Assembly: GCF_030812675.1 (NCBI RefSeq)
Contig: NZ_JAUSTE010000004.1
Coordinates: 186,001-250,000, forward strand
DNA from: Sinomonas atrocyanea
GTDB lineage: Bacteria; Actinomycetota; Actinomycetes; Actinomycetales; Micrococcaceae
Reading direction: 5' to 3'
DNA: 64,000 nt
Positions within the stretch are counted from its first letter, which is position 1. Every line of letters begins with the position of its first letter. Below the pieces are notes generated by a model. The model was not told the DNA's origin, ran no database searches, and was given only the letters and a program-made list of their open reading frames with translations. Positions 1 to 64,000 of the stretch are shown one piece after another. The translations under genes were made by a program, and so were the position numbers.

Positions 1-260
1 GACTCGGCGATCTCGCAGTTCAGCGCGAGGCCGATCTTGATGCTCGACTCCACCGCGGCCCGGTTCACGACCGGCAGCACGCCGGGCATGCCGAGGTCCA
101 CCTCGTTGACGTCCGAGTTGGGCTCGTCGCCGAAGACGTTCGGGGCCGAGGAGAACATCTTGGTCTTCGTGTTGAGCTCGACGTGGACCTCGAAGCCGAG
201 GACCGGGTCGAACTTCTCCATGGCCGTCTCGAAGGACAGGACGGTCTGCGTGGCTGCCAT
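1..260 (-). CDS. gatB: Asp-tRNA(Asn)/Glu-tRNA(Gln) amidotransferase subunit B, N-terminal part
   Basis: GatB is the ATP-dependent kinase and tRNA-binding subunit of GatCAB, which converts misacylated Glu-tRNA(Gln) or Asp-tRNA(Asn) to the amidated form. Only about 86 N-terminal residues are in the window; the frame runs past base 1 without a stop. The translation contains [17 protein letters not shown] followed by the [10 protein letters not shown] stretch, which is the family signature. The ATG at 260-258 lies two bases after the gatA stop, so it is cotranscribed as gatC-gatA-gatB. Partial only because of the window edge. Confidence 0.95.
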
Positions 261-262
261 CT

Positions 263-1864
263 CTACTTCACTCCTGCGTTGGTCTCGGCGGACTGCCCGA
301 CGTTCGCACGGGCGCCCAGCGCCGGCGCCTTCGCGAGCAGCGGGCCGCCCCACTGCGCCTCGAGCAGCGACTCGAGGGCCGCGCCGACCTGGTACAGGCG
401 GGCGTCCTCGCGGGCCGGGGCGAGGATCTGGAGGCCGGCGGGAAGGCCGTCCTCGTCGGCGAGGCCGCTCGGGATGGACAGGCCCGGGACCCCGGCCAGG
501 TTGGCGGGGATGGTCGCGACGTCGTTGAGGTACATCGCCAGCGGGTCGTCCAGCTTCTCCCCCAGCGGGAACGCCGTGGTCGGCGCCGTCGGGGAGATGA
601 GCACGTCCGCCTGGGCGAACGCGGCGTCGAAGTCGCGCTGGATGAGCGTGCGGACCTTCTGCGCCGAGCCGTAGTACGCGTCGTAGTAGCCCGCCGAGAG
701 CGCGTAGGTGCCCAGGATGATGCGGCGCTTCGCCTCGTCGCCGAAACCGGCGGCGCGGGTCGCGGCCATCACGCGCTCGATCGTCATGGGGCCGTCCTGG
801 GGCAGGACGCGCAGTCCGTACCGGACGCCGTCGAACTTCGCGAGGTTGCTCGAGACCTCGCTCGGCATGATCAGGTAGTAGGCGCCGAGGGCGTACTTGA
901 AGTTGGGGCAGGAGACCTCGACGATCTGCGCGCCGGCCCCCCTGAGCAGTTCGAGGGAGTCGCGGAAGCGGGCTTCCACGCCGGCCTGGTAGCCCTCCCC
1001 GCCGAGCTCCTTCACGACGCCGATGCGCAGCCCCTTCAGGGAGCCCTCGGCGGAACCTGCCCGCGCCGCGGCGACGAGGGTGTCGAAGGAGTCGGTGAGC
1101 GACGTCGAGTCGAACGGGTCGTGGCCCCCGATGAGCTCTTGGAGCAGGGCGGCGTCGAGGACCGTGCGGGAGACCGGGCCGATCTGGTCCAGGCTCGAGG
1201 CCATGGCGATGGCCCCGTACCGGGACACCGCACCGTAGGTGGGCTTGACGCCGACCGTGCCGGTCACGGCGCCGGGCTGGCGGATCGAGCCGCCCGTGTC
1301 CGTGCCGAGGGCCAGCGGGGCCTCGAATGCCGCGACGGCCGCCGCGGAGCCGCCGCCCGAGCCGCCGGGGATGCGGTCCAGGTCCCACGGGTTGCGGGTG
1401 GGGCCGAACGCGGAGTGCTCGGTGGAGGAGCCCATGGCGAACTCGTCGAGGTTGGTCTTGCCGAGGATCGGGAGCTTCGCGGCCCGGATCTTCTTGATGA
1501 CGGTCGCGTCGTAGGGGCTCATCCAGCCCTCGAGGATGCGGGAGCCCGCCGTCGTGGGCTGGCCCTTCGTGACGATGAGGTCCTTGATCGCGATCGGAAC
1601 GCCCGCGAGCGGGTGGAGGGCGGCGGCGTCGTCCCCTCCGGAGGCGCGGATCGCGTCGACCTCGCGGGCGACGCCGAGCGCCTCCTCCGTGTTGACGTGC
1701 AGGAAGGCGTGGACTCCGCGCTCCCCGCCGTCGACCTCGGCGATGCGGTCGAGGTGCGCCCGCGTGACCTCCTCGGAGGAGACCTCCTTGGCCGCGAGCT
1801 TCCCGGCGAGGGCCGAGGCGCTGGACGTGATGAGCTCGTTGAGCTGGCTGTCGTTGGTGCCCAT
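263..1864 (-). CDS. gatA: Asp-tRNA(Asn)/Glu-tRNA(Gln) amidotransferase subunit A
   Basis: GatA is the amidase subunit that hydrolyses glutamine (or asparagine) to supply ammonia to GatB. It has 533 residues, slightly longer than the usual 480-500. The amidase-signature triad is visible: Lys94 in [11 protein letters not shown], cis-Ser169 in [11 protein letters not shown] and nucleophile Ser193 in [12 protein letters not shown]. The GGSGGGS form instead of GGSSGGS leaves both catalytic serines in place. The ATG at 1864 follows the gatC stop by 4 bases, consistent with one operon. A duplicated unrelated amidase is unlikely given gatC and gatB on either side. Confidence 0.97.
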
Positions 1865-1868
1865 GGGC

Positions 1869-2165
1869 TTACTCCTCGTCCAGGATGGCCGGGACCTTGA
1901 AGCGGTCCAGGTCTGAATCGGGGGCGCCGGAGAGCGCCTCGGCCGGGGTGAGGACGTGGCCCACGACGTCCTCGCGGAAGACGTTCTGCAGCGGGATCGG
2001 GTGGCTCGTGGCCGGGACGTCGGGGCCCGCGGCCTCGCTCACGCTCTTGACGGCGTCCACGATGTGGGCCAGTTCGCCCGCCATCTTGTCCAGCTCCGCC
2101 TCGCTCATCTCGATCCGCGCGAGCTGCGCGAGGTGCGCAACGTCGTCGCGAGTGATCTCAGCCAT
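1869..2165 (-). CDS. gatC: Asp-tRNA(Asn)/Glu-tRNA(Gln) amidotransferase subunit C
   Basis: Small 98-residue subunit that wraps around GatA and stabilises the GatAB interface. The start [20 protein letters not shown] and the C-terminal [20 protein letters not shown] segment match the family in order and length. The ATG at 2165-2163 has a GGGAG ribosome-binding site a few bases upstream. It is the first gene of gatCAB. The roughly 77 bases between it and the upstream GNAT gene show no clear hairpin, so either a gatC promoter or read-through is possible. Confidence 0.95.
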
Positions 2166-2242
2166 GGATCTCCCTGTGAAAGGTGGTTAGAAGGTTCGCG
2201 ATCCAGTCTAGTCGCGCGGCAGACGGGCCCGCCCCGGCGCGG

Positions 2243-2736
2243 TCAGAGGCGCTTGACGTACACCGGGAGCATGATGTCGGTCCCGGCGACGGGCCAGTCC
2301 CGCTCGGGCGCGCGCTCATAGCCCAGCCGCGGGTAGAGCGCGTTCGGCGCCTCCCAGCCCTCCCCCGTGGTGAGCACGACGGCGGTCGCGGCCGCGCGCC
2401 GGGCCCTCGCCTCGACCTCCCGCACGAGGGCCGTCCCGGCCCCGGACCGCTGGACAGCGGGGTCCACGACGAGGAGGCGGAACTCGAACTCTCCCGGGCG
2501 TGCGATCTGGTCGAAGCCGTCGCCGTGCGCCATGACGGTCACGGATCCGACGACCCGCCCGTCCCGGACGGCGACGAGGACCGTGCCCCGCGCCGCCCGG
2601 AAGGCCACATCCGCGATGTGCTGCATGTACGGGTGGTCGGCGCTCTCGAAGTAGCCCGGGCCGAGGTAGGCGGCCTCGGCGATCCGGGCGATCTCCGGGT
2701 AGTCGGCGGGGGTGGCCTCGCGGACGGTGAGGCCCG

Positions 2737-2740
<4 letters not shown>
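2243..2740 (-). CDS. GNAT family N-acetyltransferase
   Basis: Probable acetyl-CoA-dependent N-acetyltransferase of 165 residues; the acceptor substrate cannot be told from sequence. The GNAT core is visible: VREATPADYPEIARIAEAAY at the N terminus, the LLVDPAVQRSGAGTALV motif A (acetyl-CoA pyrophosphate loop R/Q-x-x-G-x-G/A), and the C-terminal NALYPRLGYERAPER strand. Its ATG overlaps the stop of the upstream phosphatase gene by 4 bases (ATGA), so it is translationally coupled to that gene and ligA. No membrane segment or signal peptide. Confidence 0.85.
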
Positions 2741-6110
<3,370 letters not shown>

Positions 6111-6112
6111 CT

Positions 6113-6144
6113 AGAGGCCCCGCAGCGTGTGCTGCGGGGCCTCT
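6113..6144 (-). terminator. Hairpin terminator downstream of the WXG100 gene
   Basis: A 14-bp perfect stem (6113-6126 with 6131-6144) with a four-base loop GTGT, starting 15 bases beyond the stop of the WXG100 gene. No T-tract follows on the minus strand, which is common for actinobacterial terminators. Confidence 0.75.
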
Positions 6145-6158
6145 CATGCTGGAGGCCG

Positions 6159-6443
6159 CTAGTGCAGGCTGCTGGAGGTCTGCTCCTGCGCCGTGGCGTT
6201 GGTGTTCATGGTGCGCGAGGCGTCGCGCAGCTGCTCGACGAGCTTGGCCAGGGACTTCATGCCCGTGGACTGCCACTCGCCCTTGAACTGCTCGGCGTCG
6301 CGGCCGGCCCAGTTCGCCGGGATGTTGTTGTTGATCAGCGCATTGAGGTTGTTCTTGATCTGGTCCACCTCGTTGGCCTTCGCGTCGAACTGCTTCGCGA
6401 CACCGCGGAGCTCGGCAACGTTGGCGCCCTGCTGAATAGCCAT
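6159..6443 (-). CDS. WXG100 family type VII secretion target
   Basis: 94-residue ESAT-6-like helical-hairpin protein, normally secreted as a dimer by the type VII pathway. The central turn NNIPANWAGRDAEQFKGEW carries the W-x-G motif (WAG); both flanking segments are helical, and there are no cysteines and no signal peptide. The C terminus NTNATAQEQTSSSLH lacks an obvious YxxxD/E export signal, so it may act as a homodimer in the manner of Firmicutes EsxA. It has its own promoter (TATAGC box at 6501-6496) and a GGAAGGG ribosome-binding site. The EssC-type ATPase gene lies 97 bases upstream on the same strand. Confidence 0.9.
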   Translation of the reverse strand: MAIQQGANVAELRGVAKQFDAKANEVDQIKNNLNALINNNIPANWAGRDAEQFKGEWQSTGMKSLAKLVEQLRDASRTMNTNATAQEQTSSSLH

Positions 6444-6495
6444 GGTCTTCCCTTCCGTCCTGCCCCTCGGGCTTCCCCCGTGGACTTGGCTCCAC

Positions 6496-6538
6496 GCTAT
6501 ACGCCGCCCCGCACCCGGCGCGATGGGGACTCCTCCCC
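6496..6538 (-). promoter_or_regulatory. Promoter of the WXG100 gene with a GGGGA-N4-TCCCC palindrome
   Basis: On the minus strand a TATAGC -10-like box lies at 6501-6496, about 52 bases before the start codon. Upstream, at 6525-6538, is the palindrome GGGGA-CTCC-TCCCC (plus-strand reading), preceded by CGAT. The same arrangement, including CGAT, is found upstream of moxR at 22825-22838. Its place just upstream of the expected -35 region suggests an activator site; the regulator is unknown. Confidence 0.5.
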
Positions 6539-6540
6539 AC

Positions 6541-9500
6541 TCAGCCGGCCGAGAGGTCCTCGAACGCCGCCTGCACCTTGTACGCCCGTCCCCGCGCCAC
6601 GTAGAAGCCGCGTCCGGGGACGTACCGGGGATTCCGGATGCGCCCCAGGGACGTGTTCAGCAGCGAGTCGCCGTCCATCTCGGCGGGGTTGAGCAGCAGG
6701 CCCCGGCGTCCGTTCTTGAACGGCTGGGACAGGCTCCAGGCCGAGCCCCAGCCGGCGGTCTCGGACTCCCCGACGACCCACAGGCCCTCGCGGTCCATGG
6801 CCGTGATGAGCGCCGAGAGCCCGCTCTCGGCCAGCGTGGAGTCGAACTCGGGCAGGCCCTCGATGAAGAGCGCGAACTCGCGCACCCCCACGTCGAGCTG
6901 GAGCTCGTCCACGGCGGCGGACACGGCGTCCTCCCCGGTGAAGCTCGCGTCCCACAGGGGCAGGTTCGCCAGGGCAGACCTCCGGGCCCCCAGGTAGACC
7001 CTGCGGACGCCGGGCCGAGCCCGCCGCAGGCCGGCCGCGAGGGCCGCGAGCGCCGTCGTGCGCCCCGACCCGGGCGGCCCGGTGAGCATGAAGGCCCCCG
7101 AGGGATCGACGTAGAGCGGCTCGAGCAGCGAGTCCTCGAGGCCGAGCGCCACCCGTCCCGAGTCGGTCGGCAGCGCCGAGCCCGCGACGAGGTCCGGCAG
7201 CGTCCGCACGGGCGGCGCCTCGGGGACGCCCTGGCGGCGCATGGCCTCGGCGAGGCGGGTGATCTCGCGGGCCTGCAGCGCCACGTTGGCGTTCCCGCCG
7301 AGCACCCCCAGCTGGACCTCGAGGCCGTCGACCACGCCGCGGCCGGGAGGCGACTGCGGCGTGACCACGTCCTTGGGCTGGCCGAACATCAGGTAGTCGT
7401 CCTCGCCGGTCATGCGCAGGATGATCCGCTTCTGCACGCTCGAGGCGATCGAGGCCGGGATCGAATTGGTCCGGTCGCCGGTCATGACGAGGTGCACGCC
7501 GACGGCGCGCCCGTCGGAGGCGAGCTGCGTGAGCAGGTCGAACACCGGGCTGTCCGAGCTGTACTCGTACTGCTCGCGGAACGCCCCCATGCCGTCGATG
7601 AGGACGATGATGCGGGGCTCGTCGGGCCGGTCGGCGAGGCGCCGGTACTCGCCGATGCTCCCGGCCCTGGCGGCGGCGTACCGCTCGGACCGCTCGTCGA
7701 CGAGCCCGGAGAGGCGGCGCATGAGCCGGCCGACCCGCTCGGCGTCGTCCCCGTCGATCACGGCGCCCACATGCGGGAGCGCCTCGAGCATGTGCAGGCC
7801 GCGCGAGCCGGCGTCGATGCCGCAGACCTGCACGGGGCCGCCGCGCATGGTGATCGCCGCGGCGACCGCGACGGTGCGCAGGGCCGCCGACTTCCCGGAG
7901 CCGCCCGTGCCGTAGACGGCCATGTTCCCGTCCCGGTCCGGCTCGTAGGAGAACGTCGGCTGGCTCTGGTGCGCGGGGTCGTCGACGACTCCGAGCAGGA
8001 GCCGCTCGTCCGTGCGCGGATTGGGCAGGCGCGCCACATCGTAGGTCTGCGGCAGCTCGGCGAGCCACGGCTTGCGCGGCATCTCGAGCCCGATCCGGTC
8101 GGCCGCCGTCGAGATGGTGCGCACCATGCGCGCGATGTCGTTGGGCCCCTCGGCCTCGGGCTCGGCGTCCACGAGGTCCGCCGGCCGCTCCCACGCCGCG
8201 CCGGTGCCGAAGTCCATCTCGGCGATGTCGATGCGGGGCAGCGCGGGCCGCTCCGTGGTCCAGCCGGAGGCGTACCCGGTCTGGAAGCCCTGGATGCGGC
8301 CGGGGCCGGTCTTGGCGGCGCCGCGGCCGGGGATGCCCGGGTCGAAGTACGCCGCGGTCTTCTCCCCCAGGATGTCCTCGGAGTCGGCCTCGTCCGCCAT
8401 CCGCAGGGCGATGCGCAGGTTCGTGTTGGCGCGCAGGCTGTCCCTGATGACGCCGGCGGGCCGCTGCGTGGCGAGGATGAGGTGCAGGCCGAGGGACCGG
8501 CCGCGGGCGGCGACGTCCACGACCCCCTCGACGAACTCGGGGACCTCGGTGGCGAGGGCGGCGAACTCGTCCACCACGATGACGAGGTACGGCGGGGTGT
8601 CCGGGTCCGCGGCCCGCTCCATCGCGAGCAGGTCCTTGGCCTTCTTCCGGTTGAACAGGTGCTCGCGGTAGTGCAGCTCGGCACGAAGCGACGTGAGCGC
8701 GCGCCGCACGAGGTGCGGCGAGAGGTCCGTCACGAGCCCCACCGTGTGCGGGAGGCTCACGCAGTCGGCGAACGCGGCGCCGCCCTTGTAGTCCACGAAC
8801 AGGAACGTGACCCGGTCGGGGCTGTAGGCGCTGGCCATGCCGAGCACCCACGACTGCAGGAACTCGGACTTGCCCGCGCCGGTCGTGCCGCCCACGAGGG
8901 CGTGCGGGCCCTCGTTCTTCAGGTCGAGGAAGAACTGCTCCACGCCCTTCGAGCCCACGAGCGCGCGCAGGGTGCCCTTCGCCTTCGGGTTGGCCACGGC
9001 GGAGGCGCGCACCGAGTTGGACTGCTGCCAGCGCTCGGCGACCGTGCCGGCGTCGTCCGCGATCTCCGCGCCGGCGAGCGTCACGTAGGAGACGCTGCGC
9101 GGGAGGTCGGAGTCGTCGTCGACCGGCTTGCCCACGTCGACGATGGGGGTGAGCATCCGGCCGAGCTGGACGGCGAGCGCCTCGTCGACGCTCTCACAGC
9201 TGACCGGGTAGGTGTGCCGCCCGAGGCGGACCTGGCCGCTCGTGGCGCCGTGCTCGCCGTCGACCACGATGAAGTCGCGGCAGCACTGCGGCAGCTGCTC
9301 GGCGCCGGCCGCGACCCACACGACGTGGAGGCCCACGTCCGGGCCGAGTTCGGCGATGCGGGTGAGCCGCCCCCGGTCCACCGGGGCATCGTCCTCGACG
9401 AGGACGACGACGGTCGGCACGATCGGCTCGGACGTCCCGTCCTGCTCCTCCCGCACTGCCCCGCGCCGTCCCGCAGCGCCGCCCGCGGGGCCGCCCTGCC

Positions 9501-11082
9501 CGTCCGGACCGGCGGTGCGGACGGCGAGCAGGTCCTCGAGCCGGGTGAGCAGGAGCATCCCGGCCGCAGACCCGGCGGCGAGGTGGTCGCCGGTGAGGGG
9601 CGAGTGGGAGGAGCCCACGTGCGGGAGCCACTGGAGCCACTCCCAGCGTTCCTTGGACCCGTGCGATGCCAGCCCGGCGATCACGACCTCTGCGGGCGAG
9701 TGGAGTCCTGCGATCTGCAGCAGGATGCCGCGGGCCACGTTCTCGACGAGGCCGCGCGGGCCGGCGACCCCGAGGCCGCCGCCCTGCCGCAGGCTCGCCG
9801 TGACCGGCACGGCGTCGAGCACCGCGAAGCGGCCCTGCGCCTCGTGGAGGCGGCGCGTGAACTCGGGCAGCGTCCGGCCCTCGGGCGGGACCGTGACGCT
9901 GACCCGGCTGGGCACGGTGCCCAGCCCCAGCCGCACCGTGAGGAACTCGCGGTGCTCGGGGGCGTGGGTCCACAGCAGCGGCCCGAGCCGGTAGATGGAC
10001 TCCACGGTCTCCGCGACCGAGGGCGCCTCCTGGAGCCGCACGGCCCGCTCGACCGTCTGCAGCTCGGTGATCTGGCGCCCGAATTCCGCGAGCCGCTCCT
10101 CGAAGAGCCTGGTCTCCTCGCGGAGCTCGCGCCTGGCGTGGCGGCGGTACTCGAACCACATGCCCACCGCGAACAGGGGCATCATCGCCATGAACACGAT
10201 GGAGACGACGCTCTGCAGGACCATGAACATCACGGCGCCCATGAGGACCGGCACGAAGAGCATGACGATCGGGAACGGCTGCGTGGTGGGCCGCTGCGGC
10301 CCCTCCGGCAGCTCGCGCGCCTGCGGGGGGAACCTCGGCACCACCCGCGGGGAGCGGTTGAACGGCACGAGCGGGGAGGTCTGGGTGCGCCCGGCGCTGT
10401 GGCCCAGGCCGACCACGGACACGGTGGAGTCCCCGAGGGTCACCGCGTCCGAGGAGGACAGCACGGCCTTGGAGACGGTGAGCCCGTCCATGACGAGCCC
10501 GTTGGACGAGTTCAGGTCCGCGATCTCGATGGTCTCGCCCACCGTGATCCGCGCGTGCCGCTTGGAGACGAGCGGGTCGCCGAGGGCCACGTCGGCGCCG
10601 GCGCCGCGGCCGATCAGGCTCGCCCCGACCGGAAGGGAGAACTCCTTGCCGGCGTCCGGGCCGGAGACCACGCGCAGGGTCGCCGCTGCCGGTCCGCGGT
10701 CGACGGCGGTCACCCGCCCGCCGCTGTCCGGGCCGGGCGCGCCGTGGCCGGCCGCCCGGTCCGATGCCCCGCGCACGGCGACCCGCGAGAGCGAGACGGT
10801 CGAGCCCTGCCGGAGGCCCGATTCGAGGAAGGTCCCCTCGGGGTCGAGGACGCGGCCGGTCATGCCGCCCGCGAGGACGGACTCCTCGACGCGGAGGGTC
10901 AGGCCGGCCAGAGCGCCGGCCTCGGCCCCTGCACGCCCGGCCCCCTGGTGCTCGGCGGCCCGCGCCGGGTCGGCGAGCCACAGCTCGCGGGCCACGTCGC
11001 CCACCGAGGCGAGGCCGTCCACGGTCACGGCCAGGTCCACCGCGGGCTCCGGATCCCGCCGCAGCGTCAGTCTGATCCGCAC
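6541..11082 (-). CDS. essC: Type VII secretion FtsK/SpoIIIE-type ATPase (EssC-like)
   Basis: Membrane-anchored motor of a type VII-like secretion system, 1513 residues. Order: an N-terminal small fold; an FHA domain at about 130-215 (GRGAGADVALGDPLVSKRHA, then LNSSNG); two adjacent transmembrane helices at about 270-315; then three FtsK-like ATPase modules. Module 1 is canonical (Walker A GGTTGAGKS near 730, Walker B YLVIVVDEFAAL near 836). Module 2 has GTGGSGKS and IIVLIDGMG. Module 3 has GPPGSGRTT, with Arg for the Walker Lys, and FIEG instead of a Walker B Asp. The single polypeptide with an N-terminal FHA resembles Firmicutes EssC rather than mycobacterial EccCa/Cb. GTG start directly abuts the stop of the upstream FHA gene. 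Confidence 0.92.
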   Translation of the reverse strand: MRIRLTLRRDPEPAVDLAVTVDGLASVGDVARELWLADPARAAEHQGAGRAGAEAGALAGLTLRVEESVLAGGMTGRVLDPEGTFLESGLRQGSTVSLSRVAVRGASDRAAGHGAPGPDSGGRVTAVDRGPAAATLRVVSGPDAGKEFSLPVGASLIGRGAGADVALGDPLVSKRHARITVGETIEIADLNSSNGLVMDGLTVSKAVLSSSDAVTLGDSTVSVVGLGHSAGRTQTSPLVPFNRSPRVVPRFPPQARELPEGPQRPTTQPFPIVMLFVPVLMGAVMFMVLQSVVSIVFMAMMPLFAVGMWFEYRRHARRELREETRLFEERLAEFGRQITELQTVERAVRLQEAPSVAETVESIYRLGPLLWTHAPEHREFLTVRLGLGTVPSRVSVTVPPEGRTLPEFTRRLHEAQGRFAVLDAVPVTASLRQGGGLGVAGPRGLVENVARGILLQIAGLHSPAEVVIAGLASHGSKERWEWLQWLPHVGSSHSPLTGDHLAAGSAAGMLLLTRLEDLLAVRTAGPDGQGGPAGGAAGRRGAVREEQDGTSEPIVPTVVVLVEDDAPVDRGRLTRIAELGPDVGLHVVWVAAGAEQLPQCCRDFIVVDGEHGATSGQVRLGRHTYPVSCESVDEALAVQLGRMLTPIVDVGKPVDDDSDLPRSVSYVTLAGAEIADDAGTVAERWQQSNSVRASAVANPKAKGTLRALVGSKGVEQFFLDLKNEGPHALVGGTTGAGKSEFLQSWVLGMASAYSPDRVTFLFVDYKGGAAFADCVSLPHTVGLVTDLSPHLVRRALTSLRAELHYREHLFNRKKAKDLLAMERAADPDTPPYLVIVVDEFAALATEVPEFVEGVVDVAARGRSLGLHLILATQRPAGVIRDSLRANTNLRIALRMADEADSEDILGEKTAAYFDPGIPGRGAAKTGPGRIQGFQTGYASGWTTERPALPRIDIAEMDFGTGAAWERPADLVDAEPEAEGPNDIARMVRTISTAADRIGLEMPRKPWLAELPQTYDVARLPNPRTDERLLLGVVDDPAHQSQPTFSYEPDRDGNMAVYGTGGSGKSAALRTVAVAAAITMRGGPVQVCGIDAGSRGLHMLEALPHVGAVIDGDDAERVGRLMRRLSGLVDERSERYAAARAGSIGEYRRLADRPDEPRIIVLIDGMGAFREQYEYSSDSPVFDLLTQLASDGRAVGVHLVMTGDRTNSIPASIASSVQKRIILRMTGEDDYLMFGQPKDVVTPQSPPGRGVVDGLEVQLGVLGGNANVALQAREITRLAEAMRRQGVPEAPPVRTLPDLVAGSALPTDSGRVALGLEDSLLEPLYVDPSGAFMLTGPPGSGRTTALAALAAGLRRARPGVRRVYLGARRSALANLPLWDASFTGEDAVSAAVDELQLDVGVREFALFIEGLPEFDSTLAESGLSALITAMDREGLWVVGESETAGWGSAWSLSQPFKNGRRGLLLNPAEMDGDSLLNTSLGRIRNPRYVPGRGFYVARGRAYKVQAAFEDLSAG

Positions 11083-11853
11083 CTAGTCCCCCTCCGGCCC
11101 GTTCTGGCCGGGCGCCGCCGGGCCCGGGAGCGTCTCGGCCTGGGTCTTGAGGAGCACGAGGTCCTCGGCGGTGACGAGGTGCGAGCTCACCGCGTGCTCG
11201 ACGAGGCGGGCCCGGCGGTTGGTCGCCAGCTTCCCGCCGCCGGCCCGGAGGCCGACCACGCCCACGCGGTCGAGCTTGTCGCACACGTTGTCCAGCTTCC
11301 GGTTGAACTTGGTCAGCGCCCAGCCGAGCCGCCGCGCGGCGGCCGCGGAGGTGGGGATCGAGCTCAGGCCCGTCCCGTCGCGGCGCAGCATCGGCTCGGC
11401 GAGCGCGACGATCACCGCCTTCTGCGACTCGGTGAAGGTGATGGGGCCGATCGTCGTCTCCCCCGCGCCGCCCCCGTCCTCCTCGGGGTTCGCCTGCTGC
11501 CGGAACGCGGGGGTGCGCACGTGCACGGCGAACTCGTAGGTCGTGGACCCCGCGGTGAAGATGACGTTCGTGTGGCCGAATACGAGCGGGATCCGCGCGC
11601 CGGGGACCACCCAGGCCTGGAGGCCGCCGCTGACGTCCGCGACGGTGGCCGAGAGCAGCGACCCGACGTTGGAGAGCCACCAGATGCCGTCCACATGGGA
11701 GATCTCGAGGAACCGCCGGTGCAGGTAGGGGTTGTCGTCGACCTCGAGGTCGCCCTCCCTGCCGATCCCGAACACGCCGCCCGGGTCCGGGCGGTAGAGC
11801 TCGCCGCAGAAGTCCACGACGAGGTCGCCGGCCCCTGGTGTTCCTTGGTCCAT
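11083..11853 (-). CDS. FHA-domain protein with C-terminal helical/HTH-like region
   Basis: 256-residue cytosolic protein. The N-terminal half reads as an FHA-like fold (GVFGIGREGDLEVDDNPYLHRRFLEISHVDGIWWLSNVGS), which would bind phosphothreonine targets of the neighbouring kinase. The C-terminal half (TFTESQKAVIVALAEPMLRR then RLGWALTKFNRKLDNVCDKL) looks like a winged-helix or similar DNA/protein-binding segment. No membrane helix. Start at the ATG 11853; an upstream in-frame GTG at 11889 is possible. The gene sits between the kinase (71-base gap) and the essC gene (abutting). Role inferred as a phospho-dependent adaptor or regulator of the secretion cluster. Confidence 0.75.
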   Translation of the reverse strand: MDQGTPGAGDLVVDFCGELYRPDPGGVFGIGREGDLEVDDNPYLHRRFLEISHVDGIWWLSNVGSLLSATVADVSGGLQAWVVPGARIPLVFGHTNVIFTAGSTTYEFAVHVRTPAFRQQANPEEDGGGAGETTIGPITFTESQKAVIVALAEPMLRRDGTGLSSIPTSAAAARRLGWALTKFNRKLDNVCDKLDRVGVVGLRAGGGKLATNRRARLVEHAVSSHLVTAEDLVLLKTQAETLPGPAAPGQNGPEGD

Positions 11854-11924
11854 TCGTGTGCGCTCCGTCTCCCCAGTTCGGACAATCACATGGTTCCCGT
11901 GCCGCGTGGCGGCGCCGGGCAGTC

Positions 11925-13682
11925 TCACTTGGTGCTCACGCACGCGCTCGGCGCGGAGTCGTCCATCGGCCCCGCCGCGCCGTCGCTGCGCCGCACCACG
12001 ACGCGCACGCAGGTCTGCCCGGAGGCCTCCTTGGGCACGGTGGCCCTTGCGGCGGTGACCGTGGTGGGCGGCTGCTGCCCCGTCAGGCGCAGGACCGTGA
12101 CCAGGTACGCGTCGCCGGGACGGGGCTGCGGGTTCTTCCAGGTGAACGTCACGCCCGAGGCGTCCGCCGCGCCCTTCAGCTCGGTGACGTTGGGCACCGC
12201 GCCGGTGTCCACCGCGTCGACCGGCGGCGCGCTGTACGTGGTCTGGTTCGGTGCGGGGCGGCCGGCGAGGCCCGGCGCGAGCACGATCGCCGCCCCGACC
12301 GCGGCGACGAGGACCACGCCCGCCGCCGAGGAGGCCAGCAGCGTCCGACGCCGGCGCGCGGCGGCGGCGCGCTCCTCGCCCTCGGCGTCCCCGCGACTGC
12401 CGTCCTCGGGCCCCTCCCCCGGGCCGGTCTGCCCCGGGCCGGTGTGCCGGCTCCGCAGGATGGTCCGGTCGCCGCGCAGCACGGTCGAGTCGGCCTCGGG
12501 CTCGGCGGCTTCCCCGGGGTCGCGGAGGGCCTCCGGGGAGCCCGGTGCCGTGCCGGCCCGGCCGCGCAGGACGGTGTCCTCCCGTCCGGTGTCGCCGCGG
12601 GCGGCCGTGTCGCCCCAGGCCGCCGTGTCCCGTGCCGCCGTGGTGTCGCCCGGCACCGCGGCCGGCCCCGGTGCCCCGGCGGGGGCTGCCCCGGCGGGGG
12701 CCGCGCCGGGACGGGCTGTCGCCGTGCGGGGACCGTGGGGGTTGATCGCCACGACGCCCCGCACCCGGGTCTCCTCGTAGGAGGAGTCGGGGTCGTCGTC
12801 GTCCGAGGGCTCCTCGAGCACCTCGAAGGGCGTCACGGAGAGGCTGAGCTCGTTCTGGATCCGCTGCAGCGCGAGGGCGAACGTGTGGGCCGAGGCGTAG
12901 CGGCTCTCGGGGGCCTTGGACATGGCGGTGGCGAGCACGAGCTCGAGCGACTCCGGCACGTCGGCGCGGCCCAGCGGCGGGACCGGAGAGGAGTGGATGC
13001 GCTGCACGAGGGCCCGCTGCGAGTTGTCCCCGCCCGGGATGACGAACGGCGACCGGCCCGCGAGGAGCGTGTACAGGGTCGCGCCGAGGGCCCACACGTC
13101 CAGGGCGACGCCGTCGGCCACGCTCCCTCGGAACGACTCCGGGGGCGACCACGGGATCGACATCCCCATGTCGGCCTCCCCGCCGCCCTCGACGGTGCCC
13201 GAGATCCCGAAGTCCGTCAGGGCCGGCCGGTTGTAGTCGGTGACGAGGATGTTGGCCGGCTTGATGTCCCGGTGCGCGATCCCGGCCCGGTGGGCCGTCT
13301 CGACCGCGGAGGCGACCTGGATCCCGACGGCGAGGACCTCGTCGACGCTGAGCCGCTCGCGCCGGTAGCGGATGTCCAGGCTCGGGCGCGAGCAGTACTC
13401 CATGGCGAGGTAGGAGTGGCCGCCGTCGGTGATCTCCGCCTGGTAGATCGTCACGATGTAGGGGTGCGAGGAGAGCTGGGCCATGAGGTTGGCCTCGGTC
13501 TCGAACTGCCGGCGCGCGCTCTCCGTGCGGAGGTCGGACAGGAGCACCTTGACGGCGACCTTGCGCCGAGGCCTGTCCTGCTCGTACAGGTAGACGTCGG
13601 AGAACCCGCCGGAGCCGAGCAGGCTCAGGTACCTGAAGCCCTTGAGCTCGGGGGGCGGGGCCGGGGGCCGCTTCGAGCTCAC
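11925..13682 (-). CDS. Membrane Ser/Thr protein kinase with extracellular FN3-like domain
   Basis: Hanks-type kinase of 585 residues. Kinase domain at about 18-280: glycine loop GSGGFSDV (23-30), catalytic Lys45 in VAVKVL, HRDIKPAN (Asp139), DFG at 157-159 and SPPE in place of APE. A long acidic, Ala/Pro/Gly-rich juxtamembrane linker follows (about 285-445), then one transmembrane helix (ASSAAGVVLVAAVGAAIVLA) and an ectodomain of about 100 residues (LKGAADASGVTFTWKNPQ...) that reads like a fibronectin III strand pattern, not PASTA. Likely phosphorylates Thr residues read by the three or four FHA proteins nearby and is reversed by the PP2C. GTG start overlaps the upstream FHA gene stop (GTGA). 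Confidence 0.92.
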   Translation of the reverse strand: MSSKRPPAPPPELKGFRYLSLLGSGGFSDVYLYEQDRPRRKVAVKVLLSDLRTESARRQFETEANLMAQLSSHPYIVTIYQAEITDGGHSYLAMEYCSRPSLDIRYRRERLSVDEVLAVGIQVASAVETAHRAGIAHRDIKPANILVTDYNRPALTDFGISGTVEGGGEADMGMSIPWSPPESFRGSVADGVALDVWALGATLYTLLAGRSPFVIPGGDNSQRALVQRIHSSPVPPLGRADVPESLELVLATAMSKAPESRYASAHTFALALQRIQNELSLSVTPFEVLEEPSDDDDPDSSYEETRVRGVVAINPHGPRTATARPGAAPAGAAPAGAPGPAAVPGDTTAARDTAAWGDTAARGDTGREDTVLRGRAGTAPGSPEALRDPGEAAEPEADSTVLRGDRTILRSRHTGPGQTGPGEGPEDGSRGDAEGEERAAAARRRRTLLASSAAGVVLVAAVGAAIVLAPGLAGRPAPNQTTYSAPPVDAVDTGAVPNVTELKGAADASGVTFTWKNPQPRPGDAYLVTVLRLTGQQPPTTVTAARATVPKEASGQTCVRVVVRRSDGAAGPMDDSAPSACVSTK

Positions 13683-15559
13683 GGCACCGCCTCGAAGCGC
13701 AGGCTGACGCCGTCGCCGAGGTCCGCGACGTCGCCGTCGAGGACGATCGTCATCTCACCCTGGGCGAGCCTGCGCGGCGCCTGGCCGGGGCGCTCGAGCA
13801 CCGTGCCGTTGGTCGCCTTGAGGTCGCGCAGCATGACGTGCCAGCCCTCGAGACGGACCTCGAGGTGGTTGCGCGAGATGTCCCCGGACGGGCTCGTGAC
13901 CGAGACGAGGCGGGGCATCCCGCCGCTGGCCACGCGCGCCACCGAGGGCTGGCGGCCCACCACGAGCGGCTGCACGAGGTCGATCACCTCGCCGGTGGAG
14001 AAGACGACGCGGCCCAGGGCCGGGCGCGGGACCTGGACGGGGTCGCCCTGGAGGTGCTCGCCGCAGACCGCGCACTGGGGGTACGAGGGCGGGCTCGCGT
14101 GTCCCTGCGGGCACCGGCGCCCGAGCACGAGGGGGCCCGTCGCAGCCGCGCGGGCGCCGGCGGACGCGGCCGGCGGCGCCGCGCCGTCCTGGCCGGGCTC
14201 CGCTGCGAGCGATGCGGGCTCGAGCTCGCTGCGCATGACCGTCTCGCCGTCGTGGTCGCCGTACAGCTCGGAGGTGATCGAGCGCCCCTGCGCCGCGCTG
14301 TCCGGCGCGGCGCCGTCCCGCAGCGGCTCGGGATAGCGCATCTCGCTCTGCGCCCGCGGGCGCGGACGCTGCTGGGGCTGGGCTCCCGGCGCGGGCTCCG
14401 GCCGCGCCGGGAGGGGCTTCCCCCACGGCACCGCGTCGATGAGGAGGCTCGGCGGGCTCCAGGCGGCCGGCGCGCCGGCCTTCTCGGCTTCGGCGTCCGA
14501 CGGCGCGTGGTCGCGCTCGGCGGCTGGCTCCTCGCCGCCGGGTGGGGACTGCGGGTCCGCGTGCGCCGGGCTGAGCGCCTCGGGACCCGGGGCGCCGGCG
14601 TCGTCGGGCTGGCTGGCGGCCGGCTCGCTGGCGGCCGGCTCCTCGTCGTCGCCCTCGATCCTCACCGCCGCGTCCTCGACGGAACGGAGCACCGTGGTGC
14701 CCCAAAGGTGGTCGTAGTCGCTCGTCGAGGAGGTGGCCTCAGGCGCCTCCTCAGCGGCAGTGGGTGCTGCCCCGGCCCGCGTCTCATCGGGCTGGTTCTC
14801 GTCGGCTCGCGTCTCGCCGGGCTGCGCTGCCGGGCCGTCAGAGTCGGCGGATGCGGAAGGGGCGGCCGCGGAAGGGGTGGCCGCCGAGGGGGCTGGCGCA
14901 GTGCCGGCCAGCGTTGAGCCCGCGACGGTCGACTCCGGGAGCAGGGTCTCCTCGCTCGCGGCCGGCGCATCGGCGGTCACAGCCGGCGCGGCGCCGGCCG
15001 GGGTCGGCCGGTCGCCTGCGGCCCCGGTCCGGGCCACAGCGCCCGGCGCGGCGGCTGCCTCAGCCGGCCCGGCGCCGTCGTCCGACGACCGAGGGTGCGC
15101 CCCTCGGTCCGCGGTGACGAGCACCGTGTCCGCGGGGACCACGCCGCCGATCAGCGGGAGCGCCCCGCGGGGCGCCCCGGACACCACGGCACCGGCGGGC
15201 GCCCCGGAGACCTCGACCGCGTCCCACGCCTCGAACGCGCGCTCGAGCCAGGTGCCGACGTCGCTGCCGCTGAACGCCTCCTCCCCCGAGGGCGTCGTCA
15301 CGGTGGCCCGCACCGCCCCGCGGACGAGGAGGCTCAGCCGCTCGCCGTGCTCCGCGACGGCGAACGCGGGCATCCGGGCCAGGCCGAAGGCCGCGGCGAA
15401 GACGTCGAGCACGGCGTAGAGGTCGGCAGCGTCGGCCCCGAGCGCATCCCAGAGGCGCCCGAGGAGGTCTTCAGGCTGCGCGGCGGGGACGAGGACAGTC
15501 AGGTCGCCACGGGTCAGCAGGGTCCAGCCGTCTCCGGGCCGGTACTCACGCCTCGCCAC
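13679..15559 (-). CDS. FHA-domain protein with zinc-ribbon-like segment
   Basis: About 626 residues. An N-terminal folded region (about 1-140) is followed by a very long Ala/Pro/Glu-rich disordered section, then a zinc-ribbon-like pair of CxxC/H sites (RCPQGHASPPSYPQCAVCGE) and a C-terminal FHA domain (VVGRQPSVARVASGGMPRLV... SRNHLEVRLEG... LKATNGT). The GTG at 15559 is preferred because AGAGG lies 6 bases upstream; an ATG at 15565 in the same frame is the alternative. It overlaps the PP2C end by about 14 bases and the kinase start by 4 bases, so it is translationally coupled. Probable phosphothreonine-binding scaffold; exact role unknown. Confidence 0.8.
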   Translation of the reverse strand: MARREYRPGDGWTLLTRGDLTVLVPAAQPEDLLGRLWDALGADAADLYAVLDVFAAAFGLARMPAFAVAEHGERLSLLVRGAVRATVTTPSGEEAFSGSDVGTWLERAFEAWDAVEVSGAPAGAVVSGAPRGALPLIGGVVPADTVLVTADRGAHPRSSDDGAGPAEAAAAPGAVARTGAAGDRPTPAGAAPAVTADAPAASEETLLPESTVAGSTLAGTAPAPSAATPSAAAPSASADSDGPAAQPGETRADENQPDETRAGAAPTAAEEAPEATSSTSDYDHLWGTTVLRSVEDAAVRIEGDDEEPAASEPAASQPDDAGAPGPEALSPAHADPQSPPGGEEPAAERDHAPSDAEAEKAGAPAAWSPPSLLIDAVPWGKPLPARPEPAPGAQPQQRPRPRAQSEMRYPEPLRDGAAPDSAAQGRSITSELYGDHDGETVMRSELEPASLAAEPGQDGAAPPAASAGARAAATGPLVLGRRCPQGHASPPSYPQCAVCGEHLQGDPVQVPRPALGRVVFSTGEVIDLVQPLVVGRQPSVARVASGGMPRLVSVTSPSGDISRNHLEVRLEGWHVMLRDLKATNGTVLERPGQAPRRLAQGEMTIVLDGDVADLGDGVSLRFEAVP

Positions 15560-16517
15560 GGGCATCCTCTGGCTCGGCCGCGGGGTCCCGGTCGGCTGCA
15601 CGCTCGGCGTGCTGGTCCGCGGCCTGCTGTTCGTCGTCGTGCCGGTCCTCGTCGTGCTGGTCCGCCGCCTGCTGGTCCTCGGCGCGGGTGCCCTCGCGGT
15701 CCAGGGTGTCCTCCTCGGGCGCGAGCCGGGGTGCGGTCTCACGGAAGCCGAGCTCGTCCGCGGCGTCCTGCGCATCGACCACGATGACGGTGACGTTGTC
15801 GCGTCCGCCCGCGTGGATGGCCGCGTCGATGAGCGCTTCCACGGCGTCCTGGGGATGGGCGCGGCTCGCGAGCAGGCTGAGGATCTCGTCGTCGCGCAGC
15901 TCGGAGGTGAGCCCGTCGGAGCAGACGAGCAGCCGGTCCCCGTCCTCGACGGGCAGGAGCCAGAAGTCCGCCTCGGCGTCCTCCCCCGTGCCGAGGGCCC
16001 GCGTGACCACGTGGCGGCGCGGATGCGTGAGCGCCTCCTCGGCGGTGATCTGGCCCGCGTCCACGAGCTCGCGGACCTCGGAGTGGTCCACGCTGATCTG
16101 GGTGAACCTGCCGCCCTGGGAGAGCCGGTACGTGCGCGAATCGCCCACGTTGGCCACGAGCCAGTAGGGCACCGACGAGATCTCGATGAGCACCGCTCCG
16201 GAGAGGGTGGTCCCCGCGCGGGCGCCCGTGGCGTCGCGGATGCGCCAGTCGGCGTCCTCGATCACCTGCTGGATGTCCTGGGCGGTGGCCGCGTGGTTCC
16301 CCGGGGCCAGCATCGTGGCCTCGCGCAGCGTCTGCACGCACAGCTGGCTGGCGACCTCGCCCGCTTCGTGGCCGCCCATGCCGTCCGCGACCATGAACAC
16401 CGGGTCCTGGGCGAGGAACGAGTCCTCGTTGAGTTCGCGGCGCAGGCCGCGGTCCGTGCCGAAGCCGACCGTCAGCCGCAGGCGCGGCTCCAGTTCGGGC
16501 GCGTGTGTGTCGGTCAC
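15546..16517 (-). CDS. PP2C-family Ser/Thr protein phosphatase
   Basis: Mn2+/Mg2+-dependent phosphatase of 323 residues that should reverse the neighbouring kinase. Motifs in order: LRRELNEDSFL, FMVADGMGGHEAGEVAS (Asp45), NVGDSRTYRLSQGG, LLVCSDGLTSEL and GGRDNVTVIVV, covering all metal-binding aspartates. No transmembrane helix. After the catalytic domain (about residue 255) comes a highly charged tail of about 65 residues rich in Asp, Glu, Gln and His, with QQAADQH present twice. GTG start at 16517 overlaps the RDD-FHA gene stop (GTGA). Confidence 0.93.
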   Translation of the reverse strand: MTDTHAPELEPRLRLTVGFGTDRGLRRELNEDSFLAQDPVFMVADGMGGHEAGEVASQLCVQTLREATMLAPGNHAATAQDIQQVIEDADWRIRDATGARAGTTLSGAVLIEISSVPYWLVANVGDSRTYRLSQGGRFTQISVDHSEVRELVDAGQITAEEALTHPRRHVVTRALGTGEDAEADFWLLPVEDGDRLLVCSDGLTSELRDDEILSLLASRAHPQDAVEALIDAAIHAGGRDNVTVIVVDAQDAADELGFRETAPRLAPEEDTLDREGTRAEDQQAADQHDEDRHDDEQQAADQHAERAADRDPAAEPEDARGEA

Positions 16518-17797
16518 GCGTGTCCCCTTCCGATCGAGAAGAAGCAGTCGCCGAAGCGGACCACGTCGCCCGCGTCGACGAGGACTGGCTGGCCGGCGGG
16601 GGCCTCCGCGGTGGCGCCGTCGGCGCGCACCACGCGGGTGCCGTTGGTCGACTTGCGGTCCTGGACCCACACGCCGCTCTGGTCGTTCCACACCGCCAGA
16701 TGAGTCTTGGAGACGCTCTTGCCCGGGTCGTCGACCGCCAGCAGCTCCTGCACGGTCTCGTCGTCGTAGCCCGCGGGGTTGCGGCCGATGAGGACGGGGC
16801 CGCGCAGCGCGACCCGGCGGCCGTCGTTGAAGGTCAGCACCACGTCCGACGCCGAGGGGGCGCCGCCCGCTGCCGCCGCACCGCCCTGCCGGGCCGGGGC
16901 GAACCGGGTGGCCCCGAGATCGGCGTCCGGGTCCTTCGCCAGGACCGGTGCGGCGGCGGGGACGGAAACAGCGGGGTCGGCTGGCACGGCGGCCGGACGC
17001 ACCGGAGCCTTGGGCCTTGCCGCCGGGGCGGCCACCGGCGAGGCGACCTGCTGGAGAGCAGGGAGGTCCGCCCGGGGCGCGAATGAGGCAGGCCCGTTGA
17101 TCCCTCCGGTGGTGAGCGGGTCCCGCCCGGCGCGCACGTCGAAGACGAACGTCCTGGCCGCCTTGTCGTGCCAGCCCTGACGCCTGCTGTTGGGATCGAA
17201 CATGTTCGAGATGAGGGCGAGCACGACCCCGGCGACCGGGATCAGGCAGATGAGCCCGAAGACGAAGTTCCGCACGAACACCGCGCCCCAGCCGGGGGCG
17301 AGTCCCTCGGGGCCGCTCGTGCGCAGGCCCAGCAGAGCCTGCCCGGGCGTCTTCCCGGTGCGGGCCTCCCAGGCCCAGCAGAAGATCCAGAGGGCGATCC
17401 CGAGCACCGTGCCGACGATCCACCAGACGGCGGCGGCCAGCAGGGCCTGCTCGTCCGAGCTCGTGGGGTAGGCGCTCCCGGACAGGCCCGCGAGGGAGGC
17501 GAGGGCGAGCGTGTAGGGCAGGAGCTGGAGGACCCACGCGATCCCGAGGTCGATGAGCTTGGCGCCGGCACGCTTGCCCGTGGAGGCATTGACCAGCTCG
17601 AGATTGACCATGGTCCCCGTGTTCCCCTCGTATCCCCCGCTGCGGCCCGCAGGCGCGCGGCCCGAAGGCCCCCGCCCACCCGTGTGGGCCGCCGGCGCCC
17701 CGCAGACGGGGCAGAACAGCGCACCTTGCCGGACCATACTGCCACACGCAGGACACACCGATTCGGGCCCCGCGCCGGGCGGCGCCGACGCGGTCAC
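16514..17797 (-). CDS. RDD-family membrane protein with zinc ribbon and C-terminal FHA domain
   Basis: 427 residues. N-terminal zinc ribbon (Cys15, Cys18, Cys29, Cys32 in CPACGSMVRQGALFCPVCG), then an RDD membrane domain (KRAGAKLIDLGIAWVLQLLP..., with GKTPGQALLGLR) with about three transmembrane helices at 70-230. A flexible Ala/Pro linker follows, then a C-terminal FHA domain (GRNPAGYDDETVQ... SKTHLAVWNDQSG... RKSTNGTRV). Combining a membrane anchor with phosphothreonine recognition suggests it docks phosphorylated partners at the membrane. GTG start overlaps the transglutaminase-fold gene by 4 bases. Confidence 0.88.
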   Translation of the reverse strand: MTASAPPGAGPESVCPACGSMVRQGALFCPVCGAPAAHTGGRGPSGRAPAGRSGGYEGNTGTMVNLELVNASTGKRAGAKLIDLGIAWVLQLLPYTLALASLAGLSGSAYPTSSDEQALLAAAVWWIVGTVLGIALWIFCWAWEARTGKTPGQALLGLRTSGPEGLAPGWGAVFVRNFVFGLICLIPVAGVVLALISNMFDPNSRRQGWHDKAARTFVFDVRAGRDPLTTGGINGPASFAPRADLPALQQVASPVAAPAARPKAPVRPAAVPADPAVSVPAAAPVLAKDPDADLGATRFAPARQGGAAAAGGAPSASDVVLTFNDGRRVALRGPVLIGRNPAGYDDETVQELLAVDDPGKSVSKTHLAVWNDQSGVWVQDRKSTNGTRVVRADGATAEAPAGQPVLVDAGDVVRFGDCFFSIGRGHA

Positions 17798-20355
17798 GGG
17801 GCACCTCCCGGGGTCCTGTGCTCCGCCGCGGCCCCTCGCCTGCCCCGCAGGCGCCGGAGCACCGGAGCCGGGCCCGTCGCGGGTGCGGGGTCCGCGCCCG
17901 GCGCGGCCGAGCTGCGGGCGGCCAGTGCCGCCCGGGCCTCGAGCAGGAGAGAGCGCGGCGAGAACCTGGCCCGCTGCCGTCGCCAGAAGCCGAGCGAGCC
18001 GCGCACGGCCGCGATGGAGCTGTCGACGTCGGCCCAGTAGGCCTCGACCTCGGTGTCGCTGGGGCGACCCGCCCCGAAGACGGCGGCGTCGGCGCGGCGG
18101 GCGAGCATCGTCGTCGTTCCCGCGGTGTCCGGGAAGGCCTCACCGAGCGCCGCGGCGGTCTCGCGGCGGGTCGAACGGGCATCGAGGCTCGCGCCGAGGT
18201 CGGTCGCGAAGTTCGTGTACTCGCGCCAGCCGCCGCTCACCCGCTCCGCCGGGTGTTCCGCGGCCAGGCGGCGCCGGCGACGGCGCAGCTTCAGCCACGC
18301 GACCAGCGCGAGGGGCAGCGCGAGGACCGCGACCGGGATGAGCCCGATGCCCACCGCGGCGAGGATGGGCCCGAGGATGAGCCAGAAGTTCTCCTTCTTC
18401 TGCTCCTGGTCCAGCACATCGGGACGGGAGTCCGGAGGCAGCTCGACCGGCGCCTGGGGCGGCGGCGGGGGCTGGAGCACCTGCGGGCGCGGCTTCGACT
18501 GGGCCTGCGGGTCCGGCGGGATCGGGACGTTGTTCTTCGGCGGCGTCGGGTCGAACGGGACCCAGCCGTAGCCCTCGAACGCGACCTCGACCCACGCGTG
18601 CACGTCCTTGCCCCTGATGTCGATCTTGGTCCCGGCGGGCTGGGGCTTCTCGGGGTAGAACCCCATGACCACGCGGGCGGGGATGCCGAGCTGGCGGGCC
18701 ATGAGCGCCATCGTCACCGAGTACTGCTCGTCGTCTCCGACCATCTGCTTGGCGGTCAGCATGGCCCGCAGCCGCCCCGCGCCGTGGCCGGAGAGGCTGG
18801 GGACCTGGCCCTCGGCGATGAGGCCGTTGCTGAACGCGCCGAACTTCTGGAAGTAGGATTCGAGGGTGCGTACCCGCTCGAGCGGCGTCTGGCTGTCTCC
18901 CAGGATGTCCCCGGCCTTGGCCTGGAGCACCTGCGGGACGCCGTCGACGGCGGGCAGGCTCACCGGGGCGAACTGGGCCTGGGCCAGCTGGGCGTCGTCG
19001 GGTCGCTTGGGCTCGAGGACGCGGACCGCGTACTGGTCGCCCGAGGACAGTCCGGCCGTGGAGATGGCCGTGTCCGTGAGCGGGTTGAAGTAGAGGCCCT
19101 CCGCCGCCGGGCTGTTCTTGTTGCCGAAGGCGATGCCCGTCGTCGTCCGTCCGCCGGGGAGGAAGTAGCCGCGGTAGTCGCGCACGGTGACATCGAGGGT
19201 GTACGGCGTGCTGGCCCGGGACGGCTCGTCGGCGGCCGCGATCGAGGCCGCGTCGCCGACCTTGGCGAACGAGCCTGAGCCGGACTGGTCGACGTTGGCC
19301 ACGGTGCCGTCATAGGCGTCGAGGGCAGCGAGCCGGACCCGGCCGCCCTGGGGCAGGCCGGAGACGGTGAACAGCACCGAGTCCCGCTGGTCCTTGACGA
19401 AGCTGCGGAAGCCCGAGAGCGGGCTCACGTAGTTGTGCGGGTCGAAGGGCGGCACCACGCGGTCCCGGAGGACATCGCGCTGCGCGCCCGCCGTGACCGC
19501 CGGCGCGAGGGCCAGCGTCGCCGACGCTGCGACGGCCACGACGGCGGCGCCGAGGCCCACCCGGCGCAGCCGGGCCGCGCGCGCCGAGCCGGGATCGGCC
19601 ACGGTCGTCTCGCCCGACACCACGCGCGCGGTCTCGACGCGCGCGGCCGAGCGCCGGAACGAGGACCACACGACGCCGATCACCGCGAACGCGACACCGC
19701 GCGGGAGGGCCAGGAACGCCTCGTGGGTGCCGAAGGCGATCCCGACCACGAACAGCACCGTGACCGGCATGAGCGGCCAGTACGGCCGGCGCAGCCGACA
19801 CGCGAGGAGGCCCGCCGCGAGGCAGCACACGAACGCGCTGAGGTAGGGCACCACGAGCATCCCCGAGCCCGTGCCCAGCGGGGCGGCGACGGTCAGGTTG
19901 TCCTTCCACGACACGACGATGCCGAGCAGGAGGGTGCGCAGCGAGGCGAGGGTGGGGATGAAGCCGCCCGCGGAATCGTCCGGGGTGGCAACGAGTCCGC
20001 CTACCAGGAGGTAGGCGAGGAACGCCCCCGCCGTGCCCACGAGCCAGCCGGGGCGCAGCGCGGAGACGCCGAAGGCCGCCGCGAGGCCGAGCGCCGCCCC
20101 GGTCAGGCCCGCGAGGACGTAGTGCGGGTCGCCGCCGTACGCGAGGTGGAAGCCGGCGATGCCGAGCGCCGCGAGCACGAGGATGGCTGCGGCGTCGACC
20201 GCGTGGAGCCAGGGGTTCCGGCCGGCCCAGAAGCCCGGCCGCGGCGCGCCGCCGGCCCGGCCGCCGGTCCGCGGACTGCCCAGGCCCGCTCGCGCGGCGG
20301 CCCCCGCCCCGTCTCCGGCGGGGCGGCGCGGCCGCATGCGGGTGGTCTCGCTCAT
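17794..20355 (-). CDS. Transglutaminase-fold membrane protein (TgpA-like), catalytic Cys replaced
   Basis: 853 residues. An N-terminal block of about six transmembrane helices (60-235), a large extracytoplasmic region, a transglutaminase-like core at about 520-610, a proline-rich linker, one more transmembrane helix (ILAAVGIGLIPVAVLALPLALVA clipped here: near 690-715) and a cytosolic C terminus. In the core, GIPARVVMGFYP, the His in VHAWVEV (His586) and the Asp in VPFDPTPP (Asp602) are present. The expected catalytic Cys (GxCEH/QY in the family) aligns with Asp542 in VGDDEQYS, so peptide cross-linking or hydrolysis by the usual mechanism is unlikely. Coupled to DUF58 and moxR as in many bacteria. 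Confidence 0.85.
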   Translation of the reverse strand: MSETTRMRPRRPAGDGAGAAARAGLGSPRTGGRAGGAPRPGFWAGRNPWLHAVDAAAILVLAALGIAGFHLAYGGDPHYVLAGLTGAALGLAAAFGVSALRPGWLVGTAGAFLAYLLVGGLVATPDDSAGGFIPTLASLRTLLLGIVVSWKDNLTVAAPLGTGSGMLVVPYLSAFVCCLAAGLLACRLRRPYWPLMPVTVLFVVGIAFGTHEAFLALPRGVAFAVIGVVWSSFRRSAARVETARVVSGETTVADPGSARAARLRRVGLGAAVVAVAASATLALAPAVTAGAQRDVLRDRVVPPFDPHNYVSPLSGFRSFVKDQRDSVLFTVSGLPQGGRVRLAALDAYDGTVANVDQSGSGSFAKVGDAASIAAADEPSRASTPYTLDVTVRDYRGYFLPGGRTTTGIAFGNKNSPAAEGLYFNPLTDTAISTAGLSSGDQYAVRVLEPKRPDDAQLAQAQFAPVSLPAVDGVPQVLQAKAGDILGDSQTPLERVRTLESYFQKFGAFSNGLIAEGQVPSLSGHGAGRLRAMLTAKQMVGDDEQYSVTMALMARQLGIPARVVMGFYPEKPQPAGTKIDIRGKDVHAWVEVAFEGYGWVPFDPTPPKNNVPIPPDPQAQSKPRPQVLQPPPPPQAPVELPPDSRPDVLDQEQKKENFWLILGPILAAVGIGLIPVAVLALPLALVAWLKLRRRRRRLAAEHPAERVSGGWREYTNFATDLGASLDARSTRRETAAALGEAFPDTAGTTTMLARRADAAVFGAGRPSDTEVEAYWADVDSSIAAVRGSLGFWRRQRARFSPRSLLLEARAALAARSSAAPGADPAPATGPAPVLRRLRGRRGAAAEHRTPGGAP

Positions 20356-21755
20356 GCCGCCGCCTTCCGCAGCACCGGGCCGAGGTCCTCGAGGGTGCCG
20401 ACTGTGAGGACGGCGAGGTCAGCGATGCTGGCCCGTCCGGGGGCGGCGCCGGCCTCGCAGCGCACCGCGAAGGTGCGGATGCCGGGCGGGATGGAGGCGG
20501 CCGCGGCGCGCAGCTGGGTCGGGGTGACGGCCGTGCCCACCACGAGGAACACGACCGAGGCGTTCGGCACGGTGTCCGCGGTGGAGCGGGCGGCGTCGAC
20601 GGCGGTGGGGCGCATCGGGGCGCCCTGCAGGCGCGTCAGGTCGTCGAGGTAGTGGCGCGGGCTCTCGGTGCGCAGGGGCCCGCGCTGGGTGAGGGCGCTC
20701 AGCTCGCGCTGCTCGGCGAGGGCCTGACGGCCGATCGAGCCCGCTACCGAGACGGCGAGCTCGAAGTCGTCCTCGGTGCCGTACTCGGCGAGGTTCGCGG
20801 ACAGGCACACCGCGAGGTGGGCCCGTCGCGTCTCCTCGAACTGGCGCACCATGAGGGTGCCCGTGCGGGCCGTGGTCTTCCAGTGGATGTGGCGCCGGTC
20901 GTCGCCGGGGATGTACTCGCGCAGCGCGTGGAAGGACACGTCCGAGGTGGCGAGCTCGTTGGTGGGCATTCCCTCGAGGTCACGGATGAAGCCGGCGGCC
21001 GAGGTCCCGAGCACGGCAGTGCGGGGATGCACATACAGGTCCTGCGGCTCGGTCCAGACGACCTGGCGGCGCAGGAGGCCGATCGGGTCGGCCCGGACCG
21101 AGCGGACCGGTCCCACCACGATCACGGCGCGCCGCTCGGTGGGGATCGTGAAGAGGTCCTCGTGCGGGACGCCGGGACGCATGCGCGGCAGGTGGAACAC
21201 GGCCGTGGCGGCGCCGACGGGCAGCTCGAGGAGCGACGGCGCCACGGGGCGCGGGGACGTGGTGACCACCTCGATGCCGCCCACGGCGCTTTCGCCCACG
21301 GCGACCCGGGTTCGCGCGAGGTCGAGGTCCACCGCGTAGGAGGAGCGGCCCAGCACGAACACGACCGAGAGGACGAAGAGGCTCGCGGCGAGCAGCGCCG
21401 CGGCGGTCGCCTCCTGCCATCCCCAGGCCGCGCCGGCGACGGCCAGCAGCACGGCGGCGAGCCCGACCGCCCAGCCGAGCGGGCTCACCACCGAGAGGGT
21501 CGGGTGCAGGCGCGCCCGGTACAGTGCGCCGGCGCGGACCAGCGTCGGCGCCGCGTACGAGCGCCCCAGGCCCGCCGCCTCCCGCCAGAGCGAGGCGGGG
21601 TGCAGGCGCGGCCGCGGCGAGGAATCGGGCTTCGGCGCGGCGCCGGCCGGACGGGTTCCGGGGGGTCCGCTGGTTCCGCTGCGTGCGGGCAGGCGACGGG
21701 CGACGGCGTCCCGCGCCGCCGCGAACGGGTTGCGGGTGGGCATCGCCGGGCTCAC
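20352..21755 (-). CDS. DUF58 domain-containing membrane protein
   Basis: 467 residues. Two transmembrane helices near 90-140 (GWAVGLAAVLLAVAGAAWG and AALLAASLFVLSVVFVLG) are followed by a beta-rich segment and the DUF58/vWA-like domain. The hallmark reads DVSFHALREYIPGDDRRHIHW, followed by TARTGTLMVRQFEE. Family members work with MoxR AAA+ ATPases, probably in assembly or maturation of envelope complexes. GTG at 21755 overlaps the moxR stop; an ATG four codons downstream (21743) is an alternative start. Downstream it overlaps the transglutaminase-fold gene (ATGA). Confidence 0.9.
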   Translation of the reverse strand: MSPAMPTRNPFAAARDAVARRLPARSGTSGPPGTRPAGAAPKPDSSPRPRLHPASLWREAAGLGRSYAAPTLVRAGALYRARLHPTLSVVSPLGWAVGLAAVLLAVAGAAWGWQEATAAALLAASLFVLSVVFVLGRSSYAVDLDLARTRVAVGESAVGGIEVVTTSPRPVAPSLLELPVGAATAVFHLPRMRPGVPHEDLFTIPTERRAVIVVGPVRSVRADPIGLLRRQVVWTEPQDLYVHPRTAVLGTSAAGFIRDLEGMPTNELATSDVSFHALREYIPGDDRRHIHWKTTARTGTLMVRQFEETRRAHLAVCLSANLAEYGTEDDFELAVSVAGSIGRQALAEQRELSALTQRGPLRTESPRHYLDDLTRLQGAPMRPTAVDAARSTADTVPNASVVFLVVGTAVTPTQLRAAAASIPPGIRTFAVRCEAGAAPGRASIADLAVLTVGTLEDLGPVLRKAAA

Positions 21756-22723
21756 ACGCCGGCGCGGGACTGCGGAGCGGCGACCTCACCCAGGACGCGG
21801 TCGAGGACCCGGTCGGCGGTGACCCCCGCGAACTCGGCCTCGGGATCCATGACGAACCGGTGGGTCCAGACGACCGCCGCGAGCTCCTTGACGTCATCCG
21901 GGAGGACGAAGTTGCGCCCCTGCGCCGCGGCCCAGACCTTGGCGGCCCGGACCATCGCGATCGCGCCGCGCACGCTCACGCCCAGACGGGTCTCCGGGGC
22001 GTTGCGCGTCGCCTCGCACAGCCGCGAGATGTACTCGAGCACGGCGGGGTCCACGTGGTTCTGCGCCACGAGCTCGGCCATCTCGGCGACCGCGTTCGTG
22101 GTGATGATCGGGGAGAGCTCGCGCGAGCGGTCCTTCACGGACGCGCCGCCGAGGAGCCGCACGGTCGAGGCGTGGTCGGGGTAGCCGATCGAGGTCTTGA
22201 TGAGGAACCGGTCGAGCTGGGCCTCGGGGAGCCGGTAGGTGCCTGCCTGCTCTATCGGGTTCTGGGTGGCCATCACCATGAAGGGCCGCCCCGCCTCGTA
22301 GGTCACGCCGTCCACGGTCACCCGGGACTCCTCCATGACCTCCAGCAGCGCCGACTGGGTCTTGGGCGAGGCCCGGTTGATCTCGTCGGCGAGGACGATG
22401 TTGGCGAAGATCGGGCCCTTGTGGAACTCGAACTGCTGCGTCTTCTGGTCGTAGATCGTCACGCCGGTGACGTCGGAGGGCAGCAGGTCAGGGGTGAACT
22501 GGATGCGCGAATTGGTGCCCTGCACCGTGGCGGCCAGCGCCCGCGCGAGCGAGGTCTTGCCCGTCCCGGGGGCGTCCTCGAGGAGGATGTGGCCCTCGGC
22601 GAGCATCGCGGTGAGCGCGAGCCGGACCACATGGTCCTTGCCGAGTACCGCCTGGCCCACGTTGCCCGCGAGCCGCTCGAAGGTCTCGGCGAACCATGTG
22701 GCCTGTTCTGTCGTCAGCGTCAT
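21752..22723 (-). CDS. moxR: MoxR family AAA+ ATPase
   Basis: 323-residue AAA+ chaperone-like ATPase. Walker A GAPGTGKTS-like sequence (EDAPGTGKTSLARAL), Walker B IVLADEINRASPKTQSALLEVMEE, sensor 1 VMATQNPIEQAGTYRLPEAQ and the C-terminal lid are all present. The ATG at 22723 is chosen because GGGGGAG lies just upstream; an in-frame earlier start at 22756 would add 11 residues and lacks a ribosome-binding site. It is the first gene of the seven-gene overlapping operon down to the kinase. Partner of the DUF58 protein; substrate unknown. Confidence 0.94.
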   Translation of the reverse strand: MTLTTEQATWFAETFERLAGNVGQAVLGKDHVVRLALTAMLAEGHILLEDAPGTGKTSLARALAATVQGTNSRIQFTPDLLPSDVTGVTIYDQKTQQFEFHKGPIFANIVLADEINRASPKTQSALLEVMEESRVTVDGVTYEAGRPFMVMATQNPIEQAGTYRLPEAQLDRFLIKTSIGYPDHASTVRLLGGASVKDRSRELSPIITTNAVAEMAELVAQNHVDPAVLEYISRLCEATRNAPETRLGVSVRGAIAMVRAAKVWAAAQGRNFVLPDDVKELAAVVWTHRFVMDPEAEFAGVTADRVLDRVLGEVAAPQSRAGV

Positions 22724-22793
22724 CCGCTCCCCCTGGAATGTGTGTGCTCTCTCCACCGGCCCGGGCCCCGAGCCCCGGCGATGTCCCCGGCAC

Positions 22794-22838
22794 AGCCTAG
22801 TGCCTCGCCGTCCGGGCCCGCGATGGGGAGGACTCCCC
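22794..22838 (-). promoter_or_regulatory. moxR operon promoter with a GGGGA-N4-TCCCC palindrome
   Basis: Minus-strand -10-like box TAGGCT at 22799-22794, about 70 bases before the moxR start. The palindrome GGGGA-GGAC-TCCCC (plus-strand reading, 22825-22838), preceded by CGAT, ends 25 bases upstream of the box. It matches the motif and spacing at the WXG100 promoter (6525-6538). Inferred shared activator site for the two ends of the secretion cluster. Confidence 0.5.
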
Positions 22839-22873
22839 CGGCGTCCGGACGCGTGCCGCGGGCGCGCGGCCGG

Positions 22874-24121
22874 TCAGTCGAGGACGATGCCGGGCCCGGT
22901 GCCGTGGCGCAGGGACACCGGATGGATCTCGCCGAAGCCGCGGACCATCTCGGGCTCTCGGTGCTCGAGGACGAACCGCTCGTCGCCCGTGAGGGCCTTC
23001 GCGGTGACGTCGTCCACGAGGACCTGGCCCGGCTCGGCGATCGCGGTGAGGCGGGCGGCGAGATTCACGGTCGGGCCGTAGATGTCCCCGAGCCGGCTCA
23101 GCACGCGCCCCCAGACCATGGCGACGCGGCACTGCGGGAGGATCTCGTCCTCGGCGAACTCCTTGGACAGGGCCAGCGCGATCTGGGCCCCGGCCGCCGG
23201 CGTCTCGGCGATGTAGAGGACCTCGTCCCCGATCGTCTTGACGAGGCGGCCGCCGCCCACGGCGATGATCTCGGAGCAGCGGTTCTCGAACCGCTGGACC
23301 AGCTGCGCGAGGGTGCGCTCATTCATCCGGCGCGAGAGCGACGTGTAGGAGACGAGGTCGGCGAAGCCGACGGCGCGCGCCAACGGCAGCGGGGCGTCGT
23401 CCTCCGTGCCGTCGCGCCCCTCCTCGCTCGAGTCGAGCCCCGCCTGGGCCCGGACCACGAGGCGCTGGACGCCCGCGGCGAGCTGGCGGTGCCACGAGTA
23501 GACGAGCACCTCCTCGAGCGGGCCGACCAGGTCCGGCAGCCGCTCGAGGAGGGCCACACGCGCCTCCGAGTCGCTCATCCCCTGGCTCGAGATCATGTCC
23601 TCCACGAGGGCCTCGACCTGCCACACGACCATGCGGTCGGTCATCTGTCCGATCGCCCGGGCCACCGAGATCGCGGCCTCCTCGGTGAGCTTGCCCTCGC
23701 GGACCAGGCGCGGCATGACCTTGAGCGGCTCGAGCTCGGCCTGCGTGAAGGCGAGGTCGTCGTCCGTGAAGTTCGGCATGCCCAAGGCCCGCCAGAGCTT
23801 GCGGGCCGAGTACAGGGAGACCCCGGCCGCGGCCGCCACCTCGCGGCGCTTGAGTGTGCGCTCGCCGCCGAGCAGGAGGACCTCGATGTCCTTGGACGTC
23901 ATCCGCCGGGCCTGCCGGGGGCCCTGGCCGGGAGCCCCGGCGCCGGGGTCCCCGGCTGCGGGACGCCCGGCCGGGCCCTCCTCGTCCAGGGGCTCGTCCT
24001 CGACGGGCAGGCCCTCCTCGTCCAGCGGCTCCAGGAAGGCATCGTCGAGGGAAGAGGCCTCGAGGGCGGCACCCCGCTCCTCGGAGTCCTCCCGGGGCAC
24101 CCCGCCGTTCGGCTCGTCCAT
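22874..24121 (-). CDS. Class III adenylate/guanylate cyclase with N-terminal regulatory domain
   Basis: 415 residues producing a cyclic nucleotide, most likely cAMP. About 75 residues of acidic disordered N terminus precede a helical regulatory region (SLYSARKLWRALGMPNFTDD...) resembling that of mycobacterial Rv1264-type cyclases. The catalytic domain spans about 235-395 with VGFADLVSYT (first metal Asp), TIGDEVLY (second metal Asp) and GDIYGPTVNLAARL (Asn/Arg transition-state pair). No transmembrane helix. The ATG at 24121 has GGGAGGA just upstream and overlaps the PH-domain gene stop (ATGA), so the first gene may be birA or the PH gene. Confidence 0.9.
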   Translation of the reverse strand: MDEPNGGVPREDSEERGAALEASSLDDAFLEPLDEEGLPVEDEPLDEEGPAGRPAAGDPGAGAPGQGPRQARRMTSKDIEVLLLGGERTLKRREVAAAAGVSLYSARKLWRALGMPNFTDDDLAFTQAELEPLKVMPRLVREGKLTEEAAISVARAIGQMTDRMVVWQVEALVEDMISSQGMSDSEARVALLERLPDLVGPLEEVLVYSWHRQLAAGVQRLVVRAQAGLDSSEEGRDGTEDDAPLPLARAVGFADLVSYTSLSRRMNERTLAQLVQRFENRCSEIIAVGGGRLVKTIGDEVLYIAETPAAGAQIALALSKEFAEDEILPQCRVAMVWGRVLSRLGDIYGPTVNLAARLTAIAEPGQVLVDDVTAKALTGDERFVLEHREPEMVRGFGEIHPVSLRHGTGPGIVLD

Positions 24122-24711
24122 CAGTCCTCCCTCAGTTCCCACGGAAGCGACGCATCGCTGAAGTCAGTGATCTCGTCGCCAGGATCCGGCTGACGCTCCT
24201 GGAGCGGGAGCTCCTCGATGGCGTCGAGGATGAACTGGCTGAAACGGCGCACTTCCGGCACGTCGGTCAGCGTGAGCTGCGCCGACTGGCCCGAGGTCAA
24301 GGTTATCGTCCCGGACCTGAGCATCCCCTGCATGAACCCCTGACTCACGTGGACATCGCGCACGAGCGAGAGCGGCATTCCGCGGTCGCTGCGGGTGAGG
24401 CCGCGCTCGCGGCGGAGCACGCGGCGGCTCGTGAGCACGTAGCTGACGGAGCGCCACGCGAGCAGCTCGCGCAGGCAGTACCCGACGAGGACCCAGACCG
24501 CGGCCGCGGCGGGGACGAGCGGCGACCAGGAGTAGGTCCCGGCGGGGAGCCAGGGGACGATCGCCTCGAGGCGGCCGCGCGAGAGCCAGCCGGCGGCGAA
24601 GGCGGCCGCCCCGCTGACGAGGATGAGGACGAGGGCGGGCAGCACGAGCATGCGGCCCTGGCGCCGCGTCCTGACGATGAGCTGCTCCCCCGGGTCGAGG
24701 AGCCTACGCAT
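24121..24711 (-). CDS. Bacterial PH-domain membrane protein
   Basis: 196 residues. Two transmembrane helices (LVLPALVLILVSGAAAFAAG and VPAAAAVWVLVGYCLREL) precede a bPH2-type domain with the typical SYVLTSRRVLRRERGLTR segment and VRDVHVSQGFMQGMLRSGTI. Function unknown; family members often occur in pairs and affect envelope stress or lipid-related processes. The ATG at 24711 overlaps the last bases of birA (ATGCGTAG), so it is coupled to birA, and it overlaps the cyclase start downstream. Confidence 0.82.
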   Translation of the reverse strand: MRRLLDPGEQLIVRTRRQGRMLVLPALVLILVSGAAAFAAGWLSRGRLEAIVPWLPAGTYSWSPLVPAAAAVWVLVGYCLRELLAWRSVSYVLTSRRVLRRERGLTRSDRGMPLSLVRDVHVSQGFMQGMLRSGTITLTSGQSAQLTLTDVPEVRRFSQFILDAIEELPLQERQPDPGDEITDFSDASLPWELRED

Positions 24712-25594
24712 AGCCGCCGTCGGCCGGGCGGAGGTGGACCACGTCGCCCGCCGCGACCGAGTGGCGGGTACCGTCCTCTTCGACCACACGCAGGGCGCCG
24801 TGCGCGTCGAGGCCCGTCGCGCGGCCCACGAGGGTCTGCCCCCCGGGCAGCTCGACGCGGACGCGCTTGCCGAGGGTGATGGTGGCGTCCTCGACCTGGC
24901 CCCAGAGCCCGCGGCCGGCCGCGAGGGGCGCGTCGGGGTCGCCGTCGACCGCGCAGAACTGCCGGTATCGGCGGGCGAACGCGGTCAGGTAGGCGGCGAG
25001 GATGCCCTCCCGGCGGTGTTCGCGCCCGGTGGCGATGGCCAGGCTCGTCGCGGTCGGGACCGGAAGCTCGCCCTCCGCCTGCCCGACGTTGATGCCGGTG
25101 CCGAGCACGACGGCGGGTGGGGCGCCGTGCGCTCCCGGGGCGAGCTGGGCGAGGATTCCGGAGATCTTGAGCCCGTCCACCACAACATCGTTGGGCCATT
25201 TGACGCTCGCCTCGACCCCTGCCGTCTCGGCGAGGGCCTCGCGGAGCGCGAGCGCGGCGAGCGGGGAGAACCACGAGTAGCTCTGCGTGGGCAGCGGCCG
25301 GCCCGCGGCGTTGTGGGGGCGCAGCACCACCGACACGGCCACGGCGACCCCGACGGGGGACTCCCAGTGCCGGTGGAGGCGTCCCCGGCCCGCGGTCTGG
25401 TGGTCCGCGACGAGGACGGAAAGGTCTCCCCATCCGTCGGGGTCCGCCTCCGCACGGCGCAGGAGTTCGGCGTTGGTCGAGTCGATCTCGCCCACGACCT
25501 CGAGCCGGGACAGCCCGGCCGCGCGCGCGAGCCCGGGACCCAGGAGCGTTGCGTCGAGGGGTCCGCGGGACTCTGGCTGCGCGTGGTCGTCCAT
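24704..25594 (-). CDS. birA: Biotin--[acetyl-CoA-carboxylase] ligase
   Basis: 296-residue biotin protein ligase that attaches biotin to the carrier-domain lysine of acyl-CoA carboxylase AccA (in this window, Lys560 of the 36253-38040 gene). EIDSTNAELLRR, the biotinyl-AMP loop HQTAGRGRLHRHW, SVKWPNDVVVDGLKISGIL and GTGINVGQ are all present. There is no N-terminal helix-turn-helix, so it is a monofunctional ligase, not a repressor. The ATG at 25594 has a TAGGAT box (25606-25601) exactly 6 bases upstream, pointing to a leaderless mRNA. Head of the birA-PH-cyclase operon. Confidence 0.95.
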   Translation of the reverse strand: MDDHAQPESRGPLDATLLGPGLARAAGLSRLEVVGEIDSTNAELLRRAEADPDGWGDLSVLVADHQTAGRGRLHRHWESPVGVAVAVSVVLRPHNAAGRPLPTQSYSWFSPLAALALREALAETAGVEASVKWPNDVVVDGLKISGILAQLAPGAHGAPPAVVLGTGINVGQAEGELPVPTATSLAIATGREHRREGILAAYLTAFARRYRQFCAVDGDPDAPLAAGRGLWGQVEDATITLGKRVRVELPGGQTLVGRATGLDAHGALRVVEEDGTRHSVAAGDVVHLRPADGGYA

Positions 25595-25633
25595 GCCTGA
25601 ATCCTATCGAGGGGCGCCGGGGCGCCCCGGATC

Positions 25634-26494
25634 TCAGAGGAAGATGTCCTTCACGAGGCGGTCCTCGGGGGCGCCGAGGCTGTAGGGGGCCAAGTCGGTC
25701 ACCCCGGCGGCGGCGAGGGCCTCCTCGTCGGTGAAGAACCCGCCGGTGGTGGTGCGGGGGTCGCTCGTGAGCAGCACGTGCGCGGCGTCGGCCACGATCT
25801 CCGGACGGCGTCCGGCGGTGGCGAGGGCGTCCCCGCCGGGCATGTTGCGGATCGCGGCCGTGTCGATGAGGGTGGCCGGCCAGAGGGAGTTGACGCCGAT
25901 CCCGGCGGGACGGAGCTCCTCCGCGAGGCCGAGGGTCGTCAGGCTCATGCCGTACTTGGCCATCGTGTAGGCCAGGTGCCGGCCGGCCCATGCCGGGTCG
26001 AGGTTGATGGGCGGCGACAGGGTGAGGATGTGGGCGTCGGCGCCGGAGGCCGCCGAGGCACGCAGCGCGGGCAGGGCGAGCTTGGAGAGCAGGAACGTGC
26101 CGCGGACGTTGATGTCCGCCATGAGGTCGTAGCGCTTCATGTCCACCGCGTCGGTCGTGGAGAGGTCGATCGCGGAGGCGTTGTTGACCACCGCGTCGAT
26201 CCCGCCGAACCGCTCGCGGGTCGCGTCGACGGCCCGCGCCACGTCCTCGTCGCTGCGGACGTCCCCGACGATCGCGAGGGCCGATCCGCCCGCCGCCTCG
26301 ATCTCCTCCGCGGCCGTGTACACGGTGCCCGCCAGCTTGGCGTGCGGCTCGGCGGTCTTGGCCAGGAGGGCCACGTTGGCCCCGTCCGCCGCGGCCCGCT
26401 TCGCGATGGCCAGCCCGATGCCGCGGCTGCCGCCGCTCATGAGGATGGTGCGGCCCGCCAGCGAGCTGGCGGCGCCCGGTGTGATGCTCGTCAT
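25634..26494 (-). CDS. Short-chain dehydrogenase/reductase
   Basis: 286-residue NAD(P)-dependent oxidoreductase. Nucleotide-binding SGGSRGIGLAIAKRAA, NNASAIDL, and the YTMAKYGM catalytic Tyr-xxx-Lys are present. The sequence style (long N-terminal loop, TLSPPINLDPAW, FTDEEALAAAG near the end) resembles the citronellol/terpene-type SDRs, but the substrate is unproven. The ATG at 26494 sits 6 bases after a TACACT box, and a 28-bp perfect palindrome covers the -35 area, so it is probably repressor-controlled and leaderless. Alternative upstream TTG starts lie inside the palindrome and are unlikely. Confidence 0.85.
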   Translation of the reverse strand: MTSITPGAASSLAGRTILMSGGSRGIGLAIAKRAAADGANVALLAKTAEPHAKLAGTVYTAAEEIEAAGGSALAIVGDVRSDEDVARAVDATRERFGGIDAVVNNASAIDLSTTDAVDMKRYDLMADINVRGTFLLSKLALPALRASAASGADAHILTLSPPINLDPAWAGRHLAYTMAKYGMSLTTLGLAEELRPAGIGVNSLWPATLIDTAAIRNMPGGDALATAGRRPEIVADAAHVLLTSDPRTTTGGFFTDEEALAAAGVTDLAPYSLGAPEDRLVKDIFL

Positions 26495-26500
26495 GGTCCC

Positions 26501-26537
26501 AGTGTACGGGATCTTGTTACTGGCCAGTAACAAGATC
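26501..26537 (-). promoter_or_regulatory. SDR promoter with a 28-bp perfect palindromic operator
   Basis: A perfect palindrome covers 26510-26537; its centre reads TTACTGGCCAGTAA and the arms extend through AACAAGATC. On the minus strand the TTACTG portion can serve as the -35 element, followed 18 bases later by TACACT (26506-26501) and 6 bases later by the ATG. A repressor bound here would block polymerase. The shape is typical of TetR-family operators; no matching regulator gene is adjacent. Confidence 0.7.
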
Positions 26538-26576
26538 TTCGCGCCGGGCGGGACCCACGCCGGCCGGCGCGTCGAA

Positions 26577-26595
26577 TTTGTAGGGTTCCTACACA
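26577..26595 (+). promoter_or_regulatory. accD upstream palindrome (TTTGTAGG-N3-CCTACACA)
   Basis: TGTAGG (26579-26584) and CCTACA (26588-26593) form an inverted repeat with 3-base spacer GTT, extended imperfectly on both sides. It lies about 105 bases before the accD start. The same operator, perfect over 8-bp arms, lies at 36143-36161 upstream of accA. A TAGACT box at 26617-26622 may be the -10 element. Inferred shared operator for the acyl-CoA carboxylase genes. Confidence 0.6.
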
Positions 26596-26699
26596 GGCCT
26601 CGCCTCAGGGCCTCATTAGACTGAGGGGACGTCTCCGCCCTTTGTGCGGACCCTACAGAGCCACCGTGCGTGCGCTACGGACCGAGAGCTGGAGTGAGT

Positions 26700-28283
26700 G
26701 TGACCCACGACCTGACCACCACCGCAGGCAAGATCGCGGACTTCCGCGACCGGCGGGCGGCCTCGCTCGCACCCTCGGGCCAGGAGGCGATCGAGAAGCA
26801 GCATGCGCGCGGGAAGAACACGGCACGCGAGCGCATCGACATGCTGCTCGACCCGGAGAGCTTCGTCGAGTTCGACACCCTCCGGGTGCACCGTTCCACC
26901 GCGTTCGGGATGGAGAAGAAGACTCCGCTCGGCGACGGCGTCGTTTCCGGGTACGGCACGGTCGACGGGCGGCTCGTGGCGGTCTACAGCCAGGACTTCT
27001 CGGTCTACGGCGGATCGCTGAGCCAGGTCAACGGCGAGAAGATCGTCAAGGTCCAGGAGTTCGCCCTCCGCAACGGCTGCCCCGTGGTGGGCATCAACGA
27101 CGGCGGCGGCGCGCGCATCCAGGAGGGCGTGGCCTCCCTGGCCATGTTCGCGGACATCTTCCGGAACAACGTGGCCGCCTCGGGCGTGGTCCCGCAGATC
27201 TCGCTCATCATGGGCCCGTGCGCGGGCGGCGCGGCGTACTCCCCGGCGCTCACGGACTACGTGGTGATGGTGGACAAGACGAGCCACATGTTCATCACCG
27301 GCCCCGACGTCATCAAGACCGTCACAGGCGAGGAAGTGGACATGGAGACGCTCGGCGGCGCCCGCCAGCACAACGCCACGACCGGCACCGCGACCTACCT
27401 CGCCTCCGACGAGGCCGACGCGATCGACTTCGTCCGCGAGCTCCTCGACGTGCTGCCCTCGAACAACCTCGTCGAGGCCCCCGTCCTCGACTCCGAGCAG
27501 GAGCTCGAGCAGACGGACGAGGACCTCGCCCTCGATGCGCTCGTCCCGGACTCGCCGACGCAGGGCTACGACATGCGCGCTGTGATCGAGGGGATCCTCG
27601 ACGACGGCAACTTCCTCGAGATGCAGGCGCTCTACGCGCCGAACGTCATCATCGGCTACGGCCGCATGGAAGGCCACACGGTCGGGATCGTCGCGAACCA
27701 GCCCATCCAGTTCGCCGGCACGCTGGACATCGCGGCCTCCGAGAAGGCCGCCCGGTTCGTGCGCCACTGCGACGCCTTCAACATCCCGATCATCACCCTC
27801 GTGGACGTCCCGGGCTTCCTCCCCGGCAAGGACCAGGAGTTCCAGGGGATCATCCGCCGCGGCGCGAAGCTGCTCTATGCGTACGCCGAGGCGACCGTGC
27901 CGAAGCTGACCGTGATCTGCCGCAAGGCCTACGGCGGCGCCTACATCGTCATGGGCTCCAAGAAGCTCGGGGCGGACCTGAACCTCGCGTGGCCCACCGC
28001 GCAGATCGGCGTCATGGGCGCCCAGGGCGCGGTCAACATCCTGTACCGCCGCGAGCTCGCCGCCGTCTCGGCGGAGGGCGGGGATGTGGAGGCCAAGCGC
28101 GCCGAGCTCATCCAGCACTATGAGGAGGAGCTCCTCAACCCGTACCAGGCGGCCGAGCTCGGGTACATCGACGCGGTCATCGCCCCGTCGGAGACCCGCG
28201 TGCAGCTCCTGCGCGGCCTGCGCGCCCTCCGCGACAAGCACGCGTCGATGCCCGCCAAGAAGCACGGGAACATCCCCCTGTGA
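26700..28283 (+). CDS. accD: Acyl-CoA carboxylase beta subunit (carboxyltransferase)
   Basis: 527-residue carboxyltransferase that moves CO2 from biotin-AccA to acetyl- or propionyl-CoA for fatty acid or branched-acid synthesis. Crotonase-type halves are both present: [21 protein letters not shown] with [11 protein letters not shown] in the N half, and [20 protein letters not shown]-like segments and [14 protein letters not shown] plus [10 protein letters not shown]-like [17 protein letters not shown] in the C half. The GTG at 26700 is chosen for its GGAG five bases upstream; an earlier in-frame ATG at 26670 lacks one. Ends in a 4-base overlap with accE. Paired with accA through a shared upstream palindrome. 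Confidence 0.95.
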
Positions 28284-28534
28284 GCGCGCTCCCGCAGACG
28301 CCCCAGACGCACGACGGCGGGGACTCGCCCGCCGTCGTCGCCGCGCCGGTTCTCTTCTCGGTCACCCGCGGGGACCCGACGCCCGAGGAGATCGCGGCGC
28401 TCACGGCCGTGCTCGCCACGCTCGGCGGCCCCGCCCCCGAGGCCGCACCGGCGGCGCCGACGCGCCGCGAGCGGATCCGCCGGGCGACGCTGCGACCGCG
28501 GCACATGATCGCCCAGCGCCGCGGCCGCGCCTGA
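28280..28534 (+). CDS. accE: Acyl-CoA carboxylase epsilon subunit
   Basis: 84-residue small protein characteristic of actinobacterial acyl-CoA carboxylases, where it bridges the alpha and beta subunits. The central [26 protein letters not shown] is the family hallmark; the C terminus is Arg-rich. GTG start overlaps the accD stop by 4 bases (GTGA). No other function is likely at this position. Confidence 0.92.
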
Positions 28535-28624
28535 CGCCCCCGGACCCGGGCCGCGGCCCTCGGACCCGCGAGATATGTGCACGGGTTCTTTCACGTGTCG
28601 GTGCGCCGCGCTAGGCTCGTGGGC

Positions 28625-30349
28625 GTGACGCAGAACACTGACCAGAACCAGCACAGCTCCGCCGGCACGCGCGCGCCCAGCGCCCTCGATGCCATCGCCG
28701 ACGAGTTCACCCGCAAGCTGCTCGACCTCGACCCGGCCCTCGCGACCGAGCTGGGCTACCCGGGCCACGAGACGGAGTACCCCGACTACTCCCCTGCCGG
28801 CCTCGCCGAGCACAGCGCCCTCGTGCAGCGCACCCTCAGCGCCCTCGACGCCGCGGCCCCCGCGGACGAGATCGACGAGGTCACCCTCGACGCGATGCGG
28901 GAGCGGCTCGGCCTCGACGCCGAGCGGTACGCCAGCGGCTGGGTCGCGGCGACGCTGAACAACATCGAGTCGCCGGCGCAGTCGATCCGCGCCGTCTTCG
29001 ACCTCATGCCCACGGGCACCGCCGAGCAGTGGGGCCACATCGCGGGCCGCGCCGCCAACGTCCCCGCCGCGGTCGAGGGCTACATCGCCTCGCTCCGGGC
29101 GGCCGCGGCGGACGGCAAGGTCTCGGCGGCGCGCCAGGTGCGCGTCGTCGTCGGCCAGTGCCGCAAGTACGGCGCCGAGGGCACCGGCTTCTTCGCCCGG
29201 CTCGCCGCGGACGCGGCGCTCGACGGCGGCGCCCGCTTGCCGGAGGACGTCGCCTCCGCCCTCGCCGACGGCTGCGCGGCCGCCGCCGCGGCCTACCGCG
29301 GGCTCGCCGACTTCCTCGAGGGCGAGCTCCTCCCCCAGGCGCCCGAGGAGGACGCCGTGGGCCGCGAGCGGTACGCGCTCGAGTCCCGCAGATTCCTCGG
29401 CGCCGCGGTCGACCTCGAGGAGACGTACGCCTGGGGCGTGGCCGAGCTCGACCGCATCATCGCGGAGCAGGAGGCCGTTGCGGAGCAGATCAGGCCCGGC
29501 GCCGGCATCGCCGAGGCCAAGGCCGCCCTCAATGCGGACCCCGCCCGGCAGCTCAAGGGCACCGACGCGCTGCGGGCCTGGATGCAGGAGCTCTCCGACC
29601 GGGCCGTGGCGAACCTTGCCGGGACCCACTTCGAGATCGTCGGCCCGATGCACCAGCTCGAGTGCATGATCGCCCCGACGCAGGATGGCGGGATCTACTA
29701 CACGGCGCCGTCGGACGACTTCTCCCGGCCCGGCCGCATGTGGTGGTCCGTCCCGGAGGGCGAGGACACGTTCACCACGTGGGCGGAGACGAGCACCGTC
29801 TACCACGAGGGCGTCCCGGGACACCACCTCCAGTGCGCCACGGCGGTGTACCGCCGCGAGCTGCTCAACGACTGGCGCCGGAACATCTGCTGGGTCTCCG
29901 GGCACGGCGAGGGCTGGGCGCTCTACGCGGAGCGGCTCATGGACGAGCTCGGCTACCTCGCCGACCCGGGCGACCGCATGGGCATGCTCGACGGCCAGCG
30001 CATGCGCGCCGCGCGCGTGGTCTTCGACATCGGCGTCCACCTCGGGCTCGAGGTCCCGGAGCGCTGGGGCACGGGGACGTGGACGGCGGAGAAGGGCTAC
30101 GAGTTCCTCAAGCAGAATCTGGACGTCTCCGAGGGCCAGCTCGACTTCGAGTTCAACCGCTACCTCGGCTGGCCCGGGCAGGCGCCGTCCTACAAGGTGG
30201 GACAGCGGCTGTGGGAGCAGGTCCGCGCCGAGCTCGAGGCGGAGGTCGCCGCCGCGGGCCGCGAGTTCGACCTCAAGGAGTTCCACACGCGCGCCCTGAA
30301 CCTCGGATCCGTCGGTCTGGACACCCTCCGCCGCGCCCTGACCTCCTGA
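28625..30349 (+). CDS. DUF885 family putative metallo-carboxypeptidase-like protein
   Basis: 574 residues. The DUF885 hallmark STVYHEGVPGHHLQ is present near residue 395, with the glutamate and histidines that resemble a zinc-binding HExxH-like arrangement; downstream GEGWALYAERLMDELGY and QMRAARVV-type segments also match the family. No signal peptide is seen, so a cytosolic protein is likely. Substrate unknown; peptides are the usual guess. The GTG at 28625 sits 7 bases after a TAGGCT box (28612-28617), so the mRNA is probably leaderless and independent of accDE. Confidence 0.88.
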   Translation: MTQNTDQNQHSSAGTRAPSALDAIADEFTRKLLDLDPALATELGYPGHETEYPDYSPAGLAEHSALVQRTLSALDAAAPADEIDEVTLDAMRERLGLDAERYASGWVAATLNNIESPAQSIRAVFDLMPTGTAEQWGHIAGRAANVPAAVEGYIASLRAAAADGKVSAARQVRVVVGQCRKYGAEGTGFFARLAADAALDGGARLPEDVASALADGCAAAAAAYRGLADFLEGELLPQAPEEDAVGRERYALESRRFLGAAVDLEETYAWGVAELDRIIAEQEAVAEQIRPGAGIAEAKAALNADPARQLKGTDALRAWMQELSDRAVANLAGTHFEIVGPMHQLECMIAPTQDGGIYYTAPSDDFSRPGRMWWSVPEGEDTFTTWAETSTVYHEGVPGHHLQCATAVYRRELLNDWRRNICWVSGHGEGWALYAERLMDELGYLADPGDRMGMLDGQRMRAARVVFDIGVHLGLEVPERWGTGTWTAEKGYEFLKQNLDVSEGQLDFEFNRYLGWPGQAPSYKVGQRLWEQVRAELEAEVAAAGREFDLKEFHTRALNLGSVGLDTLRRALTS

Positions 30350-30411
30350 GGCGCCGGGCGAGGCACGTGACATATCCCACCCAGGCCAGGGGAATAGCGT
30401 AACAAAACAGC

Positions 30412-30457
30412 GTGACGGCGCGGCATTGAGGGGATCCTTCCCCGGCCGCGCCGTCAC
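30412..30457 (+). terminator. Hairpin terminator after the DUF885 gene
   Basis: Outer stem of 13 bp (30412-30424 with 30445-30457) enclosing a second 5-bp hairpin of the form GGGGA-TCCT-TCCCC (30430-30443). It starts 62 bases after the DUF885 stop and has no T-tract. It lies about 65 bases before the gltP-like start codon. Confidence 0.65.
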
Positions 30458-30521
30458 ACTGCGCGTCACATGAGGAAACACAAGCTTCGTATGGTACAAA
30501 TCTCCGCCCTAGCGTAGACGG

Positions 30522-31922
30522 GTGAGCATCTCAACCAGCACCGCGCGCACCGCGCGCCGCCTCCCCGCGTGGGCCACGGCGTTCGGCCCGCAGATCATCG
30601 CCGCACTCGTCGTCGGCCTCGCCCTGGGCCTCCTCGCGAAGTACACGGGCAGCACCAAGGCCAGCCCGAACGCGCTCGGCGCGACCCTCGCGACCATCGG
30701 CAGCAGCTACGTGAGCCTGCTCCAGACCGCTGTGGTCCCCCTCATCTTCACCGCAGTGGTGAGCTCGATTGCGAACCTGCGTCAGGTCTCCAACGCGGCC
30801 AAGCTCGCCTGGAACACCCTGCTGTGGTTCGCGATCACCGCCTTCATCGCGGTCATGATCGGCATCACCCTGGGCGTCGTCTTCCAGCCGGGCGCCGGCA
30901 CCGGCATCACCCAGCAGGCGAAGTACACCGGCAAGAGCGGTGACTGGTGGGCCTTCCTCACCGGCCTGTTCCCGCACAACTTCCTCGGCCTCGGCGCCAC
31001 CTCGACCGCGGGCGACGGCGGCGCCGTCACCACAACCGTGTCCTTCAACGTCCTGCAGATCCTCGTCATCGCGATCGCCGTGGGCATCGCGGCACTCAAG
31101 GTCGGCGCGAAGGCCGAGCCGTTCCTGAACCTCACCCGCTCGGCCCTCGAGATCATCCAGAAGGTGCTCTGGTGGATCATCCGCCTCGCCCCGCTCGGGA
31201 CGATCGGCCTCATCGGCAACGCCGTCGCCGTCTATGGCTGGGACACCATCGGCGCCCTGGGCAAGTTCGCCGTCGCGATCTACGCGGGCCTCGTGCTCGT
31301 GCTGTTCGTGGTCTACCCGATCCTTGTGAAGTCGCACGGGCTCTCCGTCAAGCAGTACTTCTCCGGCGTGTGGCCGGCCGTCCAGCTCGGGTTCGTCTCC
31401 CGCTCCTCGATCGGCACGCTCCCGCTCACCCAGCGCGTCGCCGAGCGCAACCTCGGGGTCCCGCAGGGCTACGCGTCCTTCGCCGTGCCGCTGGGCGCGA
31501 CGACGAAGATGGACGGCTGCGCCGCGATCTACCCGGCCGTCGCCGCGATCTTCGTGGCCCAGTTCTTCGGCATCAACCTGGACTTCAGCCAGTACCTGCT
31601 GATCGTCCTCGTCTCGGTCCTCGGCTCGGCCGCGACCGCCGGCACCACCGGCGCCGTCGTGATGCTGACGCTGACGCTCTCGACGCTGGGCCTGCCGCTG
31701 GCCGGCGTGGGCCTGCTCCTGGCCATCGACCCGATCCTGGACATGGGCCGCACGGCGGTCAACGTCGCGGGCCAGGCGCTCGTGCCGACCATCGTCGCCA
31801 AGCGCCAGGGCATCCTCGACGTGGAGCTCTACAACGCCCCGCGCCACGGAGACCCGTTCAACGACGAGTCCGAGTCCGCCGCCGAGCAGACGCACGACGG
31901 CGAGCTGGCCGCCGCGCGCTGA
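30522..31922 (+). CDS. Dicarboxylate/amino acid:cation symporter (DAACS family)
   Basis: 466-residue membrane transporter with about eight transmembrane helices and two re-entrant hairpins. Hairpin 1 reads SRSSIGTLPLTQ and the seventh-helix region reads PLGATTKMDGCAAIYPA, where the well-known members have NMDGT; hairpin 2 SAATAGTTGAVVMLTLTLSTLGLP and GIDPILDMGRTAVNVAG-like AIDPILDMGRTAVNVAGQA are present. Likely takes up C4-dicarboxylate, glutamate or aspartate with Na+ or H+. The GTG at 30522 follows a TAGCGT box (30510-30515) by 6 bases, a leaderless arrangement. Confidence 0.92.
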   Translation: MSISTSTARTARRLPAWATAFGPQIIAALVVGLALGLLAKYTGSTKASPNALGATLATIGSSYVSLLQTAVVPLIFTAVVSSIANLRQVSNAAKLAWNTLLWFAITAFIAVMIGITLGVVFQPGAGTGITQQAKYTGKSGDWWAFLTGLFPHNFLGLGATSTAGDGGAVTTTVSFNVLQILVIAIAVGIAALKVGAKAEPFLNLTRSALEIIQKVLWWIIRLAPLGTIGLIGNAVAVYGWDTIGALGKFAVAIYAGLVLVLFVVYPILVKSHGLSVKQYFSGVWPAVQLGFVSRSSIGTLPLTQRVAERNLGVPQGYASFAVPLGATTKMDGCAAIYPAVAAIFVAQFFGINLDFSQYLLIVLVSVLGSAATAGTTGAVVMLTLTLSTLGLPLAGVGLLLAIDPILDMGRTAVNVAGQALVPTIVAKRQGILDVELYNAPRHGDPFNDESESAAEQTHDGELAAAR

Positions 31923-31957
31923 CCCCCCGGCCGGGCACGCACGCCCCGCCCACCCCC

Positions 31958-32020
31958 AACGCCGCATCAGGACATGCCGCAATCCCCACCGGATTCGGGC
32001 ATGTCCTGATGCGGCGTTGC
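31958..32020. repeat. 22-bp perfect inverted repeat between symporter and tetR
   Basis: Arms 31958-31979 and 31999-32020 pair perfectly over 22 bp around a 19-base loop. The loop can form a further 5-bp stem (AATCC with GGATT). It lies 36 bases after the symporter stop, so transcription termination is the simplest role. No T-tract follows. The sequence is unrelated to the other long hairpins at 5999-6090 and 38075-38160. Confidence 0.75.
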
Positions 32021-32068
32021 CGTCTCCGTGTCAAAGCACCTGTCCCGAGCCGATCTCGACTCGACAAC

Positions 32069-32100
32069 TTGCACGCAGTGCAAACTTGCACGTAGTGTCA
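32069..32100 (+). promoter_or_regulatory. tetR promoter with two TTGCACG-type operator copies
   Basis: Site 1, TTGCACGCAGTGCAA (32069-32083), is a perfect 6-bp inverted repeat with 3-base centre. Site 2, TTGCACGTAGTGTCA (32086-32100), is an imperfect copy 17 bases further and contains the TAGTGT -10-like box (32093-32098) 6 bases before the tetR GTG. Binding of the TetR product here would block its own transcription and that of the MMPL gene. Confidence 0.7.
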
Positions 32101-32104
32101 TGGG

Positions 32105-32719
32105 GTGACCCCTGAAACCGCGTCGCGCCGCGAGCTGAACAAGGCCGCGACCCGCGAATCCATCATCGCCGCCGGACTCTCCCTCGCCTTGTCGCGCGGA
32201 CTCGGCGGCTTCACGGCCGAGGAGCTGGCCGATGCCGCTGGCGTCTCCCGGCGGACGTTCTTCAACTACTTCGGAAGCGTCGAGGAGGCCATCGCCGCCC
32301 CGACGTTCGGCTTCCTCGACCGCGCCCTCGACCAGCTCCGCGAGCGGCCGGCGGACGAGCCCCTCCTCGAATCCGCGCTCCACGTCCTCACCGGCCTCGC
32401 GGACAACGACCTCATCGAGCCGATGGCCCAGTCGTTCCTCGTGGCCGCCGGCCACGACCCCCTCACGCGCTTCCAGCTGCAGGCCTTCGACGACTGCGCC
32501 GACAAGATCGGCGCGGCCATCAGGGAACGCCACCCCCACCTCGGCAACGACCTCTACGTGGCCGCCCTGGCTGGCAGCGTCATCTCCTGCGGCAAGGCGG
32601 CCCTCGAGACCTGGATGGCCGAATCGGGGGGCGACCTCTCGCCGTCGTCCCTCACCCGGCTCCGCAGCCTCCTCTCCTCCGCCATCACCTACCTCAAGAC
32701 CGGCTTCGCCGCGCCGTGA
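32105..32719 (+). CDS. TetR family transcriptional regulator
   Basis: 204-residue repressor. The N-terminal helix-turn-helix reads GFTAEELADAAGVSRRTFFNYFGSVEEAI, the classic TetR signature; the helical C-terminal ligand domain follows. The gene lies 63 bases upstream of an MMPL transporter on the same strand and begins directly after two palindromic sites, so it most likely represses itself and the transporter until an effector binds. Leaderless start (TAGTGT, 6 bases, GTG). Ligand unknown. Confidence 0.93.
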   Translation: MTPETASRRELNKAATRESIIAAGLSLALSRGLGGFTAEELADAAGVSRRTFFNYFGSVEEAIAAPTFGFLDRALDQLRERPADEPLLESALHVLTGLADNDLIEPMAQSFLVAAGHDPLTRFQLQAFDDCADKIGAAIRERHPHLGNDLYVAALAGSVISCGKAALETWMAESGGDLSPSSLTRLRSLLSSAITYLKTGFAAP

Positions 32720-32782
32720 GGCCCTTCCACTGCCACGTCCGCACCACCGCCCCGTCCGCTCCGTCCTGAATAGGTAAGGCCC

Positions 32783-35401
32783 ATGGCTTCGCTCCTCTAC
32801 CGCCTCGGCAGGTTCGCCTACGACCGCCGCTGGCTCGTCCTCGCCGCGTGGCTCGTCATCGTCGCGGCCGTGGGCGGCTCGGCCGCCGCGTTCCACGGCA
32901 GCATGACCAACAACTTCCAGATCCCGGGCACCGAGACCCAGCGCATGCTGGACAAGCTCAAAGCGGAACTGCCCTCCGCGGCCGGCGGGAGCGCGACCGT
33001 GGTCTTCACGTCCCCGGACGCGGCGTTCACCGAGGCCCAGAAGAAGGACCTCAGCGCCGCCCTGGCCAGGATCAAGGGCCTCGACGGCGTCCAGAACGTG
33101 ACGGACCCCTTCACCACACAGGCCCAGCTAGACGGCGCGGCCGCGAAGATCGCGGACGGGAAGGCCCAGATCTCGGCGAACGAGGCCAAGCTCGCGGCCG
33201 GGGCCCCCCAGCTCGAGTCCGCCAAGGCCACGCTGGATGCCACCAGGGCCCAGCTCGATGCCGGGCAGGCCCAGCTCGACGCGCAGAAGAAGGCCCTCGC
33301 GGCCCAGGGCCTGCCGGGGGCGGCGATCGCGCAGGCCACGGCCTCGGCGCAGGCCCAGCTCGAGGCCGGGCGCCAGCAGCTCGCCGCGGGCCAGGCGCGG
33401 TACGACGCCGGGAAGAAGCAGGCCGACGAGGGCGCCGCCAAGCTCGCGGACGCCAAGGCCCAGCTCGCGCTCGCCCAGCGGCAGGCCACCGCAGCCGAGG
33501 GCCTGCGCTTCGTCTCCGGCGACGGCAAGGCGGCCATCGCGTCGATCCAGTTCACCAAGTCGACCGATGGCCTCTCCCCTGCCCTGCGGCAGGAGGTCCA
33601 GTCCATCGCCTCGAGCGTGCCCGGGGTCAACGCCTACCCGAGCAAGGAGCTCACGCAGGACATCTCGCAGATCTTCGGCACGTCGGAGGGGATCGGCGTG
33701 GCCGTCGCGGCGGTCGTGCTGTTCGTCATGCTCGGAACGTTCGTGGCCGCGGGGCTGCCGCTCCTCATGGCCCTCATCGGCGTCGCGGTCGGCGTGGGCG
33801 GCACGTTCGCCCTCACCAGCGTGGTCTCGATGAGCTCGGTGACGCCGATGCTGGGCCTCATGCTCGGCCTGGCTGTGGGCATCGACTACTCCCTGTTCAT
33901 CGTCAACCGGCACCGCACCCAGCTGCTCGCCGGCATGGACCCGCGCGAGTCGGTGGCGCTCTCGATCGGCACTTCCGGCAACGCCGTCGTGTTCGCAGGC
34001 CTCACCGTGGTGATCGCCCTCGCGGCGCTCGTGGTGCCCGGGCTGCCCTTCCTCGCGGTCATGGGCCTCGCCGCGGCCGCCACCGTGGCCGTGGCCGTGC
34101 TGGTTGCCGTCACGCTCCTGCCCGCGGTCCTCGGATTCGCCGGCCGGCGGATCGTCTCCCGGCGCCGCTGGGCCAAGGCCCAGGCGGAGAACGCGAAGTC
34201 CGGCCACGCCGAGGAGGAGGCCCGCACGGACCTCGCCAAGGCCAACCGCGGCTGGGGCGCCTGGGTGACCAGGCACCCCTGGATCTCCGTGCTGGGCGCC
34301 GTCGTGCTGCTCGCCGTGCTCACGGTCCCCGCGGCGCAGCTGCGGCTCGCGCTCCCGGACGGAGGCTCGGAGCCGGCCGACTCGACCGCGTTCAAGGCCT
34401 ACGACGCCACCCGGACGTACTTCGGCGAGGGCATGACCGGCCCCATCATCGTGGTCGGCGACCTCCCCGCGGGCCTCGACGCTGCCTCCGCCCAGGCCAA
34501 GGAGTACGACGTCGCGGACCAGCTCCGCTCGGTGCCCGGAGTGGTCGCGGCCGTCCCCGGCACGGTCAGCCCCGACCGCAGGATCGCGGTGTTCCAGGTG
34601 ATCCCGAAGGAGGGCCCGGCCAGCGCGAGCACCGTGCAGGTGGTGCACGACCTGCGGGCCAAGGGCGCCGACATCCAGCAGAGCACCGGCGTGGCGATCG
34701 GCCTGACCGGGCAGACGGCCGCGAACGTGGACGTCTCCTCCAAGCTCGCCGACGCGCTCCCGCCCTACCTGACAATTGTCGTGGGCCTGTCCTTCCTCCT
34801 GCTCCTGCTCGTGTTCCGTTCGCTCCTCGTGCCGCTGCTGGCCACCGGCGGGTTCCTGCTCTCGCTCGGCGCCGCGTTCGGCGCGGTCGTCGCCGTGTAC
34901 CAGTGGGGCTGGCTCGGCCCGGTCTTCGACGTCACCCACCCGGGGGCCATCCTGAGCTTCATGCCGATCCTGCTCATCGGCATCCTGTTCGGCCTCGCGA
35001 TGGACTACCAGGTCTTCATCACCTCGGGCATCCGAGAGTCGTACGCGCACGGCGTCGAGGCGCACCTGGCCGTCCGGACGGGCTTCCACCACGCCGCCCG
35101 GGTGATCACTGCCGCCGCGATCATCATGGTCAGCGTCTTCGCGGGCTTCATCTTCAGCCACCTGACGATGGTCCGGCCCCTCGGCTTCGGGCTGGCCCTC
35201 GGCGTGCTGCTGGATGCCTTCGCGGTGCGCATGACCCTCGTGCCCGCCGTCATGCGCCTGCTCGGCAACGCGGCGTGGTGGCTGCCGCGCTGGCTCGCGC
35301 GGATCCTGCCGGACCTGGACATCGAGGGCGCCCGGCTCGAGCGCGCGGCGGCCTCGCCCGAGCGCAGCGACGAGGGCGAGCCGGAACCCGTGGCCCGCTG
35401 A
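32783..35401 (+). CDS. MMPL family RND-type transporter
   Basis: 872-residue membrane exporter with two halves of six transmembrane helices each. Proton-relay signatures GLAVGIDYSLFIVNRHR (first half) and FGLAMDYQVFITSGIRE (second half) are present. Between helices 1 and 2 the extracytoplasmic domain contains about 130 residues of Ala/Gln/Lys/Asp heptad-like repeats (for example KATLDATRAQLDAGQAQLDA), predicted as a coiled coil. Likely exports a lipophilic compound or drug under control of the adjacent TetR. GGTAAGG ribosome-binding site before the ATG at 32783. Confidence 0.93.
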   Translation: MASLLYRLGRFAYDRRWLVLAAWLVIVAAVGGSAAAFHGSMTNNFQIPGTETQRMLDKLKAELPSAAGGSATVVFTSPDAAFTEAQKKDLSAALARIKGLDGVQNVTDPFTTQAQLDGAAAKIADGKAQISANEAKLAAGAPQLESAKATLDATRAQLDAGQAQLDAQKKALAAQGLPGAAIAQATASAQAQLEAGRQQLAAGQARYDAGKKQADEGAAKLADAKAQLALAQRQATAAEGLRFVSGDGKAAIASIQFTKSTDGLSPALRQEVQSIASSVPGVNAYPSKELTQDISQIFGTSEGIGVAVAAVVLFVMLGTFVAAGLPLLMALIGVAVGVGGTFALTSVVSMSSVTPMLGLMLGLAVGIDYSLFIVNRHRTQLLAGMDPRESVALSIGTSGNAVVFAGLTVVIALAALVVPGLPFLAVMGLAAAATVAVAVLVAVTLLPAVLGFAGRRIVSRRRWAKAQAENAKSGHAEEEARTDLAKANRGWGAWVTRHPWISVLGAVVLLAVLTVPAAQLRLALPDGGSEPADSTAFKAYDATRTYFGEGMTGPIIVVGDLPAGLDAASAQAKEYDVADQLRSVPGVVAAVPGTVSPDRRIAVFQVIPKEGPASASTVQVVHDLRAKGADIQQSTGVAIGLTGQTAANVDVSSKLADALPPYLTIVVGLSFLLLLLVFRSLLVPLLATGGFLLSLGAAFGAVVAVYQWGWLGPVFDVTHPGAILSFMPILLIGILFGLAMDYQVFITSGIRESYAHGVEAHLAVRTGFHHAARVITAAAIIMVSVFAGFIFSHLTMVRPLGFGLALGVLLDAFAVRMTLVPAVMRLLGNAAWWLPRWLARILPDLDIEGARLERAAASPERSDEGEPEPVAR

Positions 35402-35425
35402 GCGGGCGGGGATAGGCTGGGCCGC

Positions 35426-36139
35426 GTGAGAGTCCCCGCCGCGCCGCGCGCCCACCACCTCCAGCCGCACCCGCCCACGCTCATCCTCGCCTCGAAGTCC
35501 CCCGCCCGGACCAAGCTCCTCGAGGAGGCCGGGATCCCGCACCGGATCCTCGTCTCCGACGTGGACGAGGAGGCGGTCGCGGCCGGCCACCCCGACGCGA
35601 CCCCCGCCGAGACCGCGCTGCTCCTGGCCCGTGCGAAGGCCGAGGCCGTCGCGGCCCTGCCCGCGGCCACGGGCGCCCTGGTCCTGGGCTGCGACTCGGT
35701 CTTCGAGCTCGACGGCCAGGCACTGGGCAAGCCCTACACCGCCGAGGTCGCCCGCGAGCGGCTCGCGGCCATGAGCGGGCGCGCGGGCATCCTGCACACC
35801 GGCCACTGGCTCATCGACGTCCGCGGCCGGCTGGAACCCGGCCAGCGGGCAGAGGGGACGCACGACGCCGGCGCCGCGCCGGGGCACGGGCAGCTCGCCT
35901 CGGCGGGGGTCGAGTTCAGCGAGATGCAGCCCGCGGAGATCGAGGCCTACGTCGCCACCGGCGAGCCGCTGCACTGCGCCGGCTCGTTCACGATCGACGG
36001 GCTCGGCGGCGCGTTCCTGGCCCGCGTCGACGGCGACCCCCACGCCGTGGTGGGCCTGTCCGTGTCCACCCTGCGCGCCCTCCTGGCCGCCGCGGGGGTG
36101 CGCCTCACGGATTGGTGGGCGGCCGCCGTCGACCGCTGA
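35426..36139 (+). CDS. maf: Maf family nucleotide pyrophosphatase
   Basis: 237-residue nucleoside triphosphate pyrophosphatase, thought to remove non-canonical or modified nucleotides. The N terminus [36 protein letters not shown] and the C-terminal [26 protein letters not shown] are family motifs. Compared with classical Maf (~195 residues) it has an insert around 125-155. GTG at 35426 lies 7 bases after a TAGGCT box (35413-35418), so it is probably leaderless. It ends 4 bases before the accA operator. Confidence 0.92.
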
Positions 36140-36142
36140 CAT

Positions 36143-36161
36143 TTTGTAGGTCCCCTACAAA
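36143..36161 (+). promoter_or_regulatory. accA upstream palindrome TTTGTAGG-TCC-CCTACAAA
   Basis: A perfect inverted repeat with 8-bp arms (36143-36150 and 36154-36161) and 3-base spacer, about 90 bases before the accA start. It matches the site upstream of accD (26577-26595). Because accA and accD encode subunits of the same enzyme, a common transcription factor is likely; a FasR-like regulator is one candidate but is not demonstrated. Confidence 0.65.
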
Positions 36162-36252
36162 GGATCGGCCCGCTACGCACGGAATCCGCCACCAATATGG
36201 GCGATTCCACCAAGTCGGCGCTAGGCTTCCCGCAGTACAGAACGGAGTTGCC

Positions 36253-38040
36253 TTGTCCCTCAGCGCTGCCACCAAGCCCATCACGAAGGTGCTCGTCGCC
36301 AACCGCGGCGAGATCGCCGTCCGCGTCATCCGCGCGGCCCGCGACGAGGGCATCGCCTCGGTCGCCGTCTACGCCGACCCCGACCGGGACGCCCTGCACG
36401 TGCGCCTCGCGGACGAGGCCTTCGCGCTCGGCGGCACCACCGCGGCCGAGTCGTACCTCGTGATGGACAAGATCCTCGACGCGGCCGCCGCCTCCGGCGC
36501 CGACGCCGTCCATCCGGGCTACGGCTTCCTGTCCGAGAACGCCCACTTCGCCCAGCGCGTCATCGACGCCGGCCTGACCTGGATCGGCCCCTCCCCCGAC
36601 GCCATCGCCGCCCTCGGCGACAAGGTGCGCGCGCGCCACATCGCCGAGAAGGTCGGCGCCCCGCTGGTCCCCGGCACGGCGGACCCAGTCGAGTCCGCGG
36701 ACGAGGTCCTCGCGTTCGCCCAGGAGTTCGGGCTGCCCGTGGCCATCAAGGCCGCGTACGGCGGCGGCGGCCGCGGCATCAAGGTTGCCCGCACCCTCGA
36801 GGAGATCCCCGAGCTGTTCGACTCCGCCGTGCGTGAGGCGACCGCGGCGTTCGGCCGGGGCGAGTGCTTCATCGAGCGCTTCCTGGACGCCCCGCGCCAT
36901 GTGGAGACCCAGTGCCTCGCGGACTCCACGGGCCACGTCGTCGTCGTCTCGACCCGCGACTGCTCGCTCCAGCGCCGCAACCAGAAGCTCGTCGAGGAGG
37001 CCCCCGCGCCCTTCCTGACCGAGGAGCAGACCAAGCGCCTGTACGAGTCCTCGAAGGCCATCCTCAAGGAGGCCGGCTACCTCGGCGCGGGGACCTGCGA
37101 GTTCCTCGTGGGCCAGGACGGGACCATCAGCTTCCTCGAGGTCAACACCCGCCTCCAGGTCGAGCACTGCGTCTCCGAGGAGGTCACGGGCCTGGACCTC
37201 GTGCGCGAGCAGTTCCGCCTCGCCCGCGGCGAGGAGCTCGGCTACGACGACCCCGAGATCCGCGGGCACTCCTTCGAGTTCCGCATCAATGGCGAGGACC
37301 CGGGACGCGGCTTCATGCCCGCCCCCGGCACCGTCGAGACGCTGCGCTACCCGACGGGCCCCGGTGTGCGCGTCGACTCGGGCGTCGAGGCCGGCGAGGT
37401 CGTCTCCGGCAACTTCGACTCGATGCTCGCCAAGCTCATCGTCTCCGGCTCGAGCCGCACCCAGGCGCTCCAGCGGGCGCGCCGGGCCCTCGACGAGCTG
37501 GTCATCACCGGAATGCCCACGGTCGTGCCGTTCCATGCCGCCGTGGTTCGCGATCCCGCGTTCGCGCCCGAGGAGGGCCCGTTCTCCATCCACACCCGCT
37601 GGATCGAGACGGAGTTCGACAACACGATTGCACCGTACGCCGGCGGCCCGGCCGCTGCCGAGGGCGCGGACGACGACGGGGCGCGGCAGAGCGTGGTCGT
37701 CGAGGTGGGCGGCAAGCGGCTCGAGGTCACGATCCCGGCCGCGCTGTCCCTCGGCACCGCGCGGGCGGCCAAGCCCAAGAAGAAGGCCCGCACGGCCCGC
37801 GGCTCCGCGGCCACCGCGGCCGGCGGCGACGCGCTCACCGCCCCGATGCAGGGCACGATCGTCAAGGTGGCCGTCGCGGACGGCGACGTGGTCGCGGAAG
37901 GCGATCTCGTCGTCGTGCTCGAGGCCATGAAGATGGAGCAGCCGCTCACCGCCCACAAGGCCGGCACGGTCCGCGGGCTCGGCGCGGAGCCCGGGCAGAC
38001 CGTCGGCGCGGGCGCGGTCATCGCGACCATCGAGGACTGA
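36253..38040 (+). CDS. accA: Acyl-CoA carboxylase alpha subunit (biotin carboxylase-BCCP fusion)
   Basis: 595 residues. Biotin carboxylase domain with [17 protein letters not shown] at the start, ATP-grasp loop [28 protein letters not shown] and [20 protein letters not shown]. After a flexible Ala/Lys-rich linker comes the biotin carrier domain with EAMKMEQPL; the biotinyl Lys is residue 560. The TTG at 36253 is chosen because GGAG lies 5 bases upstream and gives the typical N terminus. Works with AccD/AccE encoded 8 kb upstream and is biotinylated by BirA. Operator at 36143-36161. Confidence 0.95.
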
Positions 38041-38074
38041 GTCCCTCCTCCGGGAAGCCGACCCCGCATCCGGG

Positions 38075-38160
38075 CGCCAGAGACCCCGCAAGAAGACGCC
38101 AGAGACCCCTCAACCGATCCTTCCGGTTGAGGGGTCTCTGGCGGACCTTTGCGGGGTCTT
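38075..38160. terminator. Nested inverted repeat between convergent accA and MHS transporter genes
   Basis: A 20-bp perfect stem (38097-38116 with 38124-38143) with 7-base loop is enclosed by an 11-bp outer stem (38081-38091 with 38149-38159). CGCCAGAGACCCC appears twice in the left half (38075 and 38097). Placement between two convergent gene ends fits a bidirectional terminator. Confidence 0.75.
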
Positions 38161-38163
38161 CGG

Positions 38164-39570
38164 CTAGGCCGAGATGTTCTCCTCGAACTTGGCGTCGCGG
38201 GTCTCCTTGGTCAGCAGCAGCGCGACGAACGTGAGCACCGCCGCGGCCGCCAGGTACACGCCGACCCACACCGTGCTGCCCTTGCCGAACTGCCACAGGG
38301 CGATCGCGACGAACGAGGCCGGCGCGGCGCCGAGCACGGACGAGAGGTTGTAGGCGATCGCCGAGCCCGTGTAGCGGACGTTCGCCGGGAACAGCTCAGG
38401 CAGGATCGCGGCCATCGGCCCGAACGTCGCACCCATGAGCGTGAAGCCCACGATCAGGCCGACCATCGCGGCGCCGGTGCCGGGCCCGAACATGAGGCCC
38501 CAGGCGAGGCCGAAGGCGAAGATGAGGCCGGTGACCCAGAGCAGGAACCGGCGGCGTCCGTACTTCTCCGCGAGCGGCCCGGAGACCACGGTGAAGATGC
38601 CGAAGAACACGACGCCGATGATGAGCATCCACAGGAACAGGCCGCGGTCGATCCCCAGGCCGGGGACGAACGTGGACGCGTCGAACGGCTTGCCGGCCTT
38701 CTGGGCGGCGGCGCGGGCGACCTCGACCTTGTTCGTCGCGGTGCCGTAGGTGAGCGTGAAGCTCGTGGTGAGGTAGAAGAGCACGTAGGTCGCGAGCATG
38801 ATGAACGTGCCGGCGATGACCGCGCGCCAGTGGTGCCGGAACGTCGCCGCGAGCGGGACCTTGGCGACCTTCTCCTCCTCGATGACCTTCTTGAACGAGG
38901 TGCTCTCGACCAGCTTGAGGCGCACGTACAGGCCGATCGCGACCATGATGATGCTGAACAGGAAGGGGATGCGCCAGCCGAAGTCCTCGAACTGCTTCGT
39001 GGTGAGGAAGCTGTTCATGACCACGTACATGACGTTGGCGATGATGAAGCCGATCGGCGCCCCGAGCTGCGGGAACGTGCCCCACACGGCGCGCTTGTTG
39101 GCGGGGGCGTTCTCGGTGGCCAGCAGCGCCGCCCCTGACCATTCGCCGCCGAGGGCGAGGCCCTGGAGGAAGCGGAACACCACGAGCAGCAGCGGGGCCA
39201 GCACCACCCAGCCCGGCGTCGTCGCCGGCGGGAGCAGGCCGATGAGGAAGGTCGCGAGCCCCATCGTGACCAGCGAGGCGACGAGGGTGCCCTTGCGTCC
39301 AAGCTTGTCGCCGAAGTGGCCGAAGACGACCGAGCCGACCGGGCGCGCGACGAACGCGACGCCGAAGATCGCGAACGAGGACAGGATGGCGTTGATGTCC
39401 GTGGCGTTCGGGAAGAAGAGCTTCGGGAACACCAGCACGGACGCCGTCGCGTACGCGTAGAAGTCGAAGAACTCGATGGTCGTGCCGATGAGGCTCGAGA
39501 AGATGACTCGGCCCTTCGTATTGGCCGACTGTGCGGCCGAGGGCTCCGTCACCGCAGATGTGGTGGACAT
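38164..39570 (-). CDS. MFS transporter, metabolite:H+ symporter (MHS) family
   Basis: 468-residue 12-helix proton symporter. The N terminus TTIEFFDFYAYATASVLVFP, RPVGSVVFGHFGDKLGRKGTL and the LQGLALGGEWSGAALLATENAP segment are MHS signatures, seen in carriers of citrate, alpha-ketoglutarate, shikimate or proline/betaine. Substrate not determinable here. The ATG at 39570 gives the family-typical N terminus MSTTSAVTEPSAAQ; earlier in-frame codons lie in a region without a ribosome-binding site. Monocistronic, ending at the nested hairpin shared with accA. Confidence 0.9.
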   Translation of the reverse strand: MSTTSAVTEPSAAQSANTKGRVIFSSLIGTTIEFFDFYAYATASVLVFPKLFFPNATDINAILSSFAIFGVAFVARPVGSVVFGHFGDKLGRKGTLVASLVTMGLATFLIGLLPPATTPGWVVLAPLLLVVFRFLQGLALGGEWSGAALLATENAPANKRAVWGTFPQLGAPIGFIIANVMYVVMNSFLTTKQFEDFGWRIPFLFSIIMVAIGLYVRLKLVESTSFKKVIEEEKVAKVPLAATFRHHWRAVIAGTFIMLATYVLFYLTTSFTLTYGTATNKVEVARAAAQKAGKPFDASTFVPGLGIDRGLFLWMLIIGVVFFGIFTVVSGPLAEKYGRRRFLLWVTGLIFAFGLAWGLMFGPGTGAAMVGLIVGFTLMGATFGPMAAILPELFPANVRYTGSAIAYNLSSVLGAAPASFVAIALWQFGKGSTVWVGVYLAAAAVLTFVALLLTKETRDAKFEENISA

Positions 39571-39762
39571 GGCATCGCTTTCACATGCTGGACCGAGGAT
39601 TGACTTCCGGTCCGGGATTTGAGTACACGCCATCCTATGCCCGCCCCGTCCAGCCAACGGACAATCGGTTCACATGATGAGACGAAACTGAGTCTGCGGT
39701 TCCGGATGCCGGCGGGCACCCCGCCGGGCTCACGCGGGGCGCGCCGCCGGTGAGAGGGAGAT

Positions 39763-39816
39763 GTCACGGCCTGTTAACGGCTCTGGCTGCTGGCCGAAAC
39801 GCCCTGTTCCTAGCGT
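39763..39816 (+). promoter_or_regulatory. narK-nasA-nasB promoter with GlnR-type half-sites
   Basis: Half-sites GTCAC (39763), TTAAC (39774), a weak GGCTG (39785) and GAAAC (39796) fall in exact 11-base steps, the spacing of actinobacterial GlnR boxes (gTnAC-n6-GaAAC). A -10-like TAGCGT lies at 39811-39816, giving a leader of about 40 bases. Supports nitrogen control of nitrate assimilation; GlnR binding is inferred. The rest of the 291-base gap back to 39571 shows no gene. Confidence 0.55.
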
Positions 39817-39861
39817 GGGAGTCAGCCCAGAGAAGCCCACTCCCCCGCCCCAGGAGGACCC

Positions 39862-41319
39862 ATGAGCACCGAATCGACCACCACGCCCGCCCCGGCGCCA
39901 GGAGTCCAGAGCCCGGCAGCCCAGAGCCTGCGGCTCGACGTCCGCCGCGGGCGCTGGATCGAGCACTGGAACCCCGAGGACAGCGCCCAGTGGGAGGCCG
40001 AGGGCCGGGCCGTGGCCCGCAGGAACCTGCGCTGGTCCATCTTCGCCGAGTTCCTCGGCTTCGTCGTCTGGCAGCTGTGGTCCATCGTGGTGGTCTCGCT
40101 GCCCGCGGCGGGGTTCCGCTTCGACACCTCCCAGACGTTCTGGCTGATCTCGATGCCGAGCCTGGTCGGCGCCACCCTCCGCATCCCCTACACGTTCACG
40201 GTCTCCCGCTTCGGCGGCCGCAACTGGACGGTCGTCTCGGCGCTCCTGCTCCTCATCCCCACGCTCGGCCTCGCGGCGTGCGTCGCCACCCCCTCGACGC
40301 CGTTCTGGCTCATGCTCGCCGTGGCCGGCCTGGCCGGGTTCGGCGGCGGCAACTTCGCGAGCTCGATGGCGAACATCACCTTCTTCTTCCCCGCCCGGGA
40401 GAAGGGCTGGGCGCTCGGCCTGAACGCGGCCGGCGGCAACCTCGGCGCGGCGGTCGCCCAGCTCGCCGTCCCGCTCGCGGTGAGCCTGGCCGCGTTCGTG
40501 GCCAGCGGGGCCGCCGCCGCGGGCAAGGCCGGCTCCACGCTCGCCGTCGCGGGGCTCATGTGGGTGCCGCTCATCCTCGTCGCCGCGTTCGGGGCGCTCC
40601 GGCGGATGGACAACCTCGCCCACGCCAAGGGCGACCTCGCCGGATCACTCGCCGCGCTGAGGGAACCGCACCTGTGGGTCGTGTCCCTCCTCTACATCGG
40701 CACGTTCGGCTCGTTCATCGGCTTCGGCGGCGTCTTCCCGAAGCTCATCCACGACATCTTCCCCGCGTACTCGGTCTTCACCGTGAGCGCCGCGGGCGTG
40801 CCGGCGGCGCTCTCCCTCGCCTTCCTGGGCCCCCTCGTCGGCTCCCTGGCCCGCCCCTACGGCGGCAGGCTCGCGGACCGCTTCGGCGGGGCGCGCATCA
40901 CGGTCGCCTCGTTCGCGGTCATGGCCGCGGCGACGATCGCCCTCGTCGCGACGCTCCCGCTCAAGGGCTTCTGGCTCTTCCTCGGCCTGTTCCTCGTGCT
41001 GTTCGCCGCGAGCGGCGTGGGCAACGGGTCCACCTACCGCATGATCCCGGTGATCTTCGCCAGGGCGAGCCGGGCCGCCCGAGGCGGCGCGCCGGCGTCG
41101 CACACCGCCCGCCTCGCCTCCGCCGCCCTCGGCCTCATCTCCGCGGTCGGCGCGTACGGCGGGTTCGTGATCCCCCAGCTGCTGGGCGCGTCGAGTGCCG
41201 CCACCGGCTCCTACGTCCCGGCGTTCCTCGGGTTCGTCGCGGCCTACGCGCTCATGCTCGCCGTGTGCTGGGGCTGCTACCTGCGCCGCGGGTCCCTCGT
41301 GGCCCAGGCCGGCGCATGA
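39862..41319 (+). CDS. narK: Nitrate/nitrite MFS transporter
   Basis: 485-residue MFS carrier for nitrate uptake or nitrate/nitrite exchange. Nitrate-porter signatures are present: GFGGGNFASSMANITFFFPAREKGWALGLNAAGGNLG in helix 5 and the related PYGGRLADRFGGARIT / GVGNGSTYRMIPVIFA region in the second half. About 12 transmembrane helices after a soluble N terminus of 60 residues. AGGAGG sits 4 bases before the ATG. The stop overlaps the nasA start by 4 bases, making transport and reduction one operon. Confidence 0.95.
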   Translation: MSTESTTTPAPAPGVQSPAAQSLRLDVRRGRWIEHWNPEDSAQWEAEGRAVARRNLRWSIFAEFLGFVVWQLWSIVVVSLPAAGFRFDTSQTFWLISMPSLVGATLRIPYTFTVSRFGGRNWTVVSALLLLIPTLGLAACVATPSTPFWLMLAVAGLAGFGGGNFASSMANITFFFPAREKGWALGLNAAGGNLGAAVAQLAVPLAVSLAAFVASGAAAAGKAGSTLAVAGLMWVPLILVAAFGALRRMDNLAHAKGDLAGSLAALREPHLWVVSLLYIGTFGSFIGFGGVFPKLIHDIFPAYSVFTVSAAGVPAALSLAFLGPLVGSLARPYGGRLADRFGGARITVASFAVMAAATIALVATLPLKGFWLFLGLFLVLFAASGVGNGSTYRMIPVIFARASRAARGGAPASHTARLASAALGLISAVGAYGGFVIPQLLGASSAATGSYVPAFLGFVAAYALMLAVCWGCYLRRGSLVAQAGA

Positions 41320-43631
41320 GCCGGACCGCCGCGGCACCGGCCGTCCCGACCCACTGCCCCTACTGCGCGCTGCAGTGCGCCATGTCGCTGAGCTCCCCCG
41401 GACCCGCCGCCACGTCCGCTGTGCCGGAGGTCTCCGGCCGCGACTTCCCCACGAACCGCGGGGGGCTGTGCCGCAAGGGCTGGACCTCCGCGGAGCTGCT
41501 CGCGCACCCGGGGCGGCTCACCGCGCCGCTGATGCGGGCGGACGACGGCGAGCTCCGCCCCGTCAGCTGGGAGGCCGCCCTCGAGCGGGTGGCAGCCGAG
41601 GTGCGGCGGGCGCAGGCCCGGCACGGGAAGGACGCAGTGGGCGTCTTCGGCGGGGGCGGCCTGACCAACGAGAAGGCCTACCTGCTGGGGAAGTTCGCCC
41701 GGATCGCGCTGGGAACCTCGCGGATCGACTACAACGGACGGTTCTGCATGTCCTCGGCCGCGGCCGCGGGCACCCGGGCCTTCGGCCTCGACCGGGGGCT
41801 GCCGTTCCCGGTTGCGGACCTCGCGGGGGCGGACACGGTGCTCCTGCTCGGATCGAACGTGGCCGAGACCATGCCCCCGTTCGTGGCGCACCTCGCCGGG
41901 GCCAGGGCCGCCGGCGGGCTGATCGTCGTCGACCCGCGCCGCACCGCCACCGCGGCGCTCGCGGACGACGGCGCCGGGCTCCACCTCCAGCCGGCCCCGC
42001 ACACCGATCTGGTGCTCCTCCTGGGGCTCGCCCACGTGGTCCTCGCCGAGGGGCTCGCGGCGCACGCCTACCTCGCAGACCGCGCGGCCCGGGGCACCCC
42101 CGGCGAGGGACCGGACGCGCTCGCCCGCTCCGTCGCCCCGTGGTGGCCCGAGCGGGTGCAGGCGGCCACGGGGGTCCCGGCCACCCTGGTCCGCGAGACC
42201 GCCCGGCGGCTCGCCCAGTCGGCCCGGACCGGCTCGTGCTACATCCTCACGGGCCGGGGCGTCGAGCAGCACGCCGACGGCACCGACACGGCGACGGCCG
42301 CCATCAACCTCGCGCTCCTGCTCGGCCTGCCCGGCTCCCGGCGCGGCGGCTACGGCACGCTCACGGGACAGGGCAACGGGCAGGGCGGCCGGGAGCACGG
42401 CCAGAAGGCCGACCAGCTCCCCGGCTACCGCAAGATCACCGACCCCGCCGCCCGGCAGCACGTGGCCCGGGTGTGGGGCGTGCCCGAGGCGAGCATCCCG
42501 GGGCCGGGCCTGCCCGCCGTCGAGCTCCTCGCCTCCCTCGGCAAGCCCGCCTCGGAGGGCCCGGCGGGACAGACGAAGGCGGGCGGCGTGCGCTGCCTGT
42601 TCGTGCACGGGGCCAATCCCGCCGTCTCCGCCCCGGATGCCACCGCCGTGCTGGCCGGGCTGCGGGCGCTGGACTTCCTCGTGGTCTGCGACTTCTTCCT
42701 CTCGGAGACGGCACGCGAGGCGGACGTCGTGCTGCCAGTGCTGCAGTGGGCCGAGGAGGAGGGCACCATGACCAACCTCGAGGGCCGCGTGCTCCGGCGC
42801 CGCCGGGCGACCGCCCCGCCCCCGGGGCCCCGCAGCGAGCTGTGGATCATGCACCGGCTGGGCGCGCTGCTCGGTGCGCCGTCGTCCTTCCCCGAGGACC
42901 CGCGCGAGGTGTTCGAAGAGCTCCGCGCCGCCTCGGCCGGGGGGCCGGCGGACTACTCGGGCATCACCTACGAGCGGCTCGACGCCGGGGAGGCGCTGCA
43001 CTGGCCGTGTCCGGCGGGAGCCCCGGGTGCGGGCCGAGGTCAGGGCAAGGCCCGGCTCTTCCTCGACCGCTTCGCGCACCCTGACGGCCGGGCAAGGATC
43101 GTGCCCGTGCGGCCCAACACCCCCGCGGGCGCCCCCGCCGGGCCTGCCCATCGGCCCGCTCCGGCGCTGTTCCAGCTCGCCACCGGCAGGCTGCTCGAGC
43201 ACTACCAGTCCGGGGCCCAGACCCGGCGCGTCGCCTCGCTCGCGGCAGCGCAGCCGGAGGTCCGCCTGGAGATCCACCCCGCCTCGGCAGCCCGGCTGGG
43301 GATCGCGGACGGCGCGTGGGTCGCCGTCCGCCGCGCCGACGCTGCCGGGTCCGCGGACGCCCGGGGTGCCGGCCCCGAGGTGCGCTGCCGCGCGCAGGTG
43401 ACCGCCGAGGTGCGGCCGGACACCGTGTTCCTCCCGTTCCACTTCCCGGGACCCGGGGCTGCGAACCGGGTCACCGAGCAGCGCACCGATCCGATCTCCG
43501 GCATGCCCGAGTTCAAGACCACGCGCGTGCTCGTGGTGCCCCTCCCCCAGGACCGGACCGGCCCGGTGCCCTCCGTGAGCGGCGCCCTGCCCGCCCTCGT
43601 CCCCGTCCCCTCCAAGGAGGCTCCGCGATGA
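41316..43631 (+). CDS. nasA: Assimilatory nitrate reductase catalytic subunit (molybdopterin)
   Basis: 771-residue bis-MGD enzyme reducing nitrate to nitrite in the cytoplasm. N-terminal [4Fe-4S] ligands Cys14, Cys17, Cys21 and Cys52 (HCPYCALQCAM ... GGLCRKGW); NGRFCMSSA provides the likely Mo-ligating Cys; the C terminus has the molybdopterin dinucleotide-binding fold (LATGRLLEHYQSGAQTRR). No Tat signal, which separates it from periplasmic Nap. ATG at 41316 overlaps the narK stop; its own stop overlaps nasB (ATGA). Electrons probably come from the NasB flavoprotein. Confidence 0.95.
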   Translation: MSRTAAAPAVPTHCPYCALQCAMSLSSPGPAATSAVPEVSGRDFPTNRGGLCRKGWTSAELLAHPGRLTAPLMRADDGELRPVSWEAALERVAAEVRRAQARHGKDAVGVFGGGGLTNEKAYLLGKFARIALGTSRIDYNGRFCMSSAAAAGTRAFGLDRGLPFPVADLAGADTVLLLGSNVAETMPPFVAHLAGARAAGGLIVVDPRRTATAALADDGAGLHLQPAPHTDLVLLLGLAHVVLAEGLAAHAYLADRAARGTPGEGPDALARSVAPWWPERVQAATGVPATLVRETARRLAQSARTGSCYILTGRGVEQHADGTDTATAAINLALLLGLPGSRRGGYGTLTGQGNGQGGREHGQKADQLPGYRKITDPAARQHVARVWGVPEASIPGPGLPAVELLASLGKPASEGPAGQTKAGGVRCLFVHGANPAVSAPDATAVLAGLRALDFLVVCDFFLSETAREADVVLPVLQWAEEEGTMTNLEGRVLRRRRATAPPPGPRSELWIMHRLGALLGAPSSFPEDPREVFEELRAASAGGPADYSGITYERLDAGEALHWPCPAGAPGAGRGQGKARLFLDRFAHPDGRARIVPVRPNTPAGAPAGPAHRPAPALFQLATGRLLEHYQSGAQTRRVASLAAAQPEVRLEIHPASAARLGIADGAWVAVRRADAAGSADARGAGPEVRCRAQVTAEVRPDTVFLPFHFPGPGAANRVTEQRTDPISGMPEFKTTRVLVVPLPQDRTGPVPSVSGALPALVPVPSKEAPR

Positions 43632-45196
43632 CTGCCCCGACCCCGCACCCGGCAGGCTCGGTGCCCGCCCGGCCGCGCATCGTCGTCGTCGGCTTCGGAC
43701 CCGTCGCCGCCCGCTTCGTCGACGAGCTCCGGCCCGCCGCGGCGGCCGGCGCGCTCGAGCTCACCGTGGTCGGCGAGGAGGAGCTGCCGGCCTACAACCG
43801 GGTGCTCGTCGCAGACCTCGGCGTGGGCCGGACCACCCTCGCGGCGATGGCCCTGGCCGACCCGGAAGAGCTCGAGGCGGACGGAGTGCGCGTGCTCACC
43901 GGCACCCGCGCGGTCCGCGTGGACAGGTCGCGGCGCACGGTCCGGCTCGCCGACGGCACGGGCCTCGCCTACGAGCGGCTGGTCCTGGCCACCGGCGCCC
44001 GCGCCGTCGTGCCCAACCTCACGGGGCTCAACCCGGATCCGCTGCACCCGGTCCTTCCCCCGGGCGTCACCGCTCTCCGCGACGCGCACGACGCCGCGCG
44101 GCTGGCCTCCGCGGTCAGGGGACGCCGCAGGATCGTGGTCCTGGGCGGAGGGGTCCTGGGTCTGGAGGCCGCGCTCGCCGCGAGCGAGGAGGGCGCCACC
44201 GTCACGGTGGTCCACCACGGGAGCCACCCGCTCGGACGCGCGATCGACGCGGCCGGCGGAGCCACGCTCGCGGCCGCGCTGCGCCGCCGGGGCGTCCGGG
44301 TCGCGGGGAACGCCCGTTCGACCGGGCTCGAGACCGGCCCGGACGGGGCCTTCCGTGCCCTGCTCCTCGAGGACGGCTCGGCGGTCGACGCCGACCTCCT
44401 GGTCCTCGCGTGCGGGGCCAGGCCCCGGACGGAGCTCGCGGAGGGCGTCGGCCTGGCCGTGGGGCCCGGGGTGCTCGTCGACGAGGGGCTGCGGGCCCTG
44501 CACACCGAGCATGTCTTCGCGGTCGGAGACTGCGCGCAGCCCGGCGAGAGGGCACCGAGCGGGCTCATCGCCCCGGGGTGGCAGCAGGCCGACTGGCTCG
44601 CCGCCCGCTTCCGGAGCGAGTTCCTCGGTGAGGCAGCGCCCGCACCCCTCGGCCCCGAGCGGGCGCCGGTCATCCTGCTCAAGGCGCGCGGCGTGAACCT
44701 CGCGGTGGCCGGGGAGGTGGGCGTGGAGCCGTGGGACACCTTCTCGCCCGAGAACGCCCCGGCCGCGTCGGGGCCGCCCCCGCTGCAGGTCTCCCTGTGG
44801 TCGGACCCCGAGCACGGGGCCTACGTGAAGATGGCCACGCGCGCGGGCGTCCTGGTCGGCTTCGTGGCCTTGGGCATGCCCCGGGCCGCGGCGGAGCTCA
44901 CGCTGCTGTTCGAGTCAGGGGCCGAGCTTCCGGCCGACCGCTCGGTGATCCTCCGGCTCGACGGTCCGGAGGCGGCCCTCGCCGGCGGGCCGTCCGCGTC
45001 CGCCGCGCCGGATCCCGAGGCCATGCTGTGCCGGTGTGCCGGGGTGAGCCGCGGCCGGGTGCAGGAGGCTGTCGGCACCGGGTGCTCGACGGTCGAGGAG
45101 GTCTCGCGCCGGACGCGGGCCGGGACGGGCTGCGGCGGCTGCAGGGACGGGGTGCGCGAGCTCATCGAGGAGCACTTCGCCGCCGCTGCGGCCTGA
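43628..45196 (+). CDS. nasB: FAD-dependent nitrate reductase electron-transfer subunit with BFD-like domain
   Basis: 522 residues. FAD/NAD-binding domains as in the N-terminal part of NirB: RIVVVGFGPVAARFVDEL, LPAYNRVLVADLGVG, LATGARAVVPN, VVLGGGVLGLEAALAA and HVFAVGDCAQPGE. It ends in one BFD-like [2Fe-2S] domain (LCRCAGVSRGRVQ ... GTGCGGCRDGVRELI) and has no siroheme domain, so it is not a nitrite reductase. Likely passes NAD(P)H electrons to NasA. GGAGG before ATG 43628; coupled to nasA by ATGA. Its last 35 bases overlap the convergent benE gene. Confidence 0.88.
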   Translation: MTAPTPHPAGSVPARPRIVVVGFGPVAARFVDELRPAAAAGALELTVVGEEELPAYNRVLVADLGVGRTTLAAMALADPEELEADGVRVLTGTRAVRVDRSRRTVRLADGTGLAYERLVLATGARAVVPNLTGLNPDPLHPVLPPGVTALRDAHDAARLASAVRGRRRIVVLGGGVLGLEAALAASEEGATVTVVHHGSHPLGRAIDAAGGATLAAALRRRGVRVAGNARSTGLETGPDGAFRALLLEDGSAVDADLLVLACGARPRTELAEGVGLAVGPGVLVDEGLRALHTEHVFAVGDCAQPGERAPSGLIAPGWQQADWLAARFRSEFLGEAAPAPLGPERAPVILLKARGVNLAVAGEVGVEPWDTFSPENAPAASGPPPLQVSLWSDPEHGAYVKMATRAGVLVGFVALGMPRAAAELTLLFESGAELPADRSVILRLDGPEAALAGGPSASAAPDPEAMLCRCAGVSRGRVQEAVGTGCSTVEEVSRRTRAGTGCGGCRDGVRELIEEHFAAAAA

Positions 45197-46439
45197 ACAT
45201 CCCCAGAGCTGTGTAGGCCACGGTGCCCGCGACGAGGCCCCAGAAGGGTGCGACGAGGCCGAACGCGCTCACCCCGGACGCGGTGACGGCCAGAGTGATC
45301 ACGGCAGCCTCGATCTCGTGCGGCGCCGTTTGGGTGCCGCCTCGTCGCGGTGCGATCGCGTCGACGATCGCGCCCTGGGTCGCCGCGAGGAGCGCGACGC
45401 CGGCCAGGGCGGTCAGGAGCGTGGCCGGGGCGGCTGCCACGAGGGCCACCGCTGTGGTGCTGAAGACGCCGAAGAGGATGTAGAAGGCGCCGCATGAGAT
45501 GCCCGCGATGTAGCGGCGCGCAGCATCCGGGTGGGCCTCGCGGCCGGCGCAGATGCCCGCGGTGATGGCCGCGAGGTTGATCCCATGGGAACCGAACGGA
45601 GCCGAGAGCACCCAGGCGAGCGACGCCCCGCCGATCATGGCTCTGTCCCCTGCGTCGTACCCGAGCTGGCGCATCATCGCGAGGCCGGGGGCGTTCTGCC
45701 CGGCCATCGTCACCACGAGCAGCGGCACGGAGATGCCGACGATCGCCGGGAGGCCGAAGGTCGGCGTCGTCCATACCGGGCCGGAGAAGTCCCAGGAGAG
45801 GTCCGGCATCCGCACCTCCCGCGTGGCCGCGGCGAGCGCGGCTCCCGCGGCCAGCGCGACGAGGACTGCGTAGCGGGGTACGAGCCTGCGGCCGAGCAGG
45901 AACGCGAGGACGAGCCCGCCCCCCACGACGGGGGCCTCCACGACTGCGCCGCTCGCCTTGAGCACGAACGGCAGGAGAACGCCGGCCAGCAGCGCGGCGA
46001 CCACCGGCTGGGGCACGGCCTCCATGATCTTGCCGAACCATCCGGTCACCCCGAGCACGAGCGCGGCGAGGGCCGCGACAACGTAGGCCCCGAGCGCGTC
46101 GGAGTAGGGGTAGTGGCCCAGCGCCGCCAGGAGGAGCGCCGCGCCGGGCACCGACCACGCGACCACGACCGGCTGGCGGGTGGCCACGCTCAGCACGATG
46201 CACGTGATCCCGCTGGCGATGGCGATGGAGCTCACCCACGACGCGGTCAGCTCGTCGCCCAGGTGCGCCGCGTGGGCGGCCTGGAGCACCACGACCATCG
46301 GCCCGGCATAGGAGACCGCCACCGCGATGAAGCCCGCGATGACGGCGGAGAAGGACACCGCGGCGAGCATCCCCGGAGGCCGGGCGGAGCCTGCGGCGTC
46401 GGGCCGCCTCCTGGTCGTTTCCTCGGCTGTCGTGGCCAT
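45162..46439 (-). CDS. benE: Benzoate/H+ symporter family transporter
   Basis: 425-residue membrane protein with about 12 hydrophobic helices. BenE-family features: MLAAVSFSAVIAGFIAVAVS near the start, SWVSSIAIASGITCIVLSV, AWSVPGAALL, and APFGSHGINLAAITAGICAG (the family G-S-H-x-x-N-x-A-A motif). The ATG at 46439 has GAGGAGC upstream; an earlier ATG at 46454 is possible. No aromatic degradation genes lie nearby, so benzoate as substrate is a family-based inference. The 3' end overlaps nasB tail-to-tail. Confidence 0.88.
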   Translation of the reverse strand: MATTAEETTRRRPDAAGSARPPGMLAAVSFSAVIAGFIAVAVSYAGPMVVVLQAAHAAHLGDELTASWVSSIAIASGITCIVLSVATRQPVVVAWSVPGAALLLAALGHYPYSDALGAYVVAALAALVLGVTGWFGKIMEAVPQPVVAALLAGVLLPFVLKASGAVVEAPVVGGGLVLAFLLGRRLVPRYAVLVALAAGAALAAATREVRMPDLSWDFSGPVWTTPTFGLPAIVGISVPLLVVTMAGQNAPGLAMMRQLGYDAGDRAMIGGASLAWVLSAPFGSHGINLAAITAGICAGREAHPDAARRYIAGISCGAFYILFGVFSTTAVALVAAAPATLLTALAGVALLAATQGAIVDAIAPRRGGTQTAPHEIEAAVITLAVTASGVSAFGLVAPFWGLVAGTVAYTALGMFRPQRRRSAPR

Positions 46440-46570
46440 CGTCGCTCCTCGCACCTCGCGCCTGCCCTGTGACGGCGGCCACGGTACAGCAACGCCGGCC
46501 TCTGGATTGCAGCGCTCTGCGTATCAATGGCGTCCCTCGGGCTGCGCGCGGGCGCGGGTCCGCGCGGACC

Positions 46571-46589
46571 GGCGCCCCGAGGGGGCGCC
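46571..46589 (-). terminator. Short hairpin after the hemerythrin-like gene
   Basis: An 8-bp GC stem (GGCGCCCC 46571-46578 with GGGGCGCC 46582-46589) with a 3-base loop lies three bases past the stop of the gene read on the minus strand. Confidence 0.5.
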
Positions 46590-46592
46590 TGG

Positions 46593-47087
46593 CTACTCGC
46601 CCACGAGGGTCTCGAGGCCGGCGACCGCCTCTGCAAGGGAGAGGTCCGGGCGTGCGGCGATGTACGGGAAGAGCAGCTCGTTCTCCTTCTTCAGGTGCAG
46701 GGCGAACGCCCGGGCGATCGCCGTGCCGACGGCGGCGGCCCTGGGCCCGTCGCTTCCGCGGAGCTCCTCCACGAGGCCGATGATCGCCTGATGGTCCATG
46801 AGCATGCCCTCCACGAGGAGGCGCGCCTCCTCGGTCTCCCGCGCGGGCCCATACAGGGGGCCCTCCTCGGCCACGGCGTGCGGGATGAGCTCGTCCTCGC
46901 ACCATCCGATCAGGTTCGCCTTCTCGTCGTGGGCCGTCCCGGCGTCGGCGGCTGCGACGGCGGCGACGAGCGCGTCGGCGAGCGCGGTCGCGCGCCGGAG
47001 CATGTGGCCGTGGTGCTCCTCGACCGCGGCGAGGGCCTCGCGGTCGTCCGCGAAGGTGGGGTTGCCGTGGTTCCCGTCGTGTGCCAT
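46593..47087 (-). CDS. Hemerythrin HHE domain-containing protein
   Basis: 164-residue four-helix protein with the di-iron ligand pattern of hemerythrins: VEEHHGHMLRRA, DELIPHAVAEEGPLY, MLMDHQAIIGLVEEL and FALHLKKENELLFPYI supply His and Glu residues. Such proteins sense or bind O2 or NO, or store iron. The ATG at 47087 has GGAGG upstream and gives the more compact protein; a longer frame from 47123 lacks a site. Located between benE and the sel genes with no operon overlap, so a link to either is not shown. Confidence 0.87.
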   Translation of the reverse strand: MAHDGNHGNPTFADDREALAAVEEHHGHMLRRATALADALVAAVAAADAGTAHDEKANLIGWCEDELIPHAVAEEGPLYGPARETEEARLLVEGMLMDHQAIIGLVEELRGSDGPRAAAVGTAIARAFALHLKKENELLFPYIAARPDLSLAEAVAGLETLVGE

Positions 47088-47180
47088 GCGGTCATCCTCC
47101 CGCCGCGGCCGCCGGCCGCTCAAGGGCCGAAGGGCTCGGGATGGGCGGCGGCCCCGACGCTTCCGCGGCTGGCCGGCGGG

Positions 47181-48977
47181 TCAGCGCACCACACTGCGGT
47201 GGCCGGCATCCAGGCGCCTGGTCCATCCGCGCGAATCGAGGTGTTCGAGCAGCGGGACCGCGATCCGGCGGGTGGTCCCGAGGGCCTCACGCGCCTGGCT
47301 CGTGGTGAAGGGCTGCTCCAGGCGCGCCAGGGTCCGCATCGCGAGGGCCGGTGCGGTGGGCAGGAGGACCACGCCGTCGCGGAGCCGCAGCACGCGTCCG
47401 GCACGCTCGGCGGCGGCCAGCTCGCGGGCGCCCAGACCGAGCGCGGCCAGCTCGTCCGCTTCCGGCGCACGGAACGCGTGCGCCGTGAGCCTGCGCTCCA
47501 GCTCGGCGACGGCAGGCCCGATGGGCCCGAGATCGTCGCCGCTCCCCGGAAGCCGGAGGTGCCCGCCGTCCTGTTCCAGGCCCGCGCCGCGGACCAGGGG
47601 TGCAAGGAGCCTCTCATCGGGCAGTGCGAGCAGGTCGCGTGCGGCCCCCATGGAGAGGCCCGGGGCGAGGGGGTCCCGTTCGTGCAGGGCTTCGACGGCG
47701 GCGCGCAGCCGCTGCTGCCAGGCGTCGATGACGGGAGCGTGCACCCACCAGTCGCCGAGGACCCGCACCCCCGAGGGCGCCTGGGCGCCGTGCTCGGACA
47801 GCAGGCCGAGGCGGTGGAGGTGCTGCACCTCCACCGCTCCGCGGGCCGCCACTTCCGCGAGCACGTCCCCGGCGGGATCCATGGCCGCAAGCCGCTGCGC
47901 CCACTGGGCGCCGTCGCCGCGCCGCTGCAGGGGCGGCGGGTCGGCGTCGAGGACGAGGGCGCCGCCCAGCACCGAGCGGCTGCCCGGGTCGCGCAGCACC
48001 AGCCGGTCCCCCAGGACGAGCGGCGCGGGCCTGCTGAGCACGAGCCGCGCATGATCGGGCCCGAACGGACGCAGCCGCGCCGGCACCGAGGCGGTGCCGA
48101 CGTGCACCATGAGCTGCTCCGGCATGTCCGTGCAGGCCACGCCGGTGGTGCGGCGGATGCCCAGGACACCCGTGGTCGGCCACGCTTCGGGGGTGACGAG
48201 TGCGTCCCCGCGGCGGACGTCCGCTGCCGAGACGTCGCGCAGGTTCAGGGCCACCCGGCTGACGGGGCCGACCGAGGTGTACACCGTGTCGCGGCTCTGC
48301 AGGCCACGGACGGTGACGTCCCGCGGACCCGCGTGGCCGAGCAGCTGGAGCCGGTCGCCCTGGGCCAGCGTTCCCGCTCCGAGGGTTCCTGTCACGACCG
48401 TTCCTGACCCGGTGATGGTGAAGGATCGGTCCACCCACAGGCGCACGCGCCCGGTCGTGACGGGCGAGGGAACGCCGGCCAGCACGCCGTCGAGCGCGGC
48501 CTTCAGCTCGTCCAGGCCGCTGCCCTCGACCGCAGACACGGCCACTGCAGGAGCCTCCCGCAGTCCGGTGCCCGCCAGCTCGCTCCGGGTCCGTGCGAGC
48601 ACGTCCCGGACCTGCTGCCCGGACGCCCGGTCCGCCCGGCTGAGGACCACGACGCCGTGCTCGATGCCGAGCGCGGCCACCGCGTCCCGGTGGTCGTCCG
48701 ACTGCGCCTGCCAGCCCTCGTCCGCGGCCACGACGAAGCAGACCACGGGCGCAGGTCCGATGCCCGCGAGCATGTTGCCGAGGAAGCGCTCATGGCCGGG
48801 GACGTCCACGAAGGCGACCTCCTGCCCGGACGGCAGGGTGGTCCAGGCATAGCCCAGGTCAATGGTCAGGCCGCGGCGCCGCTCTTCCTCCCAGCGGTCC
48901 GGCTCCATGCCGGTGAGGGCGCGCACCAGAGTGCTCTTGCCGGAATCCACGTGCCCGGCGGTGGCGACGACGTGCAC
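47181..48977 (-). CDS. selB: Selenocysteine-specific elongation factor
   Basis: 598-residue GTPase that delivers Sec-tRNA(Sec) to UGA codons. G1 GHVDSGKST, switch region RGLTIDLGYAW, G3 DVPGHERF and an unusual G4 LSRAD are in the N-terminal domain. Two EF-Tu-like beta barrels follow, then C-terminal winged-helix repeats (about 380-598) that bind the SECIS hairpin in the mRNA. The start lies 3 bases after the selA stop. Its expected client is the UGA-containing fdhA 7 kb upstream. Confidence 0.95.
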   Translation of the reverse strand: MHVVATAGHVDSGKSTLVRALTGMEPDRWEEERRRGLTIDLGYAWTTLPSGQEVAFVDVPGHERFLGNMLAGIGPAPVVCFVVAADEGWQAQSDDHRDAVAALGIEHGVVVLSRADRASGQQVRDVLARTRSELAGTGLREAPAVAVSAVEGSGLDELKAALDGVLAGVPSPVTTGRVRLWVDRSFTITGSGTVVTGTLGAGTLAQGDRLQLLGHAGPRDVTVRGLQSRDTVYTSVGPVSRVALNLRDVSAADVRRGDALVTPEAWPTTGVLGIRRTTGVACTDMPEQLMVHVGTASVPARLRPFGPDHARLVLSRPAPLVLGDRLVLRDPGSRSVLGGALVLDADPPPLQRRGDGAQWAQRLAAMDPAGDVLAEVAARGAVEVQHLHRLGLLSEHGAQAPSGVRVLGDWWVHAPVIDAWQQRLRAAVEALHERDPLAPGLSMGAARDLLALPDERLLAPLVRGAGLEQDGGHLRLPGSGDDLGPIGPAVAELERRLTAHAFRAPEADELAALGLGARELAAAERAGRVLRLRDGVVLLPTAPALAMRTLARLEQPFTTSQAREALGTTRRIAVPLLEHLDSRGWTRRLDAGHRSVVR

Positions 48978-48980
48978 GCC

Positions 48981-50312
48981 TCAGCCCGCCCGGCCCGCGC
49001 CCGCTGAGGCGAGGGCTGCCAGTGCCTGCCGCACCGCCTCCAGGATCCGGCCGTCGTCCGCTGCGGGGACGCACCGCAGGTCGAGCAGGCAGGCGCCGTC
49101 GTGGACGCGCGGCAGCACGGCGGGCTCGCCGGTCCGCAGGTGGCCTGCGATTCCCTCGGGGAGCCGGAGCGCCCAGCCCGGCAGGGGGAAGCCGGGGGCG
49201 CCGCCCCCGCCCACCCGGCCATCGTGCGGCACCACGGGCACGCCGAGGGCCCCGGCGAGCCGGTCGGTGCGGCGCCGGAGCTCCCCCGGGTCCGCGTGCA
49301 GGGACTGGACCACCGGCGGCGCCTCGCCCGCGACGGTCGCCTCCAACGCGGCGAGGGCGAGCTTGTCGGCCCGGACGGCGCGGGCGAGCGGATGGCGGGA
49401 CAGCCGCTCGATGATCTCCTTGCGGCCCAGCAGCAGGCCCGCCTGGGGGCCGCCGAGCAGCTTGTCGCCGCTGGCGATGACGACGTCGGCCCCGTGGGCC
49501 AGCGCCGTGGCAACATCCGGCTCGCGCGGCAGGTGCGGGTCGGGCGCCAGCAGACCGCTCCCGAGGTCTGCGACGAGGGGGACCCCTTGGGCCGACGTCA
49601 AGGAGCTCAGCTCGTCCAGGCCGACAGCGGAGGTGAATCCGTCGACCCAGAAGTTGCTCGGGTGGATCTTGAGGACGCAGCCCGTGTCGGGACCGAGGGC
49701 GTCCGCGTAGTCGCGCAGGTGGGTCCGGTTGGTCGTGCCCACCTCGTGGAGCGAGGCGCCCGTGGACTCGATCAGGTCCGGCAGCCGGAAGCCTGCACCG
49801 ATCTCCACGAGTTCGCCGCGGCTCAGGATCACTTCGCGGCCGGCGGCGAGGGCCGTGGTGGCCAGGACGAGGGCGGCGGCTCCGTTGTTGACCACGAGCG
49901 CGTCCTCGGCGGCAGGGCATGCGGCGAGCAGCGCGGCGCGGGCCCCGGCGCCGCGCCGGGAGCGGCGGCCGTCTGCAAGGTTCAGTTCCACGTCGACGTA
50001 GCCGCTGGCGGCCACGAGCGCCTCGACCGCAGCAGCGGAGAGGGGCGCGCGGCCGAGGTTGGTGTGGACGATGATCCCGGTGGCGTTCAGCACCGGTCGC
50101 AGGCTGGTCGCCGTGCGCCCGGCGACCGCGGCGAGCACAGCGGCCTCCACGTCGGCGGGGGCGAGTTCGCCGCGCCGCGCCTGGTCCTGGGCGTACCGCA
50201 CGAGGTCGCGGACTACCGCCTCGCTCAGCCGCGTCCGCGCCTCGCGGACGGCCGGAAGCGCCAGCAGGTCGTTCGTGCGCGGTATCAGGCGCCGGGGATC
50301 GACCTGGTCCAC
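48981..50312 (-). CDS. selA: L-seryl-tRNA(Sec) selenium transferase
   Basis: 443-residue PLP enzyme converting Ser-tRNA(Sec) to Sec-tRNA(Sec) with selenophosphate. RRLIPRTNDLLALPAV at the N terminus, VLNATGIIVHTNLGRAPLS, VVNNGAAALVLAT, GTTNRTHLRDY, HPSNFWVDGFTS and the PLP-lysine motif IASGDKLLGGPQAGL are all present. The GTG at 50312 has a GAGGAGG sequence upstream and lies 37 bases downstream of the tRNA-Sec 3' end, so tRNA-Sec, selA and selB may form one transcript. Confidence 0.96.
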   Translation of the reverse strand: MDQVDPRRLIPRTNDLLALPAVREARTRLSEAVVRDLVRYAQDQARRGELAPADVEAAVLAAVAGRTATSLRPVLNATGIIVHTNLGRAPLSAAAVEALVAASGYVDVELNLADGRRSRRGAGARAALLAACPAAEDALVVNNGAAALVLATTALAAGREVILSRGELVEIGAGFRLPDLIESTGASLHEVGTTNRTHLRDYADALGPDTGCVLKIHPSNFWVDGFTSAVGLDELSSLTSAQGVPLVADLGSGLLAPDPHLPREPDVATALAHGADVVIASGDKLLGGPQAGLLLGRKEIIERLSRHPLARAVRADKLALAALEATVAGEAPPVVQSLHADPGELRRRTDRLAGALGVPVVPHDGRVGGGGAPGFPLPGWALRLPEGIAGHLRTGEPAVLPRVHDGACLLDLRCVPAADDGRILEAVRQALAALASAGAGRAG

Positions 50313-50349
50313 AGCCCCTCCTCGTTGCGCGGCATCGCCTGCCACTGGT

Positions 50350-50444
50350 TGGCGGTGGCGGACGGGAATCGAACCCGCCAGGCCGAGATGCTCGGCCTCA
50401 CCGGTTTTGAAGACCGGGGGGCCCACCAGGACCCGGACGCCACC
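50350..50444 (-). tRNA. selC: tRNA-Sec (anticodon UCA)
   Basis: 95 nt including an encoded CCA (50352-50350) and discriminator G. Minus-strand anatomy: acceptor 50444-50437 with 50361-50354, a 6-bp D stem (GGGTCC/GGGCCC) with a 4-base loop, anticodon arm with loop CTTCAAA reading UGA, a long variable arm with 8-bp stem AGGCCGAG/CTCGGCCT, and T arm GCGGG-TTCGATT-CCCGT. The oversized variable arm, 6-bp D stem and UCA anticodon are diagnostic. The eighth acceptor position is a T-C mismatch. Read by SelB at the fdhA UGA. Confidence 0.95.
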
Positions 50445-50451
50445 GCCCACC

Positions 50452-50478
50452 AATGTAGCAGGCACGCGGCGGTAGGCT
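50452..50478. promoter_or_regulatory. Overlapping divergent promoters of tRNA-Sec and selD
   Basis: Only 40 bases separate the tRNA-Sec 5' end (50444) from the selD GTG (50485). The minus strand has TACATT at 50457-50452, 7 bases before the tRNA 5' end. The plus strand has TAGGCT at 50473-50478, 6 bases before selD. The -35 region of each must reach into or across the other's -10, so the two promoters overlap. Confidence 0.6.
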
Positions 50479-50484
50479 GGGCGG

Positions 50485-51510
50485 GTGATTGAGGCCCCGA
50501 CTTCCCTGCCGCAGCCCGACGAGGGCGCCGCCGGTGCGACCCGGCTGACGGGCTATGCCCATGGCGGCGGCTGCGCCTGCAAGATCCCGCCCGGAGAACT
50601 CGAGGACGTGGTCCGCAGCCTCATCGGCCAGCCCGGCGCGGACGTGCTGGTCGGCCTCGACAGTGGCGACGACGCCGCGGCGGTCCTGGTGCACGAGGAC
50701 CTGGCGGTGCTCTCCACCGCCGACTTCTTCACGCCCGTCGTCGACGATGCCTTCGACTGGGGCCGGATTGCGGCGGCCAACGCGCTCTCGGACATCTATG
50801 CGATGGGGGGCCGGCCGATCATGGCGGTCAACCTCGTGGGCTGGCCGCGCGGCGTGCTGCCGCCGGAGCTGATGGCCGAGGTGCTCCGCGGGGGCCTGAG
50901 CGTTGCCGCCGAGGCGGGCTGCCCGGTGATCGGGGGCCATTCGATCGACGATCCGGAGCCGAAGTACGGCATGGCGGTCACCGGCGTCGCGCCTCCCGAC
51001 CGCCTGCTGCGCAACGACGCCGCCGAGCCGGGGCTGCCGATCACGCTGACCAAGCCGATCGGCGTCGGCCTGCTGAACAACCGGCACAAGCAGACCGGCG
51101 AGGTGTTCGCCGAGGCGGTGGCGACGATGGCGGCCCTGAACCGCGACGCGGCCCAAGCCGCGGTGGCGGCCGGCGTGCAGGCGGCCACGGACGTGACGGG
51201 GTTCGGCCTGCTGGGGCACCTGTACAAGATGTGCCGCGCCTCCACAGTGGGCGCGGTGATCGACCTGACCGCGGTGCCGCTCATCGACGGAGCCCGGCAG
51301 GCGCTGCGGGACGGCTTCGTCTCGGGCGGGACGCGGCGCAACCTCGACTGGGTCAGGCCGCACCTCCGGCCCGCGTCCGGGGTCTCCGAGGACGACCTGC
51401 TCCTCCTCGCCGACGCGCAGACGTCCGGGGGCCTGCTCGTGGTCGGCGAGGTGCCCGGATACCCGGTGATCGGCCACACCACCGCGGGCGGCGGCATCGA
51501 GGTCCGCTAG
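50485..51510 (+). CDS. selD: Selenide, water dikinase
   Basis: 341-residue enzyme making selenophosphate from selenide and ATP. The N-terminal catalytic loop LTGYAHGGGCACKIPPGEL carries Cys30, Cys32 and Lys33; the usual Sec/Cys position is Cys, so SelD itself is not a selenoprotein. Downstream TADFFTPVVDDAFDWGRIAAANALSDIYAMGG and DVTGFGLLGH (split by other residues in between) match the AIRS-like ATPase. The GTG follows TAGGCT by 6 bases, a leaderless start. Convergent with nrfD, 14 bases apart. Confidence 0.96.
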   Translation: MIEAPTSLPQPDEGAAGATRLTGYAHGGGCACKIPPGELEDVVRSLIGQPGADVLVGLDSGDDAAAVLVHEDLAVLSTADFFTPVVDDAFDWGRIAAANALSDIYAMGGRPIMAVNLVGWPRGVLPPELMAEVLRGGLSVAAEAGCPVIGGHSIDDPEPKYGMAVTGVAPPDRLLRNDAAEPGLPITLTKPIGVGLLNNRHKQTGEVFAEAVATMAALNRDAAQAAVAAGVQAATDVTGFGLLGHLYKMCRASTVGAVIDLTAVPLIDGARQALRDGFVSGGTRRNLDWVRPHLRPASGVSEDDLLLLADAQTSGGLLVVGEVPGYPVIGHTTAGGGIEVR

Positions 51511-51524
51511 CCCCCGTGGGCAGG

Positions 51525-52613
51525 TCACCCGGCGGTGGTGATCGAATCGTCCGTGATGCCGGCTGCGCGGCGGGCAGCGAGCCGGTTCTTCTGGGGTTCG
51601 ATCGTGTAGCGCGGATCCTTCGCCGAGGACAGGCCTGCCTCGAACACCCCGAACCGGGTCAGGGCGGAGGCTGCCAGCAGCGCCAGGCCCGAGGCCGCCG
51701 CCACCGCACGGCTGCGGCCGGCCAGCAGCGTCCCCAGGCCGCCGGCGACCGCCAGCCGCTCGCTCCACGCCAGCATCGCCCCGGCCTTCCCCTCGTGCAG
51801 GGGTTCGGCTGCGACCGGATCCATCCGGTGCTCCATCACCCGAGTCGCCACCACGTCACCGATCACACCGAGCACGGCGAGCTTCCGGGCGGGAGACGCC
51901 TCCCCCACGGGCGTGGTGACCATGGCGAGCCCGGCGGAGGCGAGGGTCGCCGAACTGACGAAGACGAACGGCAACTCCTGGTGGGCAGCATTCCACGTGG
52001 GCGTGGCGGTGTCGCCGAGCAGGACCGCCGTGTACGCCGCGAGGGGTCCGCCGAAGAACGCGGCCCCGACGCCGGCCGGCCCCTCGACCGCCTGCAGCAC
52101 GGGCCGCAGCGGGCCCAGCGGCAGGCGCTTCCCGGTCATGCGGTCGATCTCGGCCACCGCCGCGACCCCCGCGCCCGCGCTGAACGCGCTGAGGATCCAT
52201 GAGCCGACGCTCATGGGCGAGGTGACCTTGAACGTCCGCAGCATGTGCAGGAATCGCTCCGGCCGGCCCAGATCCTTCACGAGGGCCACGGCACCGACGC
52301 TGACCGCCGCGAGGGCGCCCAGCCGGGCGTTCCGGCGCAGGATCGGCCGTCCGGTCAGCTGGCCGCCGAGGCCCAGCAGCGCGGAGCCGCCGGCGACGCC
52401 GCCGAGGAACAGGTAGGCGGCCACATCGTCGCCCCACGGCGCCGGCTTGACCACCGGACGGCCGTAGTACGAGGTGAACTCCGGCTCCGGGACCATGGGC
52501 ATCTCCCTGGAGCCGTCACCGCCTCCCCGGCGGGCGGAGCCGCGCTTGCCGCCCGGTCGCCGGCGCCGGGCCGGCTCGGGGGGCCTGAAGCTGTCAAAAT
52601 CCGAGTGCGTCAC
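51525..52613 (-). CDS. nrfD: NrfD/PsrC-family membrane subunit of formate dehydrogenase
   Basis: 362-residue membrane protein with about eight transmembrane helices after an Arg/Gly-rich soluble N terminus of 60 residues. YLFLGGVAGGSALLGLGGQL and LVKDLGRPERFLHMLRTFKVTSPMSVGSWILSAF are NrfD hallmarks. It should anchor FdhAB and hand electrons to menaquinone; it carries no heme ligands of the cytochrome b556 (FdnI) type. The GTG at 52613 overlaps the fdhB stop by 4 bases and has GAGGA upstream. Last gene of fdhA-fdhB-nrfD. Confidence 0.88.
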   Translation of the reverse strand: MTHSDFDSFRPPEPARRRRPGGKRGSARRGGGDGSREMPMVPEPEFTSYYGRPVVKPAPWGDDVAAYLFLGGVAGGSALLGLGGQLTGRPILRRNARLGALAAVSVGAVALVKDLGRPERFLHMLRTFKVTSPMSVGSWILSAFSAGAGVAAVAEIDRMTGKRLPLGPLRPVLQAVEGPAGVGAAFFGGPLAAYTAVLLGDTATPTWNAAHQELPFVFVSSATLASAGLAMVTTPVGEASPARKLAVLGVIGDVVATRVMEHRMDPVAAEPLHEGKAGAMLAWSERLAVAGGLGTLLAGRSRAVAAASGLALLAASALTRFGVFEAGLSSAKDPRYTIEPQKNRLAARRAAGITDDSITTAG

Positions 52614-53620
52614 GCACGTCCTCCCAGGAATGCCACGGCGGCGGCGGCCACCATGCCCACCACGGCCATCCCGGCGCGCCGGTACATCTGCGGCAGATCG
52701 GCCGTGGGGACCCTCGGGTCCGGCGGGAGCCCGTAGACCTCGGGCTCGTCGAGCAGCAGGAAGACCGATCCGGTCCCGCCGACGCCGTCGAGCTCGTTCG
52801 CGCCGTAGAGCCTTGCTTCGGTCAGCCCCTGCGCATGCAGGTCGGCGACGCGCTCCCTCGCGGTCTCCACCATGTCGTCGTGGTCGCCGAACTTGATGGA
52901 CGTGGTCGGGCAGGCCTTGGCGCAGGCGGGCGTCTCATCGGCCACGAGGCGGTCGTAGCACAGCGTGCACTTCTGGGCGACGCCGACGTTGGGGACGGCG
53001 GGGTGCGCGGCATGCTGCTCCTCGCGCTGGGCGGCGACCGCGACGGTCCCGTCGCGGCGGCGCTCGATCACGCCGAAGGGGCACCCGGCCACACAGGTCC
53101 CGCAGCCATTGCAGACGTCGTCCTGCACCACCACAGTGCCGAACTCGGTGCGGAAGAGCGCACCGGTCGGACAGACGTCGAGGCAGCCTGCGTGCGTGCA
53201 GTGCTTGCAGACGTCAGAGGACATCAGCCAGCGGAAGTCGGCGGTGTCCGGCGGCGTCGTGTCCGCCGTCGCCAGGTCTGCTGCGGCATCCGCCGCGGCC
53301 GCAGGGGGGCCGATGCGCGGCATGCCCAGGTTGACGAGCGCGCGCCCGGACTCCCGTGCCTCGGCAATGCGCTCCTGGCCCTGCTCGATGAACGCGACGT
53401 GCCGCCAGGTGCTGGCACCCAGCGCTCCCGTGTTGTCGTAGGAGGACCCGAGCAGCTCGAGGTTGCCGTCCTGGGGATTGTGGTTCCACTCCTTGCAGGC
53501 GACCTCGCAGGCCTTGCACCCGATGCAGATCGAGGTGTCGGTGAAGAAGCCCTTGCGCGGATGGCTGTGCTCCCAGTGGGCATCGGCGGTGGGGTCGGTC
53601 GGTCCGGCCAGCTGGCCCAT
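52610..53620 (-). CDS. fdhB: Formate dehydrogenase iron-sulfur subunit
   Basis: 336-residue ferredoxin-like subunit with four [4Fe-4S] cysteine clusters: CIGCKACEVACKEWNH (Cys32, 35, 38, 42), CKHCTHAGCLDVCPTGAL, CNGCGTCVAGCPFGVIE and CTLCYDRLVADETPACAKAC. A possible C-terminal transmembrane helix (RAGMAVVGMVAAAAVAFLGG) could anchor it. Transfers electrons from the FdhA active site to NrfD. GGGAGGA lies before the ATG, which directly follows the fdhA TAG stop. Confidence 0.93.
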   Translation of the reverse strand: MGQLAGPTDPTADAHWEHSHPRKGFFTDTSICIGCKACEVACKEWNHNPQDGNLELLGSSYDNTGALGASTWRHVAFIEQGQERIAEARESGRALVNLGMPRIGPPAAAADAAADLATADTTPPDTADFRWLMSSDVCKHCTHAGCLDVCPTGALFRTEFGTVVVQDDVCNGCGTCVAGCPFGVIERRRDGTVAVAAQREEQHAAHPAVPNVGVAQKCTLCYDRLVADETPACAKACPTTSIKFGDHDDMVETARERVADLHAQGLTEARLYGANELDGVGGTGSVFLLLDEPEVYGLPPDPRVPTADLPQMYRRAGMAVVGMVAAAAVAFLGGRA

Positions 53621-56600
53621 CTAGTCCTCCCTTGTCGGGTCGATGCCTTCGGCGGCCGGGTCGGTGACCGTCTGATTCCCGGTCTCGACCGTTGCCCCGG
53701 CCCTCGCCTGGTACTCGGCGACCAGGGAGAGGAGGTCCGCGCCGCGGGGCCGGCGGCCCGGACGGATGTCGCAGGAGGCGACTTTGGATTCCTGGATCTG
53801 GACGTTCGGATCCAGCGTCACGCCGAGCAGGTCGTTGGCGGCATCGCCGCTCACCACGGCGTTGCTGCCCACGCCCCAGTGGTAGGGCAGCCCGATCTGG
53901 TGCACCGTGTGGCCGCCCACCGTCAGCGGGCTCATCCGTTCAGTGACGATCACCTTCGCCTCGATGGCAGAGCGGGCCGAGATGATCGTTGCCCACCCGT
54001 ACGGCTCGAGTCCTCGCTCCGCGGCCAGCTCCGGGGACACCTCGCAGAACATCTCCGGCTGCAGCTCCGAGAGGTACGGGAGCCAGCGGCTCATCCCGCC
54101 GGCCGTGTGGTGCTCGGTGAGCCGGTATGTGGTGAACACGTACGGGTAGACCTCGGCACCGCTGGTCCCGGCGCTGGGCGCGCTGAGGTTGTCCGGACGC
54201 GGGAACCTCAGCCGCGTGGGGCTCTGCTGCTGCGGGTACAGCGCGTTGGCGACCGGCGACTCCTGGGCCTCGTAGTGCGTGGGCAGGGGCCCGTCCACGA
54301 GGCCGGTGGGTGCGAACAGCCACCCCTTGCCGTCGGACTGCATGATGAAGGGGTCGTCACCGCTGAGGGCGGCCGGGCCGCCGAGGGCCGGATCGGGCTG
54401 GCTGCCCGGCGCCCGGTCCACCGGGAAGTCCGGCACGTCGTCGCCGACCCACCGTCCCTGCTCCTGGTCCCACCAGATGTACTTCTTCCGCTCGCTCCAC
54501 GGCTTGCCGGCCGGGTCCGCGGAGGCGCGGTTGTAGAGGATCCGGCGGTTGGCCGGCCAGGCCCAGCCCCACTCCGGCGCCGCGGGTCCCTGCTCGCGGC
54601 CGGGCTTGCGGTTGGCGGCATGGTTGGTGCCCTCGGCGTACACGCCGGTGTAGATCCAGCAGCCCGCGGCGGTGGATCCGTCGGCGCGCAGCTCTGTGTA
54701 GGACGAGAGGGGCCGGCCTGCCTCGGGCCCGGCCAGCTGACGGCCGTTGATCTCGGCCAGCACGGCCTCCGGGTCGGGATCGCCGTGCTCGTCCGTGGGA
54801 TAGTCCCACGTGAGGTCGAGCAGCGGGCGGTCGCGCTCGTCGTCGGAGCCGGCCAGCTTGGCGCGGATCCGCTGGCCCAGCTCGTAGAAGAACTGCAGCT
54901 CGCTCTGGCATTCCCCGGGCGGCGTGACTGCCTGGTGCCGCCACTGGAGCAGGCGCTGGGTCTGGGTGAACGAGCCCGCCTTCTCCACGTGGGTCGCCGC
55001 CGGAAGGAAGAACACCTCGGTCTCGATGTCCTCGGTGTGCAGCTCCCCGGACTCGATCTCCGGGCCGTCCTTCCACCATGTAGCCGACTCGATGAGGTTC
55101 AGGTCCCGCACCACGAGCCACTTCAGGTGCGACATGCCCAGCCGCTGCAGGCGTCCGTGGGCCGAGCCCACGGCGGGATTCTGCCCGAGGATGAAGTAGC
55201 CCTCCACCTCGTCCTCGAGCATGCTCATCACCGTCTCGTAGGTGCCGTGCGCGCCGGTCAGCCGTGGAAGGTAGTCGTAGGCCCAGTTGTTCTCCGCGGT
55301 CGCGGCGTCTCCCCACCAGGCCTTGAGCAGGCTGATGGTGTAGGCGTCTGCCTCGGCCCAGTACCCCTTCTGCTGCTTTGACGCGATGGCCCCCAGGTAT
55401 TCGCTGAGGGTGTCGTGGCGGCCGGCGCTGGGGACCGGCAGGTACCCGGGCAGGAGGTTGAAGAGCGTCGGGATGTCCGTGGAGCCCTGGATGCTCGCGT
55501 GGCCGCGCAGGGCCATGATGCCGCTGCCGGGACGGCCGACGTTCCCGAGCAGGAGCTGCAGGACCGCGGCGGCGCGGATGAACTGGGCGCCCAGCGAGTG
55601 CTGGGTCCAGCCGACGGCGTAGGCGAAGCACGTGGTCCGCTCGCGTCCCGAGTTCTCGGTGATGGTGCGGGCCAGGTACTCGAAGTCCGCCACGTCCAGG
55701 CCGCACATGTCCTGGACCATCTCCGGCGTGTAGCGGGCGTAGTGCCGCTTGACGATCTGGAAGACGGTCCGCGGGTCCTGGAGGGTGTCGTCGCGCTGGA
55801 CGCGGGCGTGCTCGAGCGAGGGGCCGCCGCTGCCGAACGTGTGGCCGGCGGCGCGCGCCGAGGCGTCGGAGCCGTGCTCCGAGCTGGCGCCGGGCTCGAC
55901 GATCGTGCCGCCCTCTTCTTCGGCATATCCCCACGACGACTTGTCGTACGCCCCGGTCTCGGGGTCGAAGCCTGAGAACAGGCCGCCGAGGTCCTCGGCG
56001 TCGCGGTAGTCCTCGTGGACCAGCGTGGCCGCGTTGGTGTACGCGCTCACGTACTCCTTGAACCAGAGGTCATGGGTGATGACGTAGTTGATGAGCGCGC
56101 CGAGGAGCACCACGTCGGAGCCAGCACGGATCGGCAGGTGCCGGTCCGCGACCGCAGACGTGCGCGTGAAGCGGGGGTCGATGTGGATGACCTTCGCTCC
56201 GCGCGCCTTCGCCTCCGCCACCCACTGGTATCCCACAGGGTGGCACTCGGCCATGTTGGAACCCTGGATGATGATGCAGTCGGCGTTGGCCATGTCCTGC
56301 AGTGACTGCGTCGCGCCACCGCGTCCAAACGAGGCTCCCAAACTGGGAACCGTGGCGGAGTGTCAAATGCGGGCCTGGTTCTCGGTCTGCACCGCCCCGG
56401 CAGCCGTGAACAGCTTCTTGATCAGGTAGTTCTCTTCGTTGTCCAGCGTGGCCCCGCCCAGCGAGGCGATGCCCATGGTGCGGCGCAGCAGCCGGCCTTC
56501 GCTGTCCTGCTGCTGCCAGGTCCTGCGGCGGCTCTCGATGAACCGGTCCGCGATCATGTCGACGGCGGTGTCCAGGTCCAGGCGCTCCCACTCGCTGGAG

Positions 56601-56941
56601 CGGGGCGCGCGGTAGAGGACGCGGGTCTGCCGGCCCGGGGAGTTGACCAGCTGCTCGCTGGCCGAGCCCTTGGGGCACAGGCGGCCGCGCGAGATGGGCG
56701 AATCGGGGTCGCCCTCGATCTGGACGACCTTCTCGTCCTTGACGTAGACCCGCTGCCCGCACCCGACGGCGCAGTAGGGGCAGACGCTCTGCACCACGCG
56801 GTCCGCCGTGGCGGTCCGTGGGGCGATCGCCTTGGTCCGGGGCGACGTGACCGACGGCCCTCGGCCGAGCAGATCACCGGTGCGCATCTGCCGGACGACG
56901 GGCCATTCAAGGAAGCTCCGCGGTGCCATGGTTGCGAGCAT
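53621..56941 (-). CDS. fdhA: Selenocysteine-containing formate dehydrogenase, alpha subunit
   Basis: 1106-residue molybdopterin enzyme oxidising formate to CO2, read through an in-frame UGA (56365-56363) as Sec193. N-terminal [4Fe-4S] ligands Cys54, Cys57, Cys61 and Cys89 (SVCPYCAVGCGQ ... GRLCPKGSA). The Sec context is NQARI-Sec-HSATVPSLGASFGRGG, the same layout as E. coli FdnG/FdoG. Later motifs include YAVGWTQHSLGAQFIRAAAVLQ and the C-terminal pterin-binding domain ending in GVTLDP. A hairpin starts 11 bases after UGA. No twin-arginine signal is seen at the N terminus, unlike FdnG. ATG at 56941; a second at 56929 is possible. Gene-finders would split it at the UGA. Confidence 0.93.
56333..56365 (-). 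promoter_or_regulatory. UGA(Sec) codon and bacterial SECIS hairpin in fdhA
   Basis: TGA at 56365-56363 is followed after 11 bases by a hairpin at 56351-56333: stem GGTTCCC/GGGAGCC (7 bp with one G-U pair) and loop AGTTT containing a G-T step. The 11-base UGA-to-stem distance equals that of E. coli fdhF. It is the expected SelB binding site. Confidence 0.75.
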
Positions 56942-56983
56942 AGCCCACAGGAGGGGGCCAGCGGCAGGACCTCCGCTCCCCCG

Positions 56984-57013
56984 GGTGCGGCGTCGCGGCC
57001 GCGCCGCCGCACC
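56984..57013 (-). terminator. Hairpin between the LpdA-like gene and fdhA
   Basis: GGTGCGGCG (56984-56992) pairs with CGCCGCACC (57005-57013) over 9 bp; the 12-base loop contains the self-complementary GCGGCCGC. It lies 16 bases beyond the LpdA-like stop on the minus strand and upstream of fdhA, separating the two units. No T-tract. Confidence 0.55.
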
Positions 57014-57029
57014 GCCCCCGGGCCCGGGG

Positions 57030-58460
57030 CTACATGTGGACGTGCAGGCGGCGCGCGGCCTCCGACAGCGAGCCGGACAGCGACGGGTAGACCGCGTAGG
57101 TGTTCGCGACGTCGTCCACGTGGAGCTTCTGCTCGACCGCCATCGCGAGGCCGAAGATGAGCTCGGAGGCGTTCGAGCCCATCACGACGGCGCCGATCAC
57201 GGTGCCTGACCCCTTCCGGGAGATGATCTTGACGAACCCGTCGGTCGTGTTGCGCATCTTGGCGCGCGCGTTGCTCTTCAGGCGCAGGGTGACGATGTCG
57301 CCGGCGATCCGGCCGCTCGCGACGTCCGCCTCCGAGGCCCCCACCGAGGCGATCTCGGGCGAGGTGAAGATGTTCGAGGCGACGTGGTTGAGGTTCAGCG
57401 GCGTCACCTGGTCGCCGAGGATGTGGGCGACCGCGATCCGGCCCTGCATGGCCGCGACGGAGGCCAGGGCGAGGACCCCCGTGCAGTCGCCGGCCGCGTA
57501 GACGCTGGTCGCGGAGGTGCGGGAGACGCCGTCGACCTTGATGTGCCCGCTCTCGCTGACGGCGACGCCGGCCTGCTCGAGCCCGATCCCGTCCGTGTTG
57601 GGAATGGAGCCGACGCAGAGGAGGCAGTGCGAGCCGGTCACCTTCGTGCCGTCGCCGAGAGTGACGACGACGCCGTCCTCCGTGCGCTCGACGGCCTCCG
57701 CCCGCGACCGCGAGAGCACCCGCACGCCGCGCCGTGTGAAGACCGTCTCGAGCAGCTCGGCGGCGTCCGTGTCGGACCCGGGGAGGACCCGGTCGCGGGA
57801 GGAGATCAGCGTGACCTTGCAGCCGAGGCCGTTGTAGGCCGAGGCGAACTCGGCACCCGTCACACCCGAGCCGACCACGATCAGCTCCTCCGGGAGCTCC
57901 TCGAGGCTGTAGATCTGGGCCCAGTTGAGGATCCGTTCGCCGTCCGGCCGCGCGGTGGGGAGCTCGCGCGGGTGCGCGCCCACGGCGAGGATCACGGCGT
58001 CGGCCTCGATCCGCTCGGTGCCGTCCACCGTGACCACCTCGATCACGCTGCCGTCCACGAGGCGCCCCGAGCCGAGCACGACCCGGACGCCCTGCGCCTC
58101 GAGGCCGGCGCGGATGTCCTCCGACTGCTGGCGGGCGAGGCCCAGGAGCCGGTCGTTGACGATGCGCAGGTCCGCCCGGAGGTCCGAGCGCTTGAGCGAG
58201 TCCCCCGTGCCGGAGGCCAGGCGCAGCCCGAGAGCCGCCGAGGCCTCCTCGACCCGGGTCATGAGGTCGGACGTCGCGATGAGCGTCTTGGAGGGCACCA
58301 CGTCGGTGAGCACTGCGGAGCCGCCGAGCCCGGCGCGCTCCACGATCGTGACCCGGGCACCGAGCGACGCCGCGACCGACGCCGCCTCGTAGCCGCCGGG
58401 TCCGCCGCCGAGGATAGCAATGTGGGGGGCCGCGAAGTCAGGGTTCATCGTCACGGACAT
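57030..58460 (-). CDS. lpdA: LpdA-like NAD(P)H-quinone dehydrogenase (pyridine nucleotide-disulfide oxidoreductase fold)
   Basis: About 476 residues. FAD site HIAILGGGPGGYEAASVA, NAD site ELIVVGSGVTGAEFASAY, VYAAGDCTGVLALASVA and the dimerisation domain are those of dihydrolipoamide dehydrogenases. The redox-active CxxxxC is missing: the segment reads GLGGSAVLTDVVPSKTLIA. This is the pattern of mycobacterial LpdA (Rv3303c), a quinone reductase. Start uncertain: ATG 58460 is given, with GTG 58454 and ATG 58448 as alternatives, and a CACAAT box lies just upstream. Divergent from pnp with 82 bases between. Confidence 0.87.
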   Translation of the reverse strand: MSVTMNPDFAAPHIAILGGGPGGYEAASVAASLGARVTIVERAGLGGSAVLTDVVPSKTLIATSDLMTRVEEASAALGLRLASGTGDSLKRSDLRADLRIVNDRLLGLARQQSEDIRAGLEAQGVRVVLGSGRLVDGSVIEVVTVDGTERIEADAVILAVGAHPRELPTARPDGERILNWAQIYSLEELPEELIVVGSGVTGAEFASAYNGLGCKVTLISSRDRVLPGSDTDAAELLETVFTRRGVRVLSRSRAEAVERTEDGVVVTLGDGTKVTGSHCLLCVGSIPNTDGIGLEQAGVAVSESGHIKVDGVSRTSATSVYAAGDCTGVLALASVAAMQGRIAVAHILGDQVTPLNLNHVASNIFTSPEIASVGASEADVASGRIAGDIVTLRLKSNARAKMRNTTDGFVKIISRKGSGTVIGAVVMGSNASELIFGLAMAVEQKLHVDDVANTYAVYPSLSGSLSEAARRLHVHM

Positions 58461-58542
58461 CCATTGTGCCCTGCGCGGGGGCGTGGGGGCCATTGCCGTG
58501 CCGCGCATGCCCCGGTGCGGGCGCGGTTGGTAGGTTCTACGT

Positions 58543-59358
58543 GTGACCACAACGGCAACCGCCACCGGGCCCTTCGAGCTCGCCCGGGCCGCGGCAGACC
58601 ATATTGCGCGCGCCACGGGCGTCCAGCAGCACGACCTCGCGCTCGTCCTCGGCTCCGGCTGGGGCGGCGCGGCGGACCTCATCGGGGAGACGACGGCGAC
58701 CCTCCCTGCCTCCGAGGTCCCCGGATTCTCGGCCCCAGCGGTCGAGGGGCACGTGGGCACCATCCGCTCGGTGCTCACCGCGGACGGCAAGCGGGCCCTC
58801 GTGCTCGGCGCGCGGACGCACTACTACGAGGGCAAGGGCGTGCGCGCCGTGGTGCACGGCGTCCGCACCGCGGCCGCGGCAGGCTGCCGGGTCCTCACCC
58901 TCACGAACGGCTGCGGCGGCCTCAACCCCGAGTGGGCCCCCGGGACGCCCGTGCTCATCAGCGACCACATCAACCTCACGGCCACGTCCCCGCTCGAGGG
59001 GGCGACGTTCGTGGACCTGACCGACCTCTACTCGTCGCGGCTGCGGGCGGTGGCCCGGTCCGTGGACCCGAGCCTGGCCGAGGGCGTGTACGCCCAGTTC
59101 CCAGGCCCGCACTACGAGACGCCCGCCGAGGTGCAGTACGCGAAGCGGATCGGTGCGGACCTGATCGGCATGTCCACCGCGCTCGAGGCCATCGCCGCCC
59201 GGCACGCGGGCCTCGAGGTGTTCGGCATCTCCCTCGTGACCAACCTCGCCGCCGGCATCAGCCCGGAGCCCCTCAGCCACGAGGAGGTCCTCGAGGCCGG
59301 CCGGGCCGCCGGCCCGCGCATCTCGCGCCTCCTCGCCGACGTCCTCGCCGCGATCTGA
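58543..59358 (+). CDS. punA: Purine-nucleoside phosphorylase
   Basis: 271-residue trimeric-type PNP, phosphorolysing inosine/guanosine to base plus ribose-1-phosphate. VLGSGWGGAADLI phosphate loop, LGARTHYYEGKGVRAVVHG, TLTNGCGGLNPEW, FPGPHYETPAEV and MSTALEAIAARHAGLEV are present. GTG at 58543 lies 6 bases after a TAGGTT box (58531-58536), suggesting leaderless transcription. Followed after 11 bases by the phosphohexomutase, which could convert ribose-1-phosphate to ribose-5-phosphate: a pairing seen in nucleoside salvage. Confidence 0.94.
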   Translation: MTTTATATGPFELARAAADHIARATGVQQHDLALVLGSGWGGAADLIGETTATLPASEVPGFSAPAVEGHVGTIRSVLTADGKRALVLGARTHYYEGKGVRAVVHGVRTAAAAGCRVLTLTNGCGGLNPEWAPGTPVLISDHINLTATSPLEGATFVDLTDLYSSRLRAVARSVDPSLAEGVYAQFPGPHYETPAEVQYAKRIGADLIGMSTALEAIAARHAGLEVFGISLVTNLAAGISPEPLSHEEVLEAGRAAGPRISRLLADVLAAI

Positions 59359-59369
59359 AGGACCTTCCC

Positions 59370-61229
59370 ATGAGCACCACACCTGCCGGCACCCCCGAGC
59401 TCGCCGAGCTCGTCTCCCGCGCCGAGGCCTGGGCCTCGGCCGACCCGGACCCGGCGACGGCGGCCGAGCTGCGCGAGGTCCTCGCCCACGCCGCCGACCC
59501 CGAGGGCTCCCCCGCCCGCGATGCCGCACGGCAGGAGCTCGCGGACGCGTTCGCCGGGACCCTGCAGTTCGGCACGGCCGGGCTGCGTGCGGCGCTCGGC
59601 CCCGGGCCGAACCGGATGAACCGCGTCACGGTGCGCCGCGCCGCTGCGGGCGTGGCCGCGTTCCTCCACGGGAAGGTCGCCGGCCCCGCTGCGGGCGCGG
59701 CGGACGGGATCCGGCCGCGCGCCGTCGTGGGCTACGACGCCCGCACCAACTCGGACGTGTTCGCCGAGGAGACGGCGGCGGTCTTCACCGCCGCGGGCAT
59801 CGAGACCTACCTCATGCCGTCCGCGCTGCCGACGCCGGTGCTCGCCTACGCGCTGCAGGCGCTCGGTGCCGACGCGGGCGTCATGGTGACGGCGAGCCAC
59901 AACCCGCCCCAGGACAACGGCTACAAGGTCTACCTCGGCGGCCGCGCGGTGGACGAGGCCGGGCGCGGGGCACAGATCGTCGCCCCGGTCGACGCCGAGA
60001 TCGCCGCACTCATCGACGCCGCGGGCCCGGTCGGCGCCATCCCGCTCGCCCAGTCCGGGTGGACCACGCTGCCGGCGGGCATCGCCGCGGACTACCGGGA
60101 CGCCGTCGTGCGCCTCGCCGATCCCGGGCTCTTCCCGGCGCGGGAGCTGACGATCGTCCTGACGCCGCTGCACGGGGTGGGCGGCGAGACGGCCGCCGGT
60201 GTGCTGCGGGCGGCCGGATTCGAGGACGTCTCCCTCGTGCGCGAGCAGGCCGAGCCCGACCCGGCCTTCCCGACCGTCGCCTTCCCCAATCCGGAGGAGG
60301 CCGGCGCGCTCGACCTCGCTCTCGAGGCCGCCCAGGCGGCGGGTGCGGACCTCGTGATCGCCAACGACCCCGATGCCGACCGCTGCGCCGTCGCCGCCCC
60401 CGATCCCGCCTCGGGCGAATGGCGCATGCTCCGCGGGGACGAGGTCGGGGCGCTGCTCGGCTCGCACATGGTCCGCCGGCTCGGGCGCGGGCAGGGCCTC
60501 ACGGACGACGCCGCCCCCGCGGCCGCCGCGGACGCCTCGCCGGCCGCCTCCCCCGCCGCCCCGCCCGCGGCCGAGGCCGAGCCGGGCGGACCCGTGTTCG
60601 CGAACTCGATCGTGTCCTCGCGCCTGCTCTCCCGCATCGCCGCCTCGGCCGGGATCGCGCACCGCGAGACCCTCACCGGCTTCAAGTGGATCTCCCGGGT
60701 CCCCGGGCTCGTGTACGGCTACGAGGAAGCCCTCGGCTACTGCGTGGCGCCCGCGCTCGTGAAGGACAAGGACGGGATCTCCGCCGCGCTCCTCGTCGCG
60801 GAGATGGCCGCCGAGGCGAAGGCCCAGGGCCAGACGCTCTTCGACCGACTCGACGCGCTGCACGTGCTCCACGGGGTCCACCTCACGGACCAGCTCAGCG
60901 TCCGGGTGGCGGACCTGGGCCTCCTCGAGGCGATGATGAGCCGGCTGCGCCAGGACCCGCCGGCCTCCTTCGCGGACTCCCCCGTCGAGACTGCGGTGGA
61001 TCTCTCCGAGGGATCGGAGCAGCTGCCGCCCACCGAGGGACTCCTGTGGGCCACGCGGGACGCCACCCGGGTGATCATCCGGCCGAGCGGCACCGAGCCG
61101 AAGCTCAAGTGCTACGTCGAGGTGATCCGCCCGGTGGACAGCTCCGCCGAGCTCGCCGAGGCGCGCCAGGCCGCGCGGCAGGCCCTCGACGCCGCCCTCG
61201 ACGACGTGCGCGAGGCCCTCGGGCTGTAG
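59370..61229 (+). CDS. Phospho-sugar mutase (phosphoglucomutase/phosphomannomutase family)
   Basis: 619 residues. GTAGLRAALGPGPNRMN, active-site serine loop VTASHNPPQDNGYK, metal-binding NDPDADRCAV, GFKWISRVPG and the C-terminal RPSGTEPKLKCYVEV phosphate loop are present. The long form with GTAGLRG-like start is typical of PgcA/phosphopentomutase-active members. A low-complexity Ala/Pro insert is encoded at about 60502-60590, between the metal loop and the sugar-binding loop. AAGGA precedes the ATG at 59370. Context with PNP suggests activity on ribose- or glucose-1-phosphate. Confidence 0.9.
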   Translation: MSTTPAGTPELAELVSRAEAWASADPDPATAAELREVLAHAADPEGSPARDAARQELADAFAGTLQFGTAGLRAALGPGPNRMNRVTVRRAAAGVAAFLHGKVAGPAAGAADGIRPRAVVGYDARTNSDVFAEETAAVFTAAGIETYLMPSALPTPVLAYALQALGADAGVMVTASHNPPQDNGYKVYLGGRAVDEAGRGAQIVAPVDAEIAALIDAAGPVGAIPLAQSGWTTLPAGIAADYRDAVVRLADPGLFPARELTIVLTPLHGVGGETAAGVLRAAGFEDVSLVREQAEPDPAFPTVAFPNPEEAGALDLALEAAQAAGADLVIANDPDADRCAVAAPDPASGEWRMLRGDEVGALLGSHMVRRLGRGQGLTDDAAPAAAADASPAASPAAPPAAEAEPGGPVFANSIVSSRLLSRIAASAGIAHRETLTGFKWISRVPGLVYGYEEALGYCVAPALVKDKDGISAALLVAEMAAEAKAQGQTLFDRLDALHVLHGVHLTDQLSVRVADLGLLEAMMSRLRQDPPASFADSPVETAVDLSEGSEQLPPTEGLLWATRDATRVIIRPSGTEPKLKCYVEVIRPVDSSAELAEARQAARQALDAALDDVREALGL

Positions 61230-61281
61230 TAGCGCCCGCGGTGTAGCGCCCGCGCGCGTCCATTCGGGCTCGGCACGGGCA

Positions 61282-61671
61282 TCAGGCTGCGATCTGGACC
61301 ATGCCGTCCACCACGCGGGCCCGGAACGCCGCGACCGGCGCGCCCGGGGCATCCAGCCGCTCGCCGGTCGCGAGGTCGTAGACCTGCTTGTGCAGCGGGG
61401 ACGTGATCGTGGGGCGGTCTCCCCGGGAGCCGACGATCCCGCGGGCCATGACGTACGCCTCGCTCGCCGGGTCGCGCTGCTCGATGGCGTAGACCTCGTC
61501 GGTGCGGAGGCGGAACACCGCAACCTGACGGCCGGCGACGAGCGCCGCCTCGCCCCAGTTCGGTTCGAGGTCGCCGAGGGCGCAGACGCTGTGCCAGACG
61601 CCCTCGGCGAGCGCGGGGCCAGCGTGGTCCAGGAGGGCGTCCGTGCGGGGTGCTTCAGCTGTGATCGTCAT
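61282..61671 (-). CDS. nirD: Nitrite reductase small subunit
   Basis: 129-residue Rieske-fold partner of NirB. VWHSVCALGDLEPNWGEAALV, VFRLRTDEVYAIEQRDPAS and GDRPTITSPLHKQVYDLATG match NirD; the CxH...CxxH cluster ligands of true Rieske proteins are absent, as is normal for NirD. It is transcribed divergently from nirB rather than in the usual nirB-nirD order. The ATG at 61671 lies 6 bases after a TAGCGT box (61683-61678), another leaderless arrangement. Convergent with the mutase gene. Confidence 0.93.
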   Translation of the reverse strand: MTITAEAPRTDALLDHAGPALAEGVWHSVCALGDLEPNWGEAALVAGRQVAVFRLRTDEVYAIEQRDPASEAYVMARGIVGSRGDRPTITSPLHKQVYDLATGERLDAPGAPVAAFRARVVDGMVQIAA

Positions 61672-61750
61672 GGCTCCACGCTACGGAGCGGGCCGTTTCG
61701 CCCGGGTTGAGCCCGCATGACGGCTGCGTAAAACCGGCCTCACCTCCCGC

Positions 61751-61826
61751 GAAACATGCCCGTGACAGCGAAGTCAACGGTCCGTTACATCCGGGCAACT
61801 GACCCGAAATCGCCCCTTCCTAGGCT
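61751..61826. promoter_or_regulatory. nirD/nirB intergenic region with phased GlnR-type half-sites
   Basis: Five half-sites begin at exact 11-base steps: GAAAC 61751, GTGAC 61762, GTCAA 61773, GTTAC 61784 and GCAAC 61795. They match the actinobacterial GlnR box pattern of alternating gTnAC and GaAAC with 6-base spacers. nirB has a -10-like TAGGCT at 61821-61826; nirD has TAGCGT at 61683-61678. A single GlnR array could activate both directions. Binding is inferred. Confidence 0.65.
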
Positions 61827-61876
61827 TGAGGGAGACCACGCCGGAACGCCGGCATCCCCTACGGAAGGCACCGACC

Positions 61877-64000
61877 GTGAGCACCAGCCCGCTCGAGACT
61901 CCCCCTCCAGGCCCCGGCCCGCGCCGCGTCGTCGTGATCGGCGGCGGCCCCGCCGCCCACCGCTTCGCCGAGGCGATGGCCGCCCGTGGCCTCGACGCGT
62001 CCGGCGGCTTCCACGTCACGCTGGTCAGCGAGGAGGACCACCTTCCCTACGACCGCGTGGCGCTCTCCAAGGCGCTCACCGGCGATCCGGGCAGCGTCGA
62101 CCTCACCCTGGGGGCGCCGTCGCTGTGGGACACCCCGGGAATGGCGCTCCGCACGGGCACGCGGGCCGTGGGCCTCGACACCGCGGCCCGCACCGTCCGC
62201 GTCGAGGGCCGGGACACTGTGGAGGAGCTGCCCTACGACGAGCTCGTCCTGGCCACGGGCTCGAACGCCGCCCGCCTCCCGATTCCCGGCGCCGAGCACA
62301 CGCACGTCTACCGCACGCTCGAGGACGTCTGGTACCTCCGCGCCGAGATCGGCCGCCTCCACGGGACCCTCGGCCGGCCCCCGCGGGTCGCCGTGATCGG
62401 CGGCGGCCTGCTCGGCATCGAGGCGGCCGCCGGGGCGCAGTCGCTCGGCGCCGAGCCCCTGATCATCGACGGCTCGCCGTGGCCCATGAACCGGCAGCTC
62501 GACGAGGGCGCCGGCCAGGCGCTCACCCGGCTCATCGCCGCGAAGGGCTTCACGCTGCACGGCGGGGTCTTCCCGTCCGAGGTGCACACGGACGACGCCG
62601 GCACGGTCACCGGCGTGCTCATGGCGGACGGGCGCCTGGTCCCCGCCGACCTCGTGGTGGTCGCGATCGGCGTGCGGCCCCGCGACGAGCTCATCCGCGC
62701 GGCCGTGGACGGCGTTGGCGAGTCCGGCGGCCCGGCGACGTTCGAGCTCGGGCCGCGGGGCGGCGTCGTGATCGACGAGACGTGTGCCACGGGCGCGCCG
62801 AACGTGTGGGCGATCGGCGAGGTCGCGAGCTTCGGCGGCATGTGCCTGGGGCTCGTGGCGCCCGCCAACACGATGGCGGAGATCGTCGCGGACCGCCTCC
62901 ACGGCGGCGGCGCGACGTTCCCCGGCTTCGACACCGCGACCAAGCTCAAGCTCTCCGGCGTGGACGTGGCGAGCTTCGGCGACGCGTTCGCCGCCGAGCC
63001 GGGAGCGCTCGAGATCGTCTACGCGGACCCGGCCCGCGGCATCTACCAGAAGATCGTCACGACCGACGATGCGCGCACGCTCCTCGGCGGCATCTTCGTC
63101 GGCGACGCCTCCCCCTACCTGAGCCTGCGCCCGCTCCTGGGCCGCGAGCTCCCCGCCGAGCCCGGCGCGTTCCTGTCCGCGTCGGGCGCCGGCGACGGCG
63201 GCGAGGCCGCCCTCGTCGAGCTCCCGGACGACGCGATCCTCTGCTCGTGCAACAACGTCGCCGCCGGGGCGCTGCGGGACGCGGTCAACGGGTGCGGCAC
63301 GTGCGAGGGGCAGGACCCGGTGCAGGATGTGGCCGGGCTCAAGGCGTGCACCCGCGCCGGCACGCAGTGCGGCTCGTGCGTGCCGATGGTCAAGAAGCTC
63401 CTCGAGGCCGAGCTCGCCAAGTCCGGCGTCACGGTCAGCAAGGCGCTGTGCGAGCACATCCCGCTCTCGCGCCAGGAGCTCTTCGACGTGATCCGCGTCG
63501 CCCAGCTGACCTCGTTCGAGGACATCATGGCCCGGCACGGCACCGGCGCCGGCTGCGACATCTGCAAGCCGACCATCGCCTCGATCCTGGCCTCCCAGCA
63601 TTCCGCCTACGTGCTCGACGCCGGCCGCGGCACCCTCCAGGACACCAACGACCGCGCCCTGGCCAATATGCAGAAGGACGGCACCTACTCGGTGGTCCCG
63701 CGCATCCCGGGCGGCGAGATCACCCCCGAGAAGCTCGGCGTCATCGCCGCCGTGGCCCAGAAGTACGGCCTGTACACGAAGATCACCGGCGGCCAGCGGA
63801 TCGACATGTTCGGGGCCCGGCTCGAGCAGCTCCCGGACATCTGGGCCGAGCTCATCGCCGCGGGCATGGAGTCCGGGCAGGCCTACGGCAAGAGCCTGCG
63901 GACCGTGAAGAGCTGCGTCGGTTCGACCTGGTGCCGCTACGGCCAGCAGGACTCCGTGGGCATGGCGATCCAGCTCGAGCTGCGCTACCGCGGCCTGCGC
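61877..64000 (+). CDS. nirB: Nitrite reductase (NAD(P)H) large subunit, N-terminal part
   Basis: Siroheme nitrite reductase subunit, open at the window end after 708 codons. FAD domain RRVVVIGGGPAAHRFAEAM, LPYDRVALSKALTG, VAVIGGGLLGIEAAAGAQSLG and NVWAIGEVASFGG; then two BFD-like [2Fe-2S] motifs (ILCSCNNVAAGALRDAV, TQCGSCVPMVKKLL, then GAGCDICKPTIASIL), then the start of the nitrite/sulfite reductase ferredoxin half-domain (YSVVPRIPGGEITPEKL, TGGQRIDMFGARLEQLP, CVGSTWCRYG). GTG at 61877 has GGAAGG upstream. Reduces nitrite to ammonium with NirD. Confidence 0.95.
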   Translation, partial: MSTSPLETPPPGPGPRRVVVIGGGPAAHRFAEAMAARGLDASGGFHVTLVSEEDHLPYDRVALSKALTGDPGSVDLTLGAPSLWDTPGMALRTGTRAVGLDTAARTVRVEGRDTVEELPYDELVLATGSNAARLPIPGAEHTHVYRTLEDVWYLRAEIGRLHGTLGRPPRVAVIGGGLLGIEAAAGAQSLGAEPLIIDGSPWPMNRQLDEGAGQALTRLIAAKGFTLHGGVFPSEVHTDDAGTVTGVLMADGRLVPADLVVVAIGVRPRDELIRAAVDGVGESGGPATFELGPRGGVVIDETCATGAPNVWAIGEVASFGGMCLGLVAPANTMAEIVADRLHGGGATFPGFDTATKLKLSGVDVASFGDAFAAEPGALEIVYADPARGIYQKIVTTDDARTLLGGIFVGDASPYLSLRPLLGRELPAEPGAFLSASGAGDGGEAALVELPDDAILCSCNNVAAGALRDAVNGCGTCEGQDPVQDVAGLKACTRAGTQCGSCVPMVKKLLEAELAKSGVTVSKALCEHIPLSRQELFDVIRVAQLTSFEDIMARHGTGAGCDICKPTIASILASQHSAYVLDAGRGTLQDTNDRALANMQKDGTYSVVPRIPGGEITPEKLGVIAAVAQKYGLYTKITGGQRIDMFGARLEQLPDIWAELIAAGMESGQAYGKSLRTVKSCVGSTWCRYGQQDSVGMAIQLELRYRGLR

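Follow-up and report, generated by a model that had tools for sequence, protein, structure and literature searches.

A selenocysteine-decoding gene block and its formate dehydrogenase client at differing chromosomal sites in Sinomonas

Clustered sel genes and formate dehydrogenase pairs in described systems

Gain and loss of the 21st amino acid have mostly been argued from trees of distant species. Clustering of the sel genes with a selenoprotein gene, mostly fdhA, has been argued to be necessary for the transfer of selenocysteine (Sec) decoding (Zhang et al., 2006, PMC1794560). Table 2 of Peng et al. (2016, PMC5029168) includes two Arthrobacter strains among the recipients of the Sec trait; the same paper notes that the sel genes and fdhA lie near each other and that this often holds for selD and fdhA as well. 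In Brevibacterium luteolum 26C, the predicted genomic island 8 (43 kb) lists fdhA, selD, selA and selB (PMC12467314, Table 5). The FDH1 cluster of Actinomycetospora chiangmaiensis has been tied to measured selenium-dependent formate removal (PMC7176365). According to PMC6288185, pairs of Sec and cysteine (Cys) formate dehydrogenases (FDHs) occur in Acetobacterium woodii and, from the work of Matson et al. (2010), in Treponema primitia.

The locus described here lies in a 64,000-nucleotide stretch of Sinomonas atrocyanea DNA (the window, with positions counted from its first letter), within contig C4 of a genome of 4.12 Mb in 32 contigs. It resembles the clusters discussed by Zhang et al. (2006, PMC1794560) and Peng et al. 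(2016, PMC5029168) in that selA, selB and tRNA-Sec are grouped with fdhA as the only detected client and that transfer of the whole trait is proposed; the arguments presented there draw on trees and on presence or absence, whereas here an insertion site and its block-free state in sister species can be compared. The B. luteolum entry is an island prediction with many other genes, and no insertion site is shown in the table that lists it (PMC12467314). A. chiangmaiensis FDH1 has in common with the present locus an actinobacterial Sec-type fdhA-fdhB-fdhC together with selA and selB, but that account (PMC7176365) gives selD separately from the cluster, names a permease gene and states that the organism encodes no selenium-independent FDH, whereas here selD lies in the block and a Cys-type operon is found elsewhere in the genome. 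The Treponema and Acetobacterium pairs likewise comprise a Sec and a Cys version of one enzyme per genome. PMC6288185 describes these as FdhF-type enzymes from anaerobes, with 80% identity in A. woodii; the present pair is of the type with an NrfD-like subunit, belongs to an actinobacterium, is 64% identical and appears to be of separate ancestry.

Earlier publications therefore already cover the co-transfer of sel genes with fdhA, their presence in a predicted genomic island, and Sec and Cys FDHs paired in one genome. What is added here is a junction-level view within one genus and the coexistence of the block with a Cys isozyme that seems to have been acquired separately; no open-licence paper naming both "selenocysteine" and "Sinomonas" was found. 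With a probability of roughly 0.8, the locus is read as a complete Sec-decoding cassette with its sole detected client, an actinobacterial, membrane-linked FDH, behaving in the genus as a portable unit of ~9.9 kb.

The Sec-decoding genes and their client

The segment 47181-56941 is filled by fdhA, fdhB, an NrfD-type gene, selD, tRNA-Sec, selA and selB. The minus-strand order is fdhA, fdhB, NrfD-type gene, tRNA-Sec, selA, selB; selD is on the plus strand between the NrfD-type gene and tRNA-Sec, divergent from selC-selA-selB and convergent with the fdh operon. The Sec-specific elongation factor gene selB (47181..48977, minus strand) matches TIGR00475 with 271.4 bits (cut-off 242.25), and the L-seryl-tRNA(Sec) selenium transferase gene selA (48981..50312, minus strand) matches TIGR00474 with 412.2 bits (cut-off 267.9). 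The likeliest selA start, on visual inspection of the sequence, is GTG 50312, which lies past the tRNA and is preceded by a purine-rich stretch. The tRNA-Sec gene selC (50350..50444, minus strand), with anticodon UCA, was called by ARAGORN and scores 80.2 bits against Rfam RF01852 (threshold 47) at 50354-50444. The putative selenophosphate synthetase gene selD (50485..51510, plus strand) is named from its AIRS and AIRS_C domains and its fixed place in the cluster; its position is identical in all eight other blocks compared. The minus-strand frame 50398-51768 was considered as a selD candidate and rejected, being on the wrong strand and having no family match. By gene, the Sec-decoding set of SelA, SelB, SelD and a tRNA-Sec with UCA anticodon is complete, SelD being counted by domains and place.

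The operon's membrane subunit gene (51525..52613, minus strand) matches PF03916 with 59.4 bits over 25.8, and NrfD models are its sole matches in curated-family and domain profile searches. The iron-sulfur subunit gene fdhB (52610..53620, minus strand) has as its top NCBIfam match the FDH-beta family TIGR01582, at 165.3 bits and thus under the cut-off of 334.7; hydropathy gives its product a single C-terminal hydrophobic segment (residues 316-334). The first-pass annotation had placed the sel genes, tRNA-Sec and an FDH operon within 10 kb and had assigned the operon an NrfD membrane subunit, and the profile matches, ARAGORN and RF01852 bear this out. Its further statement that all the genes needed to charge, deliver and use selenocysteine are present went too far, since the genes identified in the block do not include those for seryl-tRNA synthetase, molybdenum-cofactor synthesis or FdhD.

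The FDH alpha gene fdhA (53621..56929, minus strand, in a frame reaching 56941) contains just one in-frame stop codon, the TGA at 56363-56365 (minus strand), in the context NQARI-U-HSATVPSLG; read-through agrees with the earlier description of a frame interrupted by one UGA with these flanking residues. The codon is residue 193 counted from 56941 and 189 counted from 56929. The latter ATG is most likely the start, because ATG 56941 falls within a conserved TATGCT element (56937..56942, minus strand). This -10-like sequence, recognized by eye in nine block upstream sequences, lies 7 nt before the fdhA ATG; it may be a promoter element of fdhA, and because of its spacing to the ATG the start could be leaderless. 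The curated family NF041513 (formate_DH_Act), which includes Sec and Cys members, matches the C-terminal part of fdhA with 1571 bits and the N-terminal part with 334 bits; read across the TGA, FdhA scores 1943.1 bits against a cut-off of 1400, and both FDH alpha subunits of the genome pass this cut-off. In 49 of the 85 rows of the FdhA tree described below, drawn from several families, a stop codon (48 UGA, one UAG) stands at the identical place, which argues against both chance and sequencing error. The client with the in-frame UGA also has a Cys counterpart aligned to that codon. Other UGA-interrupted homologues in the genome had been suggested as a point to check: there are eight molybdopterin-oxidoreductase matches at six places, and a TGA occurs only in the match within this fdhA.

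Formate dehydrogenase-N (FdnGHI type) has a Tat signal peptide with a hydrophobic segment and a cytochrome b gamma subunit. Unlike that enzyme, the present one has NrfD (PF03916) as its third subunit, and no hydrophobic stretch is seen by eye in the FdhA N-terminus (MAPRSFLEWPVVRQMRTGDLLGRG). Against TIGR01553 (FdnGHI type), whose cut-off of 814.2 bits applies to the whole protein, fdhA was scored as two halves (750.5 and 140.8 bits); the Cys paralogue reaches 933.3 bits. The missing hydrophobic leader and the NrfD-type subunit would together suit a cytoplasmic active site that feeds the quinone pool.

From the families to which the products belong, a scheme can be proposed. SelD would make selenophosphate, SelA would convert Ser-tRNA-Sec to Sec-tRNA-Sec, and SelB would bring the latter to the fdhA UGA, marked by a downstream hairpin, where Sec would be inserted. 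FdhA would then oxidise formate, probably on the cytoplasmic side, and electrons would pass from FdhA through FdhB and the NrfD-type subunit to the quinone pool.

The SECIS-type hairpin (56333..56351, minus strand), recognized from pairing and paired changes across relatives, has a 7-bp stem and a 5-nt loop and begins 11 bases 3' of the UGA. The pairing test used 36 distinct sequences hand-chosen out of 61 (25 further distinct ones were omitted) and 500 shuffles. In these 36 sequences 95.2% of 252 stem cells are paired and two-sided changes affect three pairs and 15 cells. None of the 500 shuffles reaches the real alignment in its count of paired cells, its count of cells with two-sided change or its covariation score; in five shuffles at least as many pairs show two-sided change, and in one there are at least as many further pair types. 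Of the seven pairs, three are invariant and therefore uninformative, and in 8 of the 36 sequences the outermost one is disrupted. Among all distinct 48-base Sec rows (n = 65) seven pairs are possible in 43 and six in 22; among all distinct 48-base Cys rows (n = 58) seven pairs are possible in none and six in three, the rest allowing two to five. These comparisons show the hairpin to be under constraint. A hairpin model searched against the genome gave one match at E <= 1, at fdhA (150 of 4629 first-look candidates were scored), and so detects one client, within a search limited to this SECIS type.

The coupling of the trait to its client extends beyond this genome. Among 197 family genomes, sampled from a larger group and with marker sets compared by hand, the same 53 carry a tRNA-Sec above 70 bits and a SelA above cut-off. 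Four more give tRNA-Sec scores of 47.5 to 48.5 bits, above the gathering score, without SelA, and all 197 give some weaker tRNA-Sec match, as other tRNAs do in control genomes. An NF041513 protein with one TGA was counted by hand in 52 of the 53 Sec-marker genomes, the 53rd (G125) having only FDH pieces with the UGA region missing. Counter-examples are G021, G148 and G167, which have a UGA-type FDH and neither the tRNA-Sec nor the SelA marker; all three are drafts in which the FDH match starts <1.5 kb from the contig's first base. Within the genus, SelA is found in 8 of 15 genomes, the same eight that have a UGA-type FDH. A further 100 FDH loci were taken as the 80 best among the matches listed for a Cys-protein query plus 20 hand-picked from a class-level search; rows L139 and L146 were dropped from the Sec/Cys counts since the motif search had matched another place in them. 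At least one sel gene lies in the flanks (~8 kb per side, shorter in 17 of the 63) of 48 of 63 UGA/UAG-type fdhA loci, and a sel gene lies in the flanks of none of 35 Cys-type loci. Clustering of sel genes with fdhA is therefore common in the phylum and not special to this genome. The UGA might instead be a true stop and the locus a pseudogene or a split gene pair, but this has next to no probability, given that rows from several families have a stop at this codon, that the hairpin shows paired change, and that the tRNA-Sec (>70 bits) and SelA markers coincide across the family sample.

Insertion sites, boundaries and history of the block

The block of ~9.9 kb lies between a hemerythrin-like gene (46593..47087, minus strand, PF01814) on the left and an NAD(P)H-quinone dehydrogenase gene, here called qor (57030..58430, minus strand; NF005883, 691.9 bits), on the right, and qor is present in 15/15 genomes of the genus. 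The block stands at this site in three species, G000 (this genome), G104 and G162, with homologous flanks on both sides. The site is colinear without the block in 12/12 other genomes of the genus, of which five carry the block elsewhere and seven have none. The 12 block-free sites are homologous to the window up to 46972-47138 on the left side and again from 57020-57032 on the right side, and these limits put the approximate extent of the inserted block (strand not applicable) at 47139..57019. The hemerythrin-like gene and qor are 71 to 198 bases apart in nine of the 12 block-free sites, and G121, G150 and G199 have 1.2 to 1.4 kb of other sequence there; no block gene or block DNA was found between the two genes in 12/12 (tblastn to E 1e-3, blastn to 1e-5).

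A second site is occupied in G121 and G037, with a thiolase gene on one side of the block and a CbiQ-like gene on the other; the remaining 13 genomes have these two genes 22 to 246 bases apart. The block-free state was checked for these two positions, hemerythrin-like/qor and thiolase/CbiQ-like. The block flanks of G175, G186 and G200 gave no match of at least 150 bases to other blocks' flanks over the 3-7 kb compared, so that the eight block-carrying Sinomonas genomes have at least five kinds of flank. Compared with a wider set of loci, the flanks of these three gave only one match, between a ferredoxin-reductase-like stretch of G200 and a G186 contig; a near-duplicate of 1.4 kb next to the G200 block contains this gene and no other.

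By eye, the homology shared by nine blocks starts shortly upstream of TATGCT and ends at about the selB stop codon. With its six protein genes, one tRNA and short gaps, the block holds no integrase or transposase, and no target repeat is visible at the window's copy, terminal repeats having been sought by eye only. Composition was considered as a sign of import and rejected: the GC content of the block (72.9%) equals that of its flanks (73.8 and 73.9%) and so gives no sign of recent import.

The rpoB tree, which alone serves as the species-tree proxy, joins G186 with G200 (support 100/99) and places one genus of the sample (code g9) in a single clade (100/100). An alignment of the six block genes from 17 genomes instead unites G175 with G200, G121 with G037, and G009 (of g9) with G078 (of another genus code), each with 100/100. 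In approximately unbiased (AU) tests on the block, the groupings G186+G200 (p 2.3e-5) and G175+G186+G200 (p 0.0037) are rejected, as is keeping g9 together (p 7.3e-78). The tests are compatible with a grouping of G000, G104, G162, G121 and G037 (p 0.253). The best block tree itself unites the eight Sinomonas blocks, with weak support (32/68).

Pairwise distances point the same way. Between G186 and G200 the difference is 2.9% in rpoB and 8.3% in qor but 20.5% in selA; for G175 and G200 it is 13.8% in qor, 9.1% in selA and 7.3% in the Sec fdhA. Divergence of selA exceeds that of qor even at the shared site, where G000, G104 and G162 differ by 12-15% in selA and 4.5-5.6% in qor, so the sel genes either run fast or exchange further and the distances are blurred. 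Because the AU rejections and the discordant distances agree, transfer of some blocks between lineages is supported.

These data also bear on the reading that the block is ancestral to Sinomonas and vertically inherited, its varied places being due to chromosome rearrangement and repeated precise losses. A single origin of the eight Sinomonas blocks that is not rejected (32/68), a GC content that matches the flanks and the unrejected grouping of the window's lineage with G121 and G037 would all fit such a history. It is nevertheless unlikely, given that the window's site is colinear and bears neither block nor remnant in 12/12 others, that the species-sister pair G186+G200 and the unity of g9 are both rejected, and that the distances are discordant.

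Insertion of a portable block remains the preferred reading, and it is supported for the window's own copy, whose lineage shows no tree conflict with rpoB; translocation within one genome, as an alternative to import, is compatible with the p of 0.253 for this lineage. The first-pass annotation had supposed that the block could move as a unit and had proposed comparing its presence among close relatives. Eight of 15 genomes of the genus carry it, at differing sites, and mobility is supported by the 12 colinear block-free sites, the at least five kinds of flank and tree conflict in two lineages.

A Cys-type formate dehydrogenase elsewhere in the genome

A second, full-length FDH alpha gene, overlooked in the earlier account, has TGC at the Sec position (contig C5:21494-24679) and is followed by its own fdhB and NrfD-type genes. 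Its product is 64% identical to the window's Sec FdhA, the Sinomonas Cys copies ranging over 63-64%, and scores 2001 bits against NF041513. It is probably a selenium-independent isozyme, and the presence of this operon elsewhere in the genome weakens the idea that formate oxidation here requires the sel genes.

For FdhA, a quick tree of 85 hand-chosen rows was built under LG+G4 and rooted at the midpoint. All 36 Cys rows fall into a single clade (SH-aLRT 99), and all 49 Sec rows lie on the other side; one residue change therefore suffices. The Cys clade spans several families and has the Sinomonas and Arthrobacter Cys copies inside it, so these copies were most likely acquired and not derived from a local Sec gene.

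Among the 15 genomes of the genus, six have both Sec and Cys enzymes, two Sec only, five Cys only and two neither. The genus thus offers all four states side by side, with readable junctions, and these allow direct tests of whether the block alone is sufficient for the trait, of its cost, and of how Sec and Cys enzymes share work under varying selenium supply. The five genomes with the Cys-type operon only and no SelA would be expected if the Cys enzyme had arisen in the genus by duplication of the Sec type and were replacing it, leaving the sel block on its way out. This account is very improbable. A local duplication sits poorly with a single Cys clade of 36 rows over several families and with only 63-64% identity between the Sinomonas Cys copies and the window's Sec enzyme. 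As to replacement, the Cys-type FDH is present in 6/8 block carriers and 5/7 others, so that neither enzyme predicts the other's absence and there is no sign of the Cys enzyme replacing the Sec enzyme.

Beyond the portable unit favoured above, a broader proposal is offered tentatively and seems somewhat doubtful as a whole. The locus might be a minimal portable cassette for expansion of the genetic code: ~9.9 kb in which the sel genes that give UGA the meaning Sec travel with the client that makes them worth keeping. Such a cassette would start at the client's promoter-like element and end at about the selB stop, would do without a transposase or integrase, and would have settled at no fewer than five sites among eight sister species, while the separately acquired Cys isozyme may cover selenium-free times.

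The Cys-type operon has a constant neighbourhood of its own: in all 11 Sinomonas carriers it lies a few kb from the thiolase/CbiQ-like block site, beside an ABC-F gene.

Possible exchange between genera and at the Cys-type operon site

The Sec blocks at L284 (genome G009) and L288 (genome G078) come from two different genus codes and are grouped at 100/100 support in the block tree. A tree test rejected the unity of one genus code for Sec blocks, and the grouping of these two loci is likely to reflect between-genera transfer. Genus codes also differ between L206 (G018) and L289 (G152), which have in common a 1.5 kb stretch, 69% identical (L206:1672-3132 and L289:2174-3643), that lies upstream of each Sec block at about equal distance. 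This stretch is possibly a shared site or a shared passenger.

The surroundings of the separate operon with Cys at the Sec position were compared for recQ at loci L187-L197, L204, L205, L292 and L293, within the stretch examined per genome. In nine genomes a recQ match adjoins the Cys-type operon site, and in six (G084, G150, G197, G198, G006 and G199) none was found in the stretch examined. Among the Cys carriers, the seven that have recQ cluster together in the FdhA tree as well, a hint that the whole stretch at this site may have been swapped.

A variant Sec codon and apparently incomplete Sec systems

In the minus-strand fdhA of L217 (G585), TAG replaces TGA at the Sec position and is followed 3' by a hairpin of the same shape; ARAGORN found no tRNA-Sec in the 20 kb covered at this locus. 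Sec coded by UAG is already known in Geodermatophilaceae (PMC5330540). In G021, G148 and G167, which have a UGA-type FDH, no SelA was detected, nor any tRNA-Sec scoring above 70 bits; all three are draft genomes in which the FDH match lies close to a contig end.

Other FDH-related genes and possibly mobile or duplicated DNA

A second molybdopterin oxidoreductase gene (window 39750-43631), which has no internal stop, is encoded on the opposite strand to selB, about 3.5 kb beyond it. The N-terminus of the L204 (G121) FdhA, MARRSFLEWPVVRQ, resembles a twin-arginine motif, is followed by no hydrophobic stretch and could be a remnant. In genus code g21 (G110, G155, G049, G093, G140 and G073) the FDH match is split at about profile positions 336-375, with both pieces in one frame; judged from the profile match, this is a divergent or changed stretch.

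Near the Sec block of G200 (L203/L300) lies a 1,434-base segment that matches, at 98.7% identity, a ferredoxin-reductase-like gene located 915 kb along this genome. Upstream of the G175 block, an IS21-type transposase gene (136 bits, under the model cut-off of 160) and its neighbour, which resembles IstB, occupy L301:13714-15743.
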